Assembly (NCBI GenBank): GCA_003612335.1
Contig: RAYO01000022.1
Location: 1 to 64,000 of the forward strand
Direction: 5' to 3'
DNA length: 64,000 nucleotides
From: a bacterium 1xD42-67
GTDB taxonomy: Bacteria; Bacillota; Clostridia; Oscillospirales; Oscillospiraceae
In this document: in pieces, positions 1 through 64,000 of the stretch
How the letters are laid out: each line of letters opens with the position of its first letter
How positions within the stretch are numbered: position 1 is the first letter of the stretch
Program-made: the position numbers and the translations under genes
Notes under the pieces: model-generated
The model's database searches: none
Told to the model about the DNA's origin: nothing
What the model saw: only the letters and a program-made list of their open reading frames with translations

Positions 1-611
1 GCGTCAGAGCCGCTGTTGTCAGGCTCAGAGGGGTCGACAGGGGCCTCGGGGTCGACAGGGGCCTCGGGGTCGACAGGAGCCTCTGGGTCGACAGGGGCCT
101 CTGGGTCGACAGGAGCCTCTGGGTCGACAGGAGCCTCAGGGTCGACAGGAGCCTCAGGGTCGACAGGAGCCTCAGGGTCGACAGGGGCCTCTGGGTCGAC
201 AGGGGCCTCGGGGTCGACAGGGGCCTCGGGGTCGACAGGGGCCTCGGGGTCGACAGGAGCCTCGGGGTCGACAGGGGCCTCGGGCACCTCCGGGACCACG
301 GGGACCTCCGGGACCACAGGTGCAGGGCCCAGGGTCTGTTTCGTTACGCTGAACGTGACCTCGGCAGTACCGGGGCCCTCGGCTGTGACCACGCCGCCGT
401 CCACAGTCAGGACTTGGGGATCGCTGGAAGTCCAGCTCCCCTCCAGACCCGAGACTTCAGCGCTCAGGTCCCATGTCTCACCTACAGTGAGCTGGATAGG
501 CCGATCCTCCGCAGGGTCCGCGAAAGCGGTGATCTGCATCAGGCTCAGGCACATCGTCAGGGTTAGGACCAAGGCGAGGCCGCGTTTGCCAGATCGTTTC
601 AGTTTCGTCAT
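1..611 (-). CDS. Secreted repeat-rich surface protein, truncated by window edge
   Basis: The reading frame opens at ATG 611 after the ribosome site AGGAAGGAAGA and runs off the left edge (203 codons visible). It begins with a signal peptide: basic [11 protein letters not shown], a hydrophobic core, then an Ala-Phe-Ala-Asp cleavage region near residue 31. Residues about 38-90 look like a Big2-type immunoglobulin-like fold (motif [15 protein letters not shown] followed by [14 protein letters not shown]). A Pro-rich stalk of 14 consecutive PEAPVD units follows. Differences between repeat copies fall at third codon positions of this frame, which supports this strand as the coding one. The gene is preceded by tandem c-di-GMP-I aptamers, so a surface or adhesion role controlled by c-di-GMP is likely (inference). 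The C-terminal anchoring region is outside the window. Confidence 0.85.
33..284 (-). repeat. 18-bp tandem repeat, 14 copies, encoding PEAPVD
   Basis: Fourteen head-to-tail 18-bp units, each containing GTCGAC, are uninterrupted. Read on the minus strand each unit gives Pro-Glu-Ala-Pro-Val-Asp. Copies differ only as CCC/CCA/CCT and GCC/GCT, which are synonymous. The array is a likely site of copy-number change by slippage or recombination. Confidence 0.95.
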
Positions 612-762
612 TCTCTTCCTTCCTTTCTTTGCCGGTGTCGCTCGGATGCAAAGTATCCGGCGGCTGGGCTGCCATGTCGCCGCCGCAGGGGCCCGCCCCA
701 TCCCTGCCCGGGGGCAGGACGGCGCGGGACGGTCTTCTCTTCCGGGCGTCCGCGCTGGATGC

Positions 763-838
763 GTGGACAGGCCCGGCTGGGGCGCCGGCGATTTAGGCCC
801 CTTGCTTTGCGTACCGCCCTTTCGGACGGGATGCTAAA
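763..838 (-). promoter_or_regulatory. c-di-GMP-I (GEMM-I) riboswitch aptamer, second of a tandem
   Basis: On the minus strand this segment contains the GEMM-I landmarks in order: a GAAA-capped hairpin, ACGCAAAGC, GGGGCCUAAA with a pairing GCCCC, and AGCCGGG at the 3' side. It lies 20-odd bases downstream of a second, more canonical copy and about 150 nt upstream of the surface-protein start. The 5' GCAAAC element is degenerate here (GCAUCC), so this aptamer may bind weakly or have altered specificity. No clear U-tract terminator is visible before the gene, so the expression platform is unresolved. Confidence 0.7.
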
Positions 839-849
839 GTGTCGTTCCA

Positions 850-943
850 GCAGCCGGGCTAACATAGCATCGTCGATCTGTCATCTCGATACCTTAGTTC
901 CCATAGCTTTGCAGTCCCACAGTTTCCCATGGTTTGCCCGAGT
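850..943 (-). promoter_or_regulatory. c-di-GMP-I (GEMM-I) riboswitch aptamer, first of a tandem
   Basis: The minus strand reads GGGCAAACC, a GGAAAC-capped CCAUG/UGUGG stem, GGGACUGCAAAGC, AUGGGAACUAAGG, a GUAUCG/CGAUGC stem and finally UUAGCCCGGCUGC. This is the order of conserved elements of the class I cyclic di-GMP riboswitch. The outer CGGGC/GCCCG pair closes the fold. It points at the secreted protein that starts at 611. The segment from 944 to 1051 is GC-rich and shows no gene. Confidence 0.85.
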
Positions 944-1051
944 CGCCTCCTCGTCTCCCCGCCGCCGGCGGCGTCTGCGGCGGCGGGACAGGTGCAGGGC
1001 GGATCATCCCTCATCGCGGGCCCTCCTCTCTCGATCGTTGATATATAGGGA

Positions 1052-1609
1052 TCAGCTTCCGGCCTCTTGGGTCTCGGTCGGGCCAATGAACCCACGCAGA
1101 AAATCGTCGTGCAGGTCCGCTTCCGCGCGCTTGCGGGCCTCTACCGCGTCCTCGAATTTCCCATAGCTGCCCAGATAGTGCCGCTTCCCCTTGAAGCAGA
1201 TCGACGCCCGCCACACCTTTTTGGAGGCACGCCACTCCACGCCGGGGACGCCGCTGGTGTTGTTCCGCCGCACCGTCTTGGCCCGCAGCATCTCCACACA
1301 GGTGCCGTCCACATAGGTGAGGGACTGCAGGCCCGTGGCCCCCGACTTGGAGCAGCCGCAGCTGGTAGTGTGGCCGCTGCGCAGGTGGCAGGTCTTGACC
1401 ACGCTCTCCCGCCCGCAGTCGCACCGGCAGAGCCAGGCCGTCCGGTCACCGATGTTGGCCGCCGGCTGCAGGACCACCTGCCTGCCGAACCGCTGTCCGG
1501 TCAGGTCCACTTTTTTACGGCTGTGCCCGCCCGGCTTCCTCGATGACGGACCGGCCTCGGCGGGCGTGCCGGACGGGGGCTGGACGTGGGAGGATAGGCG
1601 CTGTTCCAT
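1052..1609 (-). CDS. AP2-domain DNA-binding protein
   Basis: This 185-aa protein has a basic N-terminus, a Cys-rich ribbon (CRCDCG, then SCGC about 20 residues on) and a C-terminal AP2/ERF-like domain (NNTSGVPGVEW, then YLGSYGKFEDAVEARKRAE). Such proteins occur in phages and mobile elements of Firmicutes, where the AP2 fold binds DNA and is often found with endonucleases. No nuclease motif is visible. ATG 1609 follows AGGCAGGG; two in-frame upstream ATGs (1639 and 1678) could add up to 23 residues. It sits downstream of the serine recombinase on the same strand, and the two probably belong to one mobile unit. Confidence 0.7.
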   Translation of the reverse strand: MEQRLSSHVQPPSGTPAEAGPSSRKPGGHSRKKVDLTGQRFGRQVVLQPAANIGDRTAWLCRCDCGRESVVKTCHLRSGHTTSCGCSKSGATGLQSLTYVDGTCVEMLRAKTVRRNNTSGVPGVEWRASKKVWRASICFKGKRHYLGSYGKFEDAVEARKRAEADLHDDFLRGFIGPTETQEAGS

Positions 1610-1646
1610 ATGGGCCCTGCCTTTCTGAGCGTGGGACATGCCGCAG

Positions 1647-1660
1647 AAAGGCACACCTTT
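1647..1660. repeat. Dyad AAAGGCACACCTTT, copy 1
   Basis: A 14-bp inverted repeat lies in the leader or alternative N-terminus of the AP2 gene. It nearly matches the dyad at 1773-1786, and both are preceded by AG. It is a possible operator or recombinase subsite; the function is inferred only. Confidence 0.45.
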
Positions 1661-1702
1661 CATCCCATCCTCCGGCATATCTGAAATTTATCTGGATAGT
1701 TA

Positions 1703-1731
1703 AGGATATCATAAAAATGACAGATATTCAA
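1703..1731 (-). promoter_or_regulatory. Promoter for the AP2 gene
   Basis: The minus strand carries TTGAAT, 17 bases, TATCCT. It lies in an AT-rich spacer and inside the GGATATCA/TGATATCC inverted repeat, so DNA binding at that dyad would affect it. Confidence 0.5.
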
Positions 1732-1764
1732 TATATTCCAGAAATAATTTTGTAAGTGATATCC
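1704..1764. other. AT-rich dyad region, candidate resolvase res or operator site
   Basis: GGATATCA (1704-1711) is inverted as TGATATCC (1757-1764) around an AT-rich core in otherwise GC-rich DNA. Serine resolvases usually act at dyad-rich sites next to their own gene, and this one abuts the recombinase 3' end. Assignment as a res site is inference. Confidence 0.4.
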
Positions 1765-1772
1765 CTTTACAG

Positions 1773-1786
1773 AAAGGTGTACCTTT
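1773..1786. repeat. Dyad AAAGGTGTACCTTT, copy 2
   Basis: A near-perfect 14-bp inverted repeat (AAAGGT/ACCTTT around GT) lies just past the recombinase stop and is paired with the copy at 1647-1660. Confidence 0.45.
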
Positions 1787-1796
1787 TTGTAAGCCT

Positions 1797-2423
<627 letters not shown>

Positions 2424-2513
2424 TCATATTTGGCTCACAGGCTGTCCCTGTGGAGCTCTATTTTACAGGACAGAGGCTGCCGCTGTCTTGCCATATCCTC
2501 CTGGGAAAAGAAC

Positions 2514-2547
2514 GAAGACGGTCATCCCGAATGGGATGACCGTCTTC
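2514..2547 (-). terminator. Rho-independent terminator of the amino acid ABC operon
   Basis: A perfect 15-bp stem (GAAGACGGTCATCCC and its complement) has a 4-base loop. On the minus strand it is followed by the U-rich GTTCTTTT. It lies 100 bp beyond the ATPase stop codon. Confidence 0.8.
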
Positions 2548-2647
2548 TCGAACTGTCATAAAACTCCTGTCCCCGCCGCAGCGGGCAGGGCTCCTTGTAA
2601 ACGAGGTCTGCGCCGGCCTCGGTCGCTTCGCACGTTTCGCCTGCGCC

Positions 2648-3367
2648 TCACAGGACCTTGGACAGGAAGAGCTGGGTCCGGGGGTGCTGGGGCCGGGCAA
2701 AGAAGGTCTGGGGGGCCTCCTGTTCCAGGATGCGGCCCCCGTCCATGAAGAGGACCCGGCTGGCCACCTCCCGGGCGAAGCCCATCTCGTGGGTGACCAC
2801 CACCATGGTCATGCCCTCCTGGGCCAGCTCCTTCATCACGTCCAGCACCTCGCCCACCATCTCCGGGTCCAGGGCGGAGGTGGGCTCGTCGAAGAGCATC
2901 ACCTTGGGCCGCATGGCCAGGGCCCGGACGATGGCGATCCGCTGCTTCTGTCCACCGGAGAGCTGGCTGGGATAGCTGTCTGCCTTGTCGGCCAGGTCCA
3001 CCCGCTGGAGGAGGACCTGGGCCACGTGATCGGCCTCCTCCTGGCTCATCAGCTTGGTCTGGACCGGGGCCAGGGTGATGTTCTTTCGGATGGTCATGTT
3101 GGGGAAGAGGTTGAAGTGCTGGAAGACCATGCCCATCTGCTGGCGGACCTTGTCGATCTTCACCTTGGGATCGGTGATGACCGTGCCCTCGAAGGTGATC
3201 GTCCCCTTGGTGGGGACCTCCAGCAGATCCAAGCACCGCAGGAAGGTGGACTTGCCCGACCCGGAGGGGCCGATCACCACCACCTTCTCCCCCAGGCTGA
3301 TGTGCTCAGAGATGCCGTCCAGCACCAGGTGGCCGCCGAAGGACTTGGACAGGTCTTTAACGTCGAT
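2648..3367 (-). CDS. Polar amino acid ABC transporter, ATP-binding protein
   Basis: This 239-aa protein has Walker [11 protein letters not shown]-loop FQHFNLFP, signature LSGGQKQR, Walker [10 protein letters not shown] and switch His in THEMG, so it is a complete ABC ATPase of the GlnQ/HisP family. It energises the permease encoded just upstream and acts at the inner face of the membrane. The start is GTG 3367, chosen because AGGAGG lies 10 bases upstream; the gene overlaps the permease 3' end by 11 bp, which suggests translational coupling. The substrate (Gln, His, Arg, cystine or other) cannot be read from sequence alone. Confidence 0.95.
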
Positions 3368-4055
3368 CACTTTGACGCAGCCTCCTCTCGATCTGTTTGA
3401 TGACGAAGGTGAGCACATATACGATGACCAGGTAGAACAGGGCCGCCACCGTCATGGGGGCCAGGTAGTTGGCCAGGTTCTGTCCGCTGCCCACGTTCTT
3501 GGCGGCGGCGGTCAGGTCATACATGCCGATCATGCTGACGATGGAGGTCTCTTTGATCAGAGCGATCAGCTCGTTCCCGATCGAGGGGATCACGTTCTTG
3601 ATGGCCTGGGGGATGACGATGTACCGCATCGTGGCGCCGGCGGACAGCCCCAGGGAGCGCCCCGCTTCGGTCTGTCCGATGTCTACGGACAGGATCCCTG
3701 CGCGGATGTTCTCAGACACGTAGGCCCCCGAGTTCACCCCGAAGGCGATGATGGCGGTGACGACCAGAGGGAAGCCCCGGATGGCCAGGACCACGAAGGC
3801 CATGATGAACAGCTGCAGCGCCATGGGGGTGCCCCGCACCACGGTGACATAGACCGCACATACCAGCTTGGGCAGCTTCATCAGCGGGTTCTTGGACTTG
3901 GCCAGCCCCACCAGCGCCACGATCGTCCCCAGCACCAGGCCCAGCACCGACGCGCCCACCGAGATAGCAAGGGTCATACGCAGGCCGGTCAGCATACTGT
4001 CCAGATATTTCGCGTTGGTGAAGATCAGGGTGAATTTCTCTATAAAGGTCATCAT
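3357..4055 (-). CDS. Polar amino acid ABC transporter, permease
   Basis: The 232-aa membrane protein has about five hydrophobic segments and the permease EAA loop ([17 protein letters not shown] followed by [16 protein letters not shown]), which docks with the ATPase. [12 protein letters not shown] is typical of the HisM/GlnP family. The gene is the second of three in an SBP-permease-ATPase operon. A strong hairpin separates it from the binding-protein gene. Only one permease gene is present, so a homodimeric channel is likely. Confidence 0.95.
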
Positions 4056-4080
4056 CCCACCGTCTTTCTGCTATATTCAT

Positions 4081-4116
4081 GTGGCGGAACAGTGCCTGAG
4101 GGTACCGTTCCGCCAC
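4081..4116 (-). promoter_or_regulatory. Intercistronic hairpin between binding protein and permease
   Basis: GTGGCGGAAC and GTTCCGCCAC pair perfectly, with a further 5-bp stem and TGAG loop inside. No U-tract follows on the minus strand, so it is more likely an mRNA-stabilising or processing stem than a full terminator. It would keep binding-protein mRNA more abundant than transporter mRNA, a known arrangement in such operons. Confidence 0.6.
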
Positions 4117-4125
4117 AGTATGCGC

Positions 4126-5031
4126 TTATTTCAGGCCCATGTGCTCCATCACCAGGCTGTTGATGCCGTCCTCGCCCAGCTCGGAGAGCACCGCGTTGAT
4201 GGCGTCGAGCAGCTCGTCCTGGCCTTTGGTGACGCAGATGGCGTACTGCTCCTCGGTGGGGAAGGGGGCCGATGCGCCGTCGGTGCCCGCGGCGTAGTAC
4301 AGGGCGGCGCATTCAAAGCCGTCGTTCTTGTCCACGATGTAGGAGGCGGGGAGCTGGTCCACCACCACCACGTCCACCTGGCCCGCGCCCACGGCGTCCG
4401 CCGCAAGCTGGGCGCTGTCATAGCGGGTCTCCTCGGCGCCGGAGCCCAGGAGCACGCCGTCCCGGCCCAGGTCGTAGTCGTCGCCGTCAGCGGCGTTGAT
4501 CTCCATGTCCACATAGATGTCGCCGGTGGTGTCGGCCTGGACGCCGATCTTCTTGCCGGCCAGGGAGTCCCAGAGGATGTAGCTCACGTCGCCGTCGGTC
4601 CCGTCGGCCGTCATGGTCCCGGCGGGGAAGATCACATACTGCACGGAGGTGAAGTAGGGGTCGGAGAAGTCCACCTGTTCCTGCCGGCTGGCGGTGATGG
4701 TGATGCCTGCCGCGCCCACGTCGGCCAGCTTGCCGGCGGAGACGGTGTCGATGATGGTGCCGAACTCCACGTTGGTGTAGCTGACCTTGCGGCCCAGCTT
4801 TTCGCCCACCCTATCCATGACGTCTACGTCCACGCCTACGATATCGGTGCCGTCGTAGTATTCGAAGGGGGCGAAATAGGCGTTGGTGTACACAGAGATG
4901 GGGCCGGCGGAGCCGCCGCCGTTGGAGCTGCTGCCGTTGGAGCTGCCGCTCCCCTTGTCGCTGTTCCCGCCGCAGGCGGCCAGGGACAGGACCATCGCGG
5001 CAGCCATGGTCAAAGCAAGGATCTTCTTCAT
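4126..5031 (-). CDS. Amino acid ABC transporter substrate-binding lipoprotein
   Basis: The 301-aa protein starts with a lipoprotein signal (MKKILALTMAAA, lipobox LAAC with Cys20), then a Ser/Gly/Asn linker and a type 2 periplasmic-binding fold (SBP_bac_3): YTNAYFAPFEYYDG, GVDVDVMDRVGEKLG, ADVGAAGITITASRQEQVDFSDPY split across the usual ligand-binding stretches. It captures a polar amino acid outside the membrane and delivers it to the permease encoded next. The start has AAGGAGT upstream and a near-consensus promoter at 5100-5128. Confidence 0.95.
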   Translation of the reverse strand: MKKILALTMAAAMVLSLAACGGNSDKGSGSSNGSSSNGGGSAGPISVYTNAYFAPFEYYDGTDIVGVDVDVMDRVGEKLGRKVSYTNVEFGTIIDTVSAGKLADVGAAGITITASRQEQVDFSDPYFTSVQYVIFPAGTMTADGTDGDVSYILWDSLAGKKIGVQADTTGDIYVDMEINAADGDDYDLGRDGVLLGSGAEETRYDSAQLAADAVGAGQVDVVVVDQLPASYIVDKNDGFECAALYYAAGTDGASAPFPTEEQYAICVTKGQDELLDAINAVLSELGEDGINSLVMEHMGLK

Positions 5032-5099
5032 TTCTAAAACTCCTTTTCAAATGCGTTCGGATGCGGGATAGAGCGCCCGGATCTTTGGGCACTGTGGGG

Positions 5100-5128
5100 A
5101 TTATACTCCGATAAATATGCACAGTCAA
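5100..5128 (-). promoter_or_regulatory. Sigma-A-type promoter of the amino acid ABC operon
   Basis: The minus strand reads TTGACT, exactly 17 bases, TATAAT, ending about 70 bp before the binding-protein start. From 5129 to 5339 no other gene or site is apparent. Confidence 0.9.
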
Positions 5129-5339
5129 TAGATAAAAATTCAAGATTGCCAGGCCTCCCGGCGAAATTTTGTATAAATGGGCAAGAAGGGGCCCCAGGGG
5201 ACAGCGCCCCGGTCCGGGCGGGACCGGATCTGCGGCTGGACGGGAAAAATTTTCCCCTGCCGGGAACAGCGGGGGGAGATCCTGCGTCTATATGGGGGAG
5301 CGGCAACATTAAAAATTTTTTAAAGTTGGAGACGGCCCC

Positions 5340-5367
5340 TTGCATTTTCAAAAAAGATCGCTATCCT
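5340..5367 (+). promoter_or_regulatory. Promoter for the LTA synthase-like gene
   Basis: TTGCAT, 16 bases, TATCCT lies 45 bp ahead of the ATG at 5412. It is a fair but not strong match. Confidence 0.45.
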
Positions 5368-5411
5368 ATTGTATTGACTGCCGCGGCGCGGGCCGCGTTG
5401 GAGGGACGGAA

Positions 5412-7256
5412 ATGAGAGGACTGCTTTACAGGGACACATTCCCCCGCCTGGTGCGGGACGTCCAGGACCACCCGGGCAAGTGGGCCTCCCGGCTGGTCCT
5501 CCTGCTGGGCCCCTGGACCTGCCTGTGGATGGTGGAGATCCTGAACGAGAACGACGTGTTCCGGGATCTGGCCGACTGGCAGGTCCTGATGAACATGGTG
5601 TTCTACTACATCATCTTCACTGCCCTGCGCCTCGTCCTGGGCCGGAACCGGCGGGCGGCGGCGGCGGGGGCGGTCTTCTGCTTCCTCTTCGGCCTGGTGG
5701 ACCACTACGTGCTGCGGTTCCGGGGGCGGATCCTCTTCCCGGCGGACATCACCGGCTGGCGCACCGCGGCCAACGTGGCCGGGGGCTTCGACTACTCCAT
5801 GGACCCCTACATCGGCCAGGCGGCGATCCTGCTGGTGGTGTATCTGTTCCTCGTGGCGGTCTGCCCGCCCCAGAGGAGGCGGGCCAAGGTGGGGGCCCTG
5901 GCCTCGACGGCCCTGTGGGGGAGCATGATCTGCTACTGCTACGCCTTCTTCTGCACCGGGATGCTCCCCGCCTTGGACATCTACACCCAGCAGTGGGTCA
6001 CCCAGCGCAACGGCTTCCTCCTCAACTTCTCCATCGCCCTGCGGTACTCCTCCATCGACAAGCCCCGGGACTACTCGAAAGAGCTGGTCCTGGAGCTGAT
6101 GGAGGAGCACCCAGGAACGGCGGGGGACCCCGGCCGGCGGCCGGTGGACATCGTGGTGATCATGAACGAGTCCTTCGGCGACCTGACCATCTTCGATGAG
6201 TTGGAGGTCTCGGAGGATCCCACCCCCTTCCTCCACTCCTTGGAGGAGGATACGATCCAGGGGCTGATGTATTCCTCGGTCACCGGGGGCGGCACCGCCA
6301 CCATCGAGTTCGAATACCTCACCGGCTTCACCAGTCTGTTCCAGCCCCCTCACACTGTGGCCTATCAGCTCTATGTGGAGGAGGGCATGCCCTCCCTGGC
6401 CGCCTTGGCCGGGAGCCAGGGCTACGCCACCACCGCCTTCCACCCCTATAAGTCCTCGGGGTGGAACCGGGTGCTGGCTTACCAGTATCTGGGCTTCGAC
6501 CGGCAGATGTATGAGGAGGACGTCTCCGCCCCCTATCTGATCCGCAGCTACATCTCCGACAAGTCGGACTATGAGACGATCTTCCGCACCACCGAGGAGG
6601 AGGCGTCCAGCTTCTTTTTCAACGTGACCATGCAGAACCACAGCGGCTACGCCCAGAGCTGGCGGAACCTGGAGCGGACCATCCGCCTCCCCGACAGACT
6701 GAAGGCGGCGGACCGCTCCGCAGAGCAGTTCCTGGCCCTGATGCGGGAGAGCGACAAGGCCCTGGAGGAGCTGATCGGCTACTACAGCCAGCGGGAGGAG
6801 CCCACCCTGGTGGTCTTCTTCGGCGACCACCAGCCCCCTTTGACCAACGCCTTCTATGAAAAGCTGTACGGCAAGAAGCTGTCGGAGCGGACCACCGAGG
6901 AGGTCATGGAGCAGTATGCCGTCCCCTTCTTCATCTGGGCCAACTATGATATCCCGGAGATGCGGGACGTGGTAGTGAGCCCCAACTACCTGGGGGCCAT
7001 CACCGCCAAGGCCGCCGGCCTGCCCACCACCGGGTACATGGAGTTCCTGCTGGAGCTGTATGAGGTGCTCCCCGCCATCACCCCGGTGGGCTTCGTCACC
7101 GGCGACGGGCAGTTCCGCTCCAAATCCGAGCTGGACGAGGTCCAAAGGGACTGGCTGTGGAAGTATGAGGTGCTCAACTACTGCGGTATGGTGGACCTCT
7201 TCGACGAGGCCCGGCCCATGTTCATCCTGGGGGAGGAGGGCGGCCAGGGGGACTGA
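5412..7256 (+). CDS. LTA synthase family protein (sulfatase fold)
   Basis: The 614-aa protein has an N-terminal membrane domain of about five helices followed by an extracellular sulfatase/alkaline-phosphatase domain. Family motifs are VDIVVIMNESFGDL (metal-binding Glu), a TGGGTATIEFEYLTG stretch with the nucleophilic Thr region, NVTMQNHSGY and FFGDHQPPL (metal-binding Asp-His). Such enzymes polymerise or transfer glycerol-phosphate onto glycolipid or glycans at the cell surface. The start was placed at ATG 5412 because GGAGGGACGG precedes it and the membrane domain begins just after. It stands alone between two divergently oriented units. The exact polymer made is not predictable. Confidence 0.85.
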   Translation: MRGLLYRDTFPRLVRDVQDHPGKWASRLVLLLGPWTCLWMVEILNENDVFRDLADWQVLMNMVFYYIIFTALRLVLGRNRRAAAAGAVFCFLFGLVDHYVLRFRGRILFPADITGWRTAANVAGGFDYSMDPYIGQAAILLVVYLFLVAVCPPQRRRAKVGALASTALWGSMICYCYAFFCTGMLPALDIYTQQWVTQRNGFLLNFSIALRYSSIDKPRDYSKELVLELMEEHPGTAGDPGRRPVDIVVIMNESFGDLTIFDELEVSEDPTPFLHSLEEDTIQGLMYSSVTGGGTATIEFEYLTGFTSLFQPPHTVAYQLYVEEGMPSLAALAGSQGYATTAFHPYKSSGWNRVLAYQYLGFDRQMYEEDVSAPYLIRSYISDKSDYETIFRTTEEEASSFFFNVTMQNHSGYAQSWRNLERTIRLPDRLKAADRSAEQFLALMRESDKALEELIGYYSQREEPTLVVFFGDHQPPLTNAFYEKLYGKKLSERTTEEVMEQYAVPFFIWANYDIPEMRDVVVSPNYLGAITAKAAGLPTTGYMEFLLELYEVLPAITPVGFVTGDGQFRSKSELDEVQRDWLWKYEVLNYCGMVDLFDEARPMFILGEEGGQGD

Positions 7257-7371
7257 TCTTGTCCCCTCCGCAGAAACGATCGCTTTTTTCCCCAAGATGT
7301 GTTATCATAGAGCACGCCGCGCCCCTGCCCCGGCAGGGGCGACATCACATCAGAGACAGTGAGGTCCACAT

Positions 7372-8526
7372 ATGAATCAAAAAGAAGTCAGCGAGCTGCG
7401 CCGCCGGTGGCGCCTGGAGAAGAGCGCCGTGAGCCGGATCTACGGCTGCTTCGTCAACGGCAAGGGGGAGATCGTCTCCGACCTGGACGAATCCCTGGGG
7501 GCCATGCCCCAGGAGGAGGCGGAGAAGTATCTGGGCCTTTTGAAGAAGGCCCTGTCCGGGACACTGGGCAAGAACCTGATCGACATCGTCTTCTCCACCC
7601 AGCAGGTGATGGACAGCGAGGAGCACCGCCTCCTCACCGCCCTGCGGTCCAGCGGCCTGAAGGACGCCCAGGCCCGGGCGTCCTTCTATCGAAAGGCGAT
7701 CCAGGGGCTGGATATGGGGGAGGACAGCTATCTCCTCCTGCTGGCCTGCGACCCCTATGACGTCCCCCGCCGGGGGAAGGACGGGGAGGACCGGGCCGGT
7801 GAGGGGGAGGAGGTCTTCACCTATCTCCTGTGCTGCGTCTGTCCGGTGAAGCAGGGCCGGCCCGAGCTGGGCTACTTCCCCGGGGACAACGAGTTCCACT
7901 ACACCGCCGGGCAGGTGGTGTCGGCGCCGGAGCTGGGCTTCCTCTTCCCCGCCTTCGACGGCCGGACGGCCAACATCTATAACGCCCTGTTCTACTCCCG
8001 CAAGCCGGACCAGATCCACCAGGAGTTCATCGACGCCGTGTTCCATACCGAGCCCCCCATGTCCGCCGCCGAGCAGCGGGAGGCCTTCCAGGAGGCCCTG
8101 TCCCAGGCTCTGGAGGATTCCTTCACGGTGGAGGTGGTCCGGTCGGTCCATGAACGGCTGGCGGACCAGATCGGCCAGCACAAGGAGAGCCGGTCTCCGG
8201 AGCCCCTGGCCCTGACGGTGGGGGAGATCGGCGGGATGCTCCGGGACTGCGGCGTGGACGAAGCGCGGATCGGCGCCTTCAGGGCCAACTGTGAGGAGCG
8301 GTTCGGAGCGGGGGCGGTGCTCAGCCCGGCCAACCTGATCGACGCCGGGCGCTTCGAGGTCAAGACCGGCCAGGCCACCCTGTCGGTGGACCCGGAGCAG
8401 AGCTATCTGGTGGAGACCAGGATCATCGACGGCAGGAAGTATCTGCTGATCCCCGCCGGGGAGGACGTGGAGGTCAACGGCCAGACCGTCCGCTTCGCCT
8501 CGGAGGAGGAGCGGCCCCAGAGATGA
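7372..8526 (+). CDS. DUF4317 domain-containing protein
   Basis: This 384-aa soluble protein matches my recollection of the DUF4317 family, common in Clostridia and of unknown role. The N-terminus (SELRRRWRLEKSAVSRIYGC, then LGKNLIDIVFSTQQVMDSEEH) is the conserved part. The middle has a Gly/Glu-rich loop, and the C-terminus looks like a small beta domain. There is no signal peptide or catalytic motif. A GC-rich hairpin (7320-7339) lies in its leader and a GC-rich hairpin follows at 8532. It appears monocistronic. Confidence 0.8.
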   Translation: MNQKEVSELRRRWRLEKSAVSRIYGCFVNGKGEIVSDLDESLGAMPQEEAEKYLGLLKKALSGTLGKNLIDIVFSTQQVMDSEEHRLLTALRSSGLKDAQARASFYRKAIQGLDMGEDSYLLLLACDPYDVPRRGKDGEDRAGEGEEVFTYLLCCVCPVKQGRPELGYFPGDNEFHYTAGQVVSAPELGFLFPAFDGRTANIYNALFYSRKPDQIHQEFIDAVFHTEPPMSAAEQREAFQEALSQALEDSFTVEVVRSVHERLADQIGQHKESRSPEPLALTVGEIGGMLRDCGVDEARIGAFRANCEERFGAGAVLSPANLIDAGRFEVKTGQATLSVDPEQSYLVETRIIDGRKYLLIPAGEDVEVNGQTVRFASEEERPQR

Positions 8527-8531
8527 GGACA

Positions 8532-8558
8532 GGCCCCCCGGCTGAACGCCGGGGGGCC
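8532..8558. terminator. GC-rich hairpin between convergent genes, likely terminator
   Basis: GGCCCCCCGGC pairs with GCCGGGGGGCC around a 5-base loop, between the convergent DUF4317 and rpmF genes. U-tracts on both sides are short, so it may act weakly in both directions. Confidence 0.55.
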
Positions 8559-8571
8559 TTGATGTTCACGC

Positions 8572-8760
8572 TTACTGCTGGGCCTCGACCTGGCCGAAGG
8601 AACGGCCGTTATAGGTCAGGCAATTCTTGCACATACGGTGAGGCAGCCGGTAAGCCCCGCACTTGGGGCAGGTCACGATACCGGGAGTTTCCAGCTTCCA
8701 GTGGGAGCTGCGCCGCTTATCGCGCCGGGCCTTGGATACTTTTCCCTTGGGGACCGCCAT
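8572..8760 (-). CDS. rpmF: 50S ribosomal protein L32
   Basis: The 62-aa protein begins [17 protein letters not shown], diagnostic for L32, and carries the four-Cys zinc form (CPKCG and CKNC). ATG 8760 is chosen over an upstream in-frame GTG because AAGGAGG sits 8 bases before it. The gene follows the DUF177/YceD gene on the same strand, the usual yceD-rpmF pair, and shares the promoter at 9363-9391. Confidence 0.97.
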
Positions 8761-8805
8761 GGGTGACACCTCCTTCGGCTGTGCCGGTCAGGGCACATCT
8801 ACTAC

Positions 8806-9306
8806 TCACTCAGCTTCCTTATCCAACAGCTGCGCAAGGGCCGCCAGTCTTGGATCGACATCAGGTCCGCACCCGCAGGGGCCGAGGTTCAGGTCGGCTC
8901 CGCACTTGGCGCACAGCCCTTTGCAGTCGTCTGAGCAAAGGTTTTTGGTATCCATCGCGAGGATGAAGGCGGTGGTGACCGCCTCGTCCAGATCCAGCTC
9001 GGTGCCGTCCAGCAGGAGGATGTCGTCGTTCTCCTCGTCCTCCAGCTCCTGGGCGGCCAGACTGTCCAGCACGACCGTCTTCTCCCGGGAGATCTCCTTC
9101 CCGCAGCGGTCGCAGGTCAGCTCCAGGAGGGAGCAGGCCGTCCCTTCCAGCACCAGGGCCCCGGCGTGGTTGGTCACGCTGCCCCGGACCTCCACAGGGC
9201 GGAGGATCGGACGGCTTCCGTAGAAGTCCACTTCGGACAGGTCCAGCTGGAACTGGAACGTCTTTTTGGCGTCCGGGACATGGATGATATCGCGCAGATC
9301 CAGACG
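8806..9306 (-). CDS. YceD/DUF177 family protein with zinc-binding cysteines
   Basis: The 166-aa protein is of the YceD family, associated with 23S rRNA accumulation and 50S assembly in other organisms and typically cotranscribed with rpmF. It contains CDRCG in the middle and a Cys cluster (CSDDCKGLCAKCG, then CGCG) near the C-terminus, likely two zinc sites. ATG 9306 follows GGAGGAAGG. The C-terminus lies 45 bp before rpmF. Function in this organism is inferred from family and context. Confidence 0.88.
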   Translation of the reverse strand, partial: RLDLRDIIHVPDAKKTFQFQLDLSEVDFYGSRPILRPVEVRGSVTNHAGALVLEGTACSLLELTCDRCGKEISREKTVVLDSLAAQELEDEENDDILLLDGTELDLDEAVTTAFILAMDTKNLCSDDCKGLCAKCGADLNLGPCGCGPDVDPRLAALAQLLDKEAE

Positions 9307-9362
9307 CATGGCCTTCCTCCCTGGGGAGCGGTCCCCCATACTCGCAGAATGGTACGCAGGAT

Positions 9363-9391
9363 ATTATAAAGGATCCGGGTCCAAATGTCAA
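9363..9391 (-). promoter_or_regulatory. Consensus promoter of yceD-rpmF
   Basis: The minus strand carries TTGACA, 17 bases, TATAAT, a perfect housekeeping promoter about 57 bp before the YceD start. The stretch 9392-9672, ahead of pyrH, shows no gene and no clear promoter. Confidence 0.93.
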
Positions 9392-9686
9392 ATGCTTTTC
9401 TCGAATTTCTCCACGTTATTTTTTCGGGATAGGGAGACGGATCCAGCATTTTGATCAAAGGGCGGGGTCAGATCGCACCAGCCAGCACCAGGGCGTAGGT
9501 GACGAACATACACGAAGCGGGGAAAATGCAGGAGGGGGATCTCCGATCTTTTGGGGAGCAGGGCGTCCCGGCCCTCCCGTCCCCGGTATTTTATGGACGA
9601 TCTGAAAAAGTTTGGCTTACCCTCTATGCAAACGGTGAAAAATATATTAAAATAGGGGACAGGAAAAAAGACAGGAGTGGTGTTTG

Positions 9687-10400
9687 ATGGAGCAGCCCAA
9701 GTATAAGCGGGTACTTTTGAAGATCAGCGGCGAGGCCCTGGCGGGAGAGGCCTCCCGGGGCCTGGACTTCCAGGTCATCGGGCAGGTGTGCGGCGCGATC
9801 GAGCGCTGCGTGGGCCTGGGGATCCAGGTGGGCGTGGTGGTCGGCGGCGGCAACTTCTGGCGGGGAGTGAAGGACGGCGGAGGCGCCATGGAGCGGGTCC
9901 GGGCGGACCACATGGGGATGCTGGCAACCTGCATCAACGCCCTGGCCGTGGCCGACGTGCTGGAGCAGAAGGGGGTGGAGGTCCGGGTCCAGACCGCCGT
10001 CGCCATGCAGGCCATGGCGGAGCCGTATATCCGGTCCAAGGCCATCCGGCACCTGGAGAAGGGGAGGGTGGTCATCTTCGGCTGCGGCACCGGCAACCCC
10101 TTCTTCTCCACCGACACTGCCGCCGTCCTCCGGGCCGCGGAGATCGACGCCGATGTGATCCTCCTGGCCAAGAACATCGACGGGGTCTACTCCGCCGACC
10201 CCAAGAAAGACCCCACAGCCAGGAAATACAGCAAGATCTCCTACGACGAGGTGCTGGCCCAGCACCTAGCAGTGATGGATACCACCGCCACCTCCCTGTC
10301 CATGGACAACAAGATCCCCGTCCTCCTCTTCGCCCTCAAGGATCCGGAGAACATCATCCGGGCCGTCATGGGCGAGGAAGTGGGGACCATCGTGGGCTGA
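9687..10400 (+). CDS. pyrH: UMP kinase
   Basis: The 237-aa protein phosphorylates UMP to UDP in pyrimidine nucleotide synthesis (amino acid kinase fold, hexameric in bacteria). It shows [25 protein letters not shown] and [13 protein letters not shown], all characteristic of bacterial PyrH. ATG 9687 is preferred over TTG 9684 since AGGAG lies 9 bases upstream. It heads the conserved pyrH-frr-uppS-cdsA cluster. AT-rich DNA immediately upstream probably holds its promoter, but I could not define it. Confidence 0.97.
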
Positions 10401-10524
10401 TGCCCCGGCGGATACCACGTATCAGATGACGGCCGGGCGCCCGCCGGCCCCGGCACGGCCCGGTGCGGCGGCACAGAGGCCGGCAGACTTTTAGAAGACA
10501 AGGAAGAAAGGAAGCGGAAAGACC

Positions 10525-11079
10525 ATGAGCCCTGAGATCGTGAGCTATGATGAGAGGATGCTGAAGACCATCGAGGTGGTCAAGTCCAATTTCGCCGCCG
10601 TCCGGGCGGGCCGGGCCAACGCCGGCGTGCTGGACCGGATCACGGTGGAGTATTACGGCGCCCCCACCCCTCTGAACCAGGTGGCCAACATCGGCTCCCC
10701 CGACCCCCGGACCCTGACCGTCCAGCCCTATGACATGTCCCTGCTCAAGGCCATCGAGAAGGCCATCCAGACCTCCGACCTGGGGATCAACCCCCAGAAC
10801 GACGGCCGTGTGATCCGCCTGGCCTTCCCCCAGCTCACCGAGGAGCGCCGCAAGGAGCTGACCAAGCAGGTACGCAAGTACGGCGAGGAGGGCAAGGTGG
10901 CCCTGCGCAATATCCGCCGGGACGCCATGGACGACGTCAAGAAGAAGACCAAGAAGTCCGAGCTCACCGAGGACGACCAGAAGAAGCTGGAGAAGGAGCT
11001 CCAGGAGCTGACCGACAAGCGGTGCAGGGACATCGACGACCTCACCGCCAAGAAGGAGAAGGAGCTCATGGCGGTGTAG
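10525..11079 (+). CDS. frr: Ribosome recycling factor
   Basis: The 184-aa, highly charged protein splits the post-termination ribosome together with EF-G. It has RAGRANAGVLDRITVEYYG and the coiled-coil end with QKKLEKELQELTDK. Length matches the family (about 185). AAGGAAGCGG precedes the ATG. It is the second gene of the cluster, 124 bp after pyrH. Confidence 0.97.
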   Translation: MSPEIVSYDERMLKTIEVVKSNFAAVRAGRANAGVLDRITVEYYGAPTPLNQVANIGSPDPRTLTVQPYDMSLLKAIEKAIQTSDLGINPQNDGRVIRLAFPQLTEERRKELTKQVRKYGEEGKVALRNIRRDAMDDVKKKTKKSELTEDDQKKLEKELQELTDKRCRDIDDLTAKKEKELMAV

Positions 11080-11107
11080 ATCGGCTGCAGATGGGAGGCA
11101 GAAAGGA

Positions 11108-11281
11108 ATGGATGAGATCATGACAGAAAAAGAACAGGCAGCTGCTTTGATCGAAGAATATACCAAGCTGCAAAGGATCAAGGCGGCTCCGAATCGGGAT
11201 GAAGAGATCGACTATCAGATCAAAACGGCAAAGGCCAAATTGGAAGCTCTGGGTATCGTGACCGAAAACCTGGATAAATGA
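11108..11281 (+). CDS. Small helical protein of unknown function, 57 aa
   Basis: This short frame begins ATGGATGAGATC after GGGAGGCAGAAAGG and ends 4 bp before a terminator hairpin. The product (MDEIMTEKEQAAALIEEYTK... ending GIVTENLDK) is charged and predicted all-helical. Its GC content is clearly lower than that of frr and uppS. I do not recognise it. Good ribosome site, proper codon structure and the terminator immediately after argue that it is a real gene riding in the pyrH-frr transcript. Confidence 0.7.
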   Translation: MDEIMTEKEQAAALIEEYTKLQRIKAAPNRDEEIDYQIKTAKAKLEALGIVTENLDK

Positions 11282-11285
11282 AACA

Positions 11286-11310
11286 GGCCCCCTTGAGAAA
11301 GGGGGCCTTT
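11286..11310 (+). terminator. Terminator after the 57-aa ORF
   Basis: GGCCCCCTT and AAGGGGGCC form a 9-bp stem with GAGA loop, followed by TTTGATT. It separates pyrH-frr from uppS, although read-through is likely since uppS starts 29 bp later with no obvious promoter. Confidence 0.75.
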
Positions 11311-11338
11311 GATTGAAAACGACAAAGGAGCGACCGCT

Positions 11339-12088
11339 ATGGCCCTCTTCCCCAAAAAGACCGATCCGGCCCAGACCGGGGCGGACCTCTCCCGTCTGCC
11401 CCGGCATATCGCCATCATCATGGACGGCAACGGCCGCTGGGCGAGACGGAGGGCACTGCCCCGGACCGCCGGCCACGCCGCTGGAGCGGAGACCTTCCGC
11501 ACCATCGCCACCTACTGCCGGGACATCGGCCTGGACTACCTCACCGTCTACGCCTTCTCCTCCGAGAACTGGAAGCGGCCGGAGGAGGAGGTGGGGGCCA
11601 TCATGGGCCTTTTGAAGAAGTACCTGCTGGAGGCCATCAGCCGGATGGAGCGGGACAGGGTGAGGATGGAGTTCTTCGGCGACCTCTCCCCCCTGACGCC
11701 CGAGCTGCGCCAGCTGTGTGAGCGCACCCGGGAGATCTCCCGCCGCTACCAGGGCTGTCAGGTGAACGTCTGCCTGAACTATGGGGGCCGGGACGAGATC
11801 CTCCAGGCGGCAAGGGCCTTCGCCCGAGACTGTTTCGAGGGGAAGGCCGACCCGGACCGCCTGAGCGCGGACCAGTTCGGGGGCTACCTCTATTCCAAAG
11901 GGGTCCCCGACCCGGACCTGGTGATCCGAACCAGCGGAGAGCTGCGGCTGTCCAACTTCCTGCTGTGGCAGTGCGCCTACTCGGAGTTCTATATCACCGA
12001 CGTGCTCTGGCCCGACTTCTCTAAGGAGGAGCTCCACCGGGCCATCGCGGCGTATCAGAGCCGGGACCGCCGGTTTGGAGGTGTGTGA
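11339..12088 (+). CDS. uppS: Isoprenyl transferase (undecaprenyl diphosphate synthase)
   Basis: The 249-aa cis-prenyltransferase adds isopentenyl units to farnesyl diphosphate to make the C55 lipid carrier for peptidoglycan. IIMDGNGRWARRR contains the catalytic Asp29; AFSSENWKRP and IRTSGELRLSNFLLWQ complete the family signature. ATG 11339 follows AAAGGAGCGA. It is followed with no gap by cdsA, whose ribosome site lies inside the uppS 3' end. Confidence 0.97.
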   Translation: MALFPKKTDPAQTGADLSRLPRHIAIIMDGNGRWARRRALPRTAGHAAGAETFRTIATYCRDIGLDYLTVYAFSSENWKRPEEEVGAIMGLLKKYLLEAISRMERDRVRMEFFGDLSPLTPELRQLCERTREISRRYQGCQVNVCLNYGGRDEILQAARAFARDCFEGKADPDRLSADQFGGYLYSKGVPDPDLVIRTSGELRLSNFLLWQCAYSEFYITDVLWPDFSKEELHRAIAAYQSRDRRFGGV

Positions 12089-12089
12089 G

Positions 12090-12908
12090 TTGGCAACACG
12101 GATCGTCGTGGGCCTGGCCCTGGGCCCGGCCTTTTTGGCGGCGCTGTTCTTCCTGCCCCCCGTCTGGCTGGCGGCAGTGGTGGCCGGGATCGCCGCGATG
12201 GCCTCCTTCGAGCTGCTGCGGGCGGCGAAGGTGGCCCACCACAACGGCATGTATATCTCCACCGCCCTGGCTGCCGCCGCGATCCCCGTGGGGCACGCCC
12301 TGGGCTATGGCAGCTGGACCGCCCGGGCGGTGGCGATCCTCCTCATGGCGGCCCTGTTCCTCCCCGCCCTGGGCCGGTACGGCACCGAGAGAGAGATCCG
12401 GTTCGAGCACATCATCGTGTGCCTCTTCGGAGGGGTGGGAGTGCCCCTGTTCCTGTCCGCCCTGGTCCAGCTCAAACGGTTCGGCAACGGAGAGTATCTC
12501 GTCCTCCTCCCGGTGATCTGCGCCTTCACCACCGACATCGGGGCCTACTTCGCCGGCGTCTTTTTGGGGAGACACCGAGGGATCACCCAGGTGAGCCCCA
12601 ACAAGTCACTGGAGGGCTACATCGGCGGGATCGCCTCGGGATGCCTGTTCATGCTGGTCTACGGCTGGCTGGTCCAGCGCTTCGGACAGATCCCGGTGGA
12701 CCTGCCCATCATGGCCCTCTACGGCCTGCTGGGCAGCATCATCACCGAGATCGGTGACCTCTCCTTCTCCCTGATCAAACGCCAGTGCGGCGTGAAGGAC
12801 TACGGCGCCCTCCTCCCCGGCCACGGAGGCATGATGGACCGCTTCGACTCCACCACCTTCGCCGCCCCCATGCTCCTCCTGCTGGTGGAGATCCTGCCGG
12901 CGTTTTGA
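12090..12908 (+). CDS. cdsA: Phosphatidate cytidylyltransferase
   Basis: The 272-aa integral membrane protein has about eight hydrophobic segments and the CDP-diglyceride synthase signature (SLIKRQCGVKDYGALLPGHG, then GMMDRFDS). It makes CDP-diacylglycerol for phospholipids. The start is TTG 12090, one base after the uppS stop, with GGAGGTG 6 bases upstream; no better ATG exists. A dispersed repeat element begins shortly after its stop. Confidence 0.96.
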   Translation: MATRIVVGLALGPAFLAALFFLPPVWLAAVVAGIAAMASFELLRAAKVAHHNGMYISTALAAAAIPVGHALGYGSWTARAVAILLMAALFLPALGRYGTEREIRFEHIIVCLFGGVGVPLFLSALVQLKRFGNGEYLVLLPVICAFTTDIGAYFAGVFLGRHRGITQVSPNKSLEGYIGGIASGCLFMLVYGWLVQRFGQIPVDLPIMALYGLLGSIITEIGDLSFSLIKRQCGVKDYGALLPGHGGMMDRFDSTTFAAPMLLLLVEILPAF

Positions 12909-12937
12909 GCCCCCCGTCCCGCCCGCAGGCGAAAAGC

Positions 12938-13113
12938 CTCCTTTTGAAAGGAGGTGCCCCAGTGCGCACACTGGGGCGGAGGATCGTATTTTGGCGGAGC
13001 CAAAATGTGCGAAGCAAACGAGGTCTCTGCATGGCTGATTTACTTCGTATGTTTTGTTTCACAAAATGCAATCCTCAGTCAGCCTTCGGCTGACAGCTCC
13101 TTTCAAAAGGAGC
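12938..13113. repeat. Dispersed paired-arm repeat element, copy 1
   Basis: The element has two hairpin arms. The left arm contains CCCCAGTG/CACTGGGG (12957-12976) and the right arm contains GTCAGCC/GGCTGAC (13078-13094). The outer edges also pair (AAAGGAG with CTCCTTT), giving a cloverleaf-like fold. The left 43 bases are identical to the copy starting at 13923. It occupies the whole cdsA-to-13145 gap, and I see no gene in it. Confidence 0.85.
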
Positions 13114-13144
13114 CTTTTGGGCGGGGACCTTGGGCGTTCCGCGT

Positions 13145-13414
13145 CTACCCCGCCTGCCCCAGGGCGGAAAGTACCTCTTGACGCAGGGACAGTCCGAAGA
13201 GATAATAGGTGTGGACATATCGGGCAAGATATCGGGAGAGGACCTCGTCGAAGGTATCGACCTCTGCCGCGCCCAGCCGGGCCCTCAGCCGGTCTGCAGT
13301 CTCCTCATAAGCCCGTTCCGCCTCCCGGAACTCCGGGAGCTGTTTGCAGAACGCACAGACCTGCTCGGGGATGTAAGGGTTATCGAGGAACAGTGTTTTG
13401 AGGATGTCATCCAT
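13145..13414 (-). CDS. Small helical protein paired with XRE regulator (DUF6809-like?)
   Basis: This 89-aa predicted all-helical protein (MDDILKTLFLDNPY...) ends with HTYYLFGLSLRQEVLSALG. It is divergent from a 70-aa XRE regulator, and the same arrangement recurs at 26240-26796. The size and the FGLSLR ending recall the DUF6809 family, but that is a tentative match. ATG 13414 follows AAAGGAG, and a perfect promoter lies at 13449-13477. Role unknown; the divergent repressor suggests autoregulated expression. Confidence 0.7.
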   Translation of the reverse strand: MDDILKTLFLDNPYIPEQVCAFCKQLPEFREAERAYEETADRLRARLGAAEVDTFDEVLSRYLARYVHTYYLFGLSLRQEVLSALGQAG

Positions 13415-13431
13415 GATAAGCAACTCCTTTG

Positions 13432-13446
13432 TGGTTTTTAACACCA
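13432..13446. promoter_or_regulatory. Candidate operator for the XRE regulator
   Basis: TGGTTTTTAACACCA is an imperfect 15-bp dyad just downstream of the -10 box of the divergent small gene, in the position expected for a repressor site. Confidence 0.35.
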
Positions 13447-13448
13447 TA

Positions 13449-13477
13449 ATTATATACGGTCTTAAAGGCCATGTCAA
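13449..13477 (-). promoter_or_regulatory. Consensus promoter of the 89-aa gene
   Basis: The minus strand has TTGACA, 17 bases, TATAAT. It overlaps the regulatory region of the divergent XRE gene. Confidence 0.92.
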
Positions 13478-13493
13478 GAGCCGTGGAGGAATT

Positions 13494-13706
13494 ATGGCAA
13501 CTTTTGGTGAACGGATGAAAGAACTTCGGAAAGAGCGAGGATTAAAGCAGCGGGAAATGGCGGAGATCTGCGGTTTAAATATACGCAGTTATCAAAGCTA
13601 TGAGTATGACGAAGGTTATCCCGAAGTCCCTGGCCTGGTCTTCCTAGCGGACTACTTTGGGGTCAGTCTGGACTACCTGATGGGCCGGAAGGACGAGCGG
13701 ACGTAG
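13494..13706 (+). CDS. XRE-family transcriptional regulator
   Basis: The 70-aa protein is a single Cro/CI helix-turn-helix domain: FGERMKELRKERGLKQREM, then CGLNIRSYQSYEYDE as the turn and recognition helix, ending DYLMGRKDERT. ATG 13494 follows GGAGGAATT. It is a homologue of the regulator at 26590 (GERM at the start and DYLxGRxDER at the end in both) and is paired with a divergent helical protein in the same way. It probably represses the divergent promoter. Confidence 0.9.
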   Translation: MATFGERMKELRKERGLKQREMAEICGLNIRSYQSYEYDEGYPEVPGLVFLADYFGVSLDYLMGRKDERT

Positions 13707-13719
13707 GAGAAGGGCCCCC

Positions 13720-13820
13720 GTCCCGCCCGCAGGCGATGAGCCCCCCTGGCCGCCTGCGGGCGGAGGGGCCCTCTCAGTCAGCCTGACGGCTGACAGCTCC
13801 CCCAGAGGGGGAGCCAAGAC
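13720..13820. repeat. Dispersed GC-rich palindromic repeat
   Basis: The stretch with CTCTCAGTCAGCCTG, a hairpin and AGCTCCCCCAGAGGGGGAGC recurs in similar form at about 26908-26959, also after an XRE gene. It is non-coding and fills part of the gap before dxr. Confidence 0.7.
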
Positions 13821-13866
13821 CGTTGAAGCAGCAGCAACAAGATAGAGAGCACCATGAGCCTCCTTT

Positions 13867-13919
13867 TCCCCGCAAGGGGGACGCGATAGCCGTAAGCGGC
13901 AAAGCTGCTAACGGCTATC
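13867..13919. repeat. Nested-hairpin repeat, copy 1
   Basis: GATAGCCGT pairs with ACGGCTATC around an inner hairpin with a CAAA loop. The segment aligns with 45434-45489, where the outer stem has changed on both sides (GCA.CCGT/ACGG.TGC) yet still pairs, as expected for a conserved structured element. Confidence 0.6.
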
Positions 13920-13922
13920 CAG

Positions 13923-14079
13923 TGAAAGGAGGTGCCCCAGTGCGCACACTGGGGCGGAGGATCGTGTTCGCGAAGCGAACATACGAAGTAAACGAGATCC
14001 AGGATCACTTCGTACATTTCGGCTTCGCCGAAATACGATCCTCAGTCAGCCTGCGGCTGACAGCGCCCCAAAGGGGGGA
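13923..14079. repeat. Dispersed paired-arm repeat element, copy 2
   Basis: The left arm is identical for 43 bases to the element at 12945. The right arm carries CGATCCTC and GTCAGCC/GGCTGAC, and the middle differs. It ends 23 bp before dxr, so its RNA form would be in the dxr leader. Confidence 0.85.
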
Positions 14080-14102
14080 GCGAGAGCAGAAAGGAGCTCA
14101 TC

Positions 14103-15239
14103 ATGAGCCAAAAGATCGCAGTATTAGGGTCCACGGGTTCGATCGGGCGGCAGTCGCTGGAGGTGATCGCCGCCTGCGGCATGGAGGCGGTAGCTCTGGC
14201 GGCCAACTCCAGCGCGGAGCGGATGGAGGCGCAGGCCCGGCAGTTCAGGCCCCGGATCGCGGCCCTGGCGGACGAGAGGGCCGCCGCCGACCTGAGGGTC
14301 CGTCTGGCGGACACCGATACCCGGGTCCTGAGCGGGCTGGAGGGGGTCCTGGAGGCGGCCGCCTTCCCCGGCGCCGACACGGCCATCGCCGCCCTGGTGG
14401 GCATGGCGGGGCTGCGGCCTGCCCTGACCGCCGTCCGGGAGGGCAAGCGGGTGTGTCTGGCCAACAAGGAGGCCCTGGTCTGCGCCGGGCCCCTGGTGCT
14501 GGAGGAGGCCAAGGACTACGGGGCCAAGATCTATCCCGTGGATTCGGAGCACTCCGCCCTCTTCCAGTGTCTGGAGGCCAACCGGGACCGGGGGGAGGTC
14601 AAACGGCTGATCCTCACCTGTTCCGGCGGGCCCTTCTACGGCAAAAAGCGGGAGGAGCTGGAGCACATCACGGTGGAGGACGCCCTAAAACACCCCAACT
14701 GGTCCATGGGGGCCAAGATCACCGTAGATTCCGCCACCCTGATGAACAAGGGCCTGGAGGTGATCGAGGCCATGCACCTGTACCGGATGCCGGTGGAGAA
14801 GATCGCGGTGGCGATCCACCGGGAGAGCATCATCCACTCCCTTGTGGAATACTGTGATAATGCCATGCTGGCCCAGCTGGGGGCCCCGGACATGCGCCTG
14901 CCCATCCAATATGCCCTCACCTGGCCCAAGCGGACGCCCGGACCCTCCGCCCCTCTGGACCTGTGGAACTGCGGGCCCCTCACCTTCGGGGCCCCGGATC
15001 TGACGGCTTTCCCCTGCCTGGCCCTGGCTCTGGAGGCGGCCAAAACCGGCGGCACCGCCGGAGCCATCCTCAATGGGGCCAACGAGGCGGCGGTGGCCCA
15101 GTTCCTGGCGGGGAGGATCGGATTTTTGGATATCCCCGCCAAGGTGGAGCGTGCCCTGGCCCGGGTCAAGGCCGTCCAGGAGCCCACCATGCAGGACATC
15201 CTGGACGCCGACGCAGCGGCCCGAGAAGCGGCGGGATGA
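14103..15239 (+). CDS. dxr: 1-deoxy-D-xylulose 5-phosphate reductoisomerase
   Basis: The 378-aa enzyme makes MEP from DXP, the second step of the methylerythritol phosphate isoprenoid pathway. The N-terminus has the NADPH motif VLGSTGSIGRQSLEV; LANKEALVCAG and PVDSEHSALFQ provide metal and substrate contacts; HRESIIHSLVEY and PDMRLPIQYAL close the family pattern. AGAAAGGAG precedes the ATG. It feeds the same isoprenoid route as ispG and uppS in this cluster. Confidence 0.97.
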   Translation: MSQKIAVLGSTGSIGRQSLEVIAACGMEAVALAANSSAERMEAQARQFRPRIAALADERAAADLRVRLADTDTRVLSGLEGVLEAAAFPGADTAIAALVGMAGLRPALTAVREGKRVCLANKEALVCAGPLVLEEAKDYGAKIYPVDSEHSALFQCLEANRDRGEVKRLILTCSGGPFYGKKREELEHITVEDALKHPNWSMGAKITVDSATLMNKGLEVIEAMHLYRMPVEKIAVAIHRESIIHSLVEYCDNAMLAQLGAPDMRLPIQYALTWPKRTPGPSAPLDLWNCGPLTFGAPDLTAFPCLALALEAAKTGGTAGAILNGANEAAVAQFLAGRIGFLDIPAKVERALARVKAVQEPTMQDILDADAAAREAAG

Positions 15240-15321
15240 CATCGCGCAGGACGAGGGCCCTGCCTTTGCCCTGCATCCCGGCCGTTCGCTGCAATATCGC
15301 ACAGTTTGGAGGTCCCTATCT

Positions 15322-16386
15322 ATGCTCTATATCATCATCGCGGTCCTGATCTTCGGCGTCCTGGTGGCCACCCACGAGCTGGGACACTTCGCCTCGGCCA
15401 AGCTGCTGGGGGTGAAGGTGAACGAATTCGCTGTGGGCATGGGCCCCGCCCTGTTCCAGTGGGAGAGGGGCGAGACCCTTTACAGCCTGCGGATCCTGCC
15501 GATCGGCGGCTTCTGCGCCATGGAGGGGGAGGATGACGACTCCCCGGATCCCCGGGCCTTCGGCAGGGCGGCGGGGTGGAAGCAGGCGGTCATCCTCTGT
15601 GCCGGGGCCGCGATGAACTTCCTCACCGGGCTGATCGTCATGGCGCTGCTCTACGCCCCAGCGGAGGGATTCGCCGCGGAGGTCTACGGAGGGCCGGTCG
15701 AGGGCTACGGCACCGAGGACTGCGGCCTGCTGCGGGGGGACCGGTTCCTGGAGGTGGACGGCCACAAGGTGCTGGTCTACGGCAACGCCCGCTTCTATTT
15801 GAATCGGGCGGGGGATGTGCTGGACTTCGTGGTGGAACGGGACGGCCAGCGGTTGGAGCTGGAGGACGTCCGCCTGCCCTATCAGGAGCGCACCGACGAG
15901 GCGGGGAACTACACCCGCCTGCGGGGGATGACCATGGGGGCGATCTGGGAGCCCGCCGGTCTCATGGATAAGCTGCGCTACGCCTGGGATACCTGTATGG
16001 ACTTCGTCCGCACGGTGTGGATCAGCCTGGGGGACCTGGTCAGCGGGGCGGTGGGCCTGCGGGACCTGTCCGGACCGGTGGGGATCGTGGACATCATGGG
16101 CGAGGTGGGCAGCCGGGCCCCCACCCTCCTGGACGCGATGTGGGATCTGGGCTATCTGGCCGCCCTGATCGCCGTCAACCTGGCGGTGATGAACCTCCTC
16201 CCCCTCCCCGCCCTGGACGGAGGGAGAGTGTTCTTCCTGGCCCTCAACGCCATCCTCTATAAGCTGTTCAAGAAACGGATCGAGCCCCGGTATGAGGGCT
16301 ACGTCCATCTGGCCGGTCTGGCGGCTCTGATGTGCCTGATGCTGATCGTCACCCTCAGCGACGTGGGCAAGCTGTTCGGGAGGTAA
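15322..16386 (+). CDS. rseP: Site-2 intramembrane metalloprotease RseP
   Basis: The 354-aa membrane protease has HELGH (His18-His22, zinc and catalytic Glu) in the first helix, a single PDZ-like central domain (about 120-200) and the second metal motif NLLPLPALDGG near 290. It cleaves membrane-embedded substrates such as anti-sigma factors or signal-peptide remnants. GGAGG lies 10 bases before ATG 15322. It is placed between dxr and ispG as in many Clostridia. Confidence 0.95.
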   Translation: MLYIIIAVLIFGVLVATHELGHFASAKLLGVKVNEFAVGMGPALFQWERGETLYSLRILPIGGFCAMEGEDDDSPDPRAFGRAAGWKQAVILCAGAAMNFLTGLIVMALLYAPAEGFAAEVYGGPVEGYGTEDCGLLRGDRFLEVDGHKVLVYGNARFYLNRAGDVLDFVVERDGQRLELEDVRLPYQERTDEAGNYTRLRGMTMGAIWEPAGLMDKLRYAWDTCMDFVRTVWISLGDLVSGAVGLRDLSGPVGIVDIMGEVGSRAPTLLDAMWDLGYLAALIAVNLAVMNLLPLPALDGGRVFFLALNAILYKLFKKRIEPRYEGYVHLAGLAALMCLMLIVTLSDVGKLFGR

Positions 16387-16388
16387 TC

Positions 16389-17423
16389 ATGACCAAACAG
16401 ATCCATGTGGGCGGCGTCCCCATCGGCGGGGGCGCCCCCGTCACCATCCAGTCCATGACCAACACCCCCACCCAGGACGTGAAGGCCACGGTGGACCAGA
16501 TCAAGAAGCTGGCCGCCGCCGGGTGTGAGATCGTCCGGGTGGCCGTCCCCGATATGGAGGCCGCCCGGGCGGTGGGCAAGATCAAGGAGGACAGCCCGAT
16601 ACCAGTGGTAGTGGACATCCACTTCGATCACAAGCTGGCATTGGAGGCCATCGCCGCCGGGGCGGACAAGGTGCGCATCAACCCGGGCAACATAGGCCGG
16701 TATTATGTGAAGCAGGTGGCCGACGCCTGCCGGCTGCGGGGTATCCCCATCCGGATCGGGGTGAACGGCGGCTCGCTGGAGAAGCCCATCCTGGCCAAGT
16801 ACGGCCGAATCTGTCCCGAGGCCATGGTGGAGTCCGCCTTCCAGCACATCCGCCTGCTGGAGCAGTACGACTTTACGGACATCTGCGTCTCCCTGAAGTC
16901 CTCAAACGTGCAGACCGCCATGAGGGCCTACCAGCTGATGCACTGCCGCAGCGACTACCCCTTACATATCGGCGTCACCGAGGCGGGGACGGTGCGGATG
17001 GGCACCCTCAAGTCCGCTGTGGGCATCGGAGGACTGCTGGCCCTGGGGATCGGTGACACCATCCGGGTGTCCCTGTCCGCCGACCCGGTGGAGGAGATCT
17101 ATGCCGCCCGGGAGATCCTGAAGGCGGCGGGGGCGCGCCGGGAGGGCCCGGAGCTGGTCTCCTGTCCCACCTGCGGCCGGACCAGGATCGACCTGATCGC
17201 CCTGGCCAACCAGGTGGAGGAGCGGCTGAAAACGGTGGACAAGCCCATCACCGTGGCCGTCATGGGCTGCGCCGTCAACGGCCCTGGAGAGGCCGCCGCC
17301 GCCGACTGCGGCATCGCCGGTGGTGTGGGTGAGGGCCTGCTCTTCCAAAAGGGGGAGATCGTGAAGAAGGTCCCCCAGGACCGGCTGGTGGACGAGCTGT
17401 TTGAGCTAATTGAGACGCTATGA
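16389..17423 (+). CDS. ispG: 4-hydroxy-3-methylbut-2-en-1-yl diphosphate synthase
   Basis: This 344-aa [4Fe-4S] enzyme converts MEcPP to HMBPP in the MEP pathway. PVTIQSMTNTPTQDV is the family start, and the C-terminal cluster ligands are in SCPTCGRTRIDL and MGCAVNGPGEA. The ribosome site GGGAGG overlaps the rseP stop. Its own stop overlaps the ATG of the next gene (ATGA), implying coupling. Confidence 0.97.
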   Translation: MTKQIHVGGVPIGGGAPVTIQSMTNTPTQDVKATVDQIKKLAAAGCEIVRVAVPDMEAARAVGKIKEDSPIPVVVDIHFDHKLALEAIAAGADKVRINPGNIGRYYVKQVADACRLRGIPIRIGVNGGSLEKPILAKYGRICPEAMVESAFQHIRLLEQYDFTDICVSLKSSNVQTAMRAYQLMHCRSDYPLHIGVTEAGTVRMGTLKSAVGIGGLLALGIGDTIRVSLSADPVEEIYAAREILKAAGARREGPELVSCPTCGRTRIDLIALANQVEERLKTVDKPITVAVMGCAVNGPGEAAAADCGIAGGVGEGLLFQKGEIVKKVPQDRLVDELFELIETL

Positions 17424-17866
17424 AACGGGAGCTGCCCAAGGAGACCTTCGCTCGGCGGCTGGTGCGCCGGTTCCCAGAGTTTCAGAGGGCGTATCAGGAC
17501 CACCTGAGAGGATACGGCGAGCTGGTGGGCCACGTTTTTTTCGGGGATACGCTGAACGCGCTCCTCTTTTCGCTACTGGAGGCCAGCGAGAATCCGGGAA
17601 TGATCCGCCAATATATGGATTTTGTGGAGGATATGTACGCCAATGGCGACGGCGATGTGCAGAACATCGTCGAGGTCACCATTCTGGAGCGCCTGGGGGA
17701 CGACGAGACGGTGCTGCGCAACGCCTTCACCTACTTCTCCGAGGAGCTGATGCTGGCCTCCCAGTCCATTGAGAAGGGCTGGGGCCGGCGGGATATCAAA
17801 ATCTGGCACAGAGGGGGCCGGCCCATGTACGACTGGGCCTGGCCGCCAGAGCGGACGGACGCGTAG
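17420..17866 (+). CDS. Uncharacterised acidic protein, 148 aa (DUF7674-like?)
   Basis: I do not firmly recognise this protein. It is soluble and helical, with GELVGHVFFGDTLNALLFSL and NIVEVTILERLGDDE; the pattern vaguely recalls the DUF7674 family found near immunity-type genes. It starts inside the ispG stop (ATGA). Its stop codon TAG (17864-17866) lies within the left end of a palindromic repeat element, so the repeat may have shortened or changed the original C-terminus. Confidence 0.7.
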   Translation: MKRELPKETFARRLVRRFPEFQRAYQDHLRGYGELVGHVFFGDTLNALLFSLLEASENPGMIRQYMDFVEDMYANGDGDVQNIVEVTILERLGDDETVLRNAFTYFSEELMLASQSIEKGWGRRDIKIWHRGGRPMYDWAWPPERTDA

Positions 17867-17934
17867 GGGCGCATATTATGCGCCCGCCAAATGATAAACC
17901 GAGAAATTACGGGCGGATGTTATCCGCCCCTACA
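17863..17934. repeat. TGTAGGGGCG-type palindromic element
   Basis: The element starts GTAGGGGCG and ends CGCCCCTACA. It contains two inner palindromes, GGGCGCATATTATGCGCCC-like and GGGCGGATGTTATCCGCCC. The left end overlaps the stop codon of the preceding gene. The same family occurs at 34333 and 58109, and in GC-rich form at 18238 and 63472. Confidence 0.85.
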
Positions 17935-17992
17935 TAGGAGCGTTGGCCTTCACCAGGGGGGAGGCCTGAGACGAAAGAAACGAGGAAGCTTC

Positions 17993-20900
17993 ATGTCCCA
18001 AAAAATACCATTTTTGCAGATGTTTGCCGCCCTGCGCCAGTGGACCGAGCTGTCCAATGGGGTGGAGGGCTGGCTGATCGCGTCCGCCGCCATCGACAAG
18101 GCCAGCCGAAGCGCCAAGATCGCGGTGGAGGGGGCCGCCGGGGCGGGGCCCAACCTCGTGGCTCAGGCGGAGGAGGCGGTCTGTCGGGCCTACGGCCTGA
18201 ACAGCGTGAAGATCGAGGCGGCGGCCTTGGAGGATCCTGTAGGGCGCGACGACCCCGGCGCGCCGTCCGATACAGGTGCCGTTCCTGAAAAGCGGCGGGC
18301 CGAGGTCGTCCCGCCCTACACACAGCCGGAGGACGATCCCGACCCCTTCGCCCGCACCGAGGCCCTGCGCAGGGCGGCGATGAAGAGCGCCGCCCGCCCC
18401 GCCGCCCCTGGGAAGAAGGACAAGAAGCCCCAGGGCAGAGCCATCTTCGGCAAGGCGGTCTCCAAGGCCCCCGTCCCCATCGGAGAGCTGGAGCTGGACA
18501 TGGGCATGGTGGTGGTGGAGGGGGACGTCTTCGCCATCGACAACCGGGAGCTGAAGAAGCGGGGGGCCTGGGTGGTGGCCTTCGACATGACCGATCACAC
18601 CGGGTCCATCCGGGTGAACAAGTTCTTCCCCGGGGACGAGGGCAGGCCCCTGGTGGACGGGATCCGGAAGGGGATGCGGGTGCGGGTCCAGGGCCGGCTG
18701 AACATGGACCGGTTCTATGGCGACATGGTGCTGGAGCCGGTGGCCGTTACCACGGCGGAGAAAAAAATGAAGGAGGACACCGCCCCCGAGAAGCGGGTGG
18801 AGCTCCACCTCCACACCACCATGTCCGCCATGGACGCCCTCACCAGCGTGAGCCCCAAGCTGGGCCCGGACCGGAACGTGGTCAAGCGGGCGGAGGCCTG
18901 GGGACACCCGGCCATCGCCATCACTGACCACGGGGTGGCCCAGTCCTTCCCCGACGCCTGGCACTCGGCCAAGAAGATCAAGATCCTCTACGGGGTGGAG
19001 GCCTACTTCGTCAACGACGTGGACGACCGGGTGGTGGTCCACGGGGAGACGGACGCCCCGTTCGACAGCGAGATCGTCTGCTTCGACCTGGAGACCACGG
19101 GCCTGAACAAGAAGCATGAGGTCATCATCGAGATCGGGGCGGCAGTGCTGAAAAACGGGGAGATCGCCGGCACCTTCAACACCTTCGTCTCCCCGGGGCG
19201 GATCCTCTCTCCGGAGATCGTCCGCCTCACCGGGATCACCGACGAGATGCTGGCGGGGGCCCCCTCCCAGGAGGAGGCCCTGCGCGCCTTCCTGGACTTC
19301 GCGGGGGACCGGCCTCTGGCCGCCCACAACGCCGACTTCGACATGGGCTTCATCGCTGCGGGCTGCCGCAGGTATGGGATACCGTTCTCCAATCCTTCGG
19401 TGGACAGCCTGATCCTGGCCCAGAACCTGCTGCCCCAGCTGGGCAAGTATAAGCTGGACATCGTGGCCGAGCACCTCCGCCTGCCCGCCTTCAACCACCA
19501 CAGGGCCAGCGACGACGCGGCCACCGTGGCCTATATGCTGCCCCACTTCTTCCGGATGCTGGAGGAGGCCGGGCTGCGCAGCCTGGCCGAGATCGATCCC
19601 TATATGCGCACCATCCGGGGGAAGGGGAAGGCCAAGCGCCAGCCCAAGCACCTGATCGTCCTGGCGAAGAACCAGACGGGGCTGCGCAACCTGTACAAGC
19701 TGATCTCCCTGTCCCACCTGGAGCACTTCAAGCGCTACCCCATCATGCCCAAGTCTTTGATCGACGCCAACCGGGAGGGCCTCATTTTGGGCTCCGCCTG
19801 CGAGGCGGGGGAGCTGTTCCGGGCTCTGGCTGACGGCAGGGAGTGGGAGGAGCTGAAGCGGATCGCCTCCTGGTATGACTACCTGGAGATCCAGCCCATC
19901 TGCAACAACATGTTCATGCTCCGCAAGGGGCTGGTCCGCGATCAGGAGGAACTGCGGGACTTCGACCGGGAGATCGTCCGCCTGGGGGAGGAGCTGGGCA
20001 AGCCGGTGTGCGCCACTGGCGATGTCCACTTCCTGGATCCGGAGGACGAGATCTACCGGCACATCCTCCTGGCCTCCAAGGGATTCGAGGACGCCGACGA
20101 GGACCTGCCCATCTACTTCAAGACCACCGCCGAGATGCTGGAGGAGTTCTCCTATCTGGGCCGGGAGAAGGCCTACGAGGTGGTAGTGACCAACACCAAT
20201 CTGGTCGCCAGCTGGTGCGACCCCATCGAGCCCCTGCCCAAGGGCCTCTTCGCCCCCAAGCTGGAGGACTCCGACGGGGAGCTGAAGCGGCTGGTGTGGG
20301 GCAAGGCCCGTGAGCTCTACGGAGAGGACCCGCCCCAGATCGTGGTGGACCGGATCGAGGCCGAGCTGGGGGACATCATCCGCTGCAAGTACGACGTGAT
20401 CTATATGTCCGCCCAGAAGCTGGTGCAGAACTCCCTGGAGCACGGCTATCTGGTGGGCTCCCGGGGGTCAGTGGGCTCGTCCCTGGTGGCCTTCATGTCG
20501 GGCATCACCGAGGTGAACTCCCTCCCCGCCCACTACCGCTGCCCCCAGTGCAAGCACACCGACTTCGACTACGCCCAGGACCCGGACCACCCCTACGGCT
20601 GCGGGGCGGACATGCCCGACGCGGTCTGTCCTGTCTGCGGCACCAAGTACGTCAAGGACGGCTTCAACATCCCCTTCGAGACCTTTTTGGGCTTCGGGGG
20701 CGACAAGGTGCCCGATATCGACCTGAATTTTTCCGGGGAGTACCAGTCCAGCGCCCACAGATACACCTTCGAGCTCTTCGGACAGACCCACGTGTTCCGG
20801 GCGGGGACCATCGGCACAGTGGCGGAGAAGACCGCCTTCGGCTATGTGAAGAAGTATCTGGAGGAAAAGGGGAAGGTGGCCTCCAAGGCGGAGGAGGAGC

Positions 20901-22153
20901 GGCTGGCCATCGGGTGCACCGGGGTGAAGCGGACCACCGGCCAGCACCCCGGAGGCATGGTGGTGATCCCCCAGGACAAGGAGATCTACGACTTCTGTCC
21001 CGTCCAGCACCCCGCCGACGACCCCAACAGCGATATCATCACCACCCACTTCGAATATCACTCCATGGAGTCCAACCTCCTCAAGCTGGACATGCTGGGC
21101 CACGACGATCCCACCATGATCCGGATGCTGGAGGACCTCACCGGGGTGAACGCCCGGGAGATCCCCTTGGACGACCCGGATACCATGTCCCTGTTCTCCT
21201 CCTCCAAGGCCCTGGGCTATGAGGATGACAAGGTCCTGGGCCCCACCGGGGGCACCGCCATCCCGGAGTTCGGCACCTCCTTCGTCCGGGGGATGCTGGA
21301 GGAGACCCAGCCAGACCAGTTCGACATCCTGGTGCGGCTGTCCGGCTTCTCCCACGGCACCGACGTGTGGCTGGGCAACGCCCGGGACCTGATCCTCCAG
21401 CAGGGCATCCCCGTGGGCCAGGCCATCGGCTGCCGGGACGACATCATGCTCTTCCTCATCTCCAAGGGGATGGACCCCAAGCGGTCCTTCAAGATCATGG
21501 AGGCGGTCCGGAAGGGCCGCGGCCTGCCCGAGGGGGCGGAGGAGGAGATGAAAGCCGCCGGGGTCCCGGACTGGTACATCGGCTCCTGCAAGAAGATCGC
21601 CTACCTCTTCCCCAAGGCCCACGCCGTGGCCTATGTGATGATGGCCTTCCGCATCGCCTGGTTCAAGGTCCACCGCCCCCTGGCCTTCTATGCCGCCTAC
21701 TTCTCCATCCGGGCCAAGGCCTTCGACGAAGCCTATATGTGCCGGGGGATGGACGTGTGCCGGAAGAAGATGCGGGAGATCGTGGCCAAGGACAAGGAGG
21801 CCACCGCCGTGGAGGAGGACATGCTCACCACTTTGGAGGTGTGCTACGAGTTCTACCTCCGGGGCTTCCAGTTCGACCGGATGGACGTCTATCAGTCGGA
21901 GGCCCTCCGCTTCACTGTGGACGAGGAGCGGGGCACCCTGCGGCCCCCCTTCGTCTCGGTGGCCGGACTGGGGGAGACCGCTGCCGTCTCCCTGGCGGAG
22001 CAGCGGGAGGGCAAGCAGTTCATCTCTATCGAGGAGGTATCCGCCGCCTGTCCCAAGGTGTCCAAGACCCATATCCAGCTGCTCAAGGACGCCGGAGCCT
22101 TCGGCGATATGCCTGAGACCAGCCAGATGGACCTGTTCTCTATGTTTGGATAA
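17993..22153 (+). CDS. polC: DNA polymerase III PolC-type alpha subunit
   Basis: The 1386-aa Gram-positive replicative polymerase has an N-terminal domain (1-80), a variable linker, an OB-fold (about 165-265), a PHP domain (from VELHLHTTMSAMDAL, about 275) interrupted by a DEDDh proofreading exonuclease (CFDLETTGLN, Asp365/Glu367), and the C-family polymerase core with PDIDLNFSGEYQ (Asp908, Asp910) and LLKLDMLGHDDPTM. Zn-type cysteines (CPQCKH, CPVCG) lie before the core. ATG 17993 follows GAGGAAGC. Residues 82-110 in the linker are encoded by a palindromic repeat element inserted in frame. No clear promoter is visible upstream; transcription from the ispG side is possible. Confidence 0.97.
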   Translation: MSQKIPFLQMFAALRQWTELSNGVEGWLIASAAIDKASRSAKIAVEGAAGAGPNLVAQAEEAVCRAYGLNSVKIEAAALEDPVGRDDPGAPSDTGAVPEKRRAEVVPPYTQPEDDPDPFARTEALRRAAMKSAARPAAPGKKDKKPQGRAIFGKAVSKAPVPIGELELDMGMVVVEGDVFAIDNRELKKRGAWVVAFDMTDHTGSIRVNKFFPGDEGRPLVDGIRKGMRVRVQGRLNMDRFYGDMVLEPVAVTTAEKKMKEDTAPEKRVELHLHTTMSAMDALTSVSPKLGPDRNVVKRAEAWGHPAIAITDHGVAQSFPDAWHSAKKIKILYGVEAYFVNDVDDRVVVHGETDAPFDSEIVCFDLETTGLNKKHEVIIEIGAAVLKNGEIAGTFNTFVSPGRILSPEIVRLTGITDEMLAGAPSQEEALRAFLDFAGDRPLAAHNADFDMGFIAAGCRRYGIPFSNPSVDSLILAQNLLPQLGKYKLDIVAEHLRLPAFNHHRASDDAATVAYMLPHFFRMLEEAGLRSLAEIDPYMRTIRGKGKAKRQPKHLIVLAKNQTGLRNLYKLISLSHLEHFKRYPIMPKSLIDANREGLILGSACEAGELFRALADGREWEELKRIASWYDYLEIQPICNNMFMLRKGLVRDQEELRDFDREIVRLGEELGKPVCATGDVHFLDPEDEIYRHILLASKGFEDADEDLPIYFKTTAEMLEEFSYLGREKAYEVVVTNTNLVASWCDPIEPLPKGLFAPKLEDSDGELKRLVWGKARELYGEDPPQIVVDRIEAELGDIIRCKYDVIYMSAQKLVQNSLEHGYLVGSRGSVGSSLVAFMSGITEVNSLPAHYRCPQCKHTDFDYAQDPDHPYGCGADMPDAVCPVCGTKYVKDGFNIPFETFLGFGGDKVPDIDLNFSGEYQSSAHRYTFELFGQTHVFRAGTIGTVAEKTAFGYVKKYLEEKGKVASKAEEERLAIGCTGVKRTTGQHPGGMVVIPQDKEIYDFCPVQHPADDPNSDIITTHFEYHSMESNLLKLDMLGHDDPTMIRMLEDLTGVNAREIPLDDPDTMSLFSSSKALGYEDDKVLGPTGGTAIPEFGTSFVRGMLEETQPDQFDILVRLSGFSHGTDVWLGNARDLILQQGIPVGQAIGCRDDIMLFLISKGMDPKRSFKIMEAVRKGRGLPEGAEEEMKAAGVPDWYIGSCKKIAYLFPKAHAVAYVMMAFRIAWFKVHRPLAFYAAYFSIRAKAFDEAYMCRGMDVCRKKMREIVAKDKEATAVEEDMLTTLEVCYEFYLRGFQFDRMDVYQSEALRFTVDEERGTLRPPFVSVAGLGETAAVSLAEQREGKQFISIEEVSAACPKVSKTHIQLLKDAGAFGDMPETSQMDLFSMFG
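18238..18320. repeat. Palindromic repeat element inserted in frame within polC
   Basis: The 83-bp segment begins TGTAGGGCGCGACGACC and ends with GGTCGTCCCGCCCTACA; the arms match at 16 of 17 positions as an inverted repeat. Its left 30 bases are almost identical to the element at 63472. It encodes part of the disordered linker of PolC without a stop in frame. Confidence 0.85.
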
Positions 22154-22158
22154 AACGA

Positions 22159-22186
22159 GCCGCCGCCACATATTCGTGGCGGCGGT
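22159..22186. terminator. Bidirectional terminator between polC and a convergent gene
   Basis: GCCGCCGCCAC and GTGGCGGCGGT form an 11-bp stem with a 6-base loop, 6 bp after the polC stop. Confidence 0.75.
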
Positions 22187-22193
22187 CATGTCG

Positions 22194-22436
22194 CTATCTT
22201 TTAAAATCTTTATAGGAAAAAGGAGCCCAATAGGTGCGGGCGCAGTCCTCGCAGAGCGTCATGGTTTGTGTATAGTCATAGTATCCAGCCCCCCAAAAGG
22301 ACTTTCCGTATTCATCGCAAGGACCAGAGTTTTCCATGACCATTGAGAGGATCGAGAGGATCAAGGCTAGTACGAAAATAGAAAGACCTAATTTTTCCCA
22401 CAAGGTAAGAGGATCCTCTTTGAGGTGTTTTACCAT
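22194..22436 (-). CDS. Small single-pass membrane protein, 80 aa
   Basis: ATG 22436 follows AAGGAGAG. The product has a charged start, one hydrophobic helix (LGLSIFVLALILSILSMVM) and an external Cys- and Tyr-containing tail (ENSGPCDEYGKSFWGAGYYD, then TLCEDCARTYWAPF). The CxxC suggests metal binding or a disulfide. GC content is well below the surroundings. I know no family. It lies downstream of the minus-strand small RNA at 22503-22567, and a 12-bp hairpin (22469-22496) stands between them. Confidence 0.7.
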   Translation of the reverse strand: MVKHLKEDPLTLWEKLGLSIFVLALILSILSMVMENSGPCDEYGKSFWGAGYYDYTQTMTLCEDCARTYWAPFSYKDFKR

Positions 22437-22468
22437 TCTAAATCTCTCCTTTACAGCTTTTGTTTTAT

Positions 22469-22496
22469 GCCCCAGGGGCATCACTGCCCCTGGGGC
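22469..22496 (-). promoter_or_regulatory. Perfect 12-bp hairpin in the leader of the 80-aa gene
   Basis: GCCCCAGGGGCA and TGCCCCTGGGGC pair with a 4-base loop, 33 bp before the start codon. No U-tract follows on the minus strand, so it may protect or regulate the mRNA rather than terminate. Confidence 0.5.
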
Positions 22497-22502
22497 CAGG
22501 AT

Positions 22503-22567
22503 AAAAAACCAAAACGCCGTGCAGGTGCAAAGCCTACACAGCAAAGGAGATCTTTGGCAGCACGGCC
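22503..22567 (-). ncRNA. Candidate small structured RNA (RNA2), about 65 nt
   Basis: A promoter on the minus strand (TTGTAA, 16 bases, TATTGT) points into a segment closed by GCCGUGC/GCACGGC and ending GUUUUGGUUUUUU, a good intrinsic terminator. The inside has a CAAAG/CUUUG stem and UGUGUAGGCUUUGC. No reading frame of note is present. It runs back to back with RNA1 on the other strand and shares the UGUGUAGG...CUUUGC core with it. I cannot assign it to a known family. Confidence 0.6.
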
Positions 22568-22573
22568 GCGCGG

Positions 22574-22601
22574 ACAATACAACAGACCAGGCCCTTTACA
22601 A
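22574..22601 (-). promoter_or_regulatory. Promoter of RNA2
   Basis: The minus strand reads TTGTAA, 16 bases, TATTGT. Its -35 box overlaps the -35 box of the divergent RNA1 promoter. Confidence 0.55.
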
Positions 22602-22623
22602 AAAGAGCCTCCTGTCGTATAAT
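22595..22623 (+). promoter_or_regulatory. Promoter of RNA1
   Basis: TTTACA, exactly 17 bases, TATAAT. The -10 box ends 5 bp before the closing stem of RNA1. Confidence 0.85.
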
Positions 22624-22628
22624 ATCCA

Positions 22629-22724
22629 TGCGGTGCGGCCATTGGCCGTTGTGTAGGTGGATGCGTCACCTATGCAGGCTTTGCGGGTGTTGGTAGCACC
22701 CATAAAGCTGCCGCATTTTTGTTT
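22629..22724 (+). ncRNA. Candidate small structured RNA (RNA1), about 95 nt
   Basis: The transcript is framed by a near-consensus promoter and by CCGCAUUUUUGUUUU. AUGCGG at the 5' end pairs with CCGCAU just before the U-run. Inside are hairpins CGGCCAUUGGCCG, UAGGUGgaugcgucaCCUA and GGGUG/CACCC. It has no coding potential. The promoter-to-terminator fit makes a standalone RNA likely. Possible members of known gut-Clostridia RNA classes could not be checked. Confidence 0.7.
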
Positions 22725-22732
22725 TCAGGAGC

Positions 22733-22761
22733 ATTATAACAGAAAGCGGCAGTTTTTGCAA
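22733..22761 (-). promoter_or_regulatory. Minus-strand promoter facing RNA1
   Basis: The minus strand carries TTGCAA, exactly 17 bases, TATAAT. Transcription from here would be antisense to RNA1 and could continue into RNA2 and the 80-aa gene. Confidence 0.6.
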
Positions 22762-22876
22762 GCATTATCGCAGAGGGCCTCGTCCCGCCTCCGGAGGGCG
22801 GCAGACGGGGATCTCCTCTTGGTCCCGGACCATATCGTTCGGACGTCCGGACATCCTGCCCGGCGAAAAACATGCC

Positions 22877-22905
22877 TTGACAACCTGGGGGGATACCTTT
22901 ATGAT
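22877..22905 (+). promoter_or_regulatory. Promoter of the rRNA methyltransferase gene
   Basis: TTGACA, 17 bases, TATGAT, 30 bp ahead of the GTG start. Confidence 0.88.
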
Positions 22906-22935
22906 AAGTAGGAATCTGGAGGGGGGCGGCCTGCT

Positions 22936-23688
22936 GTGGAACATATCACCAGCCGGAACAACCAGCTGATCAAGCACATCCGCAAGCTGACGGCGGACCG
23001 GCGGTACCGCCGGAGCAGCGGGCTCTTCTTCGGCGAGGGGCCCAAGCTGCTGGCCGAGGCCCTGCGTGCGGGGACCGCCATCGAAGCGGTGGTGACTGCC
23101 CAGGGGACGGGGCTGCCCGGGCTGGAGGGCCTGCGGCAGGTGCAGGTGCCAGCGGACCTGCTGGACAGCCTCTGCGATACCAGGAGCCCCCAGGGGGTGT
23201 TGTTCCTGGCCAAGATGCCCGAGCTGGCGCCGCCGGAGCGGCTGGGGGGGGACCGCTGGCTCATCCTGGACGGCCTCCAGGACCCGGGCAACGTGGGCAC
23301 CATCTGGCGCGCCGCCGACGCCCTGGGGGCGGACGGCCTGATTCTGGTGGGGCCCTGCGCCGACCCCTTCTCCCCCAAGACGGTGCGGGCCACGATGGGG
23401 GCCTGCTTCCGCCTGCCGGTGTATGAGGCGGAGGCGTTCCAGCTGCCTGGACTGCTGGAGCGGTCGGGACTGCCCCTGTACGCCGCCGCCCTGCGGGAGG
23501 ACACCGCCGATCTCCGGGAGGCGGATCTCAGCCGCTGTGCCGTGGCGATCGGGAGCGAGGGGCGGGGGCTCTCCCCCCAGGTGCTGGAGATGAGCGAAAA
23601 GACGCTGAAGATCCCCATGCGGGACCGGTGCGAGTCGCTGAACGCGGCGGTGGCCGCGGCGGTGATCCTTTGGGAGATGGCCCGCTAG
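22936..23688 (+). CDS. TrmH/SpoU-family RNA 2'-O-methyltransferase
   Basis: The 250-aa protein has an N-terminal substrate-binding domain (SRNNQLIKHIRKL, FFGEGPKLLAEAL) and a SPOUT knot domain with LDGLQDPGNVGTIWRAADA, AIGSEGRGLS and the C-terminal motif IPMRDRCESLNAAVAAAVIL that holds SAM. It most likely methylates a ribose in 23S rRNA or tRNA. It starts at GTG 22936 after GGAGGGG. Its stop overlaps that of the convergent MFS gene by a few bases. Confidence 0.93.
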   Translation: MEHITSRNNQLIKHIRKLTADRRYRRSSGLFFGEGPKLLAEALRAGTAIEAVVTAQGTGLPGLEGLRQVQVPADLLDSLCDTRSPQGVLFLAKMPELAPPERLGGDRWLILDGLQDPGNVGTIWRAADALGADGLILVGPCADPFSPKTVRATMGACFRLPVYEAEAFQLPGLLERSGLPLYAAALREDTADLREADLSRCAVAIGSEGRGLSPQVLEMSEKTLKIPMRDRCESLNAAVAAAVILWEMAR

Positions 23689-24899
23689 GTGCGCCGGTAG
23701 AGCCCGTGTACCAGGGCGAAGGCGGCGGCCATCAGCAGAAGGAAGAGGGCATAGGCGGGGACATAGCTCCCCAGCCAGCCGGCCAGCAGGCCGGGTATGG
23801 GGCCGAAGACCAGCATCCCGGCGGTGGAGGCCACCGTGATGGTGCGCACCCCGCTCTCATACCCCGCCGGGCCGCACAGGTCGGAGGCCCACCGGGCCGG
23901 AGAGACGGCGGTGATGGACATCCCAAGGCCGAAAGCGGTGATGGCCAGGACGGGGAGGACCGCCCCGCCCGCAGGGGCCAGACAGCACAGAGCCAGGGAG
24001 AGGAGGAGGAGCCCGAAGGTGAAAAGGTTGCCGCCCCTCCAGCCCAGCCGGTCATAGACCTGACCGCAGAGGACCTTGCCCAGGCCGATCATGGCACCCA
24101 GATAGGACAGCAGGCCGGCGATGAAGAGGCTGTCGTACCCTGCGGAGGTGTAGAGCATGGTCAGGTGGGAGAACCCGGGCCCGCCGGTGGCCCCCACGAA
24201 GAGGGCAGCCAGGAGGAGCAGGGCCGTCTGTCCGTGGGAGAGCCCGGCGCCCTCCCTCCGGACGGGGGCAGGCTGTCCGGCGTCGGGGCCCTCCTGGCAA
24301 TAGGGCTCCAGGCCCAGCCGGGCGGGGTCGTCCCGGACCAGGCACCACACCAGGAGGGCGCACAGGAGGATGACGCCCCCCTCCCAGAGGAAGGCGGCCC
24401 GCATCCCGGAACGGGCCATGATCCGGGTGAGGAGGACGGGGGCGAAGACGGTGGACACGCCGCTCCCCGCCGAGGCCAGGCCCAGGGCCAGCCCCCGGCG
24501 ATGGCGGAACCAGCGGCCCACGGCCAGGGAGAGGGGGACCATCCCTGCCCAGCAGTAGCCCACCCCGGTGAGGGCGGCGGCGGCGCAGTACATAAAAAAA
24601 CTGCCCGCATAGGCGAAGCAGATGCAGGAGATGCTCACGAGGAGCACACCGGAGGTCATGATGAGGCGGAAGCCGAACCTGGCGCAGAGCTGGTTGACGC
24701 CCAGGAGAGCGCCCAGGATGAACAGACTGCGGACGGTGGTGATCCAGGAGCCCTGGGCGTCTGTGAAGCCGTTGAGGCGGATGATCTCAGGCTGGAAGAC
24801 GGAGAAGACGTTCACCCCCAGGCCCATGACCGCGAACAGGGCCAGCGCTCCGCCCAGGCAGAGCAGCCAGGCGCGGTGGAGAGGGCAGCGGAGAGACAT
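23685..24899 (-). CDS. MFS transporter
   Basis: The 404-aa protein has 12 hydrophobic segments in two halves and the loop motifs GRWFRHRRGLALGLASAGSG and GKVLCGQVYDRLGWRGG typical of the major facilitator superfamily, possibly of the oxalate/formate antiporter type. The substrate is unknown. AAAAGGAGCGG precedes ATG 24899, and a promoter lies at 24947-24975. It is transcribed convergently with the methyltransferase gene and divergently from dprA. Confidence 0.9.
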   Translation of the reverse strand: MSLRCPLHRAWLLCLGGALALFAVMGLGVNVFSVFQPEIIRLNGFTDAQGSWITTVRSLFILGALLGVNQLCARFGFRLIMTSGVLLVSISCICFAYAGSFFMYCAAAALTGVGYCWAGMVPLSLAVGRWFRHRRGLALGLASAGSGVSTVFAPVLLTRIMARSGMRAAFLWEGGVILLCALLVWCLVRDDPARLGLEPYCQEGPDAGQPAPVRREGAGLSHGQTALLLLAALFVGATGGPGFSHLTMLYTSAGYDSLFIAGLLSYLGAMIGLGKVLCGQVYDRLGWRGGNLFTFGLLLLSLALCCLAPAGGAVLPVLAITAFGLGMSITAVSPARWASDLCGPAGYESGVRTITVASTAGMLVFGPIPGLLAGWLGSYVPAYALFLLLMAAAFALVHGLYRRT

Positions 24900-24946
24900 A
24901 AGGACCGCTCCTTTTGGATATATTTGCAGGGATCCCCTGCGGTATC

Positions 24947-24975
24947 AGTATACCGGAGGACGGGGGATCTGTAAA
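24947..24975 (-). promoter_or_regulatory. Promoter of the MFS transporter gene
   Basis: The minus strand reads TTTACA, 17 bases, TATACT. Confidence 0.75.
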
Positions 24976-25015
24976 GGATCATTTTGGCCCCGGGACGGCA
25001 GGGAGGGATCGAAGG

Positions 25016-26251
25016 ATGGCAGATCTGGAATACTGGCTGTGGCTGACCACCCGGAAGGGACTGGGCTCCGTGGGAGCGCTGACGGTGCTGGACCACTTCG
25101 GCACCCCGGAGCGGGCCTATTACGCCGGCAGGGAGGACTATGGGCTCCTGCCCATCCCGCCCTTTGCCCAAAACTCCCTGCTGGACAAGAGCATGGAGGA
25201 GCCCGACCGGATCCTGGGGGAGTGCGACCGGTTGTCCATGCGGATCATGACCTTCCAGGATGCGGACTACCCCCAGCGCCTGCGGCAGATCGGCGATCCG
25301 CCGGCGGTGCTCTATATCAAGGGGAAGACCTTCCGCTTCGACGAGGAGGCGGCCATCGCCGTGGTGGGGGCCCGAAGGCCCTCCCAGGTGAGCCGGGCCA
25401 GGGCGGAGCGGTTCGGGATGGAGCTGGCCGCGGCGGGGGCGCTGGTGATGTCTGGGATCGCCGAGGGGATCGACTCCTGCGCGGTGATCGGGGCGCTGAA
25501 GGCGGGGAAGCCGGTGGTGTCGCTGCTGGCCGGAGGAGCGGACAGGATCTTCCCCAGAGAGAGCCGGTATCTCTATGAGGACGTGGCCGCCGCCGGGGCG
25601 CTGATCTCCGAGCATCCGCCGGGCACCCCCCACAAGGGGGAGCACTTCGCCCCCCGGAACCGGATCTTGAGCGGGCTGTCTCTGGGGGTGCTGGCGGTGG
25701 AGTGCGCCGCCACAGGAGGCACCATGCTCACCGTCGGCCACGCTCTGGAGCAGGGGCGGGAGGTGTACGCTGTCCCCATCGGCCTGGACGAGAGGTGCGC
25801 CCGGGGGACCAACGCCCTGATCCGGGACCGCAGGGCCAAGCTGGTGGAGGATGCCCGGGACATCCTGGAGGACCTGGTGGACCTCTTCCCCGCCAAGCTG
25901 GCCGCCGCCGCTCCCCTGCCCCGGGCGGTGGCAGAGGCCCGGTCGTCCCCGGCGCCGGACAAGCCCCGGGAGGAGCCTCGGGCCCGGCGGGGGCCCGGAG
26001 GAGCCGCGCAGCCGGAGCTCCCACGGCGGGAGCTGGTCCCCAGAGACCGGCAGAAGTCCCGGTTCACCGATGACGAGCTGGCCATCCTGGCCGCCGCCGC
26101 ACAGAGCGCCCTCACCGCCGACGAGATCGTGGAGCGGACCCAGATCCCTGCCAAGCGGGTGCTGTCCGCCCTCACCATGCTCCAGGTCCAGGGGGCCGCG
26201 GAGGAACGGCCCGGCCGCAGATACTATGCCCTGGTGGAGCTAGAGCCCTGA
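25016..26251 (+). CDS. dprA: DNA-processing protein DprA
   Basis: The 411-aa protein loads RecA onto incoming single-stranded DNA in transformation. It has an N-terminal SAM-like region, the Rossmann core with AAIAVVGARRPSQVSR, VMSGIAEGIDSCA, HFAPRNRILSGLS and GALEQGREV-like strands, an Ala/Pro-rich linker (about 305-350) and a C-terminal winged-helix (LTADEIVERTQIPAKRVLSAL). ATG 25016 follows GGGAGGG. The 3' end overlaps the convergent small gene by 12 bp. topA lies downstream, as commonly seen, but here an XRE/small-protein pair is inserted between them. Confidence 0.95.
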   Translation: MADLEYWLWLTTRKGLGSVGALTVLDHFGTPERAYYAGREDYGLLPIPPFAQNSLLDKSMEEPDRILGECDRLSMRIMTFQDADYPQRLRQIGDPPAVLYIKGKTFRFDEEAAIAVVGARRPSQVSRARAERFGMELAAAGALVMSGIAEGIDSCAVIGALKAGKPVVSLLAGGADRIFPRESRYLYEDVAAAGALISEHPPGTPHKGEHFAPRNRILSGLSLGVLAVECAATGGTMLTVGHALEQGREVYAVPIGLDERCARGTNALIRDRRAKLVEDARDILEDLVDLFPAKLAAAAPLPRAVAEARSSPAPDKPREEPRARRGPGGAAQPELPRRELVPRDRQKSRFTDDELAILAAAAQSALTADEIVERTQIPAKRVLSALTMLQVQGAAEERPGRRYYALVELEP

Positions 26252-26509
26252 CAGGCCCGTCCCGCTCCACCCCATCAGCCCCATGCCCAGATGGGCCCCC
26301 TGGGAGAAGGCGGCCCGGCCGGAGAAATAGGCCAGATCGAAACAGAGGCTGTAGAGCTGTTCGCACTGCCTGTGGTCTCCGGCCTGCCAGATCAGCTCGT
26401 ACTGCTGGCCGAAGCGGGACAGCGCGTCCCGGTAGCCGGGGTCGTCCTCGAAGACCAGCCGGCCGCTCATCAATGCGTGCTGATAGAGTTCATGGATGTA
26501 GTCGATCAT
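26240..26509 (-). CDS. Small helical protein paired with XRE regulator, second copy
   Basis: The 89-aa helical protein (MIDYIHELYQHALMSGRLVF... QLYSLCFDLAYFSGRAAF...) has the same size, partner and divergent layout as the protein at 13145-13414, and both may be DUF6809-like. ATG 26509 follows GAGGTG; a GTG at 26518 is an alternative. Its 3' end overlaps dprA. Function unknown. Confidence 0.7.
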   Translation of the reverse strand: MIDYIHELYQHALMSGRLVFEDDPGYRDALSRFGQQYELIWQAGDHRQCEQLYSLCFDLAYFSGRAAFSQGAHLGMGLMGWSGTGLSGL

Positions 26510-26526
26510 AGCGAGCACCTCAAAAT

Positions 26527-26543
26527 CTGTATGATATATACAG
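26527..26543. promoter_or_regulatory. Candidate XRE operator, perfect dyad
   Basis: CTGTAT-GATAT-ATACAG is a 17-bp palindrome immediately downstream of the -10 box of the divergent small gene. Confidence 0.55.
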
Positions 26544-26573
26544 ATTATATCGCGTATATACTATACGTGTCAA
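26544..26573 (-). promoter_or_regulatory. Promoter of the second 89-aa gene
   Basis: The minus strand reads TTGACA, 18 bases, TATAAT. Confidence 0.85.
26553..26567. promoter_or_regulatory. Second candidate XRE operator
   Basis: CGTATA-TAC-TATACG is a perfect 6-bp dyad inside the promoter spacer, which suits a repressor. Confidence 0.5.
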
Positions 26574-26589
26574 GGGGGTAGATCATAAT

Positions 26590-26796
26590 TTGTACGGAGA
26601 ACGGATGAGAAGATTGCGCCGAGAGCGCAAGATACCATTAAAAGAACTGTGCAAGTATCTGGATATCAGTATCCGAGGCTATCAGTTCTATGAGAGTGAA
26701 GACAATGAACCAAATATCAAAACGCTGATCGCGCTGGCTGATTTTTATGGTGTCACCATCGACTATCTGGTGGGACGCACCGATGAGCGGAGCTAG
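26590..26796 (+). CDS. XRE-family transcriptional regulator, second copy
   Basis: The 68-aa single-domain regulator reads YGERMRRLRRERKIPLKELC, a turn-recognition segment LDISIRGYQFYESED and the ending DYLVGRTDERS. It is homologous to the regulator at 13494. The start is TTG 26590 behind GGGGG; the next Met (ATG 26605) would cut into the first helix. Two dyads between it and the divergent gene are likely its operators. Low GC compared with dprA and topA. Confidence 0.88.
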   Translation: MYGERMRRLRRERKIPLKELCKYLDISIRGYQFYESEDNEPNIKTLIALADFYGVTIDYLVGRTDERS

Positions 26797-26866
26797 CCCC
26801 CCGTCCCGCCCTGCGGGGAAAAGGAGCATTGCCTGCTGCGGCGGGGACGAGAGTTTTTGACACGTT

Positions 26867-26959
26867 GAGCCAGACTATGGCTGACAGCTCCCCCAAAGGG
26901 GGAACGCCCTCTCAGTCTGGCCTGCGGCCAGCCAGCTCCCCCAGAGGGGGAGCCAAGAC
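26867..26959. repeat. Dispersed GC-rich palindromic repeats before topA
   Basis: Two related units contain GCTGACAGCTCCCCC and CTCAGTCTGGCC with AGCTCCCCCAGAGGGGGAGC. The second resembles 13770-13820. No gene is seen in the 26797-27046 gap. Confidence 0.65.
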
Positions 26960-27046
26960 GCAGCAGATAAGGCTTTTGGATATTTGAGCGCGCCCCTGTC
27001 GAGCGGGGGCAAAAATGAAGTGATCGATCTCTGGAGGTAGACCAAA

Positions 27047-29455
27047 TTGGCGACGAAAACAGACTTAGTGATCGTAGAGTCCCCGTCCAAGGCCAAGACC
27101 ATCGGCAAGTATCTTGGACCGGGGTATGAGGTGAAGGCGTCCATGGGCCATGTCCGGGACCTGCCCAAGAGCAAGCTGAGCGTAGACATCGAGGGCGGGT
27201 TCATCCCCGACTACCAGCCGATCAAGGGCAAGGAGGACGTGATCCGCGACCTGCGGAAGGCGGCCAAGCGGTCGGGGAAGGTCTATCTGGCCACCGACCC
27301 TGACCGGGAGGGGGAGGCGATCTCCTGGCACCTGAAGGAGCTGCTGGACATCCCCGACGACAAGACCTACCGGGTGACCTTCAACGAGATCACCAAGAAC
27401 GTGGTCCAGCAGTCCATCGCCGCCCCCCGGGCCATCGACCAGGACCTGGTGGACGCCCAGCAGGCCCGGCGCATCCTAGACCGGATCGTGGGCTATCAGC
27501 TCTCCCCGCTGCTGTGGAAGAAGATCCGCCGGGGCCTGTCCGCCGGGCGGGTCCAGTCGGTGGCCACCCGGCTGGTGGTGGAGCGGGAGCTGGAGATCCG
27601 GGCCTTCCAGCCCCAGGAGTACTGGTCCATCGAGGCCGAGCTGGAGCGGGTGGCCCCGGATATAGGGTCCTTCAAGGCCCAGTTCCACGGGAAGGACAAG
27701 AAGATGGAGCTCCACAGCCAGGAGGAGGCCCAGGCGGTGATCGACGCGGTGTCCCAGGGGGCCTGGTCGGTGGCCAAGGTGAAGCGGCAGGAGCGCCAGC
27801 GCCAACCCGCCCCCCCTTTCACCACCTCCACCCTCCAGCAGGAGGCCAGCCGCAAGCTGAACATGTCCCCCGCCCGGACCATGGCGGTGGCCCAGCAGCT
27901 CTACGAGGGCATCGATATCGCCGGTCAGGGGGCCGTGGGCCTGATCACCTATATGCGTACCGACTCCCTGCGCCTGTCTGACGAGGCGGTGGCCGCCGCC
28001 CGGGCCTTCATCGGCCAGCGGTACGGCGGGAGCTACTGCCCCCCTCAGCCCAAACACTACAAGACCAAGGGCGGCGCCCAGGATGCCCACGAGGCCATCC
28101 GCCCCTCCGACGTGGCCCTGGTCCCCGAGGACATCAAGAAGGACCTGACGGCGGAGCAGTTCAAGCTGTACAAGCTGATCTGGTCCCGGTTCCTGGCCTG
28201 CCAGATGGCCAACGCCGTCTATGACAGCCTGTCCATCGACGCGGCCAACTCCGGCTATATCTTCCGGGCCAGCCACTCCTCCCTGAAGTTCTCCGGCTTC
28301 ACCGCCGTCTACGAGGAGGGGAAGGACGACGACGAGGAGGAGAAGACCTCCCCTCTCCCCGACCTGAAGGAGGGGGAGCCCCTCACCCACAAAAAGCTGG
28401 CCCCCGGCCAGCACTTCACCCAGCCCCCCGCCCGATACTCCGAGGCCAGCCTCATCCGGGCGCTGGAGGAGCAGGGCATCGGCCGGCCCTCCACCTACGC
28501 CCCCACCATCTCCACCATCCTGAACCGGGAATATGTGGTGAAGGAGAACGGCAAGGCTCTGCGGCCCACCCCCCTGGGGGAGGTGGTCACCGGCCTGATG
28601 AAGGACAAGTTCCACGACATCGTGGACTACGACTTCACCGCCCAGATGGAACAGCGGCTGGATAAGGTGGAGGAGGGGGAGGCCAACTGGAAGGCCCTCC
28701 TGACCGACTTCTACAAGGGGTTCGACGCCGAGCTGAAGCAGGCGGAGCAGGACCTGGACGGGGAGCGCATCAAAGTGCCCGACGAGGTGTCGGAGGAGCT
28801 GTGTCCCCAGTGCGGCAAGAACCTGGTGATCAAGTCGGGCCGGTTCGGCCGGTTCCTGGCCTGCCCCGGCTGGCCCGAGTGCGACTTCACCATGCCCCTG
28901 GTGGTGGAGATGCCGGGCAAGTGCCCCCTGTGCGGCGGGCGGCTGTTCAAGCGCACCGGCAAGTCCAAGAAGACGGGCAAGCAGTATACCTACTACTGCT
29001 GCGAGCGCCGGAGCAGCAGAGACGAGGCCCAGCGGTGCGAGTTCGTCACCTTCGACGTGCCCGTGAAGGATCTTTGTCCGGTCTGCGGCCAGACCATGTT
29101 CAAAAAGTCGGGCCGCGGGGCCAAAAAGCCCTTCTGCATCAACGAGGATTGCGCTAACTTCACCCCCGAGGAGAAGCGGGGCGGCTGGCAGAAGAAGCCG
29201 GCTCCCGCCGAGGGGGAGGCCGCCCCCGCCGCCGAGGCGGAGGAGGAGCCGAAGAAGCCCGCCGCCAAAAAGCCCGCGGCCAAGAAGACCGCCGCCAAAA
29301 CGGCAGCTTCTAAGACGGCGGCGAAGACGACTGGGGCAAAAAAGAAGACCGCAGCGAAGGAGACGGCTACAGCGGAGAAAAAGGCCGCGACCAAGAAAAC
29401 AACTGCAAAGAAGACTGGGGCAAAAAAGACGACAGCCGGCAAAAAGGCGGAGTGA
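27047..29455 (+). CDS. topA: DNA topoisomerase I
   Basis: The 802-aa type IA topoisomerase relaxes negative supercoils. The Toprim domain has LVIVESPSKAKTIGKYL and DPDREGEAISWH; the active-site Tyr302 is in GLITYMRTDS; three C4-type zinc motifs follow (CPQCG...C.GWPEC, CPLCG...YYCC, CPVCG...INEDC). The last 75 residues are a Lys/Ala/Pro-rich tail resembling histone H1. The start is TTG 27047 with GGAGGT 8 bases upstream. The tail probably binds DNA non-specifically (inference). Confidence 0.97.
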   Translation: MATKTDLVIVESPSKAKTIGKYLGPGYEVKASMGHVRDLPKSKLSVDIEGGFIPDYQPIKGKEDVIRDLRKAAKRSGKVYLATDPDREGEAISWHLKELLDIPDDKTYRVTFNEITKNVVQQSIAAPRAIDQDLVDAQQARRILDRIVGYQLSPLLWKKIRRGLSAGRVQSVATRLVVERELEIRAFQPQEYWSIEAELERVAPDIGSFKAQFHGKDKKMELHSQEEAQAVIDAVSQGAWSVAKVKRQERQRQPAPPFTTSTLQQEASRKLNMSPARTMAVAQQLYEGIDIAGQGAVGLITYMRTDSLRLSDEAVAAARAFIGQRYGGSYCPPQPKHYKTKGGAQDAHEAIRPSDVALVPEDIKKDLTAEQFKLYKLIWSRFLACQMANAVYDSLSIDAANSGYIFRASHSSLKFSGFTAVYEEGKDDDEEEKTSPLPDLKEGEPLTHKKLAPGQHFTQPPARYSEASLIRALEEQGIGRPSTYAPTISTILNREYVVKENGKALRPTPLGEVVTGLMKDKFHDIVDYDFTAQMEQRLDKVEEGEANWKALLTDFYKGFDAELKQAEQDLDGERIKVPDEVSEELCPQCGKNLVIKSGRFGRFLACPGWPECDFTMPLVVEMPGKCPLCGGRLFKRTGKSKKTGKQYTYYCCERRSSRDEAQRCEFVTFDVPVKDLCPVCGQTMFKKSGRGAKKPFCINEDCANFTPEEKRGGWQKKPAPAEGEAAPAAEAEEEPKKPAAKKPAAKKTAAKTAASKTAAKTTGAKKKTAAKETATAEKKAATKKTTAKKTGAKKTTAGKKAE

Positions 29456-29469
29456 GCCCATCATTTCCT

Positions 29470-29498
29470 TTGACACGAGCGGGCATTTATTGTATAAT
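29470..29498 (+). promoter_or_regulatory. Consensus promoter ahead of the 48-aa ORF and trmFO
   Basis: TTGACA, 17 bases, TATAAT, 31 bp before the ATG at 29530. Confidence 0.93.
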
Positions 29499-29529
29499 AT
29501 CACTATACTGATACAAGGAGGACTGGAAC

Positions 29530-29676
29530 ATGGGACAGACAGATAAGCAGTTCAATGGCTTCCTGAGAGTCATTATCCGGGATCTGAAGGATTCGATCGC
29601 TGAGCCTGACCCAGATAAGAAGCAAAAGATGCTGGAAGCCCTTCTGAGCGATCTGCAAACCACACTAGAGGATTGA
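29530..29676 (+). CDS. Small protein of unknown function, 48 aa
   Basis: MGQTDKQFNGFLRVIIRDLK... ends LLSDLQTTLED. AGGAGG lies 8 bases before the ATG and a perfect promoter precedes it, so expression should be strong. Predicted as two amphipathic helices. Similar short proteins beginning MxQTDKQFNG occur in Clostridia to my recollection, without a known role. GC is lower than in topA and trmFO. Confidence 0.8.
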   Translation: MGQTDKQFNGFLRVIIRDLKDSIAEPDPDKKQKMLEALLSDLQTTLED

Positions 29677-29730
29677 AGCTGTGGGGCGGCGGCCAGCCGT
29701 CCCACCCATTTTTCTGAAAGAGGAGCAGCC

Positions 29731-31035
29731 ATGGACAAAGTGATCGTCATCGGGGCCGGTCTTGCGGGGAGCGAGGCGGTGTGGCAGCTGGCCCGGCGGG
29801 GGATCGCCGTGGAGCTGCGGGAGATGAAGCCCGGGAAGATGACCCCTGCACACCACACGGAGCATTTTGGGGAGCTGGTGTGCTCCAACTCCCTGCGCTC
29901 CGACCAGCTGGAGAACGCGGTGGGCCTGCTGAAGGAGGAGCTGCGCCGGTGCGGCTCTCTCATCATGGCCTGCGCCGACGCCCACCGGGTGGAGGCGGGG
30001 GGCGCCCTGGCGGTGGACCGCCACGCCTTCGCCGCCGCCGTCACGGAGAAGATCCGGAGCCATCCCGGCATCACGGTGGTGGAGGGGGAGGTCACCCAGA
30101 TCCCCCCCGAGGGGGAGGTGATCGTGGCCACCGGGCCCCTGACCAGCGAGGCCCTGTCGGAGGAGATCGCCAAACTGTTTCCCGGCAGTGAGTACCTGAA
30201 CTTCTTCGATGCCGCCGCCCCGCTGGTGGCCTTCGACAGCATCGACATGGACCGGGCCTGGTTCGCTTCCCGGTACGACCGGGGGACGCCGGACTATATC
30301 AACTGTCCCCTCACCCAGGAGGAGTACGACGCCTTCTGGACCGAGCTGACCCAGGCCCAGGAGGCGGAGGTCCACGGCTTTGAGGACGCCGGGGTCTTCG
30401 AGGGCTGCATGCCCGTGGAGGTGATGGCCCGCCGGGGCCATGACACCCTGTGCTACGGCCCGCTGAAGCCGGTGGGGCTGCGGGACCCGAAGACGGGCAA
30501 GGAGCCCTTTGCCGTGGTCCAGCTCCGGAAGGACAACGCCCAGGGGACCATCTACAATATGGTGGGCTTCCAGACCCACCTGAGGTTCCCGGAGCAGAAG
30601 CGGGTCTTCTCTATGATCCCCGCCCTGGAGCACGCGGAATATCTCCGCTATGGGGTGATGCACCGGAACACCTTTCTGGACTCCCCCCGGCTGCTGGACC
30701 GGTACTACCGGGTGCGGGGACAGGAGCGGATCGTGTTCGCCGGACAGATCACCGGGGTGGAGGGCTATGTGGAGTCCGCCGCCTCCGGGTGCTTGGCGGC
30801 TATAGAGCTGGCCCGCCGCCTGGAGGGCAGGGCCCCGGCCGACTTCCCCCGGGAGACCGCCATGGGCGCATTGGCCCTTTACATCAGCGACCCAAGTGTG
30901 GTAAACTTCCAACCGATGAACATCAATTTTGGCCTCATCCCCCAGTTGGGCTATCGGGTCAAGGGCAAGCGGAACAAGAACGCCGAGATCTCCAAACGGG
31001 CTCTGGCGGCGCTGGACGGGCTGGAGCTGGAGTAG
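29731..31035 (+). CDS. trmFO: tRNA (uracil-5-)-methyltransferase TrmFO (folate/FAD-dependent)
   Basis: The 434-aa flavoprotein forms m5U54 in the T-loop of tRNA using methylene-tetrahydrofolate. It has the FAD motif VIVIGAGLAGSEAVWQL, SNSLRSDQLENAVGLL, FEGCMPVEVMARRG and FAGQITGVEGYVESAASG, all TrmFO hallmarks. AAGAGGAGC precedes the ATG. It lies downstream of topA as in many Firmicutes. Confidence 0.97.
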   Translation: MDKVIVIGAGLAGSEAVWQLARRGIAVELREMKPGKMTPAHHTEHFGELVCSNSLRSDQLENAVGLLKEELRRCGSLIMACADAHRVEAGGALAVDRHAFAAAVTEKIRSHPGITVVEGEVTQIPPEGEVIVATGPLTSEALSEEIAKLFPGSEYLNFFDAAAPLVAFDSIDMDRAWFASRYDRGTPDYINCPLTQEEYDAFWTELTQAQEAEVHGFEDAGVFEGCMPVEVMARRGHDTLCYGPLKPVGLRDPKTGKEPFAVVQLRKDNAQGTIYNMVGFQTHLRFPEQKRVFSMIPALEHAEYLRYGVMHRNTFLDSPRLLDRYYRVRGQERIVFAGQITGVEGYVESAASGCLAAIELARRLEGRAPADFPRETAMGALALYISDPSVVNFQPMNINFGLIPQLGYRVKGKRNKNAEISKRALAALDGLELE

Positions 31036-31101
31036 GAGGCCCCCTCCTGCCGAGGGGGAGCGGGCCTGCGGACCGCCGCAAAACAGGAAAGAGGGAAAGC
31101 T

Positions 31102-32142
31102 ATGAAGATCATCGTAGACGCCATGGGCGGAGACAACGCCCCCCAGGCTCCGGTCATGGGGGCCATCCAGGCCAACAAGGAGTACGGGGTGGACATCATC
31201 CTGGTGGGCAGGGGGGAGGACATCCTGAAGACCCTGGCCGACAACGGGATCAGCGACCTGCCCGCCGGGGTGGCGGTGGCCCATGCCAGCCAGGTGGTGG
31301 AGATGTGCGACGACCCGGCCACCGCCTTCCGGAAAAAGAAGGACTCCTCTCTCACTGTGGGGCTGACCCTGCTGAAGGAGGGGGAGGGGGATGCCTTCGT
31401 CTCCGCCGGCTCCACCGGGGCCCTGCTGTCCGGGGCCACCCTGGTGGTGAAGCGCATCAAGGGCATCCGCCGGGCGGCTCTGGCCCCCGTGGTGCCCACA
31501 GGGAACGGGGGCGCGGTGCTGATCGACTGCGGGGCCAACGCCGAGTGCCCGCCGGAGTACTTGCTGCAGTTCGCCTACATGGGCTCCTACTACGCAGAGA
31601 AGGTGCTGGGCCGCCCCAATCCCAAGGTGGGGCTTTTGAACATCGGGGTGGAGCCCTCTAAGGGCACCACCCTCCAGACCACTGTCTACCCTATGCTGGA
31701 GGCGGCCAGAGACGCCGGCCGGATCGATTTCGTGGGCAATGTGGAGGCCCGGGAGGCGGTAGAGGGGGCGGTGGACGTGATCGTCGCCGACGGCTACTCG
31801 GGGAACATCTTCCTCAAGACCATGGAGGGCACCGGCCTGTTCCTGGTCAAGGAGCTGAAGGGGATCTTCAAGAAGGATCTGATCTCCAAGCTGGCCGCAG
31901 TGATGGTGTCCGGCGGGCTGAAGGGCCTGAAGAAGATCATGAGCTCCAGCGAGGTGGGGGGCACCGCCCTGCTGGGCATCTCCAAGCCCGTCATCAAGGC
32001 CCACGGCTCCTCCGACGCCTATGCGGTCCAGAACGCCGTCCGTCAGGCCAAGCAGTACATCGAGTCGGGGATGATCGACAGCGTGGCGGAACATATCGAT
32101 CTGATGCGGCTGGAGGCCCCGATGGCCGCGGAGAAGGAATGA
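31102..32142 (+). CDS. plsX: Phosphate acyltransferase PlsX
   Basis: The 346-aa enzyme makes acyl-phosphate from acyl-ACP for phospholipid synthesis. IIVDAMGGDNAPQAPVMGA is the family start; FVSAGSTGALLSGATLVV and NIGVEPSKGT fit the substrate site. GAAAGAGGG precedes the ATG. The usual partners (fapR, acpP, fabD) are not here. A terminator follows directly. Confidence 0.96.
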   Translation: MKIIVDAMGGDNAPQAPVMGAIQANKEYGVDIILVGRGEDILKTLADNGISDLPAGVAVAHASQVVEMCDDPATAFRKKKDSSLTVGLTLLKEGEGDAFVSAGSTGALLSGATLVVKRIKGIRRAALAPVVPTGNGGAVLIDCGANAECPPEYLLQFAYMGSYYAEKVLGRPNPKVGLLNIGVEPSKGTTLQTTVYPMLEAARDAGRIDFVGNVEAREAVEGAVDVIVADGYSGNIFLKTMEGTGLFLVKELKGIFKKDLISKLAAVMVSGGLKGLKKIMSSSEVGGTALLGISKPVIKAHGSSDAYAVQNAVRQAKQYIESGMIDSVAEHIDLMRLEAPMAAEKE

Positions 32143-32146
32143 ATCG

Positions 32147-32173
32147 AGCCGCCTCCCCATGGGGGAGGCGGCT
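32147..32173. terminator. Bidirectional terminator between plsX and spoVAE
   Basis: AGCCGCCTCCCC and GGGGAGGCGGCT pair with a 3-base loop and are followed by GTTTCAT on the plus strand. Confidence 0.8.
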
Positions 32174-32176
32174 GTT

Positions 32177-32533
32177 TCATGTCTTGGGCTTCGGCTTGCA
32201 GACCAGGGCCACCAGGAAGCCGAAGAAGATCGCGGCGGTGATGCCCCCGGCGGCGGCGGTGGAGCCGCCGGTGAGGGCGCCGATCAGGCCGTCCTGCTCC
32301 ACGGCCTTCCTGACCCCTTTGGCCAGCAGGTGGCCGAAGCCGGTGAGGGGCACTGTGGCCCCCGCGCCGCCCCAGTCCGCCAGGTATCGATACAGCCCCG
32401 CGCCGCTGAGGATCACGCCGGCGGTGACATAGGTCACCAGGATCTTGGCGGGGGTGAGGGGGGTCTTGTCGATGAGGAGCTGTCCGATGACGCACAGGAT
32501 GCCCCCGCAGAGGAACGCGTTGAGATATTCCAT
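32177..32533 (-). CDS. spoVAE: Stage V sporulation protein AE
   Basis: The 118-aa membrane protein has about four hydrophobic segments (start MEYLNAFLCGGILCVIGQLL, centre PLTGFGHLLAKGV). It is part of the SpoVA channel that moves dipicolinic acid into and out of spores. AAGGTGAT precedes the ATG. It is transcribed with spoVAD, 45 bp apart. spoVAC, usually the first gene of the trio, is absent here. Confidence 0.92.
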   Translation of the reverse strand: MEYLNAFLCGGILCVIGQLLIDKTPLTPAKILVTYVTAGVILSGAGLYRYLADWGGAGATVPLTGFGHLLAKGVRKAVEQDGLIGALTGGSTAAAGGITAAIFFGFLVALVCKPKPKT

Positions 32534-32578
32534 AAGATCACCTTCGTCCTTTCGTGGGCCGTCACGCCCTGAATGAGC

Positions 32579-33592
32579 CTATCGGGAGGCGGAGATAGCG
32601 ACCGCGTGGCAGATCCCGGGGATGGACTCGCCCTGGAAGGAGGAGGTGGGGGAGTGGAGGGCCCCGGTGGGGCAAAAGAGGATGTCCTTCCACTTCCCCG
32701 CCTTCATGCCGTTGAGGAGGTGGCCGGTGAGCACCGAGGCGCAGCACCCGCAGCCCGAGCCGCCGCAGTGGACGTCCTGGCCCTTGATGTCGAAGAGCAT
32801 GGCGCCGCAGTCGGCGTGGGCCTTCAGGCTGATCCCGTCCCGGCGGAGGAGCTCGATCAGCAGCTCGCTGCCTAGCACCCCCAGGTCGCCGGTGACGATC
32901 AGGTCGTAGCTGCTGGGGGAGCGGCCGGTGTCCTGGAAGTGGGCGGTGATGGTGGCGTGGGCCGCTGGGGCCATGGCCGCCCCCATGTTGTTGGTGTCGG
33001 CGATCCCCTTGTCCACGATCTTGCCGACGGTGACATGGGTGATATAGGGTCCCAGGCCCTCCCGGGCCAGGATGGCCGCCCCGGCGGCGGTGGCGGTCCA
33101 CTGGGACGTGGGGGTCCTCTGTCCGCCGTACTCCAGAGGGGTGCGGTACTGCCGCTCCGCGGAGCAGAAGTGGGAGGAGGCGGTCACCGCCGCCAGCTCC
33201 CCAAAGCCTCCGTCCAGGACCATAGAGGCCAGGACGAGCCCCTCGCCCATGGTGGAGCAGGCGCCGTAGAGGCCGAAGAAGGGGATATCCTGCCCCCGGG
33301 CGGCGAAGGAGGAGCTGATGCACTGGTTGAGCAGGTCCCCGGCAAAGAGCCAGTCCAGGCTGGACGCCGCCTGTCCCGCCTTGTCCAGGGCCAGGCCCAG
33401 GGCCTGCTTCTGCATGGTGCTCTCCGCCTTTTCCCAGGTAGATTCGCCAAAGGTGTCGTCCTTGTCGATATAGTCGAAGGTGGAGGCCAAGGGTCCCTCC
33501 CCCTCCTTTTTGCCCGCCACGTTGGCCCAGCCGGCGAAGGAGGGGGGAGATGCCAGGGCCGCCGTCTGGGATCCGAGCTTTTTAGTCGTCAT
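32579..33592 (-). CDS. spoVAD: Stage V sporulation protein AD
   Basis: The 337-aa soluble protein has a thiolase-like fold (GLYGACSTMGEGLVLASMVLD, SSHFCSAERQYRTPLEYG, HCGGSGCGCCASVL). SpoVAD binds dipicolinic acid at the spore inner membrane. ATG 33592 follows GGGGAG, and the typical N-terminus TTKKLGSQTAAL begins there. Expression should be forespore-specific (sigma-G), but I see no convincing sigma-G promoter. Confidence 0.95.
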   Translation of the reverse strand: MTTKKLGSQTAALASPPSFAGWANVAGKKEGEGPLASTFDYIDKDDTFGESTWEKAESTMQKQALGLALDKAGQAASSLDWLFAGDLLNQCISSSFAARGQDIPFFGLYGACSTMGEGLVLASMVLDGGFGELAAVTASSHFCSAERQYRTPLEYGGQRTPTSQWTATAAGAAILAREGLGPYITHVTVGKIVDKGIADTNNMGAAMAPAAHATITAHFQDTGRSPSSYDLIVTGDLGVLGSELLIELLRRDGISLKAHADCGAMLFDIKGQDVHCGGSGCGCCASVLTGHLLNGMKAGKWKDILFCPTGALHSPTSSFQGESIPGICHAVAISASR

Positions 33593-33651
33593 GTGTCCAC
33601 TCCCCATCTGTGAAGTTTGCATTAGTTTTCCGCCGGAGGGCAAAAATATGT

Positions 33652-33680
33652 TTGACCTGCAAGATCTTTTTTCGTATAAT
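33652..33680 (+). promoter_or_regulatory. Promoter of ybeY
   Basis: TTGACC, 17 bases, TATAAT, about 165 bp before the start codon; the intervening leader is structured. Confidence 0.85.
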
Positions 33681-33683
33681 ATG

Positions 33684-33745
33684 GTCAGCACACTTGAAGA
33701 TCGGCAAGACCGATCTTCGACCAGCGGCAGAGCCTGTGCGCTGAC
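33684..33745 (+). promoter_or_regulatory. Structured 5' leader of ybeY
   Basis: GTCAGCACA pairs with TGTGCGCTGAC around an inner 9-bp hairpin (GAAGATCGG/CCGATCTTC, 33696-33718). There is no U-tract, so it is not an obvious attenuator. Function unknown. Confidence 0.5.
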
Positions 33746-33845
33746 TATGAAGTCTGGCGCAGGCCGCTTTTCGACCACGCCAACTATAAAGAGATACCTG
33801 CGGGGACGGATGAGGTCCGCCGCATGGAGAGAGGAGGGACGGCCT

Positions 33846-34337
33846 GTGGAGCATGAAGTCTATCTCGACGCGGAAGTGGAGACGCCGCCCGAAGTGGCGG
33901 CCCAGATCCGCAGGGCGGTCCTGGCCGCGCTGGAGGGCGAGGGGGTCGATACGCCCTGCATCGTGGAGGTGTGCGTCACCGGCGACGAGGGCATCCATCA
34001 GACCAATCTGGAGACTCGGGGGGTGGACGCTCCCACCGATGTGCTCTCCTTCCCCATGTTCGAGCTGTCCCCCGGGGAAAAGCCCCAGGCGGACTGGGCC
34101 GACCCGGATACGGACAAGGTGTTTTTGGGGGACATGATGATCTCCCTGGAGCGGGCCCGGGCCCAGGCGGAGGAGTTCGGCCACTCCCCGGAGCGGGAGG
34201 TGTGCTACCTGGCCGTCCACTCGGTGCTCCACCTGCTGGGCTACGACCACCTGGACGAGGGCCCCATGAAGGCCCGGATGCGCCAGCGTGAGGAGGCAAT
34301 CCTAGGTAAGCTGGGGATCACCCGGGAGGGCGTGTAG
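33846..34337 (+). CDS. ybeY: Endoribonuclease YbeY
   Basis: The 163-aa metallo-RNase works in 16S rRNA maturation and ribosome quality control. HSVLHLLGYDH provides the zinc ligands, preceded by APTDVLSFPMFEL and FLGDMMISL. GTG 33846 follows GAGGAGGGACGG. The stop TAG (34335-34337) coincides with the left end of a palindromic repeat element. The gene precedes era by 1.7 kb; a lipoprotein gene is inserted between them. Confidence 0.95.
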   Translation: MEHEVYLDAEVETPPEVAAQIRRAVLAALEGEGVDTPCIVEVCVTGDEGIHQTNLETRGVDAPTDVLSFPMFELSPGEKPQADWADPDTDKVFLGDMMISLERARAQAEEFGHSPEREVCYLAVHSVLHLLGYDHLDEGPMKARMRQREEAILGKLGITREGV

Positions 34338-34490
34338 GGGCGGACATTGTCCGCCCGTTCCGGAGGTTTTCGTAATTTGCGGGCGGATGATATCTGCCCA
34401 TACGGAGGGCCTGCGCAGTTTGCGGGCGGATGATATCCGCCCATACGGAGGGCCTGCGCAGTTTGCGGGCGGATAATATCCGCCCCTACA
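34333..34490. repeat. TGTAGGGGCG-type element with three inner units
   Basis: The element starts TGTAGGGGCGG and ends CGCCCCTACA. Three GGGCGGATNATATCCGCCC palindromes are separated by TTGC and ACGGAGGGCCTGCGCAG spacers; two spacer-plus-palindrome units are near-identical. The left end overlaps the ybeY stop codon. Confidence 0.88.
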
Positions 34491-34505
34491 AGAAAGAGAG
34501 ATTTT

Positions 34506-35747
34506 ATGAACAAGAAAATTATCCCTTGGGCTCTGCTGTGCATCCTCCTGCTGGGCGGGTGCCAGAGGGGGGAGGAAGCGCCCGCCATATCCGCCTCGCC
34601 GCCAGAACCGACGCCCAAAACCGCCCAGGAGCTGCTGGAGGAACAGATCATCGACGACACCCACGACGCCTTCTTGGTGGACACCGGCGGGCGGATGGGC
34701 GCCCTGCTGGTGACCGTGGAGCAGTATCCGGATGGATATGAGGGGTATGGCCTGTTTGAGGTCTGGGATCCCCGGGACATGGCGCATCCCATCCAGCGGG
34801 AGATCAAGCCGCTGGATTCCGTTGGTCTGCACCAGACAGTGGACGCCGATTTCGACGGCTGGGGGGACTTTGGCTATCTCTATGCCATGGGGAACCAACC
34901 CAACTACTGGTATTTCTGGCTCTGGGACGAGGAACAGGGCCGATTTGCGGAGGAGCCCGCCTTTGCGGATATCTCCGACCCGGTGTTTGACCAGGAAAAG
35001 CAGCTGGTCCATGGCTGGGCCAGGAGCAGCGGAGCCTCTACCGGCTTGAGCACGACCCACCGATGGATCGATGGGGAATTGATCTGCGTTCGTCGGATCG
35101 AGGCGGAGATCGATGCGAACACCGGATTCGAGAGCATCTTCCTGTCTGTAGAGGACTGGATAGACGGTGCCCAGGTGGAGCTGTTTTACCAGACCTATGA
35201 CTTTGAGGACGGCAGCTGGTTCGAGGAGCGGGAGAAGTGGGAGGCGGACCTGGACTACCACGGAGAGCCGGGAGGGGTCTACGACCGGATCTCCGGCTGG
35301 CTGGACGGCCGCTGGTCCCATGTCTTCACGGTGGACACCGGGGGGAGCCTGGGCACTCTGCTGGTGACGGTGGAACGGGAGCCCTCCGATGAGGGGACCG
35401 CCATCTGCGTTTGGGATATGTCCGACCTGTCCCAGCCCATGCAGACGATCCACGCCTATATCTGCCAGCCGGAGGGCGCCCTTGGCGGCTGGCGCCGCCG
35501 GGTGGACGCCGACTTTGACGGCTATGGGGACTTTGGCTACCTGTGGGCTTTCCAGAAAGATCATGCGGGCTTTTACGATTTCTGGCGCTGGGACGAGGGA
35601 GCGAGACAGTTTGTCAGGATGGATGGATTCGAGGACCTAAAGCTGATGTGGTCCGACCCGGATACGAAGACGGTATACGGCGATCTGGAAGGATATTTCC
35701 AGTGGGAAAATGGAAGATTTGCTCGATATGAGGAACAAGATCGATAA
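34506..35747 (+). CDS. Lipoprotein with duplicated VCBS/FG-GAP-like domain
   Basis: The 413-aa protein has a lipobox LLGGC (Cys19) after a hydrophobic signal. Two homologous halves follow. Half 1 (from about 58) has VDTGGRMGALLVTVE, DADFDGWGDFGYLYA and WYFWLWDEEQGRF. Half 2 (from about 276) has VDTGGSLGTLLVTVE, DADFDGYGDFGYLWA and YDFWRWDEGARQF. The DxDFDGxGD pattern fits calcium-binding FG-GAP/VCBS strands. It is surface-exposed; ligand unknown. The second half is followed closely by a 64-aa membrane protein gene. Confidence 0.8.
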   Translation: MNKKIIPWALLCILLLGGCQRGEEAPAISASPPEPTPKTAQELLEEQIIDDTHDAFLVDTGGRMGALLVTVEQYPDGYEGYGLFEVWDPRDMAHPIQREIKPLDSVGLHQTVDADFDGWGDFGYLYAMGNQPNYWYFWLWDEEQGRFAEEPAFADISDPVFDQEKQLVHGWARSSGASTGLSTTHRWIDGELICVRRIEAEIDANTGFESIFLSVEDWIDGAQVELFYQTYDFEDGSWFEEREKWEADLDYHGEPGGVYDRISGWLDGRWSHVFTVDTGGSLGTLLVTVEREPSDEGTAICVWDMSDLSQPMQTIHAYICQPEGALGGWRRRVDADFDGYGDFGYLWAFQKDHAGFYDFWRWDEGARQFVRMDGFEDLKLMWSDPDTKTVYGDLEGYFQWENGRFARYEEQDR

Positions 35748-35758
35748 GGAGGATCATC

Positions 35759-35953
35759 ATGAGTAAAAAGATCAGACTGACTGCCATCGAGGACGACTTC
35801 GACGATTTTGACGACTACGAGGAGCTGGGCCGCCGGGATGGGAGGCGCTGGGACCTCCAGTGCTGCCTGGCCTCTGTCGCGGCCGTCTGCGCCGCGGCCT
35901 GCGTCCTGATCTTCACGGTGCGCGCCATCTGGAAGCATGTTCGCGGCAGATGA
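35759..35953 (+). CDS. Small membrane protein with acidic N-terminus, 64 aa
   Basis: AAGGAGG precedes the ATG. The sequence has an acidic stretch (IEDDFDDFDDYEELG) followed by one hydrophobic helix with several Cys (CCLASVAAVCAAACVLIF) and a basic end. No known family comes to mind. It is 12 bp after the lipoprotein gene and probably cotranscribed. Confidence 0.7.
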   Translation: MSKKIRLTAIEDDFDDFDDYEELGRRDGRRWDLQCCLASVAAVCAAACVLIFTVRAIWKHVRGR

Positions 35954-36033
35954 CAGGCCCTCTCCGCCGGAGCGGGGAGGATGAGCGGCCTCCGGGGAGA
36001 TGCTCACGCCCGGAGAGAAAGTGAGGACCACCT

Positions 36034-36927
36034 ATGATCAAAAGAAGCGGCATCATCACCATCTGCGGACGGCCCAACGTGGGCAAGTCAACCCTGACCA
36101 ACGCCTTCGTGGGGGAGAAGGTGGCCATCGTCACCAACAAGCCCCAGACCACCCGGAACCGCATCTGCGGCATCAAGAACCGGGGGGAGAGCCAGTTCGT
36201 CTTCGTTGACACCCCCGGCTTCCACAGGGCCCGCACCCGCCTGGGGGACTACATGGTGAACGTGGTGAAGGAGTCCGTCTCCGATGTGGACGCCGTCCTC
36301 CTGCTGGCGGAACCGATCCCCAACGTGGGGGAGCCGGAAAAGCAGCTCATCGCCCGGATTCGGGCCCTGGGCTGTCCGGCGGTGCTGGCCATCAACAAGG
36401 CGGACGTTTTGGAACAGAAGGAGAGGCTGCTGGAGGTGATCCAGGTCTACAGCCAGGCCCACGAGTTCGACGCGGTGGTCCCCATCTCCGCCAAGACCGG
36501 CCAGGGGGTGGAGGAGCTGCTGGACGTGCTGGAGCGGTATCTGCCTGAAGGTCCCCAGCTCTTCCCCGAGGATATGACCTCCGACCAGCCCGAGCGGCAG
36601 ATGATGGCCGAGATCATGCGGGAGAAGCTGCTCCTCCTGCTGGACAAGGAGATCCCCCATGGGACCGCCGTGGAGATCGGCCGCTTCGCGGAGCGGGACG
36701 ACGAGGTGGTGGAGGTGGAGGCCACCATCTACTGCGAGAAGGACAGCCACAAGGGCATCATCATCGGAAAGGGCGGCGGGATGCTGAAAAAGGCCTCGAC
36801 CCTGGCCCGCCAGGACATGGAGAAGTTCATGGGGACCAAGGTGTTTTTGAAGACCTGGGTGAAGGTGAAGGCCCACTGGCGGGACGACCCGGCGGCCATC
36901 CAGAACTTCGGCTATGTGAAGGAGTGA
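36034..36927 (+). CDS. era: GTPase Era
   Basis: The 297-aa GTPase assists 16S rRNA 3'-end maturation. G1 GRPNVGKST, G3 DTPGFHRAR, G4 NKAD and the C-terminal KH domain (GIIIGKGGGMLKKAS) are all present. GTGAGG lies upstream of ATG 36034. It starts the era-(66 aa)-yqzL-recO run. Confidence 0.97.
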   Translation: MIKRSGIITICGRPNVGKSTLTNAFVGEKVAIVTNKPQTTRNRICGIKNRGESQFVFVDTPGFHRARTRLGDYMVNVVKESVSDVDAVLLLAEPIPNVGEPEKQLIARIRALGCPAVLAINKADVLEQKERLLEVIQVYSQAHEFDAVVPISAKTGQGVEELLDVLERYLPEGPQLFPEDMTSDQPERQMMAEIMREKLLLLLDKEIPHGTAVEIGRFAERDDEVVEVEATIYCEKDSHKGIIIGKGGGMLKKASTLARQDMEKFMGTKVFLKTWVKVKAHWRDDPAAIQNFGYVKE

Positions 36928-36928
36928 C

Positions 36929-37129
36929 ATGGAGCACACGAGGGAGGACCTGATGGAGGCCAGGCGTCAGATCGATTCCACCCTCCACAAGCTGCGGGAG
37001 ACGGTGGAGACCCTTCGGGCGAAGGAGCGCCCGGAGCGGTATAAGTCCCAGATCACCCTGGCGGAGCGGCGGATCCGGGCCTTTGAGATCGCGGAGGATC
37101 TGATCCGGCGGGAGATCGGCGGCAGTTAG
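36929..37129 (+). CDS. Small helical protein of unknown function, 66 aa
   Basis: It starts one base after the era stop (TGACATG) with AAGGAG upstream. It is a charged, all-helical protein, likely a coiled coil (ARRQIDSTLHKLRETVETLR). Its tight packing against era suggests coexpression. I do not know the family. Confidence 0.75.
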   Translation: MEHTREDLMEARRQIDSTLHKLRETVETLRAKERPERYKSQITLAERRIRAFEIAEDLIRREIGGS

Positions 37130-37232
37130 CCCCTGTCCGGTGGGAGGGGCCGCCCCATCGGCAAGATTTACCGCTCATACCGCCTGGAGAGACCGGCCAG
37201 CCTAATCCCAGAAAGGAAGGGAGGGCTGCGCC

Positions 37233-37382
37233 GTGGATGAGCAGGGACTTTGGATGCTGTTTTGCAGGACCGGACTGCCGGCGGCCTGGCTGGCGCTGGC
37301 CGGAGAGCGGGAAGAGCGGTCCCAGCAGCAGCGAGAGGAGCCGGCAAAGACGGCCTTCCGGCCCAAGATCGAACGAGCCTGA
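37233..37382 (+). CDS. yqzL: YqzL-like small protein, 49 aa
   Basis: GTG 37233 follows GGAAGGGAGGG. The product has LWMLFCRTGLPAAWLAL, matching the W-x-L-F-x-x-T-G-x-P-x-A-Y pattern of YqzL, a tiny Firmicutes protein always found between era and recO. The position here is exactly that. The Arg/Glu-rich tail is longer than usual. Function unknown. Confidence 0.75.
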   Translation: MDEQGLWMLFCRTGLPAAWLALAGEREERSQQQREEPAKTAFRPKIERA

Positions 37383-37418
37383 CGGGAGGATCTCCCGTCT
37401 TACATAGGAGAGATGCCC

Positions 37419-38177
37419 ATGCACGTCACCACCAAGGCCCTGGTCCTGCGGGGAGTGGATTACAAGGAGACGGATAAGATCCTCACCCTGTTCACCCGGG
37501 ACCAGGGGAAGCTCACGGCCTCCGCCCGGGGGTGCCGGAAAAAGGGGAGCGCCATCGCCGCCGGATGCCAGCTGCTGGCCTGGTCGGAGATGGTGCTCTA
37601 CGACTATCAGGGCCGCTGGACGGTGAAGGAGGCGTCTGCCGAGCGGCTGTTCCAAGGGGTGCGGGGGGACATCCAGCGGCTGGCCCTGGCCTGCTATCTC
37701 GCCGAGGTCTCCGCGCTGCTGGCGGTGGAGGGCCTGCCCAGCCCCGAGCTGCTGTCCCTCGCCCTGAACTGCCTCCACGTGTTGGACGAGCGGCCCGACA
37801 AGCCTCTGGCTCTGGTGAAAGCGGTCTTCGAATGGAAAGCTATGGCCCTGGCGGGGTATGAGCCCCTGATCGGCGGCTGCGCCGTCTGCGGGGCGGTCCC
37901 CCCGGAGGAGCCCCGGTTCCACCTGCGGGAGGGGGTGCTCCACTGTGCCGGATGCCGCGGCGGGGCGGGGGATGGGATCTCCATGCCCCTCTCCCCTCCG
38001 GCCCTGGCTGCCCTGGAGCGGATCGTCCACGGCGACCCCAAGCGGCTGTTCTCCTTCCGCCTGGGGGCGGCCCCCCTGGAGCAGCTGGCCGGAACGGCGG
38101 AGGCCTATGTCCACGCCCAGCTGGAACGGGGCTTCTCTACCCTGGACTACTACAAGAGCCTGGAGGGACTGCCCTGA
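37419..38177 (+). CDS. recO: DNA repair protein RecO
   Basis: The 252-aa protein loads RecA at gaps with RecR. It has an N-terminal OB-fold (TTKALVLRGVDYKETDKIL, LTASARGCRKKGS) and a helical domain with a four-Cys zinc site (CAVCG and CAGC). ATG 37419 is favoured over ATG 37413 because AGGAG sits 8 bases before it. recR itself is not in the window. Confidence 0.95.
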   Translation: MHVTTKALVLRGVDYKETDKILTLFTRDQGKLTASARGCRKKGSAIAAGCQLLAWSEMVLYDYQGRWTVKEASAERLFQGVRGDIQRLALACYLAEVSALLAVEGLPSPELLSLALNCLHVLDERPDKPLALVKAVFEWKAMALAGYEPLIGGCAVCGAVPPEEPRFHLREGVLHCAGCRGGAGDGISMPLSPPALAALERIVHGDPKRLFSFRLGAAPLEQLAGTAEAYVHAQLERGFSTLDYYKSLEGLP

Positions 38178-38226
38178 TACCGGCAGGGGATCGTCCTGGA
38201 GGAGCATGCCCCCGGCGCGGGCCCTA

Positions 38227-38255
38227 TTGACTTTCCGCCGGGAACGGCATACAAT
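38227..38255 (+). promoter_or_regulatory. Promoter of the cysteine desulfurase gene
   Basis: TTGACT, 17 bases, TACAAT, 36 bp before the TTG start. Confidence 0.8.
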
Positions 38256-38290
38256 AGCCGATACTGATTCTGTTGAGGGAGGCGGGCACC

Positions 38291-39430
38291 TTGTCCCACT
38301 ACTTAGATAACGCCGCCACCACGCCGGTGCGGCCCGAGGCGGTCCAGGCGGCGGTGGAGGCCATGGTCCAGGTCTGGGGGAACCCCTCCTCTCAGTATCC
38401 TCTGGGGAGAGAGGCGGCGGACCGGCTGAAGGGCTGGCGGGGGGACGTGGCCGGGGCCCTGGGCTGCGGGCCGGAGGAGCTGTGGTTCACCTCCTGCGGG
38501 TCCGAGGGGGACAACTGGGCCATCCAGGGGGCGATGGAGCTGAATCGCCGGAAGGGGAGGCACATCGTCACCACCGCCATCGAGCACGCCGCCGTGACAG
38601 AGCCGGTGAAGGCCCTGGAGCGCCAGGGCTGCGAGGTCACCTGGCTCCAGCCCGGCCGGCAGGGGGAGATCGATCCCGGCCAGCTCGCCGCCGCCCTCCG
38701 GCCGGATACGGCGCTGGTGTCCATGATGTTGGTGAACAACGAGCTGGGGACCCTCCTGCCCGTCCGGGAGGCGGCCCGGGCCATCGGACAGGCGGGCTGT
38801 CCCGCTCTGCTCCACTGCGACGCCGTCCAGGGCTTTTTGAAGGTCCCCTTCACGCCCAAAGAGCTGGGGGCGGACCTGGTGACCGTCAGCGGACACAAGG
38901 TCCACGCCCCCAAGGGGATCGGGGCCCTGTATGTCCGGAAGGGCCTGAAGCTGCCCCCCCTCATCCGGGGCGGGGGCCAGGAGGGCGGCCTGCGCTCCGG
39001 TACCGAGGCCACCAGCCAGATCGCCGCCTTCGCCGCCGCCGCCCGTCTGGGGGCCGCTTCCTTCCAAAAGGACGCCGCCCATATGGCGGGACTGCGGGCC
39101 TATGCGGCGCAGAGGCTGGCCCAAGAGGTCCCGGAGGCCCTGGTCCTGGCCCCGGAGGGCGCCCCCCATATCCTGCCCATCTCCCTGCCCGGCTATAAGA
39201 GCGAGGTGGTGGTCCGATTCCTCGGCGACCGGGGGATCGCCCTCTCCTCTGGCTCCGCCTGCCACCGGGGAAAGCCCAGCCACGTCTTCGCCGCCCTCAA
39301 GCTGCCCAGACAGCAGCTGGACGGGGCCCTGCGGATCAGCTTTTCCTACGATACCGCCCAAGAGGACGTGGACGCCCTGATCGGCGGGCTGAAGGCGGCC
39401 AGGGAGCAGCTCTTCACGACCCTGTCATGA
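38291..39430 (+). CDS. Cysteine desulfurase (NifS/IscS-like)
   Basis: The 379-aa class V aminotransferase-fold enzyme releases sulfur from cysteine for Fe-S clusters or tRNA thiolation. YLDNAATTPVRPEAV is the family start; PLP Lys203 is in SGHKVHAPKG, and catalytic Cys324 is in SSGSACHRG on the mobile loop. The start is TTG 38291 with GGGAGG 8 bases upstream. No iscU or thiI neighbour is seen, so the sulfur acceptor is open. Confidence 0.93.
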   Translation: MSHYLDNAATTPVRPEAVQAAVEAMVQVWGNPSSQYPLGREAADRLKGWRGDVAGALGCGPEELWFTSCGSEGDNWAIQGAMELNRRKGRHIVTTAIEHAAVTEPVKALERQGCEVTWLQPGRQGEIDPGQLAAALRPDTALVSMMLVNNELGTLLPVREAARAIGQAGCPALLHCDAVQGFLKVPFTPKELGADLVTVSGHKVHAPKGIGALYVRKGLKLPPLIRGGGQEGGLRSGTEATSQIAAFAAAARLGAASFQKDAAHMAGLRAYAAQRLAQEVPEALVLAPEGAPHILPISLPGYKSEVVVRFLGDRGIALSSGSACHRGKPSHVFAALKLPRQQLDGALRISFSYDTAQEDVDALIGGLKAAREQLFTTLS

Positions 39431-39484
39431 TGGGCCCCGCCCCTGCTCAGCCGGGGGACGACACCAGATAAGGAGCATCATCCC

Positions 39485-40861
39485 ATGTTCGCGTATATGA
39501 AGCAGAAGCCCGGATTCTACCGGCAGGTGACCGGGCTGGCAGCCCCGATCGTCCTGCAGAACCTGATCACCAGCGCCCTGGGCATGGCGGACACCTTCAT
39601 GGTGGGGATGCTGGGGGTGGTCCCCATGGCGGCGCTGACCCTGGCCAACATCCCCCTCTTCGCGGTGCAGATGTTCATCTTCGGGGTGCAGAGCGGGGCC
39701 TCCGTCCTCTTCAGCCAGTACTGGGGCAAGCAGGACATGGAGGCGATCGGCCGGGTGCTGGGGGTGGCCCTGTGGGTGGTGCTGCTGGTGTCCTCCCTCT
39801 TCGCGGCGGTGCTGCTCATCTGCCCGGTGGCCTTTCTGAGCCTCTTCGGCAACGAGCCGGAGGTGATCCGGCTGGCCGCCCGATACGGTTCGATCGCCGG
39901 GCTGTCCTATGTGTGCAACGCCTTCACGATGATGTATGTGGCCGCCTATCGGAGCATGGAGCGGCCCCAGCTGGGGCTGTACATCCTGGTGACCTCTATG
40001 GCGGTGAACACTTTCCTCAACTGGGTGTTCATCTTCGGGAATCTGGGCGTGCGACCGATGGGGGTCCGGGGGGCGGCGGTGGCCACCCTCACCGCCCGCC
40101 TGCTGGAGGTGGCCATCGTGGCGGTCCACATGGCGCGCAGCCGCTTTTTCCGGGTGGAGCTGAGGCTGCTGTTCCGCCCTGGGGCGGAGATGGCCCGCCG
40201 GTTCCTGCGGTACGGCGGCCTGGTGGTGTGCAACGAGACCATGTGGGGGGTGGGGACCTCCATCTTCCCCACGATCATGGGCCATATGGCGGGCAGCACC
40301 GATATCCTGGCCGCCTATACCATCGCCGGCAACGTGGAGAAGATCGTGATGGTCATCTCCTTCGGCCTGTCCTCCACGGCGGCGATCGTCATCGGCCGGG
40401 AGATCGGCGCGGGCCGGTCGGACCGGGTGCTGGACGTGGGCAAGGCGCTGAACGCCCTGGCGGCGGTGGGGGGACTGGTCCTGGGGGCGGTGCTCCTCCT
40501 CTTCGTCTGGACCGCCGCGCCGGCCTGGGTCTACCCCTTGTTCGAGCTGTCCCCTGGGGCGGCTTCGGTGGCCTCGATGATGATGGTGGTGATGGCCCTG
40601 GGCATGCCCCTGAAGGACTTCAACACGGTGAATATCGTGGGGGTCCTCCGGGGCGGGGGAGACGTGAGGGCGGCCACCCTCATCGACATCGGCCCTCTGT
40701 GGCTGGCGGCGATCCCATATGCGGCCCTGTGCGGACTGGTCCTGAAGACCAGCGTCTTCTGGGTCTATCTGGCCTTCCCGCTGGAGCAGGCGGTGAAGTC
40801 CTTCGCGGGGGTCTGGCGTCTGCGCTCCGGACGGTGGGTCCGGGACCTGACCCGGGCCTGA
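39485..40861 (+). CDS. MATE family efflux transporter
   Basis: The 458-aa protein has 12 hydrophobic segments in two related halves (LAAPIVLQNLITSALGMADT, and in half 2 LVVCNETMWGVGTSIF). It is an Na+ or H+ coupled multidrug exporter of the inner membrane. AAGGAGC precedes the ATG. Another MATE pump lies at 50690 and is not closely similar. The drug profile cannot be inferred. Confidence 0.92.
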   Translation: MFAYMKQKPGFYRQVTGLAAPIVLQNLITSALGMADTFMVGMLGVVPMAALTLANIPLFAVQMFIFGVQSGASVLFSQYWGKQDMEAIGRVLGVALWVVLLVSSLFAAVLLICPVAFLSLFGNEPEVIRLAARYGSIAGLSYVCNAFTMMYVAAYRSMERPQLGLYILVTSMAVNTFLNWVFIFGNLGVRPMGVRGAAVATLTARLLEVAIVAVHMARSRFFRVELRLLFRPGAEMARRFLRYGGLVVCNETMWGVGTSIFPTIMGHMAGSTDILAAYTIAGNVEKIVMVISFGLSSTAAIVIGREIGAGRSDRVLDVGKALNALAAVGGLVLGAVLLLFVWTAAPAWVYPLFELSPGAASVASMMMVVMALGMPLKDFNTVNIVGVLRGGGDVRAATLIDIGPLWLAAIPYAALCGLVLKTSVFWVYLAFPLEQAVKSFAGVWRLRSGRWVRDLTRA

Positions 40862-40916
40862 CCCTGCCCTCAGACGGATACGGCAGGATACTATGACGAT
40901 CGGGAGAGTGCTTTAG

Positions 40917-41759
40917 ATGGATGTGACAGTACTGATGGAGAACACTGCCCTGGAGGGCTGCGGCCTGGCCGTAGAGCACGGCCTGTCCCTGTACATCCGA
41001 TACCGGGGACAGGAGCTGCTGCTGGATGCCGGCTCCTCCGGACATTTCGCGGACAACGCCCAGGCCCTGGGGGTGGATCTGTCCACCGTGGAGACGGCAG
41101 TGCTGTCCCACGGCCACTACGACCACGCCGACGGCCTGCGCCGGTTCTTCCAGATCAACAGCCGGGCCAAGGTATACATGCGGCCCGGCGCGGCGGGGGG
41201 CTACTTCGCCATGGACCCGGGCCGTCCCCGGTACATCGGGATCCACCGGGACATATTGGAGCAGTCCAGGGACCGGTTCGTTTCCGTGGAGGGGCCCTGC
41301 GCCCTGATGGAGGGGGCCTGGCTGATCCCGGACACCGTCCGGGACCCGGCCTTCGCCGGCCGGGCGGACAACTTGGCCTATCAGCGGGGGAAGGACGACT
41401 TCATCCCCGACGACTACCGCCACGAGCAGTCCCTGGTGCTGGAGGGGGAGCGGGGCCTGGCGGTCTTCAACTCGTGCAGCCACACAGGGATCGTGAACAT
41501 CGTCCGGGGGGTGCTGGACCAGTTCCCCGGCCGGAAGGTGTACGCTGTGGTGGGGGGCTTCCACATGTTCAGCAAGGGGGAGACGGGCATGAACTGTCCC
41601 CCCGATCATGTGTACCAGGTGGCCGCCGCCCTGGAGGAGCTGGGGGTGGAGGAGGTCTATACCGGCCACTGCACCGGCGGGCCCGCGCTGGCCCTCCTCC
41701 AGGAGCGGTTCGGCCCCGGCTGCCGGGCCCTGTCCACCGGCCAGGTGCTGGAGCTGTGA
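40917..41759 (+). CDS. MBL-fold metallo-hydrolase (COG1237-like)
   Basis: The 280-aa protein has the metallo-beta-lactamase motif SHGHYDHADGL, a later FNSCSHTGIVNIV and GGFHMFSKG, and the C-terminal GHCTG. The order fits the COG1237 group, often annotated as dihydropterin/RFA-P synthase-related, whose bacterial role is unclear. GGGAGAG precedes the ATG. It follows the MATE gene by 55 bp. Confidence 0.85.
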   Translation: MDVTVLMENTALEGCGLAVEHGLSLYIRYRGQELLLDAGSSGHFADNAQALGVDLSTVETAVLSHGHYDHADGLRRFFQINSRAKVYMRPGAAGGYFAMDPGRPRYIGIHRDILEQSRDRFVSVEGPCALMEGAWLIPDTVRDPAFAGRADNLAYQRGKDDFIPDDYRHEQSLVLEGERGLAVFNSCSHTGIVNIVRGVLDQFPGRKVYAVVGGFHMFSKGETGMNCPPDHVYQVAAALEELGVEEVYTGHCTGGPALALLQERFGPGCRALSTGQVLEL

Positions 41760-41854
41760 GGGACCAGACCTGCGCCTGCAGAGCCTTGTGCGTCCCCTCC
41801 GCCTCCGGCGGGAGGGACAGAGACCTTCTGAGCGGGCTCTGGGCGTTTTTCGTA

Positions 41855-41883
41855 TTTACATCAGGTCCGATCTGTGATACACT
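41855..41883 (+). promoter_or_regulatory. Promoter of ftsEX operon
   Basis: TTTACA, 17 bases, TACACT, 80 bp before ftsE. Confidence 0.7.
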
Positions 41884-41962
41884 GGGGATTCGATGAGGCC
41901 CTTGGCCTAAAGACAGACAGATGAGCCGGCGGTCCCGGCGGCGCTGAGGAGCAGAGGATGCC

Positions 41963-42652
41963 ATGATACGGCTGATAGATGTACAGAAAGAATATGACAA
42001 CGGCACCAAGGCCCTGAAGGGGGCCAGCCTGCGGATCGACGACGGGGAGTTCGTCTTTTTGGTGGGGCCATCCGGCTCCGGCAAGTCCACGATGATCAAG
42101 CTGATCACGGCGGAGATCGCCCCCACCGGGGGCCGGGTGATGGTCAACGGCTTCGACCTGAACAACATCGCCCCCCGGCAGGTGCCCCACATGCGGCGCA
42201 CCCTGGGGATCATCTTCCAGGACTTCCGGCTGATCGAGAAGAAGACGGTCTATGAGAACCTGGCTTTCGCCATGCGGGCCATCGGCGCCTCCAACCGGGA
42301 GCTGCGCCGGCGGATCCCCTATGTCCTCCAGCTGGTGGGGCTGGACAAGAAGGGGGACCGGTATCCCGGCCAGCTCTCCGGCGGCGAGCAGCAGCGGGTG
42401 GCCATCGCCCGGGCCCTGGTGAACAACCCCAGCATGATCATCGCCGACGAGCCCACCGGCAACCTGGATCCCCAGCGCTCTCTGGAGATCATGATGCTCC
42501 TGGAGCGGATCAACGAGCTGGGCACCACCGTCTTGGTGGTCACCCACGAGAAGAACTTGGTCAACCGCTTCACCAAGCGGGTGGTGGCCATCGAGAACGG
42601 CAGGATCATCAGCGACGAGACAGGTGGTTACTACAATGTCGAGAAGATTTGA
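41963..42652 (+). CDS. ftsE: Cell division ATP-binding protein FtsE
   Basis: The 229-aa ABC ATPase has [26 protein letters not shown] and VTHEKN. EYDNGTKALKGASLRI is typical of FtsE. With FtsX it controls a peptidoglycan hydrolase at the septum or sidewall. The gene overlaps ftsX by 17 bp. Confidence 0.97.
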   Translation: MIRLIDVQKEYDNGTKALKGASLRIDDGEFVFLVGPSGSGKSTMIKLITAEIAPTGGRVMVNGFDLNNIAPRQVPHMRRTLGIIFQDFRLIEKKTVYENLAFAMRAIGASNRELRRRIPYVLQLVGLDKKGDRYPGQLSGGEQQRVAIARALVNNPSMIIADEPTGNLDPQRSLEIMMLLERINELGTTVLVVTHEKNLVNRFTKRVVAIENGRIISDETGGYYNVEKI

Positions 42653-43532
42653 CGCGGGATATTACGTCAGCGAGGGGGTCCGCTCCATCTTCACCCACGG
42701 CTTCATGTCCTTTGCCGCGGTGTGTATGATCGTGGCCTGCCTGCTGATCATGGGCTCCTTCACCCTGCTGGCGGTGAACCTGGACAGTATGCTGGGGGAC
42801 CTGGAGAACAAGAACGAGATGGTGGTCTTCGTGGACGACTCCCTCACAGTGGTGGAGGCCCGCGCCCTCCAGCCCGCCCTGGCGGCGGTGGACAACGTGT
42901 CAGAGCTGTCCTTCGTCACCAAGGAGGCCGCCCTGAAGGAGTTCAAGGCCAAGCGGGAGAACAGCGCCCTGCTGGCCGACCTGCCTGACGATACCCTCCG
43001 GGACCGGTACTATGTCCGGGTGGTGGACATCGAGCGGATGGCCGAGACCCAGGCCGCCCTGGAGCAGGTGGAGGGGGTGGGCAAGGGCAACGTCCGGGCC
43101 GCCATCGAGATCGCCGACGGCTTCGTCTTGGTGCGCAACATCGCCACCGGCGTGGCCATGGCCCTGGTGGGGGTGCTGCTGGTGGTGTCTCTGTTCATCA
43201 TCGCCAACACCATCAAGCTGGCCACCTTCTACCGCCGGGAGGAGATCGCCATCATGAAGATGTGCGGCGCCACCAACGGATTCATCGAGTGGCCCTTCGT
43301 GGTGGAGGGGCTGATCCTGGGCCTGTCCGGCGCCCTGATCGCCTTCTTCGCCCAGTGGGGGCTGTATCAGATGGTGGCCAAGCTGGCCATCCAGGGCAAC
43401 GGCCTGTCCCTGGTGACCATGCTCAGCTACAGCTCCATGTCCGGCACCATCCTGGCCGTCTTCTGCGCCGTGGGCGCGGTGATCGGGGTGGGCGGCTCCC
43501 TGGTGGCGATCCGGAAGTTCCTGCAGGTATGA
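42636..43532 (+). CDS. ftsX: Cell division protein FtsX
   Basis: The 298-aa four-helix permease-like protein has a cytoplasmic start, TM1, a large extracellular domain (about 50-165) that contacts the hydrolase, and three TMs at the end. IKLATFYRREEIAIMKMCGA is the coupling-helix region with FtsE. ATG 42636 lies inside the ftsE 3' end. Confidence 0.96.
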   Translation: MSRRFDAGYYVSEGVRSIFTHGFMSFAAVCMIVACLLIMGSFTLLAVNLDSMLGDLENKNEMVVFVDDSLTVVEARALQPALAAVDNVSELSFVTKEAALKEFKAKRENSALLADLPDDTLRDRYYVRVVDIERMAETQAALEQVEGVGKGNVRAAIEIADGFVLVRNIATGVAMALVGVLLVVSLFIIANTIKLATFYRREEIAIMKMCGATNGFIEWPFVVEGLILGLSGALIAFFAQWGLYQMVAKLAIQGNGLSLVTMLSYSSMSGTILAVFCAVGAVIGVGGSLVAIRKFLQV

Positions 43533-43557
43533 CGCGCACGAAGGAGGGCGCCGCGAT

Positions 43558-43659
43558 ATGAAACGACAGAAGAGACAACGACTGATGGTATCCATCCTGG
43601 CCGGATTTTTGGCCTTTTTGATGCTGCTCCCCATCCTGATGAACATCTTTGCCCATTGA
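43558..43659 (+). CDS. Tiny membrane peptide between ftsX and EnvC-like gene, 33 aa
   Basis: AAGGAGGGCG lies before ATG 43558. The peptide has a basic head (MKRQKRQR), one hydrophobic helix (AGFLAFLMLLPILM) and ends NIFAH. It sits in an operon of divisome-linked genes, 25 bp after ftsX and 14 bp before the hydrolase. Size and position suggest a small partner of FtsEX or the hydrolase (inference). Confidence 0.7.
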   Translation: MKRQKRQRLMVSILAGFLAFLMLLPILMNIFAH

Positions 43660-43673
43660 AACGGGAGGACGCG

Positions 43674-44933
43674 ATGAAGACTGGACGGAAACTGCTGCGC
43701 CGGGGACTGGGCCTGCTGCTGGCCGCGGCCCTGCTCCTCCCCCTCACCGGACCGGGGATGGTCCTGCCGGCCTCCGCCGTGACCCAGGCGGAGATTGACG
43801 CGCTGAAGGGGAATGCCAGCACCCTGGCCCAGCAGAAGAAGGAGATCCAGGATCAGCTGAAGGCGATCCAGTCGGACAAGAGCGCCGCGCTGAAGCAGAA
43901 GGAGCTGCTGGAGAGCCAGATCGGCGTGATCCGGGAGGAGATCGCCAACATCGACCAGCAGATCGCCATGTATGACCAGCTCATCGGCGAGAAGGCGGCG
44001 GAGCTGGCCCAGGCCGAGGCGGACGAAGCGGCGCAGTTCGACCTGTTCTGCCAGCGCATGCGGGCCATGGAGGAGCAGGGGGAGACCTCCTACTGGAGCA
44101 TCCTGTTCTCCTCCAGCGACTTCTCCGAGCTGCTGGACAACTATATGTTCATCGAGGAGATCATCCAGTATGACAACCAGGTGATGGCCGAGCTGGAGGC
44201 CCTCCAGGCCAAGGTGGCCGCCGACAAGGCGGCCCTGGAGACCGCCCAGGCGGAGCAGGAGGAGGCCAAGGCCCAGCAGGTGGCCGCCCAGGACGAGCTG
44301 AAGGCCCAGGAGGACCAGGTAGACGCCCTGATCGAGAAGATCCGCGGCCAGGAGGACCTGCTCAAGTCTATGGAAGAGGAGCTGGACAAGGCCGCCAAGG
44401 CCCTGGATGCCCAGATCAAGGCGAAAGAGCGGGAGTATGCCGCCCAGATCGCCAAGGTGCCCAGCGAGTCGGGCTTCCTGTGGCCCCTGCCGGGCAGCTA
44501 CAACGTGATCTCCTCCTTCGCCGGCGGGAGGGAGCATCCTGTCACCGGGGTGTACGGCAACCACGCGGGGATCGACATCCCCGCCCCCCGGAACACCAAC
44601 ATCTACGCCGCCAAGAGCGGGGTGGTCACCGTCTCGGAGAAGGGGACCGGCGGCAGCTGGTCCTACGGCGAGTATGTGGTGGTCTCCCACAGCGACGGCA
44701 CCAGCACCCTCTACGCCCACATGAACAAGCGGGGGGTGCAGAAGGGCCAGGTGGTCACCCAGGGGGACGTGATCGGCTATGTGGGCACCACCGGCCGGTC
44801 TACCGGCAACCACCTCCACTTCGAGATCCGGGTGGGCTCCACCCGAAAGGACCCGGTAAACTATTTCAAGGACAAGGCCCTCTACGGCCGGGACAACGGC
44901 AAGACCATGCCAGTGTGGGACTGGATGAAATGA
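43674..44933 (+). CDS. Murein hydrolase activator EnvC-like, M23 peptidase domain
   Basis: The 419-aa secreted protein has an N-terminal signal (GLGLLLAAALLLPLTG, cleavage near ASA), a long coiled coil (about 36-260) and a C-terminal LytM/M23 domain with NHAGIDIP, TLYAHM and HLHFEIR. Both zinc-site motifs are intact, so it may be an active endopeptidase rather than only an activator. FtsEX is expected to drive it (EnvC/PcsB model). GGGAGGACGCG precedes ATG 43674. Confidence 0.92.
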   Translation: MKTGRKLLRRGLGLLLAAALLLPLTGPGMVLPASAVTQAEIDALKGNASTLAQQKKEIQDQLKAIQSDKSAALKQKELLESQIGVIREEIANIDQQIAMYDQLIGEKAAELAQAEADEAAQFDLFCQRMRAMEEQGETSYWSILFSSSDFSELLDNYMFIEEIIQYDNQVMAELEALQAKVAADKAALETAQAEQEEAKAQQVAAQDELKAQEDQVDALIEKIRGQEDLLKSMEEELDKAAKALDAQIKAKEREYAAQIAKVPSESGFLWPLPGSYNVISSFAGGREHPVTGVYGNHAGIDIPAPRNTNIYAAKSGVVTVSEKGTGGSWSYGEYVVVSHSDGTSTLYAHMNKRGVQKGQVVTQGDVIGYVGTTGRSTGNHLHFEIRVGSTRKDPVNYFKDKALYGRDNGKTMPVWDWMK

Positions 44934-44992
44934 CAGGGATACGTCCTCTCAGCAGGTCTGTATCCCCTCCGTTCCCGGCGGAAAAATAAAGA

Positions 44993-45021
44993 TCGACAAA
45001 TCGGGAAGGATATAGTACAAT
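44993..45021 (+). promoter_or_regulatory. Promoter of SRP RNA
   Basis: TCGACA, 17 bases, TACAAT, just before the SRP RNA 5' end. Confidence 0.65.
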
Positions 45022-45027
45022 ACCACT

Positions 45028-45330
45028 CGGATATCGCTCCGCCTCGGCGCGGAGCAAGGCCGCACTAGTCGGGGAGTTAGCGGTGCCCTGTACCCGCGAT
45101 CCGCTACAGCGGGGATGAATCCCGGCCCCCGGACGTGTGGATGTGCCGTCTGCCCTGGATAAGCAGTGATGATAGACCGGTCCCGCGCAACGCGGCTCCG
45201 TGAACCGTGTCAGGCGGGGAACCGAGCAGCACTAAGCGGCCCGCCGCGTGTGCCGCGGGGGAACTGTTCTTGAGCCGGCTGTCCAGGTAACGGGCATATC
45301 CCGCGCTTCAAAGGCCGGTGTGCGGTCTTG
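45028..45330 (+). ncRNA. ffs: Signal recognition particle RNA, large Bacillus-type
   Basis: The Alu domain is clear at 45065-45124: CTAGTCGGGGAGTTAGCGG, GCCCTGTACCCGCGATCCGC and GGGATGAATCCC match the Bacillus subtilis scRNA. The SRP54-binding S domain lies at 45208-45231 (GTCAGG, GGAA tetraloop, AGCAGC). The 5' GGCCGCAC pairs with the 3' GGTGTGCGG. It folds with Ffh to target membrane proteins. Position just ahead of dnaX is the Bacillus arrangement. Ends are approximate. Confidence 0.93.
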
Positions 45331-45365
45331 CTCTGCGCCTCGTCGAAGCAAGATCCATTCCACTC

Positions 45366-45406
45366 GGGACCGCCGCCGAAGGCGGCGATCCCTCATTCCA
45401 TTTTTT
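45366..45406 (+). terminator. Possible terminator downstream of SRP RNA
   Basis: GGGACCGCCGCC and GGCGGCGATCCC form a stem with GAA loop; a seven-T run follows after a 12-base gap. Confidence 0.45.
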
Positions 45407-45433
45407 TGCTTCTCCTCTCCAAACGCGATTCGC

Positions 45434-45489
45434 TTGCCCGCAAGAGGCACGCCGCATCCGTAAGGCGGCAAAGCCGCCAACGGCTGCGC
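45434..45489. repeat. Nested-hairpin repeat, copy 2
   Basis: GCAtCCGT pairs with ACGGcTGC around GGCGGC-AAA-GCCGCC. It aligns with 13867-13919 with compensatory changes in the stems. Confidence 0.6.
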
Positions 45490-45509
45490 AGGCGCTGGGC
45501 TCGCGTTTG

Positions 45510-45535
45510 GGCGGCGGCTCCGCCGCCGTTTTTTT
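45510..45535 (+). terminator. Strong intrinsic terminator upstream of dnaX
   Basis: GGCGGCG-GCTC-CGCCGCC is followed by G and seven Ts, 32 bp before dnaX, so dnaX needs its own promoter or read-through. None is obvious in the 32-bp gap. Confidence 0.88.
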
Positions 45536-45567
45536 GACGGACCCTGAAAGCATGAGGTGAACCGATC

Positions 45568-47367
45568 ATGTACCAGGCGCTATACCGCAAGTGGCGGCCC
45601 CAGACCTTCGACGATGTAGTAGGCCAGGAGCACATCACCGAGACGCTGAAGCGTCAGGTGGCCTCCGGCCGGCTGTCCCATGCCTATCTCTTCACCGGCA
45701 CCCGGGGGACGGGCAAGACCACCTGTGCCAAGGTCCTGGCCCGGGCGGTGAACTGTGAGAGCCCCCGGGAGGGCAGTCCCTGCAACCAGTGCCCTGCGTG
45801 CAGGGGGATCGAGAACGGCTCCATCCTGGACGTGCTGGAGCTGGACGCCGCTTCCAACAACGGGGTGGATCAGGTCCGGGCCCTCCGGGACGAGGCGGTC
45901 TACACCCCCGCCGCCGTCCGGATGCGGGTGTACATCGTGGACGAGGTCCATATGCTGTCCACTGCCGCGTTCAACGCCCTGTTGAAGATCCTGGAGGAGC
46001 CTCCTCCCCATCTCCTCTTCATCCTGGCCACCACCGAGCTGCACAAGGTGCCTGCCACCATCAAGAGCCGGTGCCAGCAGTTCGCCTTCAAGCGGATCGC
46101 GCCCATGCAGATCGCCCAGCGCCTGGGCTATGTGGCGGAGCAGGAGGAGATCGGACTGACCGCCGGAGGGGCGGCGCTCCTGGCGCGTCTGGCCGACGGC
46201 GGGATGCGGGACGCCCTGTCCCTGCTGGACCAGTGTGCCGGAGGGGAGGCCGTGGTGGACGAACAGGCCATCCTGGACACCCTGGGCCTGGCGGGGAACG
46301 TGGAGACCGCCGCCCTCATGGGCCAGCTGGCCGCCCGTGACACCGGCGCCGCCTTGGAGACCCTGGGGCGGCTGTATGCCAACGGCAAGGACGTGGGGGC
46401 GGTGCTGGGGGAGCTGACCTCCCTGGCCCGGGACCTGCTCCTGCGGAAGACCGCCCCCCAGGGGGGCGCGGCCCTGATGGCCGGGGGGTATGACGAGGCC
46501 ACCCTGCGGCGGCTGGGGGAACAGCTCTCCTCCCAGCGGCTGCTCCAGATGCTGGGCCAGCTCCAGTCCACCGCCGCCGGCCTGGCCCGCAGCGCCGACC
46601 GGCGCACCGACGGGGAGCTGTGTCTGATCCGCCTCAGCGACGAGGGGCTGGATGGATCCTTCGCCGGTCTGTCTGCCCGGATCGCCCGGCTGGAGGAGCG
46701 GCTGGCCCAGGGAGGGCCGCAGCCCCCTGCCCCGAGGGGGACAGAGCCTGTGGGGACCGGCCGGCCCGCCGCCCCTGCCAAGGGGAGGGCGGAGCCCGCC
46801 CCCTCCGCACCGGACGACCGCCCCCCCTGGGAGGAGGAGGGGCCCCCTCTGCCCGACGAGCCCCCGCCGGAGGAACGGGACTATGACTTCGGCGAGCCCT
46901 CGCCGGAGCCCCCGGGGAGACCTGCGGGGCCCGTCCTCCGGGAGCAGCCGGTCCCTGCCTCTCCTGCGCCCCTTGCAGAAGGGGAGCGGCCGGCTCCCAG
47001 CGCCCAGAGCAGCAGTGACAGGGCCTTTTGGCCCACCTTCGCGGCGGGGCTGAGGGGGAAGGTCCCGCCCACGGTGCTGCCTTACCTGAACAATCCGGCC
47101 AAGGTGACCGGGGTGCGGCGGAACGGCCAGCTCACCCTTTGGGTGGACAGCGAGTTCACCCGGTCCATGCTCAACAAGCCCGCAGTGGTGGAGAAGCTGG
47201 CTCAGGCGGCCTCCGCTGCCTTCGGAGAGCCGGTCCGGGTCAGCGTGGTGACGGGGACGCCCCCACCGCCCCAGACGGAGCAGTCCCCTGCCCCAGCGGA
47301 GGAGAAGGACCCCCTGGACGATCTGCTGTCCTTCGGCGGACAGTTCGACAATATCACCATACAGTAA
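45568..47367 (+). CDS. dnaX: DNA polymerase III subunits gamma/tau
   Basis: The 599-aa clamp-loader ATPase has YRKWRPQTFDDVVGQEHI, Walker A TGTRGTGKTT, a zinc module (CESPREGSPCNQCPAC), DEVHML and the SRC sensor. A Pro-rich linker (about 380-480) leads to a tau-like C-terminal domain (FAAGLRGKVPPTVLPYL). GAGGTGAAC precedes the ATG. No programmed frameshift site is apparent. Confidence 0.96.
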   Translation: MYQALYRKWRPQTFDDVVGQEHITETLKRQVASGRLSHAYLFTGTRGTGKTTCAKVLARAVNCESPREGSPCNQCPACRGIENGSILDVLELDAASNNGVDQVRALRDEAVYTPAAVRMRVYIVDEVHMLSTAAFNALLKILEEPPPHLLFILATTELHKVPATIKSRCQQFAFKRIAPMQIAQRLGYVAEQEEIGLTAGGAALLARLADGGMRDALSLLDQCAGGEAVVDEQAILDTLGLAGNVETAALMGQLAARDTGAALETLGRLYANGKDVGAVLGELTSLARDLLLRKTAPQGGAALMAGGYDEATLRRLGEQLSSQRLLQMLGQLQSTAAGLARSADRRTDGELCLIRLSDEGLDGSFAGLSARIARLEERLAQGGPQPPAPRGTEPVGTGRPAAPAKGRAEPAPSAPDDRPPWEEEGPPLPDEPPPEERDYDFGEPSPEPPGRPAGPVLREQPVPASPAPLAEGERPAPSAQSSSDRAFWPTFAAGLRGKVPPTVLPYLNNPAKVTGVRRNGQLTLWVDSEFTRSMLNKPAVVEKLAQAASAAFGEPVRVSVVTGTPPPPQTEQSPAPAEEKDPLDDLLSFGGQFDNITIQ

Positions 47368-47380
47368 AGGAGTTTTCGTC

Positions 47381-47734
47381 ATGGCAAAGGGATTTGGCCG
47401 GGGGATGTCCGGCATGGGCGGCGGCATGAACATGAACATGATCAAGCAGGCGCAGAAGATGCAGCAGGACATGCTGCGGATGCAGCAGGAGCTCCAGGAG
47501 AAGGAGTATCAGGCCGCCTCCGGCGGCGGGATGGTGTCCGCCACCGTCAGCGGGAAGCATGAGCTGAGGGTCCTGACCATCGACCCAGAGGCGGTGGATC
47601 CGGAGGACGTGGAGATGCTCCAGGATATGATCGTGGCCGCCGTCAACGAGGCCATGCGCGCCGCCGACGCTGACGCCGCCAACACCATGCAGTCCCTCAC
47701 CGGGGGGCTGAATCTGGGCGGCCTGGGACTTTGA
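47381..47734 (+). CDS. ybaB: YbaB/EbfC family nucleoid-associated protein
   Basis: The 117-aa protein has the Gly/Met-rich N-terminus GGGMNMNMIKQAQKMQ and the family core SATVSGKHELRVLTIDPEA. It binds DNA as a dimer. AAAGGAG precedes the ATG, 13 bp after dnaX. The usual third gene of this cluster, recR, is missing, and a SUKH/LRR gene follows instead. Confidence 0.94.
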   Translation: MAKGFGRGMSGMGGGMNMNMIKQAQKMQQDMLRMQQELQEKEYQAASGGGMVSATVSGKHELRVLTIDPEAVDPEDVEMLQDMIVAAVNEAMRAADADAANTMQSLTGGLNLGGLGL

Positions 47735-47792
47735 TCACCTTTTACGGGCGGCTGAAGGCTGCCCGTGCTTTTTTAGGGAGGGGCCTGGTGTG

Positions 47793-49427
47793 ATGGACTA
47801 CGACAGAGAACGATATGACAAAGTCAAGGAGAAGCTGCTGTGGATGGCGGAGCACTGTCCGGAGCTGATGCAGCTGGACCCGCCGGCGGACCGGGACGCG
47901 GTGGCCGCTCTGGAGCGGGAGCAGGGGATCGCCCTGCCTGGGGACTACAAGGCGATCATCACTGATGTGGCCGCCGGGGGCTTTCTCCCCGCCTTCCTGG
48001 AGCAGCGGTATTGGAGAGATCTGTGGCTCAGCGGCAAAAATATCCGGCTGGGCCAGCCCTACCCCCCGGCGGAACAGCTTACGTCCGGCGGGCGGCAGTC
48101 GGTGCCTGTGGAGGAGCCGGACAAGCTGCCGGGGCAGTTCCTGCTCATGGGGGACGGCAAGCTGGGCTGGTCCCTGGTCACCGCCGGGCCCTGCGCCGGA
48201 GAGGTGTGGACCATCGGGGAGTTCGGGGCGGTCCGGGTCCCCGGGTGTACCTTTGCCCAGTGGCTGGAGCTGGTGCTGGACGGTGCGCTGCCCGAGTACA
48301 TCCGCTACTGCTTCACCGGGATGGAGGGGCCCGTCCCGGTGCTGAAGGTCCTGCTGGACCTGCTGTCCATCGGCCCCGTCTGGAAGGAGGAGCCCGCCAA
48401 AAAGTGCCAGCGCTGGCTGGACCGGCACCGCAGGCCCATCCCCAAGGAGGGGAGATCTCCCAAGGAGGAGCCGAAGGACGACTTCGTCTATGTGGGCCCC
48501 AGCCCGGACGTGTGGGCCGGGTGGGTGAAAAACCGGTTGGAGGGCGCCCTGCGCCCCCTGCCCCAGGAGCAGAGCGCGGCTCTGAAAAAGCTGCGGGCGG
48601 CCCAGGCCTCCCCCAGGTGGAAGTGGGGCAGGCCCCGGCCAGAGGCGGACAAGGATCTGCCCCGGGAGCTGCGGGAGGCCCTGGGCGGGGAGCTGGACCG
48701 GGTCTATTGGGAGGACCCGGAGGAGATGCGCCTGCTGGCCCGTCTGGTCCGGGAGTACGACACCCTGGACCGGAGCGCCCTGTCCGACCACGAGCAGTTC
48801 CTGCTCAAAACAGCCAAGGAGCTGCGGGGCAAGGAGTTCCAGGCTCGGGGCGTGGGCATCCGGGACCTGTCCTTCGTGGAGGGCCTCACCGGCCTGCGGA
48901 GGCTGGACCTGTGGGACAACGATATCGAGGACCTGTCCCCCCTGGCCTCGCTGACGGGGCTGAAGGAGCTGTCCGTCCCCTTCAACCTGATCTCCGACCT
49001 GTCCCCCCTGGCGGGGCTGAGCGGGCTGGCCAAGCTCCGGGCCACCGGCAATAAGATCTCCAGCCTGGAGCCCCTGCGGGGGCTGACCAGCCTGCACGAC
49101 CTGGACCTGCGGGGCAACCCCCTGGAGCCGGGGGCCCTGGCCTGCCTGCGCAAGTGCAAGCGGCTGGGGATGGTGGATCTGAGCTATACCGGCCTGGGGG
49201 ACATCAGCGGCCTGGAGTTCTGCAGGGCCCATATCCTGGAGCTGTACGGGAACCCGGACCTCACCGGGGTGGAGGTGATCTCCACCATGAAGCGGCTGTG
49301 CTGCCTGTACATCGACACCGAGGTGGCCCACCGGTATGACATCCAGGCCCTGGCCCCTCAGTTCATCGAATACGGCGAGCTGGGCGGGATCTCCATGTAT
49401 ACCTGGCCGGAGAAGTATTATAACTAA
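47793..49427 (+). CDS. SMI1/KNR4 (SUKH)-like and leucine-rich repeat protein
   Basis: The 544-aa cytosolic protein (no signal) has an N-terminal SUKH-like domain (DAVAALEREQGIALPGDYKA, then GGFLPAF) and a C-terminal LRR array from about 360: LTGLRRLDLWDNDIEDLSPL, LTGLKELSVPFNLISDLSPL, LSGLAKLRATGNKISSLEPL and two more weaker units. SUKH domains often act as immunity proteins against toxins; LRRs bind proteins. A combined role is inference. GGGAGG is upstream; GTG 47790 is an alternative start. Confidence 0.75.
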   Translation: MDYDRERYDKVKEKLLWMAEHCPELMQLDPPADRDAVAALEREQGIALPGDYKAIITDVAAGGFLPAFLEQRYWRDLWLSGKNIRLGQPYPPAEQLTSGGRQSVPVEEPDKLPGQFLLMGDGKLGWSLVTAGPCAGEVWTIGEFGAVRVPGCTFAQWLELVLDGALPEYIRYCFTGMEGPVPVLKVLLDLLSIGPVWKEEPAKKCQRWLDRHRRPIPKEGRSPKEEPKDDFVYVGPSPDVWAGWVKNRLEGALRPLPQEQSAALKKLRAAQASPRWKWGRPRPEADKDLPRELREALGGELDRVYWEDPEEMRLLARLVREYDTLDRSALSDHEQFLLKTAKELRGKEFQARGVGIRDLSFVEGLTGLRRLDLWDNDIEDLSPLASLTGLKELSVPFNLISDLSPLAGLSGLAKLRATGNKISSLEPLRGLTSLHDLDLRGNPLEPGALACLRKCKRLGMVDLSYTGLGDISGLEFCRAHILELYGNPDLTGVEVISTMKRLCCLYIDTEVAHRYDIQALAPQFIEYGELGGISMYTWPEKYYN

Positions 49428-49444
49428 ACGCCCCGCCCTTTCCC

Positions 49445-49473
49445 TTGACGATCGGGATCGGGTCTTGTAAAAT
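49445..49473 (+). promoter_or_regulatory. Promoter of the SHOCT-domain gene
   Basis: TTGACG, 17 bases, TAAAAT, 60 bp before the start. Confidence 0.78.
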
Positions 49474-49532
49474 AGCGGTAACAGGCGGAGGGCCCAGGGC
49501 CCGAGGCCGAACGTGTGGGAGGGATGGCAGAG

Positions 49533-50447
49533 ATGAGGACAGCGCAGGAGATGGCGGATTTTGTTCTCAGACACGAGGCAGGTCCACGAGTGTCAGTGCT
49601 ATTGATTAAAGACCGCGAAGATTCGAAACGTTTACAATACCTGAATGATTTGTTCCGTCCAATCGAGCAGCTGCTGGGGTCCGATACCGGCCTAGCGGCA
49701 GAGGGCGATGACGATGTCCTCTATGCGCTCACATCATGGCACCTAGACGGCGACCGCGAGTTAGTGCGCCTTTTAGCAGATCCCCCCAATCCACCCCCCA
49801 TGCTCACTGACGGGAATTGTGGATATGGAAATATTGCGGTCGCTTTTATGGTCAACAGGTGCATCCTTGCGTATACGACCAAAGAAGGCAAGGAAGTTGT
49901 CTGGACGATCCCATATGAAGAGATCATTGGGATAATGCCAGTCGAAAGGAAAGAGAGAGGGAAAGGCATTTACTTTGGTGAGCTTATTCTCACCACGACC
50001 ACTGGAAAATTGCATTTTGTTAGCTATATCTTAAAGAAAAAATATGCTCAGTTCGTTCCAGCTCAGGCTGTCGAGGTCGTGCTGACACTAGTCACGAAAT
50101 ATAAACAGGCGAAGTATGCGGCCCAGCAGGGAACGGCAGCGCCCCAGTACAGCCAGCAGACACCGCCCCCCAAGGCCCCCCAGGGGGAGGCTCCCCAAGA
50201 GCGATCCCAATGGTCGGCAGCTCAGCTGGACACGGCCCAGCGGACAGCGGCCCGATTGACGGCCGCGCTCCAGGCATCCCAGGCTCCCCAGCCCCCCAAA
50301 GCAGAGGCCCCCGCCGCGCCCCCGGCCGCAGCGGGCCTGTCGGCGGAGACCGTGGAAGCGCTGAAGCAGCTCAAGGACCTGCTGGACGCGGGGATCCTCA
50401 CCCAGGAGGAGTTCGACGCGAAGAAGAAACAGCTGCTGGGGCTGTGA
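49533..50447 (+). CDS. SHOCT-domain protein with PH-like middle domain
   Basis: The 304-aa protein has a low-GC first two thirds (to about base 50115) with strands resembling a PH-like domain (NIAVAFMVNRCILAYTTKEG, GIYFGELILTTTTGKLHF) and a GC-rich tail of Ala/Gln/Pro linker plus a C-terminal SHOCT motif (LKDLLDAGILTQEEFDAKKK). SHOCT modules mediate oligomerisation or regulation. ATG 49533 follows GGGAGGG; ATG 49524 is possible. The GC break suggests fusion or transfer. Confidence 0.75.
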   Translation: MRTAQEMADFVLRHEAGPRVSVLLIKDREDSKRLQYLNDLFRPIEQLLGSDTGLAAEGDDDVLYALTSWHLDGDRELVRLLADPPNPPPMLTDGNCGYGNIAVAFMVNRCILAYTTKEGKEVVWTIPYEEIIGIMPVERKERGKGIYFGELILTTTTGKLHFVSYILKKKYAQFVPAQAVEVVLTLVTKYKQAKYAAQQGTAAPQYSQQTPPPKAPQGEAPQERSQWSAAQLDTAQRTAARLTAALQASQAPQPPKAEAPAAPPAAAGLSAETVEALKQLKDLLDAGILTQEEFDAKKKQLLGL

Positions 50448-50461
50448 TCCAGCCATACCAT

Positions 50462-50495
50462 CCCCCTCCGGTCGAAGGCCGGAGGGGGCTTTTTT
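50462..50495 (+). terminator. Terminator after the SHOCT gene
   Basis: CCCCCTCCGG and CCGGAGGGGG form a 10-bp stem followed by C and six Ts. Confidence 0.9.
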
Positions 50496-50517
50496 CGCTG
50501 ACGGCCCCGGTCCTCCT

Positions 50518-50578
50518 CCCAAAGGCCCCCTTGTCAAAGGGGGCTGTCGCCGCCGAAGGCGGTGACTGGGGGATTCCA
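50518..50578. repeat. Dispersed GC-rich palindromic repeat
   Basis: GGCCCCCTTGTCAAAGGGGGC and CGCCGCCGAAGGCGGTGAC-type hairpins with ACTGGGGGATT form an inverted-orientation relative of the CAGTCAGCC/AGCTCCCCC repeats. Confidence 0.6.
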
Positions 50579-50689
50579 CACGTGAAATGCTGTTGCCCTG
50601 GCGTTTCGTCCTCCGGCCCTTGCTTTTTTGGGGAAATAGGTCTAAAATAGGGACTAGCAGACCGTTATCCCAGGAAAGGAGGGGTGTAG

Positions 50690-52066
50690 ATGCCCCATTT
50701 CCATCAGAGCCATCCCAAGGAGCGGCCCGACCAGCGGACGAGGATGCTGGAGACCCCCATCGACCGGCTGATCCTCTCTCTGGCGGCGCCCACCATCGTC
50801 AGTATGCTGGTGACCGCCATCTACAACACGGCGGACACCTATTTCGTCTCTCAGCTGAACACCAGCGCCTCGGGAGCAGTGGGGGTGGTGTTCTCCCTCA
50901 TGTCCATCATCCAGGCGGTGGGCTTCACGGTGGGGATGGGCTCCGGGTCGATCGCCTCCCGGCTGCTGGGCCAGGACCGGCGGGAGGAGGCCCATGTCTT
51001 CGCCTCCACCGGGGCGGTCTCCGCCCTGGTGCTGGGGATCGGGCTGGCCGCCGGAGGGCTGGCCTTTCGAGGGGAGATCATGTGGCTGCTGGGCAGCACG
51101 AAGACCATCTACCCCTACGCCATGGACTACGCCCTCTACATCATGCTGGGCGCGCCGGTGATGATCTTGTCCTTCACCCTGAACAACCTGCTGCGCTGGC
51201 AGGGGAAGGCCAACTTGTCGGTGATGGGGCTGGCCACCGGCGGGATTCTGAACATCTTCCTGGACCCCCTGTTCATCGACGGCTTCCAAATGGGGATCGC
51301 CGGAGCGGGGGCGGCCACCCTCCTCAGCCAGTGCGTCAGCCTGTCGATCCTGGCCTCCTTCTTCCTCCGGGGGAAGAGCGACCTGCGGATCAGTCCCGCC
51401 AAGATCTCCCGTTCCCCCCGGACCTATCTGGCTATCCTGAAGCAGGGGATGCCCTCCTTCTTCCGCCAGGGGGTGCTGTCCCTGTCCGTCATGGCCCTGA
51501 ACTACAACGCCCGGGTCTATGAGGACGCGGCGGTGGCCGCCCTGTCCATCGTCACCAAGGTGTTCAACCTGATCCAGTCGGTGGTCATCGGCTTCGGCCA
51601 GGGCTTCCAGCCCGTCCTGGGCTACAACTACGGCGCGGGCCGGCTGGACCGGGTGAAGGAGGCGGTGTGGTTCTCGGTGCGCACCTGCACGGTCATCCTC
51701 ACCATAGCGGCGGTGACGGGCTATGTGCTGGCCCCCCATGTCATCGCCCTCTTCCGCCGGGACGACGCCCTGGTCATCGCCATCGGCACCCGGGCCTTCC
51801 GCCACCAGTGTCTCACCCTGCCCCTGGGGGCGGTGCTGGTCTTCGCCAACATGTTCTTCCAGTCCCTGGGCAAGTCCTGGCGGGCAGTGCTGCTGGCCAT
51901 CTGCCGCCAGGGGCTGTATATCCCCCTGGTCTTCTTCATGGCGGGCCGGTTCGGGCTGGCCGGACTGGAGTGGACCCAGGCCGTCTGCGATCTGATGGCC
52001 TTCGCCTTCTCCGCCTCGGTCATCCTGCTGTACTTCAAACGGGAGTTCGGACGGGAGAGGGCGTGA
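50690..52066 (+). CDS. MATE family efflux transporter (MepA-like)
   Basis: The 458-aa, 12-helix exporter has ILSLAAPTIVSMLVTAIYN, GMGSGSIASRLLGQ, a mid-protein LNNLLRWQGKANLSVMGL and VIGFGQGFQPVLGYNYGA, typical of the MepA/DinF side of the MATE family. AAAGGAGGGGTG precedes the ATG. A pump for cationic compounds is likely; the substrate is not predictable. Confidence 0.92.
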   Translation: MPHFHQSHPKERPDQRTRMLETPIDRLILSLAAPTIVSMLVTAIYNTADTYFVSQLNTSASGAVGVVFSLMSIIQAVGFTVGMGSGSIASRLLGQDRREEAHVFASTGAVSALVLGIGLAAGGLAFRGEIMWLLGSTKTIYPYAMDYALYIMLGAPVMILSFTLNNLLRWQGKANLSVMGLATGGILNIFLDPLFIDGFQMGIAGAGAATLLSQCVSLSILASFFLRGKSDLRISPAKISRSPRTYLAILKQGMPSFFRQGVLSLSVMALNYNARVYEDAAVAALSIVTKVFNLIQSVVIGFGQGFQPVLGYNYGAGRLDRVKEAVWFSVRTCTVILTIAAVTGYVLAPHVIALFRRDDALVIAIGTRAFRHQCLTLPLGAVLVFANMFFQSLGKSWRAVLLAICRQGLYIPLVFFMAGRFGLAGLEWTQAVCDLMAFAFSASVILLYFKREFGRERA

Positions 52067-52126
52067 GGACTTTTCCTTGATTTAGTGTAAGTACAGTCAA
52101 CTATAATGAGCTAGGTGGTGAGAGAG

Positions 52127-52798
52127 ATGTTGATATGGGATATCAGAGCCCTCCTCTCCTCCAGGAGGAGAGGAGAGGGAACGAAAGAGAGGAGGGAGCA
52201 GGAGAAAGAGAAGGAAAAGAGAGAGCAGAGGGCGAAGGCGCTCTTGTCACAGATCCAATACCTCCATAACGAAGAAGTATCTATCCAGAACAGTTTCCTT
52301 GCTATGATCTACATCCCTATCGCTTTTTTGGGAGTGCTGATCTACTACAGTTACAGCACAGGCAGGCCGCAGTTATTTTTGCTCCTGCCCTTCCTGTTTT
52401 GCTGGTGTATCTCCAATCTGATGAAATATACCATGAAGATACTGGGAATCGACGCATATATCCGATATATGGAAGAGGAACTGAACCAGATATATGGAGA
52501 GGAACTTTTCCTTTGGCAGAGCCAGTTAGTATATGCCAACGGTTATTCTATCTGGGGCGTTTTAGGACAAGCTCCATGTTTCCTCGCGGTATGTGCCTTT
52601 TTGAGCTACAAATTCTTCCAGACATTGGGGGAGATTGTCACAGATCTTTGGACCTATTGGGGGCTTGTGGCTATATTCATCCTTCAGGCGGGTGTCCTGA
52701 TTATCATGGCGGTCTATACTGGGATGCATTATCATAAAGTAAAAGCGAAGATAGCGGTCCTGGCCCACACAAGAGGCCAGGATGGTGGGGGGAGCTGA
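52127..52798 (+). CDS. Membrane protein of unknown function, low GC
   Basis: The 223-aa protein has a very charged Arg/Glu/Lys-rich cytoplasmic head (about 10-45, coiled-coil-like), then two hydrophobic pairs (MIYIPIAFLGVLIYY, LLLPFLFCWCISNLM; APCFLAVCAFLSY, LVAIFILQAGVLIIMAVY). GC is far below the neighbouring genes, suggesting transfer. AGGTGG precedes ATG 52127; GTG 52115 is an alternative. A TATAAT (52102-52107) without a good -35 box lies upstream, and a terminator follows. I know no family. Confidence 0.75.
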   Translation: MLIWDIRALLSSRRRGEGTKERREQEKEKEKREQRAKALLSQIQYLHNEEVSIQNSFLAMIYIPIAFLGVLIYYSYSTGRPQLFLLLPFLFCWCISNLMKYTMKILGIDAYIRYMEEELNQIYGEELFLWQSQLVYANGYSIWGVLGQAPCFLAVCAFLSYKFFQTLGEIVTDLWTYWGLVAIFILQAGVLIIMAVYTGMHYHKVKAKIAVLAHTRGQDGGGS

Positions 52799-52802
52799 TT
52801 GA

Positions 52803-52830
52803 AAAGAGCTGCAGAAATGCAGCTCTTTTT
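52803..52830 (+). terminator. Terminator after the low-GC membrane protein gene
   Basis: AAAGAGCTGCA-GAAA-TGCAGCTCTTT is followed by Ts. Confidence 0.92.
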
Positions 52831-52873
52831 CTGTCCTATTTAGAAAATTAAGGGCTTCTTAATATTTTCCCCC

Positions 52874-52901
52874 TTGCGATTTAAACTGTCTGTGGTATGC
52901 T
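52874..52901 (+). promoter_or_regulatory. Promoter of the first two-component system
   Basis: TTGCGA, 16 bases, TATGCT, 36 bp before the response-regulator start. Confidence 0.6.
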
Positions 52902-52937
52902 AAGACCGGATGATGAGAAAAGGCGGGAGGGTCGCAT

Positions 52938-53636
52938 ATGTACAACATCCTGATCTGTGATGACGACCGAGATATCGTGTCGGCGCTGGACATCTACCTC
53001 ACCAGCGAGGGCTACCAGACGATCAAGGCATACAACGGCCGGGAGGCCCTCCGGGCGGCGGAGGGACATGAGATCCACCTGATTCTGATGGACATCATGA
53101 TGCCCGAGCTGGACGGGATCCGGGCCACGGCCAAACTGCGGGAGGGGAGCAACGTGCCCATCATCCTGCTGACGGCCAAGAGCGAGGACACCGACAAGAT
53201 CCTGGGGCTGAACATCGGGGCGGACGACTACATCACCAAGCCCTTCAACCCGCTGGAGGTGATCGCCCGGGTGAAGAGCCAGCTGCGGCGGTACACTGCC
53301 CTGGGCGGGGCGGAGAAGGGCCCCGGCCTGATCACCGCCGGGCCCATCGCCATGGACGACGGGGCCAAGGTGGTCACGGTGGACGGGGAGCCCATCAGCC
53401 TCACCCCCATCGAGTACAACATCTTAAAGCTGCTGCTCTCCCACCCGGGACAGGTCTTCTCCTCGGCGCAGATCTATGAGCAGGTGTGGAACGACCCGGC
53501 CTACGGCTCGGAGAACACGGTGGCGGTCCACATCCGGCACCTGCGGGAGAAGATCGAGATCGACCCCGCTGAGCCCCGGTACCTCAAGGTGGTCTGGGGC
53601 CTGGGCTATAAGATCGAGAAGGGGGCGGGCGGATGA
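52938..53636 (+). CDS. OmpR-family response regulator
   Basis: The 232-aa regulator has a receiver domain (ICDDDRDIV, phospho-acceptor Asp52 in LILMDIMMPELDG, Lys in YITKPF) and a C-terminal winged helix (LTPIEYNILKLLL, VAVHIRHLREKIE). It is VanR-like in layout. GGGAGGG lies upstream. Its stop overlaps the start of the kinase gene (ATGA). Targets unknown. Confidence 0.95.
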   Translation: MYNILICDDDRDIVSALDIYLTSEGYQTIKAYNGREALRAAEGHEIHLILMDIMMPELDGIRATAKLREGSNVPIILLTAKSEDTDKILGLNIGADDYITKPFNPLEVIARVKSQLRRYTALGGAEKGPGLITAGPIAMDDGAKVVTVDGEPISLTPIEYNILKLLLSHPGQVFSSAQIYEQVWNDPAYGSENTVAVHIRHLREKIEIDPAEPRYLKVVWGLGYKIEKGAGG

Positions 53637-55702
53637 AAAGGCTGCAAAGCAATACCGCCGCCAAGGTGTGTGCGGTGCTGATCCTGCTGGCCGCCGCCTT
53701 CGGGACGGGGGTCTTCGGGGTGCGGGCGGTGCTCAGCTTCGGCTCGGTGGCCGACAGCAGCTGGCAGGATTCCTCCCGGTACTACAACGCCGTGGACGAC
53801 CGCCAGTGGGAGCTGGTGGCGGGGATCAGGCTGTCGCAGCAGCTGGAGCAGTTGGAGAAGCAGATAGAGGAGGGGACTGTAGGCCCCCTGGCCTACGCTG
53901 ATGTGGAGGCCATGCGGGAGGAGCGGGCCCTGGTGGAGGAGCGGTTTTCCCGGCAGAACACCTGGTTCCGCTTTCGGGTGCTCACCGACAACGGGCAGAC
54001 CCTTCTGGGCACCAACCTCAACGACGACGAGGCCATGGCCCGGGCGGTCCAGAATGTGCGCTACTTCGCTTTCGAGCTCCCGGACGGGAGCATCGATGAA
54101 GATCATGATATGGATCTAAAGGAGGGATCCCCGCCCGCTGCGGGATCAGATCTGGAGACCGAAGCCGCGCCGCTGAAGCTGGTGCTGGAGTACGGGGTGC
54201 CTGAAACGATCGACGATTCGATCGAGGACGAGTTCAGCCAGATCTGGAGGATATGGAACATAGATCGAGTGGCCTTCGATCAGTACCTTACCGGCTTTTT
54301 GAGCTTGGGGGCGCTCACCCTGCTGGCCCTGGTCTGGGCACTCTGGACCGCCGGACACAGGGCGGGGACGGAAGGGACCGTCACCACCTGGCAGGAGCGG
54401 ATATTCTTTGACCTGTACGCTGCGGCTATGATCGCTGCCGTGGTCTGTCTGGCTGCCTGCTTTATTTGGACGGCAGAGCAGCTGTACTGGGGGGCGGCAA
54501 ATGTCTACTCCATCATGAATCAGGATCTCAACGCCTTTTACAAGTTGGGCGTGATGGGGGCCGGAGCCTTTTTTGCCGCCGGGGTGGGGTGCGCCGCCCT
54601 GCTGCTGCGCACCCTGGCCGTCCGGCTCAAGGCGGGCTGTCTGGGAAGGACCACCCTGCTGTGCAGGGTGGTCACATGGATGGTCCTTACCATCCATGAC
54701 TTCCTTCGCTTCCTGCCCTTCACCTGGAAGCTGGTGCTGGGCTTCGGGGCGTATGTGATATTTTCCTTCTGGCTTATCTCGGTGGGGAGGTATGACGGTG
54801 TATTTATGCTGATGTATTTCTGTTTGCAGCTGGTCCTGCTTCTCTTCCTGTCCTGGTGGGCCTACGGCTACTACCGCCTGCGCCAGGGCACCAAGACCAT
54901 TGCCGGGGGTGATCTGGAGCATCAGATCGACACCCGGCATATGCCCTACGACCTGCGCCTCCAGGCGGAGGACCTGAACAACATCTCGGTGGGCCTGGCC
55001 GGGGCGGTGGACGAGAAGATGAAGAGCGAGCGGTTCAAGGCGGAGCTCATCACCAATGTCTCTCACGATTTAAAGACCCCTCTCACCTCTATCATAAATT
55101 ATGTCAACCTGCTCAGGTCCACCGAACAGACCGATCCCAAGGCGGTGGAGTATATCGAGGTGCTGGACCGGAAGTCCCAGCGGCTGAAGAAGCTCACCGA
55201 GGACCTAGTGGAGGCGTCGAAAGCGTCCACAGGGGTGCTGTCGGTGGTCCGGGAGAAGATCGGCATGGCCCAGCTCATCGACCAGGCCCTGGCCGAGTGG
55301 GAGGAGAAGCTGACCGACCGGGCGCTCACCCTGGTGACCGCTCTGCCCGAGGGGGAGACCTGGGTCTATGCCGACGGCCGGCACCTGTGGCGGGTGATCG
55401 ACAACCTGCTGTCCAACTGCGCCAAATACGCCATGGAGGGCACCCGGGTCTATCTGGATCTGGAGCGGGGGAAGGGGCAGGTGGTCCTGTCGGTGAAGAA
55501 CATCTCCCGGGAGCCCCTGAACGTCCCCGCGGAGCGGCTGATGGAGCGGTTCGTCCGGGGGGAGGAGTCCCGGACCACCGAGGGATCCGGCCTGGGGCTG
55601 TCCATCGCCCGGTCCCTCACCGAGCTGCAGGGGGGCGCCTTCAGTCTGGCCGTGGATGGAGATCTGTTCAAGGCCATCGTCACCCTGCCCCAGGCGAATT
55701 GA
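53633..55702 (+). CDS. Sensor histidine kinase with multi-helix sensor region
   Basis: The 689-aa kinase has TM1 (about 8-30), an extracellular domain to about 215 and then five more hydrophobic segments up to about 415, followed by a HAMP-like linker, HisKA (NVSHDLKTPLTSIINYV, His478) and an ATPase domain (NLLSNCAKYAM, GSGLGLSIA). The long multi-TM sensor resembles VanS-type or antibiotic-sensing kinases of Clostridia. Translation is coupled to the regulator gene. Confidence 0.94.
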   Translation: MKRLQSNTAAKVCAVLILLAAAFGTGVFGVRAVLSFGSVADSSWQDSSRYYNAVDDRQWELVAGIRLSQQLEQLEKQIEEGTVGPLAYADVEAMREERALVEERFSRQNTWFRFRVLTDNGQTLLGTNLNDDEAMARAVQNVRYFAFELPDGSIDEDHDMDLKEGSPPAAGSDLETEAAPLKLVLEYGVPETIDDSIEDEFSQIWRIWNIDRVAFDQYLTGFLSLGALTLLALVWALWTAGHRAGTEGTVTTWQERIFFDLYAAAMIAAVVCLAACFIWTAEQLYWGAANVYSIMNQDLNAFYKLGVMGAGAFFAAGVGCAALLLRTLAVRLKAGCLGRTTLLCRVVTWMVLTIHDFLRFLPFTWKLVLGFGAYVIFSFWLISVGRYDGVFMLMYFCLQLVLLLFLSWWAYGYYRLRQGTKTIAGGDLEHQIDTRHMPYDLRLQAEDLNNISVGLAGAVDEKMKSERFKAELITNVSHDLKTPLTSIINYVNLLRSTEQTDPKAVEYIEVLDRKSQRLKKLTEDLVEASKASTGVLSVVREKIGMAQLIDQALAEWEEKLTDRALTLVTALPEGETWVYADGRHLWRVIDNLLSNCAKYAMEGTRVYLDLERGKGQVVLSVKNISREPLNVPAERLMERFVRGEESRTTEGSGLGLSIARSLTELQGGAFSLAVDGDLFKAIVTLPQAN

Positions 55703-55912
55703 GGGGATCTGGCGTCCCCCGCAGGGCGGAGCCTCCCTGTGCGGAGGGGGCCGCTCCCTGCGGGGACGCAAGGCCCTGCTGTCCCGCCCTTTCCGGGCGG
55801 GACTTTGCTGTTCCAGGAAAAATTACAAAACCCTATGGCTTTTTTTCTGGTTTGTGGTATGATGATAGATACCCCAAGTATGGGACCTGATCGGAAGGGA
55901 GGGACAGATGCT

Positions 55913-57358
55913 GTGAAAAGGAGATGGACGGCCTTGGGGCTGGCTCTGGTGATGACGGTACTGCTCAGCGGCTGTCTGTTCCGCTCTCCAGACGACCTCT
56001 ACCGCCAGCCGGAGCGGTCGGTGGGCTATGAGAAGCTCAACGCCGCCATCCGGGCGGTACGCACTGGGCTGGAGGGGGAGTTCGGCGTCCGGGTGGAGGA
56101 CGTGACGATCATGGCCGGGGACAATACGGCCACCATCCAGCTCCAGGACCTGGACGGAGACGGGCTCCGGGAGAGCGCGGTCACCGTCCTCCGGGTGCCC
56201 GGGATCGAGAAGCCGATCAAGATCTATATCTTTACCCAGGTCGGAGAGGAGTATGTGGTCACCGGCGTGGTAGAGGGGGAGGGCACCGCCATCTATGCCA
56301 TGGACTACGCCCAGCTCAACGGAGAGGGGCGGAAAGAGGTGGCGGTGAACTGGCAGATCAGCTCCGGTGCCTATCAGCTGGGGGTCTACACACTGGACGA
56401 TATCGACCTGCCCGGCGAGGGGCTGAGCGAGGAGGAGGCTCTGACGGTCCTCCGCGGCCTGAGCCGGTCCGACCTGATGGGGACGGAACGGCTGCTCACC
56501 CGGTGCAGCGTGGCCAGCGACGGCTCCAGCGGCTGCCGCCTGCTGGACATGGACCGGGATACCCGCACCGAGCTGCTGGTCACCCGGATGGACGCCGGCG
56601 GCCTGAGCAGCCAGGTGGAGCTCTACGGCTGGAAGGACGGGGCCATGGTATCCCGGGGGCTCACTGAGCTGTCCGCCGGGATCACCGCCATGAGCCGGAT
56701 CCGCAACAACTATCTGGGCGGGGAGTTCGATCAGCCGGCCCTCTATGTCTCCAGTACCTTGGCCGACGGCCGCCGGGCGATCGACGTGGTGTCCTATGTG
56801 GACGGGGCGCTGACCAACGTGTCCATGGGGGCCGAGGGGGTCAGCCGGGAGATCGTCCAGGGCTACACTGAGATCAACCCCACCGACATCAACCGGGATA
56901 TGGTGGTGGAGCTGCCCAGCCCCACCCTGCTGCCCACCTATGGCGAGAGCACCTCCAGCAACTTCTGGCTCATCGACTGGGGCCAGTACGACCAGCAGGG
57001 CAACCGCAACCATGTGCTCACCACCTATCACAACATGAGCGACGGCTGGTATCTGGAGATCCCCGAGAACTGGCGGGACCAGATCACCATCTCCCGCAAC
57101 GACCAGGTCACCGGCCGGCGGGAGGTGATCTTCTCCCATTGGCGGGGAGAGGACCAGGAGCCTCAGCCCTTTTTGAGCGTCTACCGCATGTCCAGCAGCC
57201 AGAGCTCCAGCCTGGAGGGGGACTGGACGGTCCTGCGGGAGGATGAGAACGTGATCTACGCCGCCCGGTTCTGGCCCGGCGGCTGGAACTGCGGACTGGA
57301 CGGACTGGATCTGCTGAAGCGGTTCAACACCATCCAGGCCAGCTGGTATTATGAGTAG
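55913..57358 (+). CDS. Lipoprotein of unknown function between two-component genes
   Basis: The 481-aa protein has a lipobox LLSGC after a hydrophobic signal. The body is beta-rich with repeated Asp-rich turns (QLQDLDGDGLRES, DMDRDTRTELLV), resembling VCBS/FG-GAP strands. It starts at GTG 55913 after GGGAGGGAC. It lies 55 bp before a response regulator and so may share its transcript; a sensory or envelope-monitoring role is inference. No enzymatic motif. Confidence 0.8.
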   Translation: MKRRWTALGLALVMTVLLSGCLFRSPDDLYRQPERSVGYEKLNAAIRAVRTGLEGEFGVRVEDVTIMAGDNTATIQLQDLDGDGLRESAVTVLRVPGIEKPIKIYIFTQVGEEYVVTGVVEGEGTAIYAMDYAQLNGEGRKEVAVNWQISSGAYQLGVYTLDDIDLPGEGLSEEEALTVLRGLSRSDLMGTERLLTRCSVASDGSSGCRLLDMDRDTRTELLVTRMDAGGLSSQVELYGWKDGAMVSRGLTELSAGITAMSRIRNNYLGGEFDQPALYVSSTLADGRRAIDVVSYVDGALTNVSMGAEGVSREIVQGYTEINPTDINRDMVVELPSPTLLPTYGESTSSNFWLIDWGQYDQQGNRNHVLTTYHNMSDGWYLEIPENWRDQITISRNDQVTGRREVIFSHWRGEDQEPQPFLSVYRMSSSQSSSLEGDWTVLREDENVIYAARFWPGGWNCGLDGLDLLKRFNTIQASWYYE

Positions 57359-57412
57359 AAGGTCCTTCCGGCCGCCGGCCGGGAGAGGGTCTGGTAAGGA
57401 GCAGGACATCAT

Positions 57413-58102
57413 ATGCGAAAGGTACTGGTATTAGAGGACGAGGAGAACATCCGCAGCTTCGTGGTGATCAATCTGAAGCGGGCGGGGTATCAGACGGTGG
57501 AGGCGGGCACCGGTGAGGAGGCCCTGGCGGCAGTGCAGGACGACCCGGATATCAAGGTGGCCCTGCTGGATATCATGCTGCCGGGGATCGACGGCTTCGA
57601 GGTATGCCGCCGCCTGCGGGCCATGGACAACAAGATCGGCATCATCATGCTCACCGCCCGCACCCAGGAGATGGACAAGGTCACCGGCCTGATGACCGGG
57701 GCGGACGACTATGTGACCAAGCCCTTCTCCCCGGCGGAGCTGACGGCCCGGGTGGACGCCCTCTTCCGCCGCACCGGCGGGGACGAGGCCCCCCTCTCCC
57801 CGGACGAGGTCAGCGATCCTCCCTTCCTCCTCAACACCCGCAACCGCACTTTGGAGAAGAACGGCCAGCGGGTGAAGCTCACCCAGGTGGAGTATTCCAT
57901 CGTCAAGCTCTTCATGGAGAACCCGGGCAAAGCCCTGTCTCGGGAAGAGATCCTGGACACGGTGTGGGGCAAGGACTATTTCGGCGAGCTGAAGATCGTG
58001 GACGTGAACATCCGCCGCCTGCGGATCAAGATCGAGGACAACGCTCAGAAGCCCACTTTCGTGAATACCGTGTGGGGCTACGGGTATAAGTGGGGGAGCT
58101 GA
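57413..58102 (+). CDS. OmpR-family response regulator
   Basis: The 229-aa regulator has a receiver domain (VLVLEDEENIR, Asp53 in VALLDIMLPGIDG, TKPFSPAEL) and a winged helix (LTQVEYSIVKLFM, VDVNIRRLRIKIED, YGYKWG). The partner kinase at 58318 is separated from it by 215 bp of repeat-containing DNA. Confidence 0.95.
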   Translation: MRKVLVLEDEENIRSFVVINLKRAGYQTVEAGTGEEALAAVQDDPDIKVALLDIMLPGIDGFEVCRRLRAMDNKIGIIMLTARTQEMDKVTGLMTGADDYVTKPFSPAELTARVDALFRRTGGDEAPLSPDEVSDPPFLLNTRNRTLEKNGQRVKLTQVEYSIVKLFMENPGKALSREEILDTVWGKDYFGELKIVDVNIRRLRIKIEDNAQKPTFVNTVWGYGYKWGS

Positions 58103-58108
58103 GGCTGA

Positions 58109-58135
58109 TGTAGGGGCGGATATGATCCGCCTGCG
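58109..58135. repeat. Partial TGTAGGGGCG-type element
   Basis: TGTAGGGGCGGATATGATCC is followed by GCC; only the left end and one palindrome remain, just after the regulator stop. Confidence 0.65.
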
Positions 58136-58183
58136 GCTCAGCGGTGATCTTCCGGGCTGGGGCCGTGCAGATCTTATCTATTC

Positions 58184-58253
58184 CATATGTTTTGCTTCGC
58201 AAAACGCGATCCTCAGTCAGCTTCGCTGACAGCTCCTTTCAAAAGGAGCCCAG
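58184..58253. repeat. Partial paired-arm repeat element
   Basis: GCGATCCTCAGTCAGCTTCG followed by CTGACAGCTCCTTTCAAAAGG matches the right arm of the elements at 12938 and 13923; the left arm is missing. It fills the gap between regulator and kinase. Confidence 0.8.
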
Positions 58254-58317
58254 CCGCCTGCGGGCGGGATGAAAGGCCCTCTGTAAGGGCGGAGCAGGAA
58301 AGGCGGGTGGACATACG

Positions 58318-59760
58318 ATGGCCAAGCCAACTAGGTCACAGGATCAGGTGAAGGTACGGGGGATCCGGCGGCGGTGGCTGCTGAACAGCGTTGCCATCGT
58401 GCTGCTGATCCTCACGCTGGCTGTGGGAGCCTTTGCGGCCATGCTGTGGAGCTACTACTACAGCGGGACAGAGGACGACCTGGTGCGGAAGGCCACCTCC
58501 TCGGCCAACGGGTTCCGGATGTACACCCGGTCGGACTATCGGGCGGCGGCCCAGCAGACGGTGAGCAGCTATGAGGACAAGGGCCGGCTGGAGCTGCAGT
58601 TTTTGGATACCTCCGGGGCGGTGCTGTACTCGGGCAACGACCTGACGGCGGGGAGCACCCCCAGCACGCCGGATATCCAGCAGGCGCTGGAGAGCCGGAA
58701 CCCAAAGTCCTGGCGGGGCCGGGATCCAGATACTGGAGAGCGGATCCTGGCTGCCTCCAGTCCGGTGATCTACCAGGGGGAGGTGGTAGGGGTCATCCGC
58801 TATGTCACCTCTCTGACAAGGATCGACCGGCAGTTCACCTTCTCTATGACGGTGATCGCCGCCATCGCCCTGGGCATCTTCGCCATGGTCTACTTCTCGA
58901 ATCTGTACTTCGTCCGCTCCATCGTAGAGCCCCTGGCGAAGATCACCGACATCGCTCAAGTCATCGCCGATGGCAGCTACGGGGTCCAGATCGAGAAGAA
59001 GTACGATGACGAGATCGGCGAGCTCACCGACGCCATCAACGACATGTCCCGAAAGATCGGTCAGGCGGAGAAGACCAAGAGCGAGTTCATCTCCTCGGTC
59101 TCCCACGAGCTGCGCACCCCCCTCACTGCCATCACCGGCTGGGCGGAGACGATCCAGAGCGGGAAGCTGAGCTCCGCTGCCGACATCCGAAAGGGGATGG
59201 CGATCATCGTCTCCGAGGCCAAGCGGCTGAGCAACATGGTGGAGGAGCTGCTGGAGTTCTCCCGGATGGAGGACGGCCGGTTCACCCTGTCGGTGGAGCC
59301 CCTGGATCTGAAAGAGGAGCTGGAGGACGCAGTGTATACCTATACGGAGTTCTTCCGCAAGGAGGGGATCGTCCTGGAGTATACCGACGGCCCGGAGGAG
59401 ACGATCCCCATCTCCGGCGACCCGGAGCGCCTGCGCCAGGTGTTCTGCAACCTGCTGGACAACGCCGCCAAGCACGGCGGGAGCGGGAAGCATATCCTGG
59501 TGTCCATCTATCAGGAGGGGAGCGAGGCGGCGATCCAGATCCGGGACTACGGCCCGGGCGCCCCCGAGGAGGAGCTGCCCTTCCTGAAAAACAAATTCTA
59601 CAAGGGCAGCTCAAAAGCCAGAGGCTCCGGGATCGGTCTGGCGGTCTGCGAGGAGATCGTCACCCGCCACGAGGGCACTTTGCAGGTCTCCAATGCGGAG
59701 GGGGGCGGATTTCAGGTCACCATCCGTCTGCCGGTTGAAAATCAGGACCGGGTCTGGTAG
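58318..59760 (+). CDS. Sensor histidine kinase (HAMP, HisKA, HATPase)
   Basis: The 480-aa kinase has two TM helices flanking an extracellular domain (about 45-180), HAMP (about 205-255), HisKA with SSVSHELRTPLTAITGW (His263) and HATPase motifs NLLDNAAKHGG and GSGIGLAVCEEI. It is the PhoR/ResE-like type and probably pairs with the regulator at 57413. Confidence 0.95.
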   Translation: MAKPTRSQDQVKVRGIRRRWLLNSVAIVLLILTLAVGAFAAMLWSYYYSGTEDDLVRKATSSANGFRMYTRSDYRAAAQQTVSSYEDKGRLELQFLDTSGAVLYSGNDLTAGSTPSTPDIQQALESRNPKSWRGRDPDTGERILAASSPVIYQGEVVGVIRYVTSLTRIDRQFTFSMTVIAAIALGIFAMVYFSNLYFVRSIVEPLAKITDIAQVIADGSYGVQIEKKYDDEIGELTDAINDMSRKIGQAEKTKSEFISSVSHELRTPLTAITGWAETIQSGKLSSAADIRKGMAIIVSEAKRLSNMVEELLEFSRMEDGRFTLSVEPLDLKEELEDAVYTYTEFFRKEGIVLEYTDGPEETIPISGDPERLRQVFCNLLDNAAKHGGSGKHILVSIYQEGSEAAIQIRDYGPGAPEEELPFLKNKFYKGSSKARGSGIGLAVCEEIVTRHEGTLQVSNAEGGGFQVTIRLPVENQDRVW

Positions 59761-59765
59761 AATGT

Positions 59766-59793
59766 GCAGGGGCGGATATCATCCGCCCGCAGA
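59766..59793. repeat. Degenerate TGTAGGGGCG-type palindrome
   Basis: CAGGGGCGGATATCATCCGC followed by CCGC is a single inner unit of the family, 5 bp after the kinase stop. Confidence 0.6.
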
Positions 59794-59860
59794 CTGGGAC
59801 AGACGATATCTGGATCCCGCAGGACCAGATGAGATAAAACGATATCCAAAGGAGAAGCAG

Positions 59861-60817
59861 ATGCCAAAGCAGACATTCAAGACCATGTGCGGCGGACAGG
59901 CCCTGATCGAGGGCATCATGATGCGCGGCCCTAAGAAGCAGGCCGTGGTGGTCCGCAAGCCCGACGGCGAGCTGGAGATCCAGGAGAAGGAGCTGAAGTT
60001 CATCAAGGACAGGTTCCCGATCCTGGGCTGGCCGCTGATCCGGGGGGTGGTCAACTTCGCCGATTCCATGTACAATGGGGTCACTGCCCTGATGTTCTCC
60101 GCCGAGTTCTTCCCCGAGGATGGGGAGGAAGAGGAGGAGCCCTCCCGATTCGAGAGCTGGCTCAACGACAAGCTGGGCAGTGAGAGGGCCACAGCCTTCT
60201 TCACCACCCTGGCGGTGATCCTGGGGCTGTGCATGTCTATCGGGCTGTTCTTCCTCCTGCCCACCCTGCTGGGGACGGCAGTCACCCTCCTCACCGACTC
60301 CATGCTGGCCCGGAATCTGGCGGAGAGCCTTTTGAAGATCCTCATCTTCGTGACCTATCTGGCGCTGTGCTCCCGTCTGGGGGAGATGAAGCGGGTCTTC
60401 TCTTACCACGGGGCGGAGCACAAGACCATCTTCTGCTACGAGGCCGGCCTTCCGCTGACGGTGGAGAACGTCCGGAAACAGCCCCGGCACCACCCCCGGT
60501 GCGGCACCAGCTTCCTGTTCATGGTCATCGCCATCTCTATCCTGGTGTCCACCGTGGTCTTCGCGGTCTGGCCGGTGTATCACCCCTTCCTGCGGTTCCT
60601 GGCCCACCTGGCCATGCTGCCCCTGATCGTGGGGGTGAGCTACGAGATCAACCGCTGGGCCGGCCGCCACGACGGCCCCATCACCCGGATCTTTATCGCG
60701 CCGGGGCTCTGGCTGCAGAATTTCACCACCTTCGAGCCCGACGACTCCATGATCGAGGTGGGCATCAAGGCCCTGGAGCTGGTGCTGCCGGAAAAACAGG
60801 GCGAGGATGCGTGGTAA
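59861..60817 (+). CDS. DUF1385 family membrane protein (YqhQ-like)
   Basis: The 318-aa protein begins with CGGQALIEGIMMRGP, the DUF1385 signature, and has about four hydrophobic segments; YHGAEHKTIFCYEAG and HPRCGTSFLF carry conserved His/Cys that could bind metal. Function unknown; in Clostridia it usually lies next to prmC, as here. AAAGGAGAAG precedes ATG 59861. Confidence 0.92.
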   Translation: MPKQTFKTMCGGQALIEGIMMRGPKKQAVVVRKPDGELEIQEKELKFIKDRFPILGWPLIRGVVNFADSMYNGVTALMFSAEFFPEDGEEEEEPSRFESWLNDKLGSERATAFFTTLAVILGLCMSIGLFFLLPTLLGTAVTLLTDSMLARNLAESLLKILIFVTYLALCSRLGEMKRVFSYHGAEHKTIFCYEAGLPLTVENVRKQPRHHPRCGTSFLFMVIAISILVSTVVFAVWPVYHPFLRFLAHLAMLPLIVGVSYEINRWAGRHDGPITRIFIAPGLWLQNFTTFEPDDSMIEVGIKALELVLPEKQGEDAW

Positions 60818-60895
60818 AAAGTGTCTGTCACGTTTCGTGTGCAGAGCCCTTGCCCTGCATGACGTGCCCCCAATAAACATCAGGAAGGTGATCTC

Positions 60896-61759
60896 ATGGC
60901 CACCACCTACAACAACCTATTCCTGGACACCCGTGCCCGGCTGAAGAAGGCGGGGGTGGAGTCGGCCCAGCTGGAGGCCCGGGAGATCATCTGCTTCGCG
61001 GCGGACAAGGGCCGGGAGCAGTTCTACCGGGATATGGCCCTCTACGTCTCCGGAGAGCTGGAGCGCCGGGTGGAGGAGCTGGTCAGGCGCCGCCTGGCAG
61101 GGGAGCCGGTGGCCTACATCATCGGGGAGTGGGAGTTCTACGGCCTCCCCCTGTACATCTCCCAGGAGGTGCTGATCCCCCGGCTGGATACCGAGCTTCT
61201 GGCGGAGCGGGGGATCCTGAAGGCCCGGGAGTCGGGCGAGGGGGCCCGGGTGCTGGACCTGTGCGCCGGCAGCGGCTGCGTGGGGCTGGCCGTCGCCGCC
61301 AACGCCCCGGAGAGCCGGGTGGTGCTGGCCGAGCTGTCGGAGGGGGCCCTGCGGGTGTGCAAGCAGAACGTCCGCCGCAACGAGCTCAACGCCCGGGTCA
61401 CCTGTCTGTCAGTAGACGCCCTGGAGGCCCCCAGCTCCTCCCTGTGGGATTTCGACACGATCGTCTGCAACCCACCCTATATCCCCTCGGGAGACATCGG
61501 CAGCCTGGACGTGTCCGTCCGGGACTACGAGCCCCACATGGCCCTGGATGGCGGCGCCGATGGTCTGGACTATTACCGGGCCATCGCCGCCAAGTGGAAG
61601 CCCGCCCTGCGCCTGGGCGGGACCCTGATCTTCGAGGTGGGGATCGGGCAGGCAGCCGGGGTGGAGGAGATCCTGGCCCAGAACGGCTATGAGGACATCA
61701 AGAGCCTCCCAGACACTCAGAACATCCTCCGAGTGGTGGAGGGGACCATCAATAATTAG
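60896..61759 (+). CDS. prmC: Release factor glutamine methyltransferase
   Basis: The 287-aa SAM enzyme methylates the Gln of the GGQ motif in RF1/RF2. It has an N-terminal helical domain, then the SAM motif LDLCAGSGCVGLAVA and the catalytic NPPY (Asn192-Tyr195). AGGAAGGTGA precedes the ATG. prfA, its common neighbour, is not present downstream. Confidence 0.96.
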   Translation: MATTYNNLFLDTRARLKKAGVESAQLEAREIICFAADKGREQFYRDMALYVSGELERRVEELVRRRLAGEPVAYIIGEWEFYGLPLYISQEVLIPRLDTELLAERGILKARESGEGARVLDLCAGSGCVGLAVAANAPESRVVLAELSEGALRVCKQNVRRNELNARVTCLSVDALEAPSSSLWDFDTIVCNPPYIPSGDIGSLDVSVRDYEPHMALDGGADGLDYYRAIAAKWKPALRLGGTLIFEVGIGQAAGVEEILAQNGYEDIKSLPDTQNILRVVEGTINN

Positions 61760-61775
61760 ACTGGAGGTATGCGCA

Positions 61776-62258
61776 ATGAGCAAGTGCATTGAACATAGAG
61801 AGTTTATCCCCGTGGCTGAGGTCCCAGCGGAGATTCCGGATGGCATCGCCGCGAAGTATTATGTGCGCTGGCCCGGAAGTTTTCATGAGATCACCCAGGA
61901 CAATGTAAAACGAATCATGAAGAATCTGCGCAGCGGAAATTGGATGGACATTTATCTTTATCACGAGGAAGACGAGGAGGGCGACTACTTGGATCTGGAG
62001 ACAGACGGGACCCTCTACGACCTGAGTTATGGGGAGGATATGGGACAGATCTGGTGGTCCACCTATGACCCGGACTATCTGGGTTCCGATGAAGAGACCG
62101 ACATCGACGCTTCTGACGGACAGTCCATTATTTACCGGGAGACCACCACCGCCGACAAGGAGGCGGTGATGACCGCCATCGAGTACTTCATCCACACCGG
62201 CAAGCTGTGGGACGGGATCCCCTGGATGAAGAACTGGGATGAGTGGGTGGAGGAATAG
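61776..62258 (+). CDS. Uncharacterised acidic protein, 160 aa
   Basis: ATG 61776 follows GGAGGTATG, 16 bp after prmC. The protein is soluble and rich in Asp/Glu/Tyr/Trp (YLYHEEDEEGDYLDLETDG, WWSTYDPDYLG, WMKNWDEWVEE). GC is a little lower than in prmC and recA. The composition recalls small immunity-type proteins, but no family can be named. Confidence 0.75.
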   Translation: MSKCIEHREFIPVAEVPAEIPDGIAAKYYVRWPGSFHEITQDNVKRIMKNLRSGNWMDIYLYHEEDEEGDYLDLETDGTLYDLSYGEDMGQIWWSTYDPDYLGSDEETDIDASDGQSIIYRETTTADKEAVMTAIEYFIHTGKLWDGIPWMKNWDEWVEE

Positions 62259-62345
62259 TCCGTTTTATGGGACAGAGAAAAGTGTAATCTATGGGACAGA
62301 AAGAGACCGGAGGCTCCAGGCCGCCGGTGGGAAAGGATGAAGGAA

Positions 62346-63467
62346 ATGGCACAGAAGAAACCCATGATCGAGTCGGCCGCTCCGGCTGCGGATAAGAAGA
62401 AAGCGCTGGAGACCTGTCTGGCCCAGCTGGACAAGACCTACGGCAAAGGCACCGTCATGCGTCTGGGCGAGAACACCGGCGTGGTGGTGGACTCGATCCC
62501 TACCGGCTCTCTGTCCCTGGACATCGCCCTGGGCATCGGCGGCGTGCCCAAGGGCCGTATCATCGAGGTATACGGCCCGGAATCCTCCGGCAAGACCACC
62601 CTGGCCCTGCACATCGTGGCCGAGGCCCAGAAGCGGGGGGGCGAGGTGGCCTTCATCGACGCAGAGCACGCCCTGGACCCCAGCTACGCCCGGGCCCTGG
62701 GGGTGGACATCGACTCTATGCTGATCTCCCAGCCCGACACCGGCGAGCAGGGCCTGGAGATCTGTGAGGCCCTGGTCCGCTCCGGCGCCCTGGACGTGGT
62801 GGTGGTGGACTCGGTCGCCGCCCTCACCCCCCGGGCCGAGATCGAGGGGGACATGGGGGACAGCCATGTGGGCCTCCTGGCCCGGCTGATGAGCCAAGCC
62901 CTGCGCAAGCTGGCCGGCTCCATCGCCAAGACCAACTGCATCGTCATCTTCATCAACCAGCTGCGGGAGAAGGTGGGGGTGATGTACGGCAACCCGGAGG
63001 TGACCACCGGCGGCCGGGCCCTGAAGTTCTATGCCTCCGTCCGGATCGACGTGCGCCGGATCGAGGGGATCAAGAACGGCTCTGAGATGATCGGCAACCG
63101 GACCCGGGCCAAGATCGTCAAAAACAAGGTGGCGCCCCCCTTCCGGGAGGCGGAGTTCGAGATCCTCTACGGCGAGGGCATCTCCAAGTGGGGGGAGATG
63201 GTGGATCTGGCGGTCAAGCTGGACATCATCCAAAAGTCGGGCTCCTGGTTCTCCATGGGGGAGACCAGGATCGGCCAGGGCCGGGACGCCGTCAAGCAGT
63301 ATCTGAAGGACAACCCCGACGTGGCCGCCGATGTGGAGGCCCAGGTCCGGGCCAACGCCTTCAAGCTGATGGGCAAGCAGTCCCAGAGCGCCGCCAAGGC
63401 CGCCGGCCGGGCGGTGGACGTGTCCGCCGACGACTTCGAAGACGGCACCCCGGCGGAGGAGGCGTGA
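62346..63467 (+). CDS. recA: Recombinase RecA
   Basis: The 373-aa protein has Walker [22 protein letters not shown], loop L1 [14 protein letters not shown] and loop L2 region [20 protein letters not shown] 62346 is favoured over 62337 because AAAGGA is 9 bases upstream. No LexA-type box is visible in the upstream 90 bp. An acidic C-terminus ([12 protein letters not shown]) is normal. recX follows after a palindromic element. Confidence 0.97.
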
Positions 63468-63471
63468 TTTG

Positions 63472-63540
63472 TGTAGGGCGCGACGACCCGGCGCGCCGTC
63501 TTCAGGAAAGGACGGGCCGCTGGGGGCGTCTGCCCCTACA
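63472..63540. repeat. Palindromic element between recA and recX
   Basis: The 69-bp element starts TGTAGGGCGCGACGACCC and ends CTGCCCCTACA. Its left 30 bases nearly equal those of the element inside polC (18238). It lies 4 bp after the recA stop. Confidence 0.82.
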
Positions 63541-63567
63541 AAGATCTGAAGGACCGGAGTGCATCCC

Positions 63568-64000
63568 ATGGTGATCGAAGAATTGAAGCCCTCCAAACGG
63601 GTGGAGGGCCGGTGGCTGGCAGTGCTGGAGGACGGATCTATCCTCCGGGTGGGGGGGGGCGAGGTGATCGACTTCGCCCTCTGCGCCGGGAAAGAGCTGT
63701 CGGAGGAGGAGGCGGAGCGCCTCCAGGCCGCCGCCCGCCGGAGCAGTCTGAAGGCCAAGGCCATCGATCTGCTGATGAAACGGCCCCAGTCCCGGAAGGA
63801 GCTGGGGCGGAAGCTGAAGGAGTGGGAGGCGGCTGACGGGGAGATCCAGCTCATCTGCGACCGGATGGAGGAGCTGGGCTACCTCGATGAGGAGGAGTAC
63901 GCCGGGCGGATCGTCCGGCACTACGCCGCCAAGGGTTTTGGAGAGCGGAAGCTCCGGGACGAGCTCTACCGCCGGGGCATCCCCCGGGAGCTGTGGGACG
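63568..64000 (+). CDS. recX: Regulatory protein RecX, truncated by window edge
   Basis: ATG 63568 has GGAG 9 bases upstream; 144 codons are visible. The RecX three-helix repeats are recognisable: KAIDLLMKRPQSRKELGRKL, ICDRMEELGYLDEEEYAGRI and GFGERKLRDELYRRGIP. RecX binds RecA filaments and limits their activity, and adjacency to recA supports the call. Confidence 0.93.
   Translation, partial: MVIEELKPSKRVEGRWLAVLEDGSILRVGGGEVIDFALCAGKELSEEEAERLQAAARRSSLKAKAIDLLMKRPQSRKELGRKLKEWEAADGEIQLICDRMEELGYLDEEEYAGRIVRHYAAKGFGERKLRDELYRRGIPRELWD

Follow-up and report, generated by a model that had tools for sequence, protein, structure and literature searches.

A locus that is probably organised as one small antisense RNA lying opposite the start of a gene's message, and serving as its on/off switch, was identified in the window, that is, in the whole 64,000-nt stretch of Oscillospiraceae DNA analysed here (contig RAYO01000022.1). 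The antisense RNA, RNA1, lies on the plus strand; the predicted leader, its terminator and the gene behind it lie on the minus strand (Table 1). Copies of the locus recur in gut bacteria before unrelated genes. We favour, as fairly likely, the reading that this locus is a chromosomal transcription attenuator controlled by a cis-antisense RNA and similar to those of pT181 and pIP501. Comparison of its copies in other genomes supports the structure and strand of RNA1, both promoters, the terminator, the downstream ORF, the spread of the family and the diversification of its loops, and attenuation appears to be the best reading of this well-supported architecture.

Table 1 Features of the locus in the window (positions are those of the window)
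Feature	Position	Strand	Basis or remark
RNA1, putative antisense RNA, ~96-98 nt	22628..22725	+	fold, covariation, model match
RNA1 closing stem	22629-22633/22711-22715	+	predicted fold
RNA1 hairpin H1	22635-22640/22644-22649	+	predicted fold
RNA1 hairpin H2	22650-22659/22667-22676	+	predicted fold
RNA1 hairpin H3	22677-22709	+	predicted fold
RNA1 terminal TTTTTGTTTT, after closing stem	22716-22725	+
P1, RNA1 promoter, TTTACA-17-TATAAT	22595..22623	+	11/12 score
Pm, leader promoter, TTGCAA-17-TATAAT; expected start near 22726	22733..22761	-	faces P1 from beyond RNA1 3' end
Predicted leader RNA: first ~98 nt complementary to RNA1, then spacer, then terminator	22503..22726	-	ends predicted from Pm and the terminator position
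Leader terminator ("RNA2"), hairpin 22543-22515 and U-run	22503..22543	-
First candidate antiterminator segment, opposite the 5' arm of H2 in RNA1; potential partner is terminator 5' arm 22542-22533	22650..22659	-	TGTGTAGG/CCTACACA inverted repeat
Second candidate antiterminator segment, leader GCAAAGCCTGCATAG	22670..22684	-	inverted repeat; 15 bp (two G-U) with CTGTGTAGGCTTTGC (22541-22527)
GC-rich hairpin between terminator and ribosome-binding site	22469..22496	-	12-bp perfect inverted repeat
Cargo ORF, 80 aa, Shine-Dalgarno AAGGAG 22451-22446	22194..22436	-	one membrane segment by eye

From this arrangement we infer that both RNAs are transcribed, that their loops kiss, that an antiterminator forms and in which direction the control runs. 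Pm would make the leader RNA of the downstream gene, and P1, situated within the leader, would make RNA1, which is complementary to the leader over its first ~98 nt. The apical loops of H2 and H3 in RNA1 would contact the matching leader loops and thereby confer specificity, as the variation of these loops suggests. With RNA1 unbound, leader segments complementary to the H2 region would pair with the 5' arm of the terminator, allowing read-through into the gene; with RNA1 bound, these antiterminator segments would be occupied, the terminator would form and transcription would stop early, leaving the gene off.

The first line of evidence concerns RNA1 itself. The predicted fold of positions 22629-22724, a closing stem enclosing three hairpins, has an energy of -49.2 kcal/mol (z -5.25), which 0 of 200 shuffled sequences equalled or bettered. 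In an alignment of 29 RNA1 sequences, 98.1% of the cells concerned are paired and two-sided changes occur in 14 of the 33 pairs, a combination matched by 0 of 500 shuffles, the consensus structure having been predicted on the very alignment that was scored. A covariance-model search, which covered 98 of the loci known at that stage, returned 101 matches, located in 98 loci; the final three are weak and antisense. Among these 101 rows, which were fitted to the structure and include the three weak matches, 96.2% of paired cells are kept and 30 of the 33 pairs show two-sided change; comparative alignment of this kind had been suggested as a check by an earlier note on this DNA. The window RNA1, itself part of the model, scores 89.1 bits. 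The copies are kin to each other, so that counts across them, here and below, are not independent.

A key question is which of the two strands carries the folded RNA. In the 29 sequences, taken as the plus strand, G-U occupies 148 cells against 8 for A-C, and in 98 rows, without the three weak antisense matches, 496 against 43, a type of count that favours the strand used for structure prediction. Free folding of each strand preferred plus in 29 of 29 cases (-49.8 versus -37.3 for the window). The minus strand is rejected as the folded strand of this region by these comparisons and, as judged from the aligned copies, it is as a plus-strand RNA that RNA1 is structured. The plus-strand RNA of the earlier note can thus be considered real on the basis of its promoter, the closing stem followed by TTTTTGTTTT, the folding z score and the covariation.

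The earlier note had also assigned the locus to no recognised class and had seen in its twin sRNAs a candidate for an undescribed system; RNA1 is indeed structured and outside Rfam, and the locus does look like a system, but the twin sRNAs are not sustained (see below). The Rfam scan proposed there placed no family at or above its gathering threshold on the element, either in the window or in 20 loci. When matches with E up to 0.05 were admitted for 16 loci, none reached the gathering score; the nearest was mir-3149, with a score of 36 where 100 is required, and it lies next to the element of L049. RNA2 gave as its best sub-threshold match the trpB motif (RF04312), with 20.6 bits against a cut-off of 59; known Rfam families, including this motif and raiA, are rejected as identities of the element, none being present at the gathering threshold. 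Elsewhere in the window, Rfam places a c-di-GMP-I riboswitch at 846-948 (minus strand, 54.1 bits) and a large bacterial SRP RNA at 45060-45325 (plus strand, 188.6 bits). As judged by title and the start of the abstract, a literature search on antisense and noncoding RNA in Oscillospiraceae returned no description of the family, nor, by title or abstract start, did a wider search; a term search in the main text of PMC11109978 gave no match to it.

Searches in other genomes revealed a sparse but wide distribution. An initial DNA search gave matches in 26 of 60 genomes, that of the window among them. In the taxonomic samples, each of which includes the genome of the window, model R1 matched 45 of 150 genomes (35 of 106 genera) at family level, 38 of 295 (24 of 149 genera) at order level and 12 of 291 (9 of 181 genera) at class level; model R2 matched 29 of 41 genomes of the genus, with up to 11 copies in one, and 8 of 348 genomes of the phylum sample. 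The genome of the window itself holds two copies according to R1 and four according to R2, and another genome, G180, holds 16 according to R1. A pattern search of named genomes added 111 stretches, and among the 80 of them listed are Flavonifractor, Pseudoflavonifractor, Oscillibacter, Lawsonibacter, Dysosmobacter, Flintibacter, Evtepia and Agathobaculum, with Agathobaculum butyriciproducens DSM 100391 and Flintibacter muris DSM 110149 as examples of cultured carriers. A pattern scan of viral contigs gave 0 matches, and distant blast searches found none in plasmids, with the single copy L090 as query, or in phages, with another single copy.

The copies made it possible to assess which parts of the locus are maintained together. 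The copies inspected mostly combine Pm, a promoter of the sigma-70 type, with RNA1 behind P1 and with an RNA2-like terminator, past which lies an ORF preceded by a Shine-Dalgarno sequence, and the order of RNA1 complement, spacer and terminator along the leader is the same in most of them. By sequence, two of the features that characterise the attenuator class are present, namely an opposite-strand RNA with its own promoter and an intrinsic terminator before the gene. For promoter scoring, 188 distinct copies were kept from 227 located positions by means of a 50-nt middle window, and random windows were drawn from the same loci as the copies. P1 scores at least 9/12 in 164 of 184 copies, and Pm does so in 154 of 188, compared with 17 of 467 random 63-nt windows; in the window the two promoters face each other with their -10 boxes ~110 bp apart. 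A terminator of -10 kcal/mol or lower in the leader direction was predicted in 174 of 180 copies against 58 of 467 random windows. An ORF with a Shine-Dalgarno sequence starts within 330 nt of the terminator in 158 of 176 copies in the leader direction, as against 85 of 168 on the other side and 286 of 700 random windows, and the ORF starts listed are 210-537 nt from the leader start. Pm and the ORF are additional to the features in the original description of the locus.

Several copies show further features around the leader promoter and the gene start. The Pm region contains GAACNNNNGTTC, which we take to be a LexA-like box, in 5 of 188 copies, the motif being found in 2 of 930 random windows; in three of the five (L090, L111 and L189) the cargo is TnpB/OrfB-like, according to Pfam for L090 and to a similar protein start for the other two, and the box suggests that DNA damage acts as a second control besides the antisense RNA. 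In L031, L032 and L049, palindromes noticed by eye, with 7-base arms and thus outside the criteria of our palindrome scan (arms of at least 8), overlap the leader promoter before genes including one for a GHKL-type ATPase and are possible repressor sites. GC-rich hairpins, again noticed by eye and varying in sequence from copy to copy, occupy the equivalent place before many cargo Shine-Dalgarno sequences; the one in the window is not directly followed by a U-run.

Another important question is whether the sequences of the leader and terminator are consistent with antitermination. Duplexes of the leader segment opposite the H2 5' arm with the terminator arm are stronger for cognate than for permuted combinations, both for all distinct pairs (-10.55 versus -9.34, sd 0.12; 0 of 5000 permutations; n = 145) and for variants only (-10.85 versus -8.45, sd 0.34; 0 of 5000; n = 41), examples being TGTGCATGGTG with GTGCATGGGT and TGTGTACGTA with TGTGTATGTA; in L001-L006, the pairing of GCAAAGCCTGCATAG with CTGTGTAGGCTTTGC is the best duplex. 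When the transcript was folded up to the terminator 5' arm, the mean probability of pairing between this arm and the antisense region was 0.61, versus 0.47 for shuffled and 0.52 for non-cognate regions; RNA1 sense sequence in place of the antisense region gave 0.25 but is too generous a control, the effect against the shuffled and non-cognate ones being smaller. With the RNA1-binding region blocked, the terminator became more probable, its mean over 174 copies going from 0.81 to 0.94 and its value in the window copy from 0.20 to 0.90. Blocking was without effect in L022, the second copy of the same genome (0.04 to 0.02), and had hardly any effect in L007, L045, L055, L159 and L224. Even in the unbound leader, 84% of copies have a terminator probability above 0.5, which means that any antitermination would need to be kinetic.

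Other comparisons were less favourable to this pairing. Whole-region duplexes differed little between cognate (-18.5) and non-cognate (-17.8) combinations, 94 of 174 copies beating their own non-cognate mean, and the antiterminator match was not clear by eye in L281-L285. Among mismatches between RNA1 and the terminator arm, 26 keep a wobble and 28 break it in cognate combinations, compared with 33-45 and 28-32 in non-cognate ones; a narrower wobble test on distinct pairs gave 22-26 keeping versus 31-52 breaking. The likeness between H2 and the terminator arm could thus be a matter of shared origin or of homogenisation of two similar hairpins as well as of pairing. It is this likeness between the terminator 5' arm and H2 of RNA1 that accounts for the motif shared by RNA1 and RNA2, both of which could pair with the same leader segment.

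That the wobble tests do not single out pairing speaks for an alternative in which cis-antisense RNA1 acts mainly after transcription, by RNase III cutting or message destabilisation in the manner of type I toxin-antitoxin systems, with the terminator producing a short leader species only. Toxin genes do exist among the cargo, with SymE and PemK/MazF each found in two of 141 scanned proteins (25 of the 59 families listed), and the SymE of Escherichia coli is under antisense RNA control according to excerpts of PMC4147584. We nevertheless consider this alternative unlikely. RNA1 covers the first ~98 nt of the leader only and, given the positions of the ORF starts, leaves the ribosome-binding site uncovered, unlike SymR; pure decay would have no need of the terminator that nearly all copies carry in the leader direction; and toxin families make up a small share of the cargo families listed.

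Under the preferred reading, an attenuator controlled by RNA1, the loops would carry the specificity of each copy, and paralogs within one genome are informative in this respect. In G180, 13 of the 16 copies were compared, the more divergent L068, L069 and L077 being left out. Their pairwise difference is 0.54 in the H2 loop and 0.43 in H3, where the piece compared includes the top of the stem, against 0-0.056 in the other RNA1 segments and 0.134 (66 nt) and 0.154 (60 nt) in the flanks; all 13 pairs of H2 and H3 loops are distinct. In G361, with 8 of 10 copies (the divergent L247 omitted beforehand, L103 failing the loop pattern), the values are 0.53 for H2, 0.36 for H3, 0-0.03 for the stems and 0.143 for the flank. 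Divergence of this kind is what antisense-target pairs that avoid cross-talk would be expected to show. Relaxed constraint alone would hardly make the loops more variable than the flanks, although the flanks themselves hold constrained sites such as promoters. The loop divergence also bears on the possibility that convergent transcription from Pm and P1 exerts the control by itself, through colliding polymerases or an occluded promoter, and that the RNA1 molecule does little. The two promoters are indeed convergent and both conserved; however, neither compensatory changes in the stems of RNA1 nor paralog loops that differ more than their flanks are needed for collision, and we regard this explanation as very unlikely.

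The loops themselves show some regularities. TTGG/CCAA, in either orientation, is present in 17.7% of 79 distinct H3 loops, compared with a mean of 5.4% and a maximum of 13.9% in shuffles, and YUNR is not enriched in the loops (44% versus 39%). Between close copies, such as L014 and L017 (GTTGGCGC and GCGCCAAC), the apical loop of H3 is found in both orientations, as if inverted in place. In engineered attenuators, as far as excerpts of PMC3753616 describe them, the loop alone does not set orthogonality, and the loop-loop chimeras have TTGGCG in common.

The earlier note had described the locus as divergent twin sRNAs with a common promoter region, RNA2 having its own promoter and a stem closing the whole RNA. 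Much of what it had read from the letters is present: the minus-strand hairpin with its U-run, the overlapping -35-like hexamers, and the words TGTGTAGG and CTTTGC, which do occur in both RNAs, adjacent in RNA2 and spaced by ~21 nt in RNA1. In the predicted fold, the closing stem of RNA2 pairs with RNA2's own U-run. The proposed promoter of RNA2 scores 8/12 in the window (TTGTAA-16-TATTGT), and across copies it is at background at the threshold of 9/12 or more (7 of 182 copies versus 25 of 467 random windows of 85 nt); the small excess at 8/12 or more (41 of 182 versus 55 of 467) presumably arises because its -35 is the complement of that of P1. RNA2 as an independent sRNA is rejected in view of these promoter scores, and the hairpin is better read, from the compared copies, as the terminator of a leader starting opposite the 3' end of RNA1. 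A pair of divergent sRNAs that share a -35 region but have separate promoters is therefore highly improbable in spite of the overlapping hexamers and the common motif: it is Pm, farther upstream on the same strand, that is conserved together with P1, and an ORF follows the terminator in most copies.

The genes behind the cassette were compared using 141 of 158 proteins, 16 being dropped as truncated, mis-started or doubtful and that of L124 for unknown residues. Pfam assigned 59 families, and among the 25 listed the most frequent are phage integrase (13), SLH (8), Cu_amine_oxidN1 (7), TraX (6) and resolvase (5), followed by LRR_5 and DUF4230 (4 each) and DUF6809, HATPase_c and HTH_OrfB_IS605 (3 each). 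As judged by these assignments, the cargo genes are unrelated to each other. The 80-aa protein of the window matched no Pfam family, and a recurring cargo of ~50-60 aa with a start like MxDYxKMY was noticed in L064, L072, L073, L281-L284 and L295. The PemK/MazF genes lie behind the cassettes of L159 and L216. Type I toxin-antitoxin as the rule is rejected, as toxin families account for 4 of 141 proteins among the 25 families listed, and so is plasmid copy control by antisense RNA, no rep family being among these 25. From coordinates, at least 5 of the 39 genus genomes with a polC match (that of the window, G003, G004, G021 and G034) have a cassette 3' of this gene, and the cargo differs or is decayed. 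The SpoU-like neighbour of the window was found beside polC in its own locus only, among 30 polC loci with limited flank.

These data allow a wider, more tentative proposal, which we hold to be quite possible: that the family is a cargo-agnostic chromosomal cassette. One homologous family of antisense attenuators, sparse over the phylum and reaching 16 copies per genome, would precede genes whose expression carries a cost (integrases, resolvases, TnpB-like nucleases, toxins and surface proteins), and rapid loop divergence would give each copy a private antisense-target code.

Known systems offer several points of comparison. In the repC leader of pT181, according to excerpts of PMC5703833, antisense binding leads to early termination and the 5' arm of the terminator can alternatively pair with a "pre-emptor", and excerpts of PMC3753616 describe kissing hairpins for attenuators of this type. 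The present family shares with pT181 a putative antisense RNA to the leader and a leader terminator before the gene, and may also have a pre-emptor-like pairing; the likeness is one of anatomy, and whereas RNAI/repC controls plasmid copy number through one rep gene, the family occurs on chromosomal contigs, in several copies in many genomes and before unrelated cargo. In pIP501, RNAIII acts on the repR leader by inducing a terminator-like structure, with convergent transcription also of importance, and related staphylococcal plasmids have an antisense promoter midway in a ~320-nt leader and a terminator before rep (both in excerpts of PMC5703833). Convergent promoters and a leader terminator upstream of the gene link this Inc18 system to the present family, but pIP501 uses the CopR repressor and a rep gene, and no rep was found among the 25 of 59 cargo families listed. 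Anti-Q of pCF10, likewise antisense and transcribed from a convergent promoter, causes a termination structure to form, here in prgQ (excerpts of PMC6540685), although prgQ, as presented there, is just one plasmid operon, for conjugation and controlled by pheromone, unlike a family with many cargoes. SymE/SymR shares antisense control, and a SymE-family ORF is the cargo of two copies here; SymR, in the excerpted text of PMC4147584, overlaps the start codon and blocks translation, while RNA1 lies upstream, in a leader with a terminator. We file the family as a new variety of antisense-controlled attenuators rather than placing it in any named family.

To our knowledge, most described cases of transcription attenuation controlled by antisense RNA come from a few plasmids. 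Excerpts of PMC3753616 speak of an apparent dearth of natural attenuators, orthogonal sets having been built by hand. If the reading proposed here is true, a large natural family of attenuators exists in the genomes of gut bacteria, and its sets of 13 and 8 paralogs with diversified-looking loops would allow the rules that govern antisense specificity to be tested comparatively. The reading would also point to a common layer of control for genes of mobile elements, toxins and surface proteins in Oscillospiraceae.
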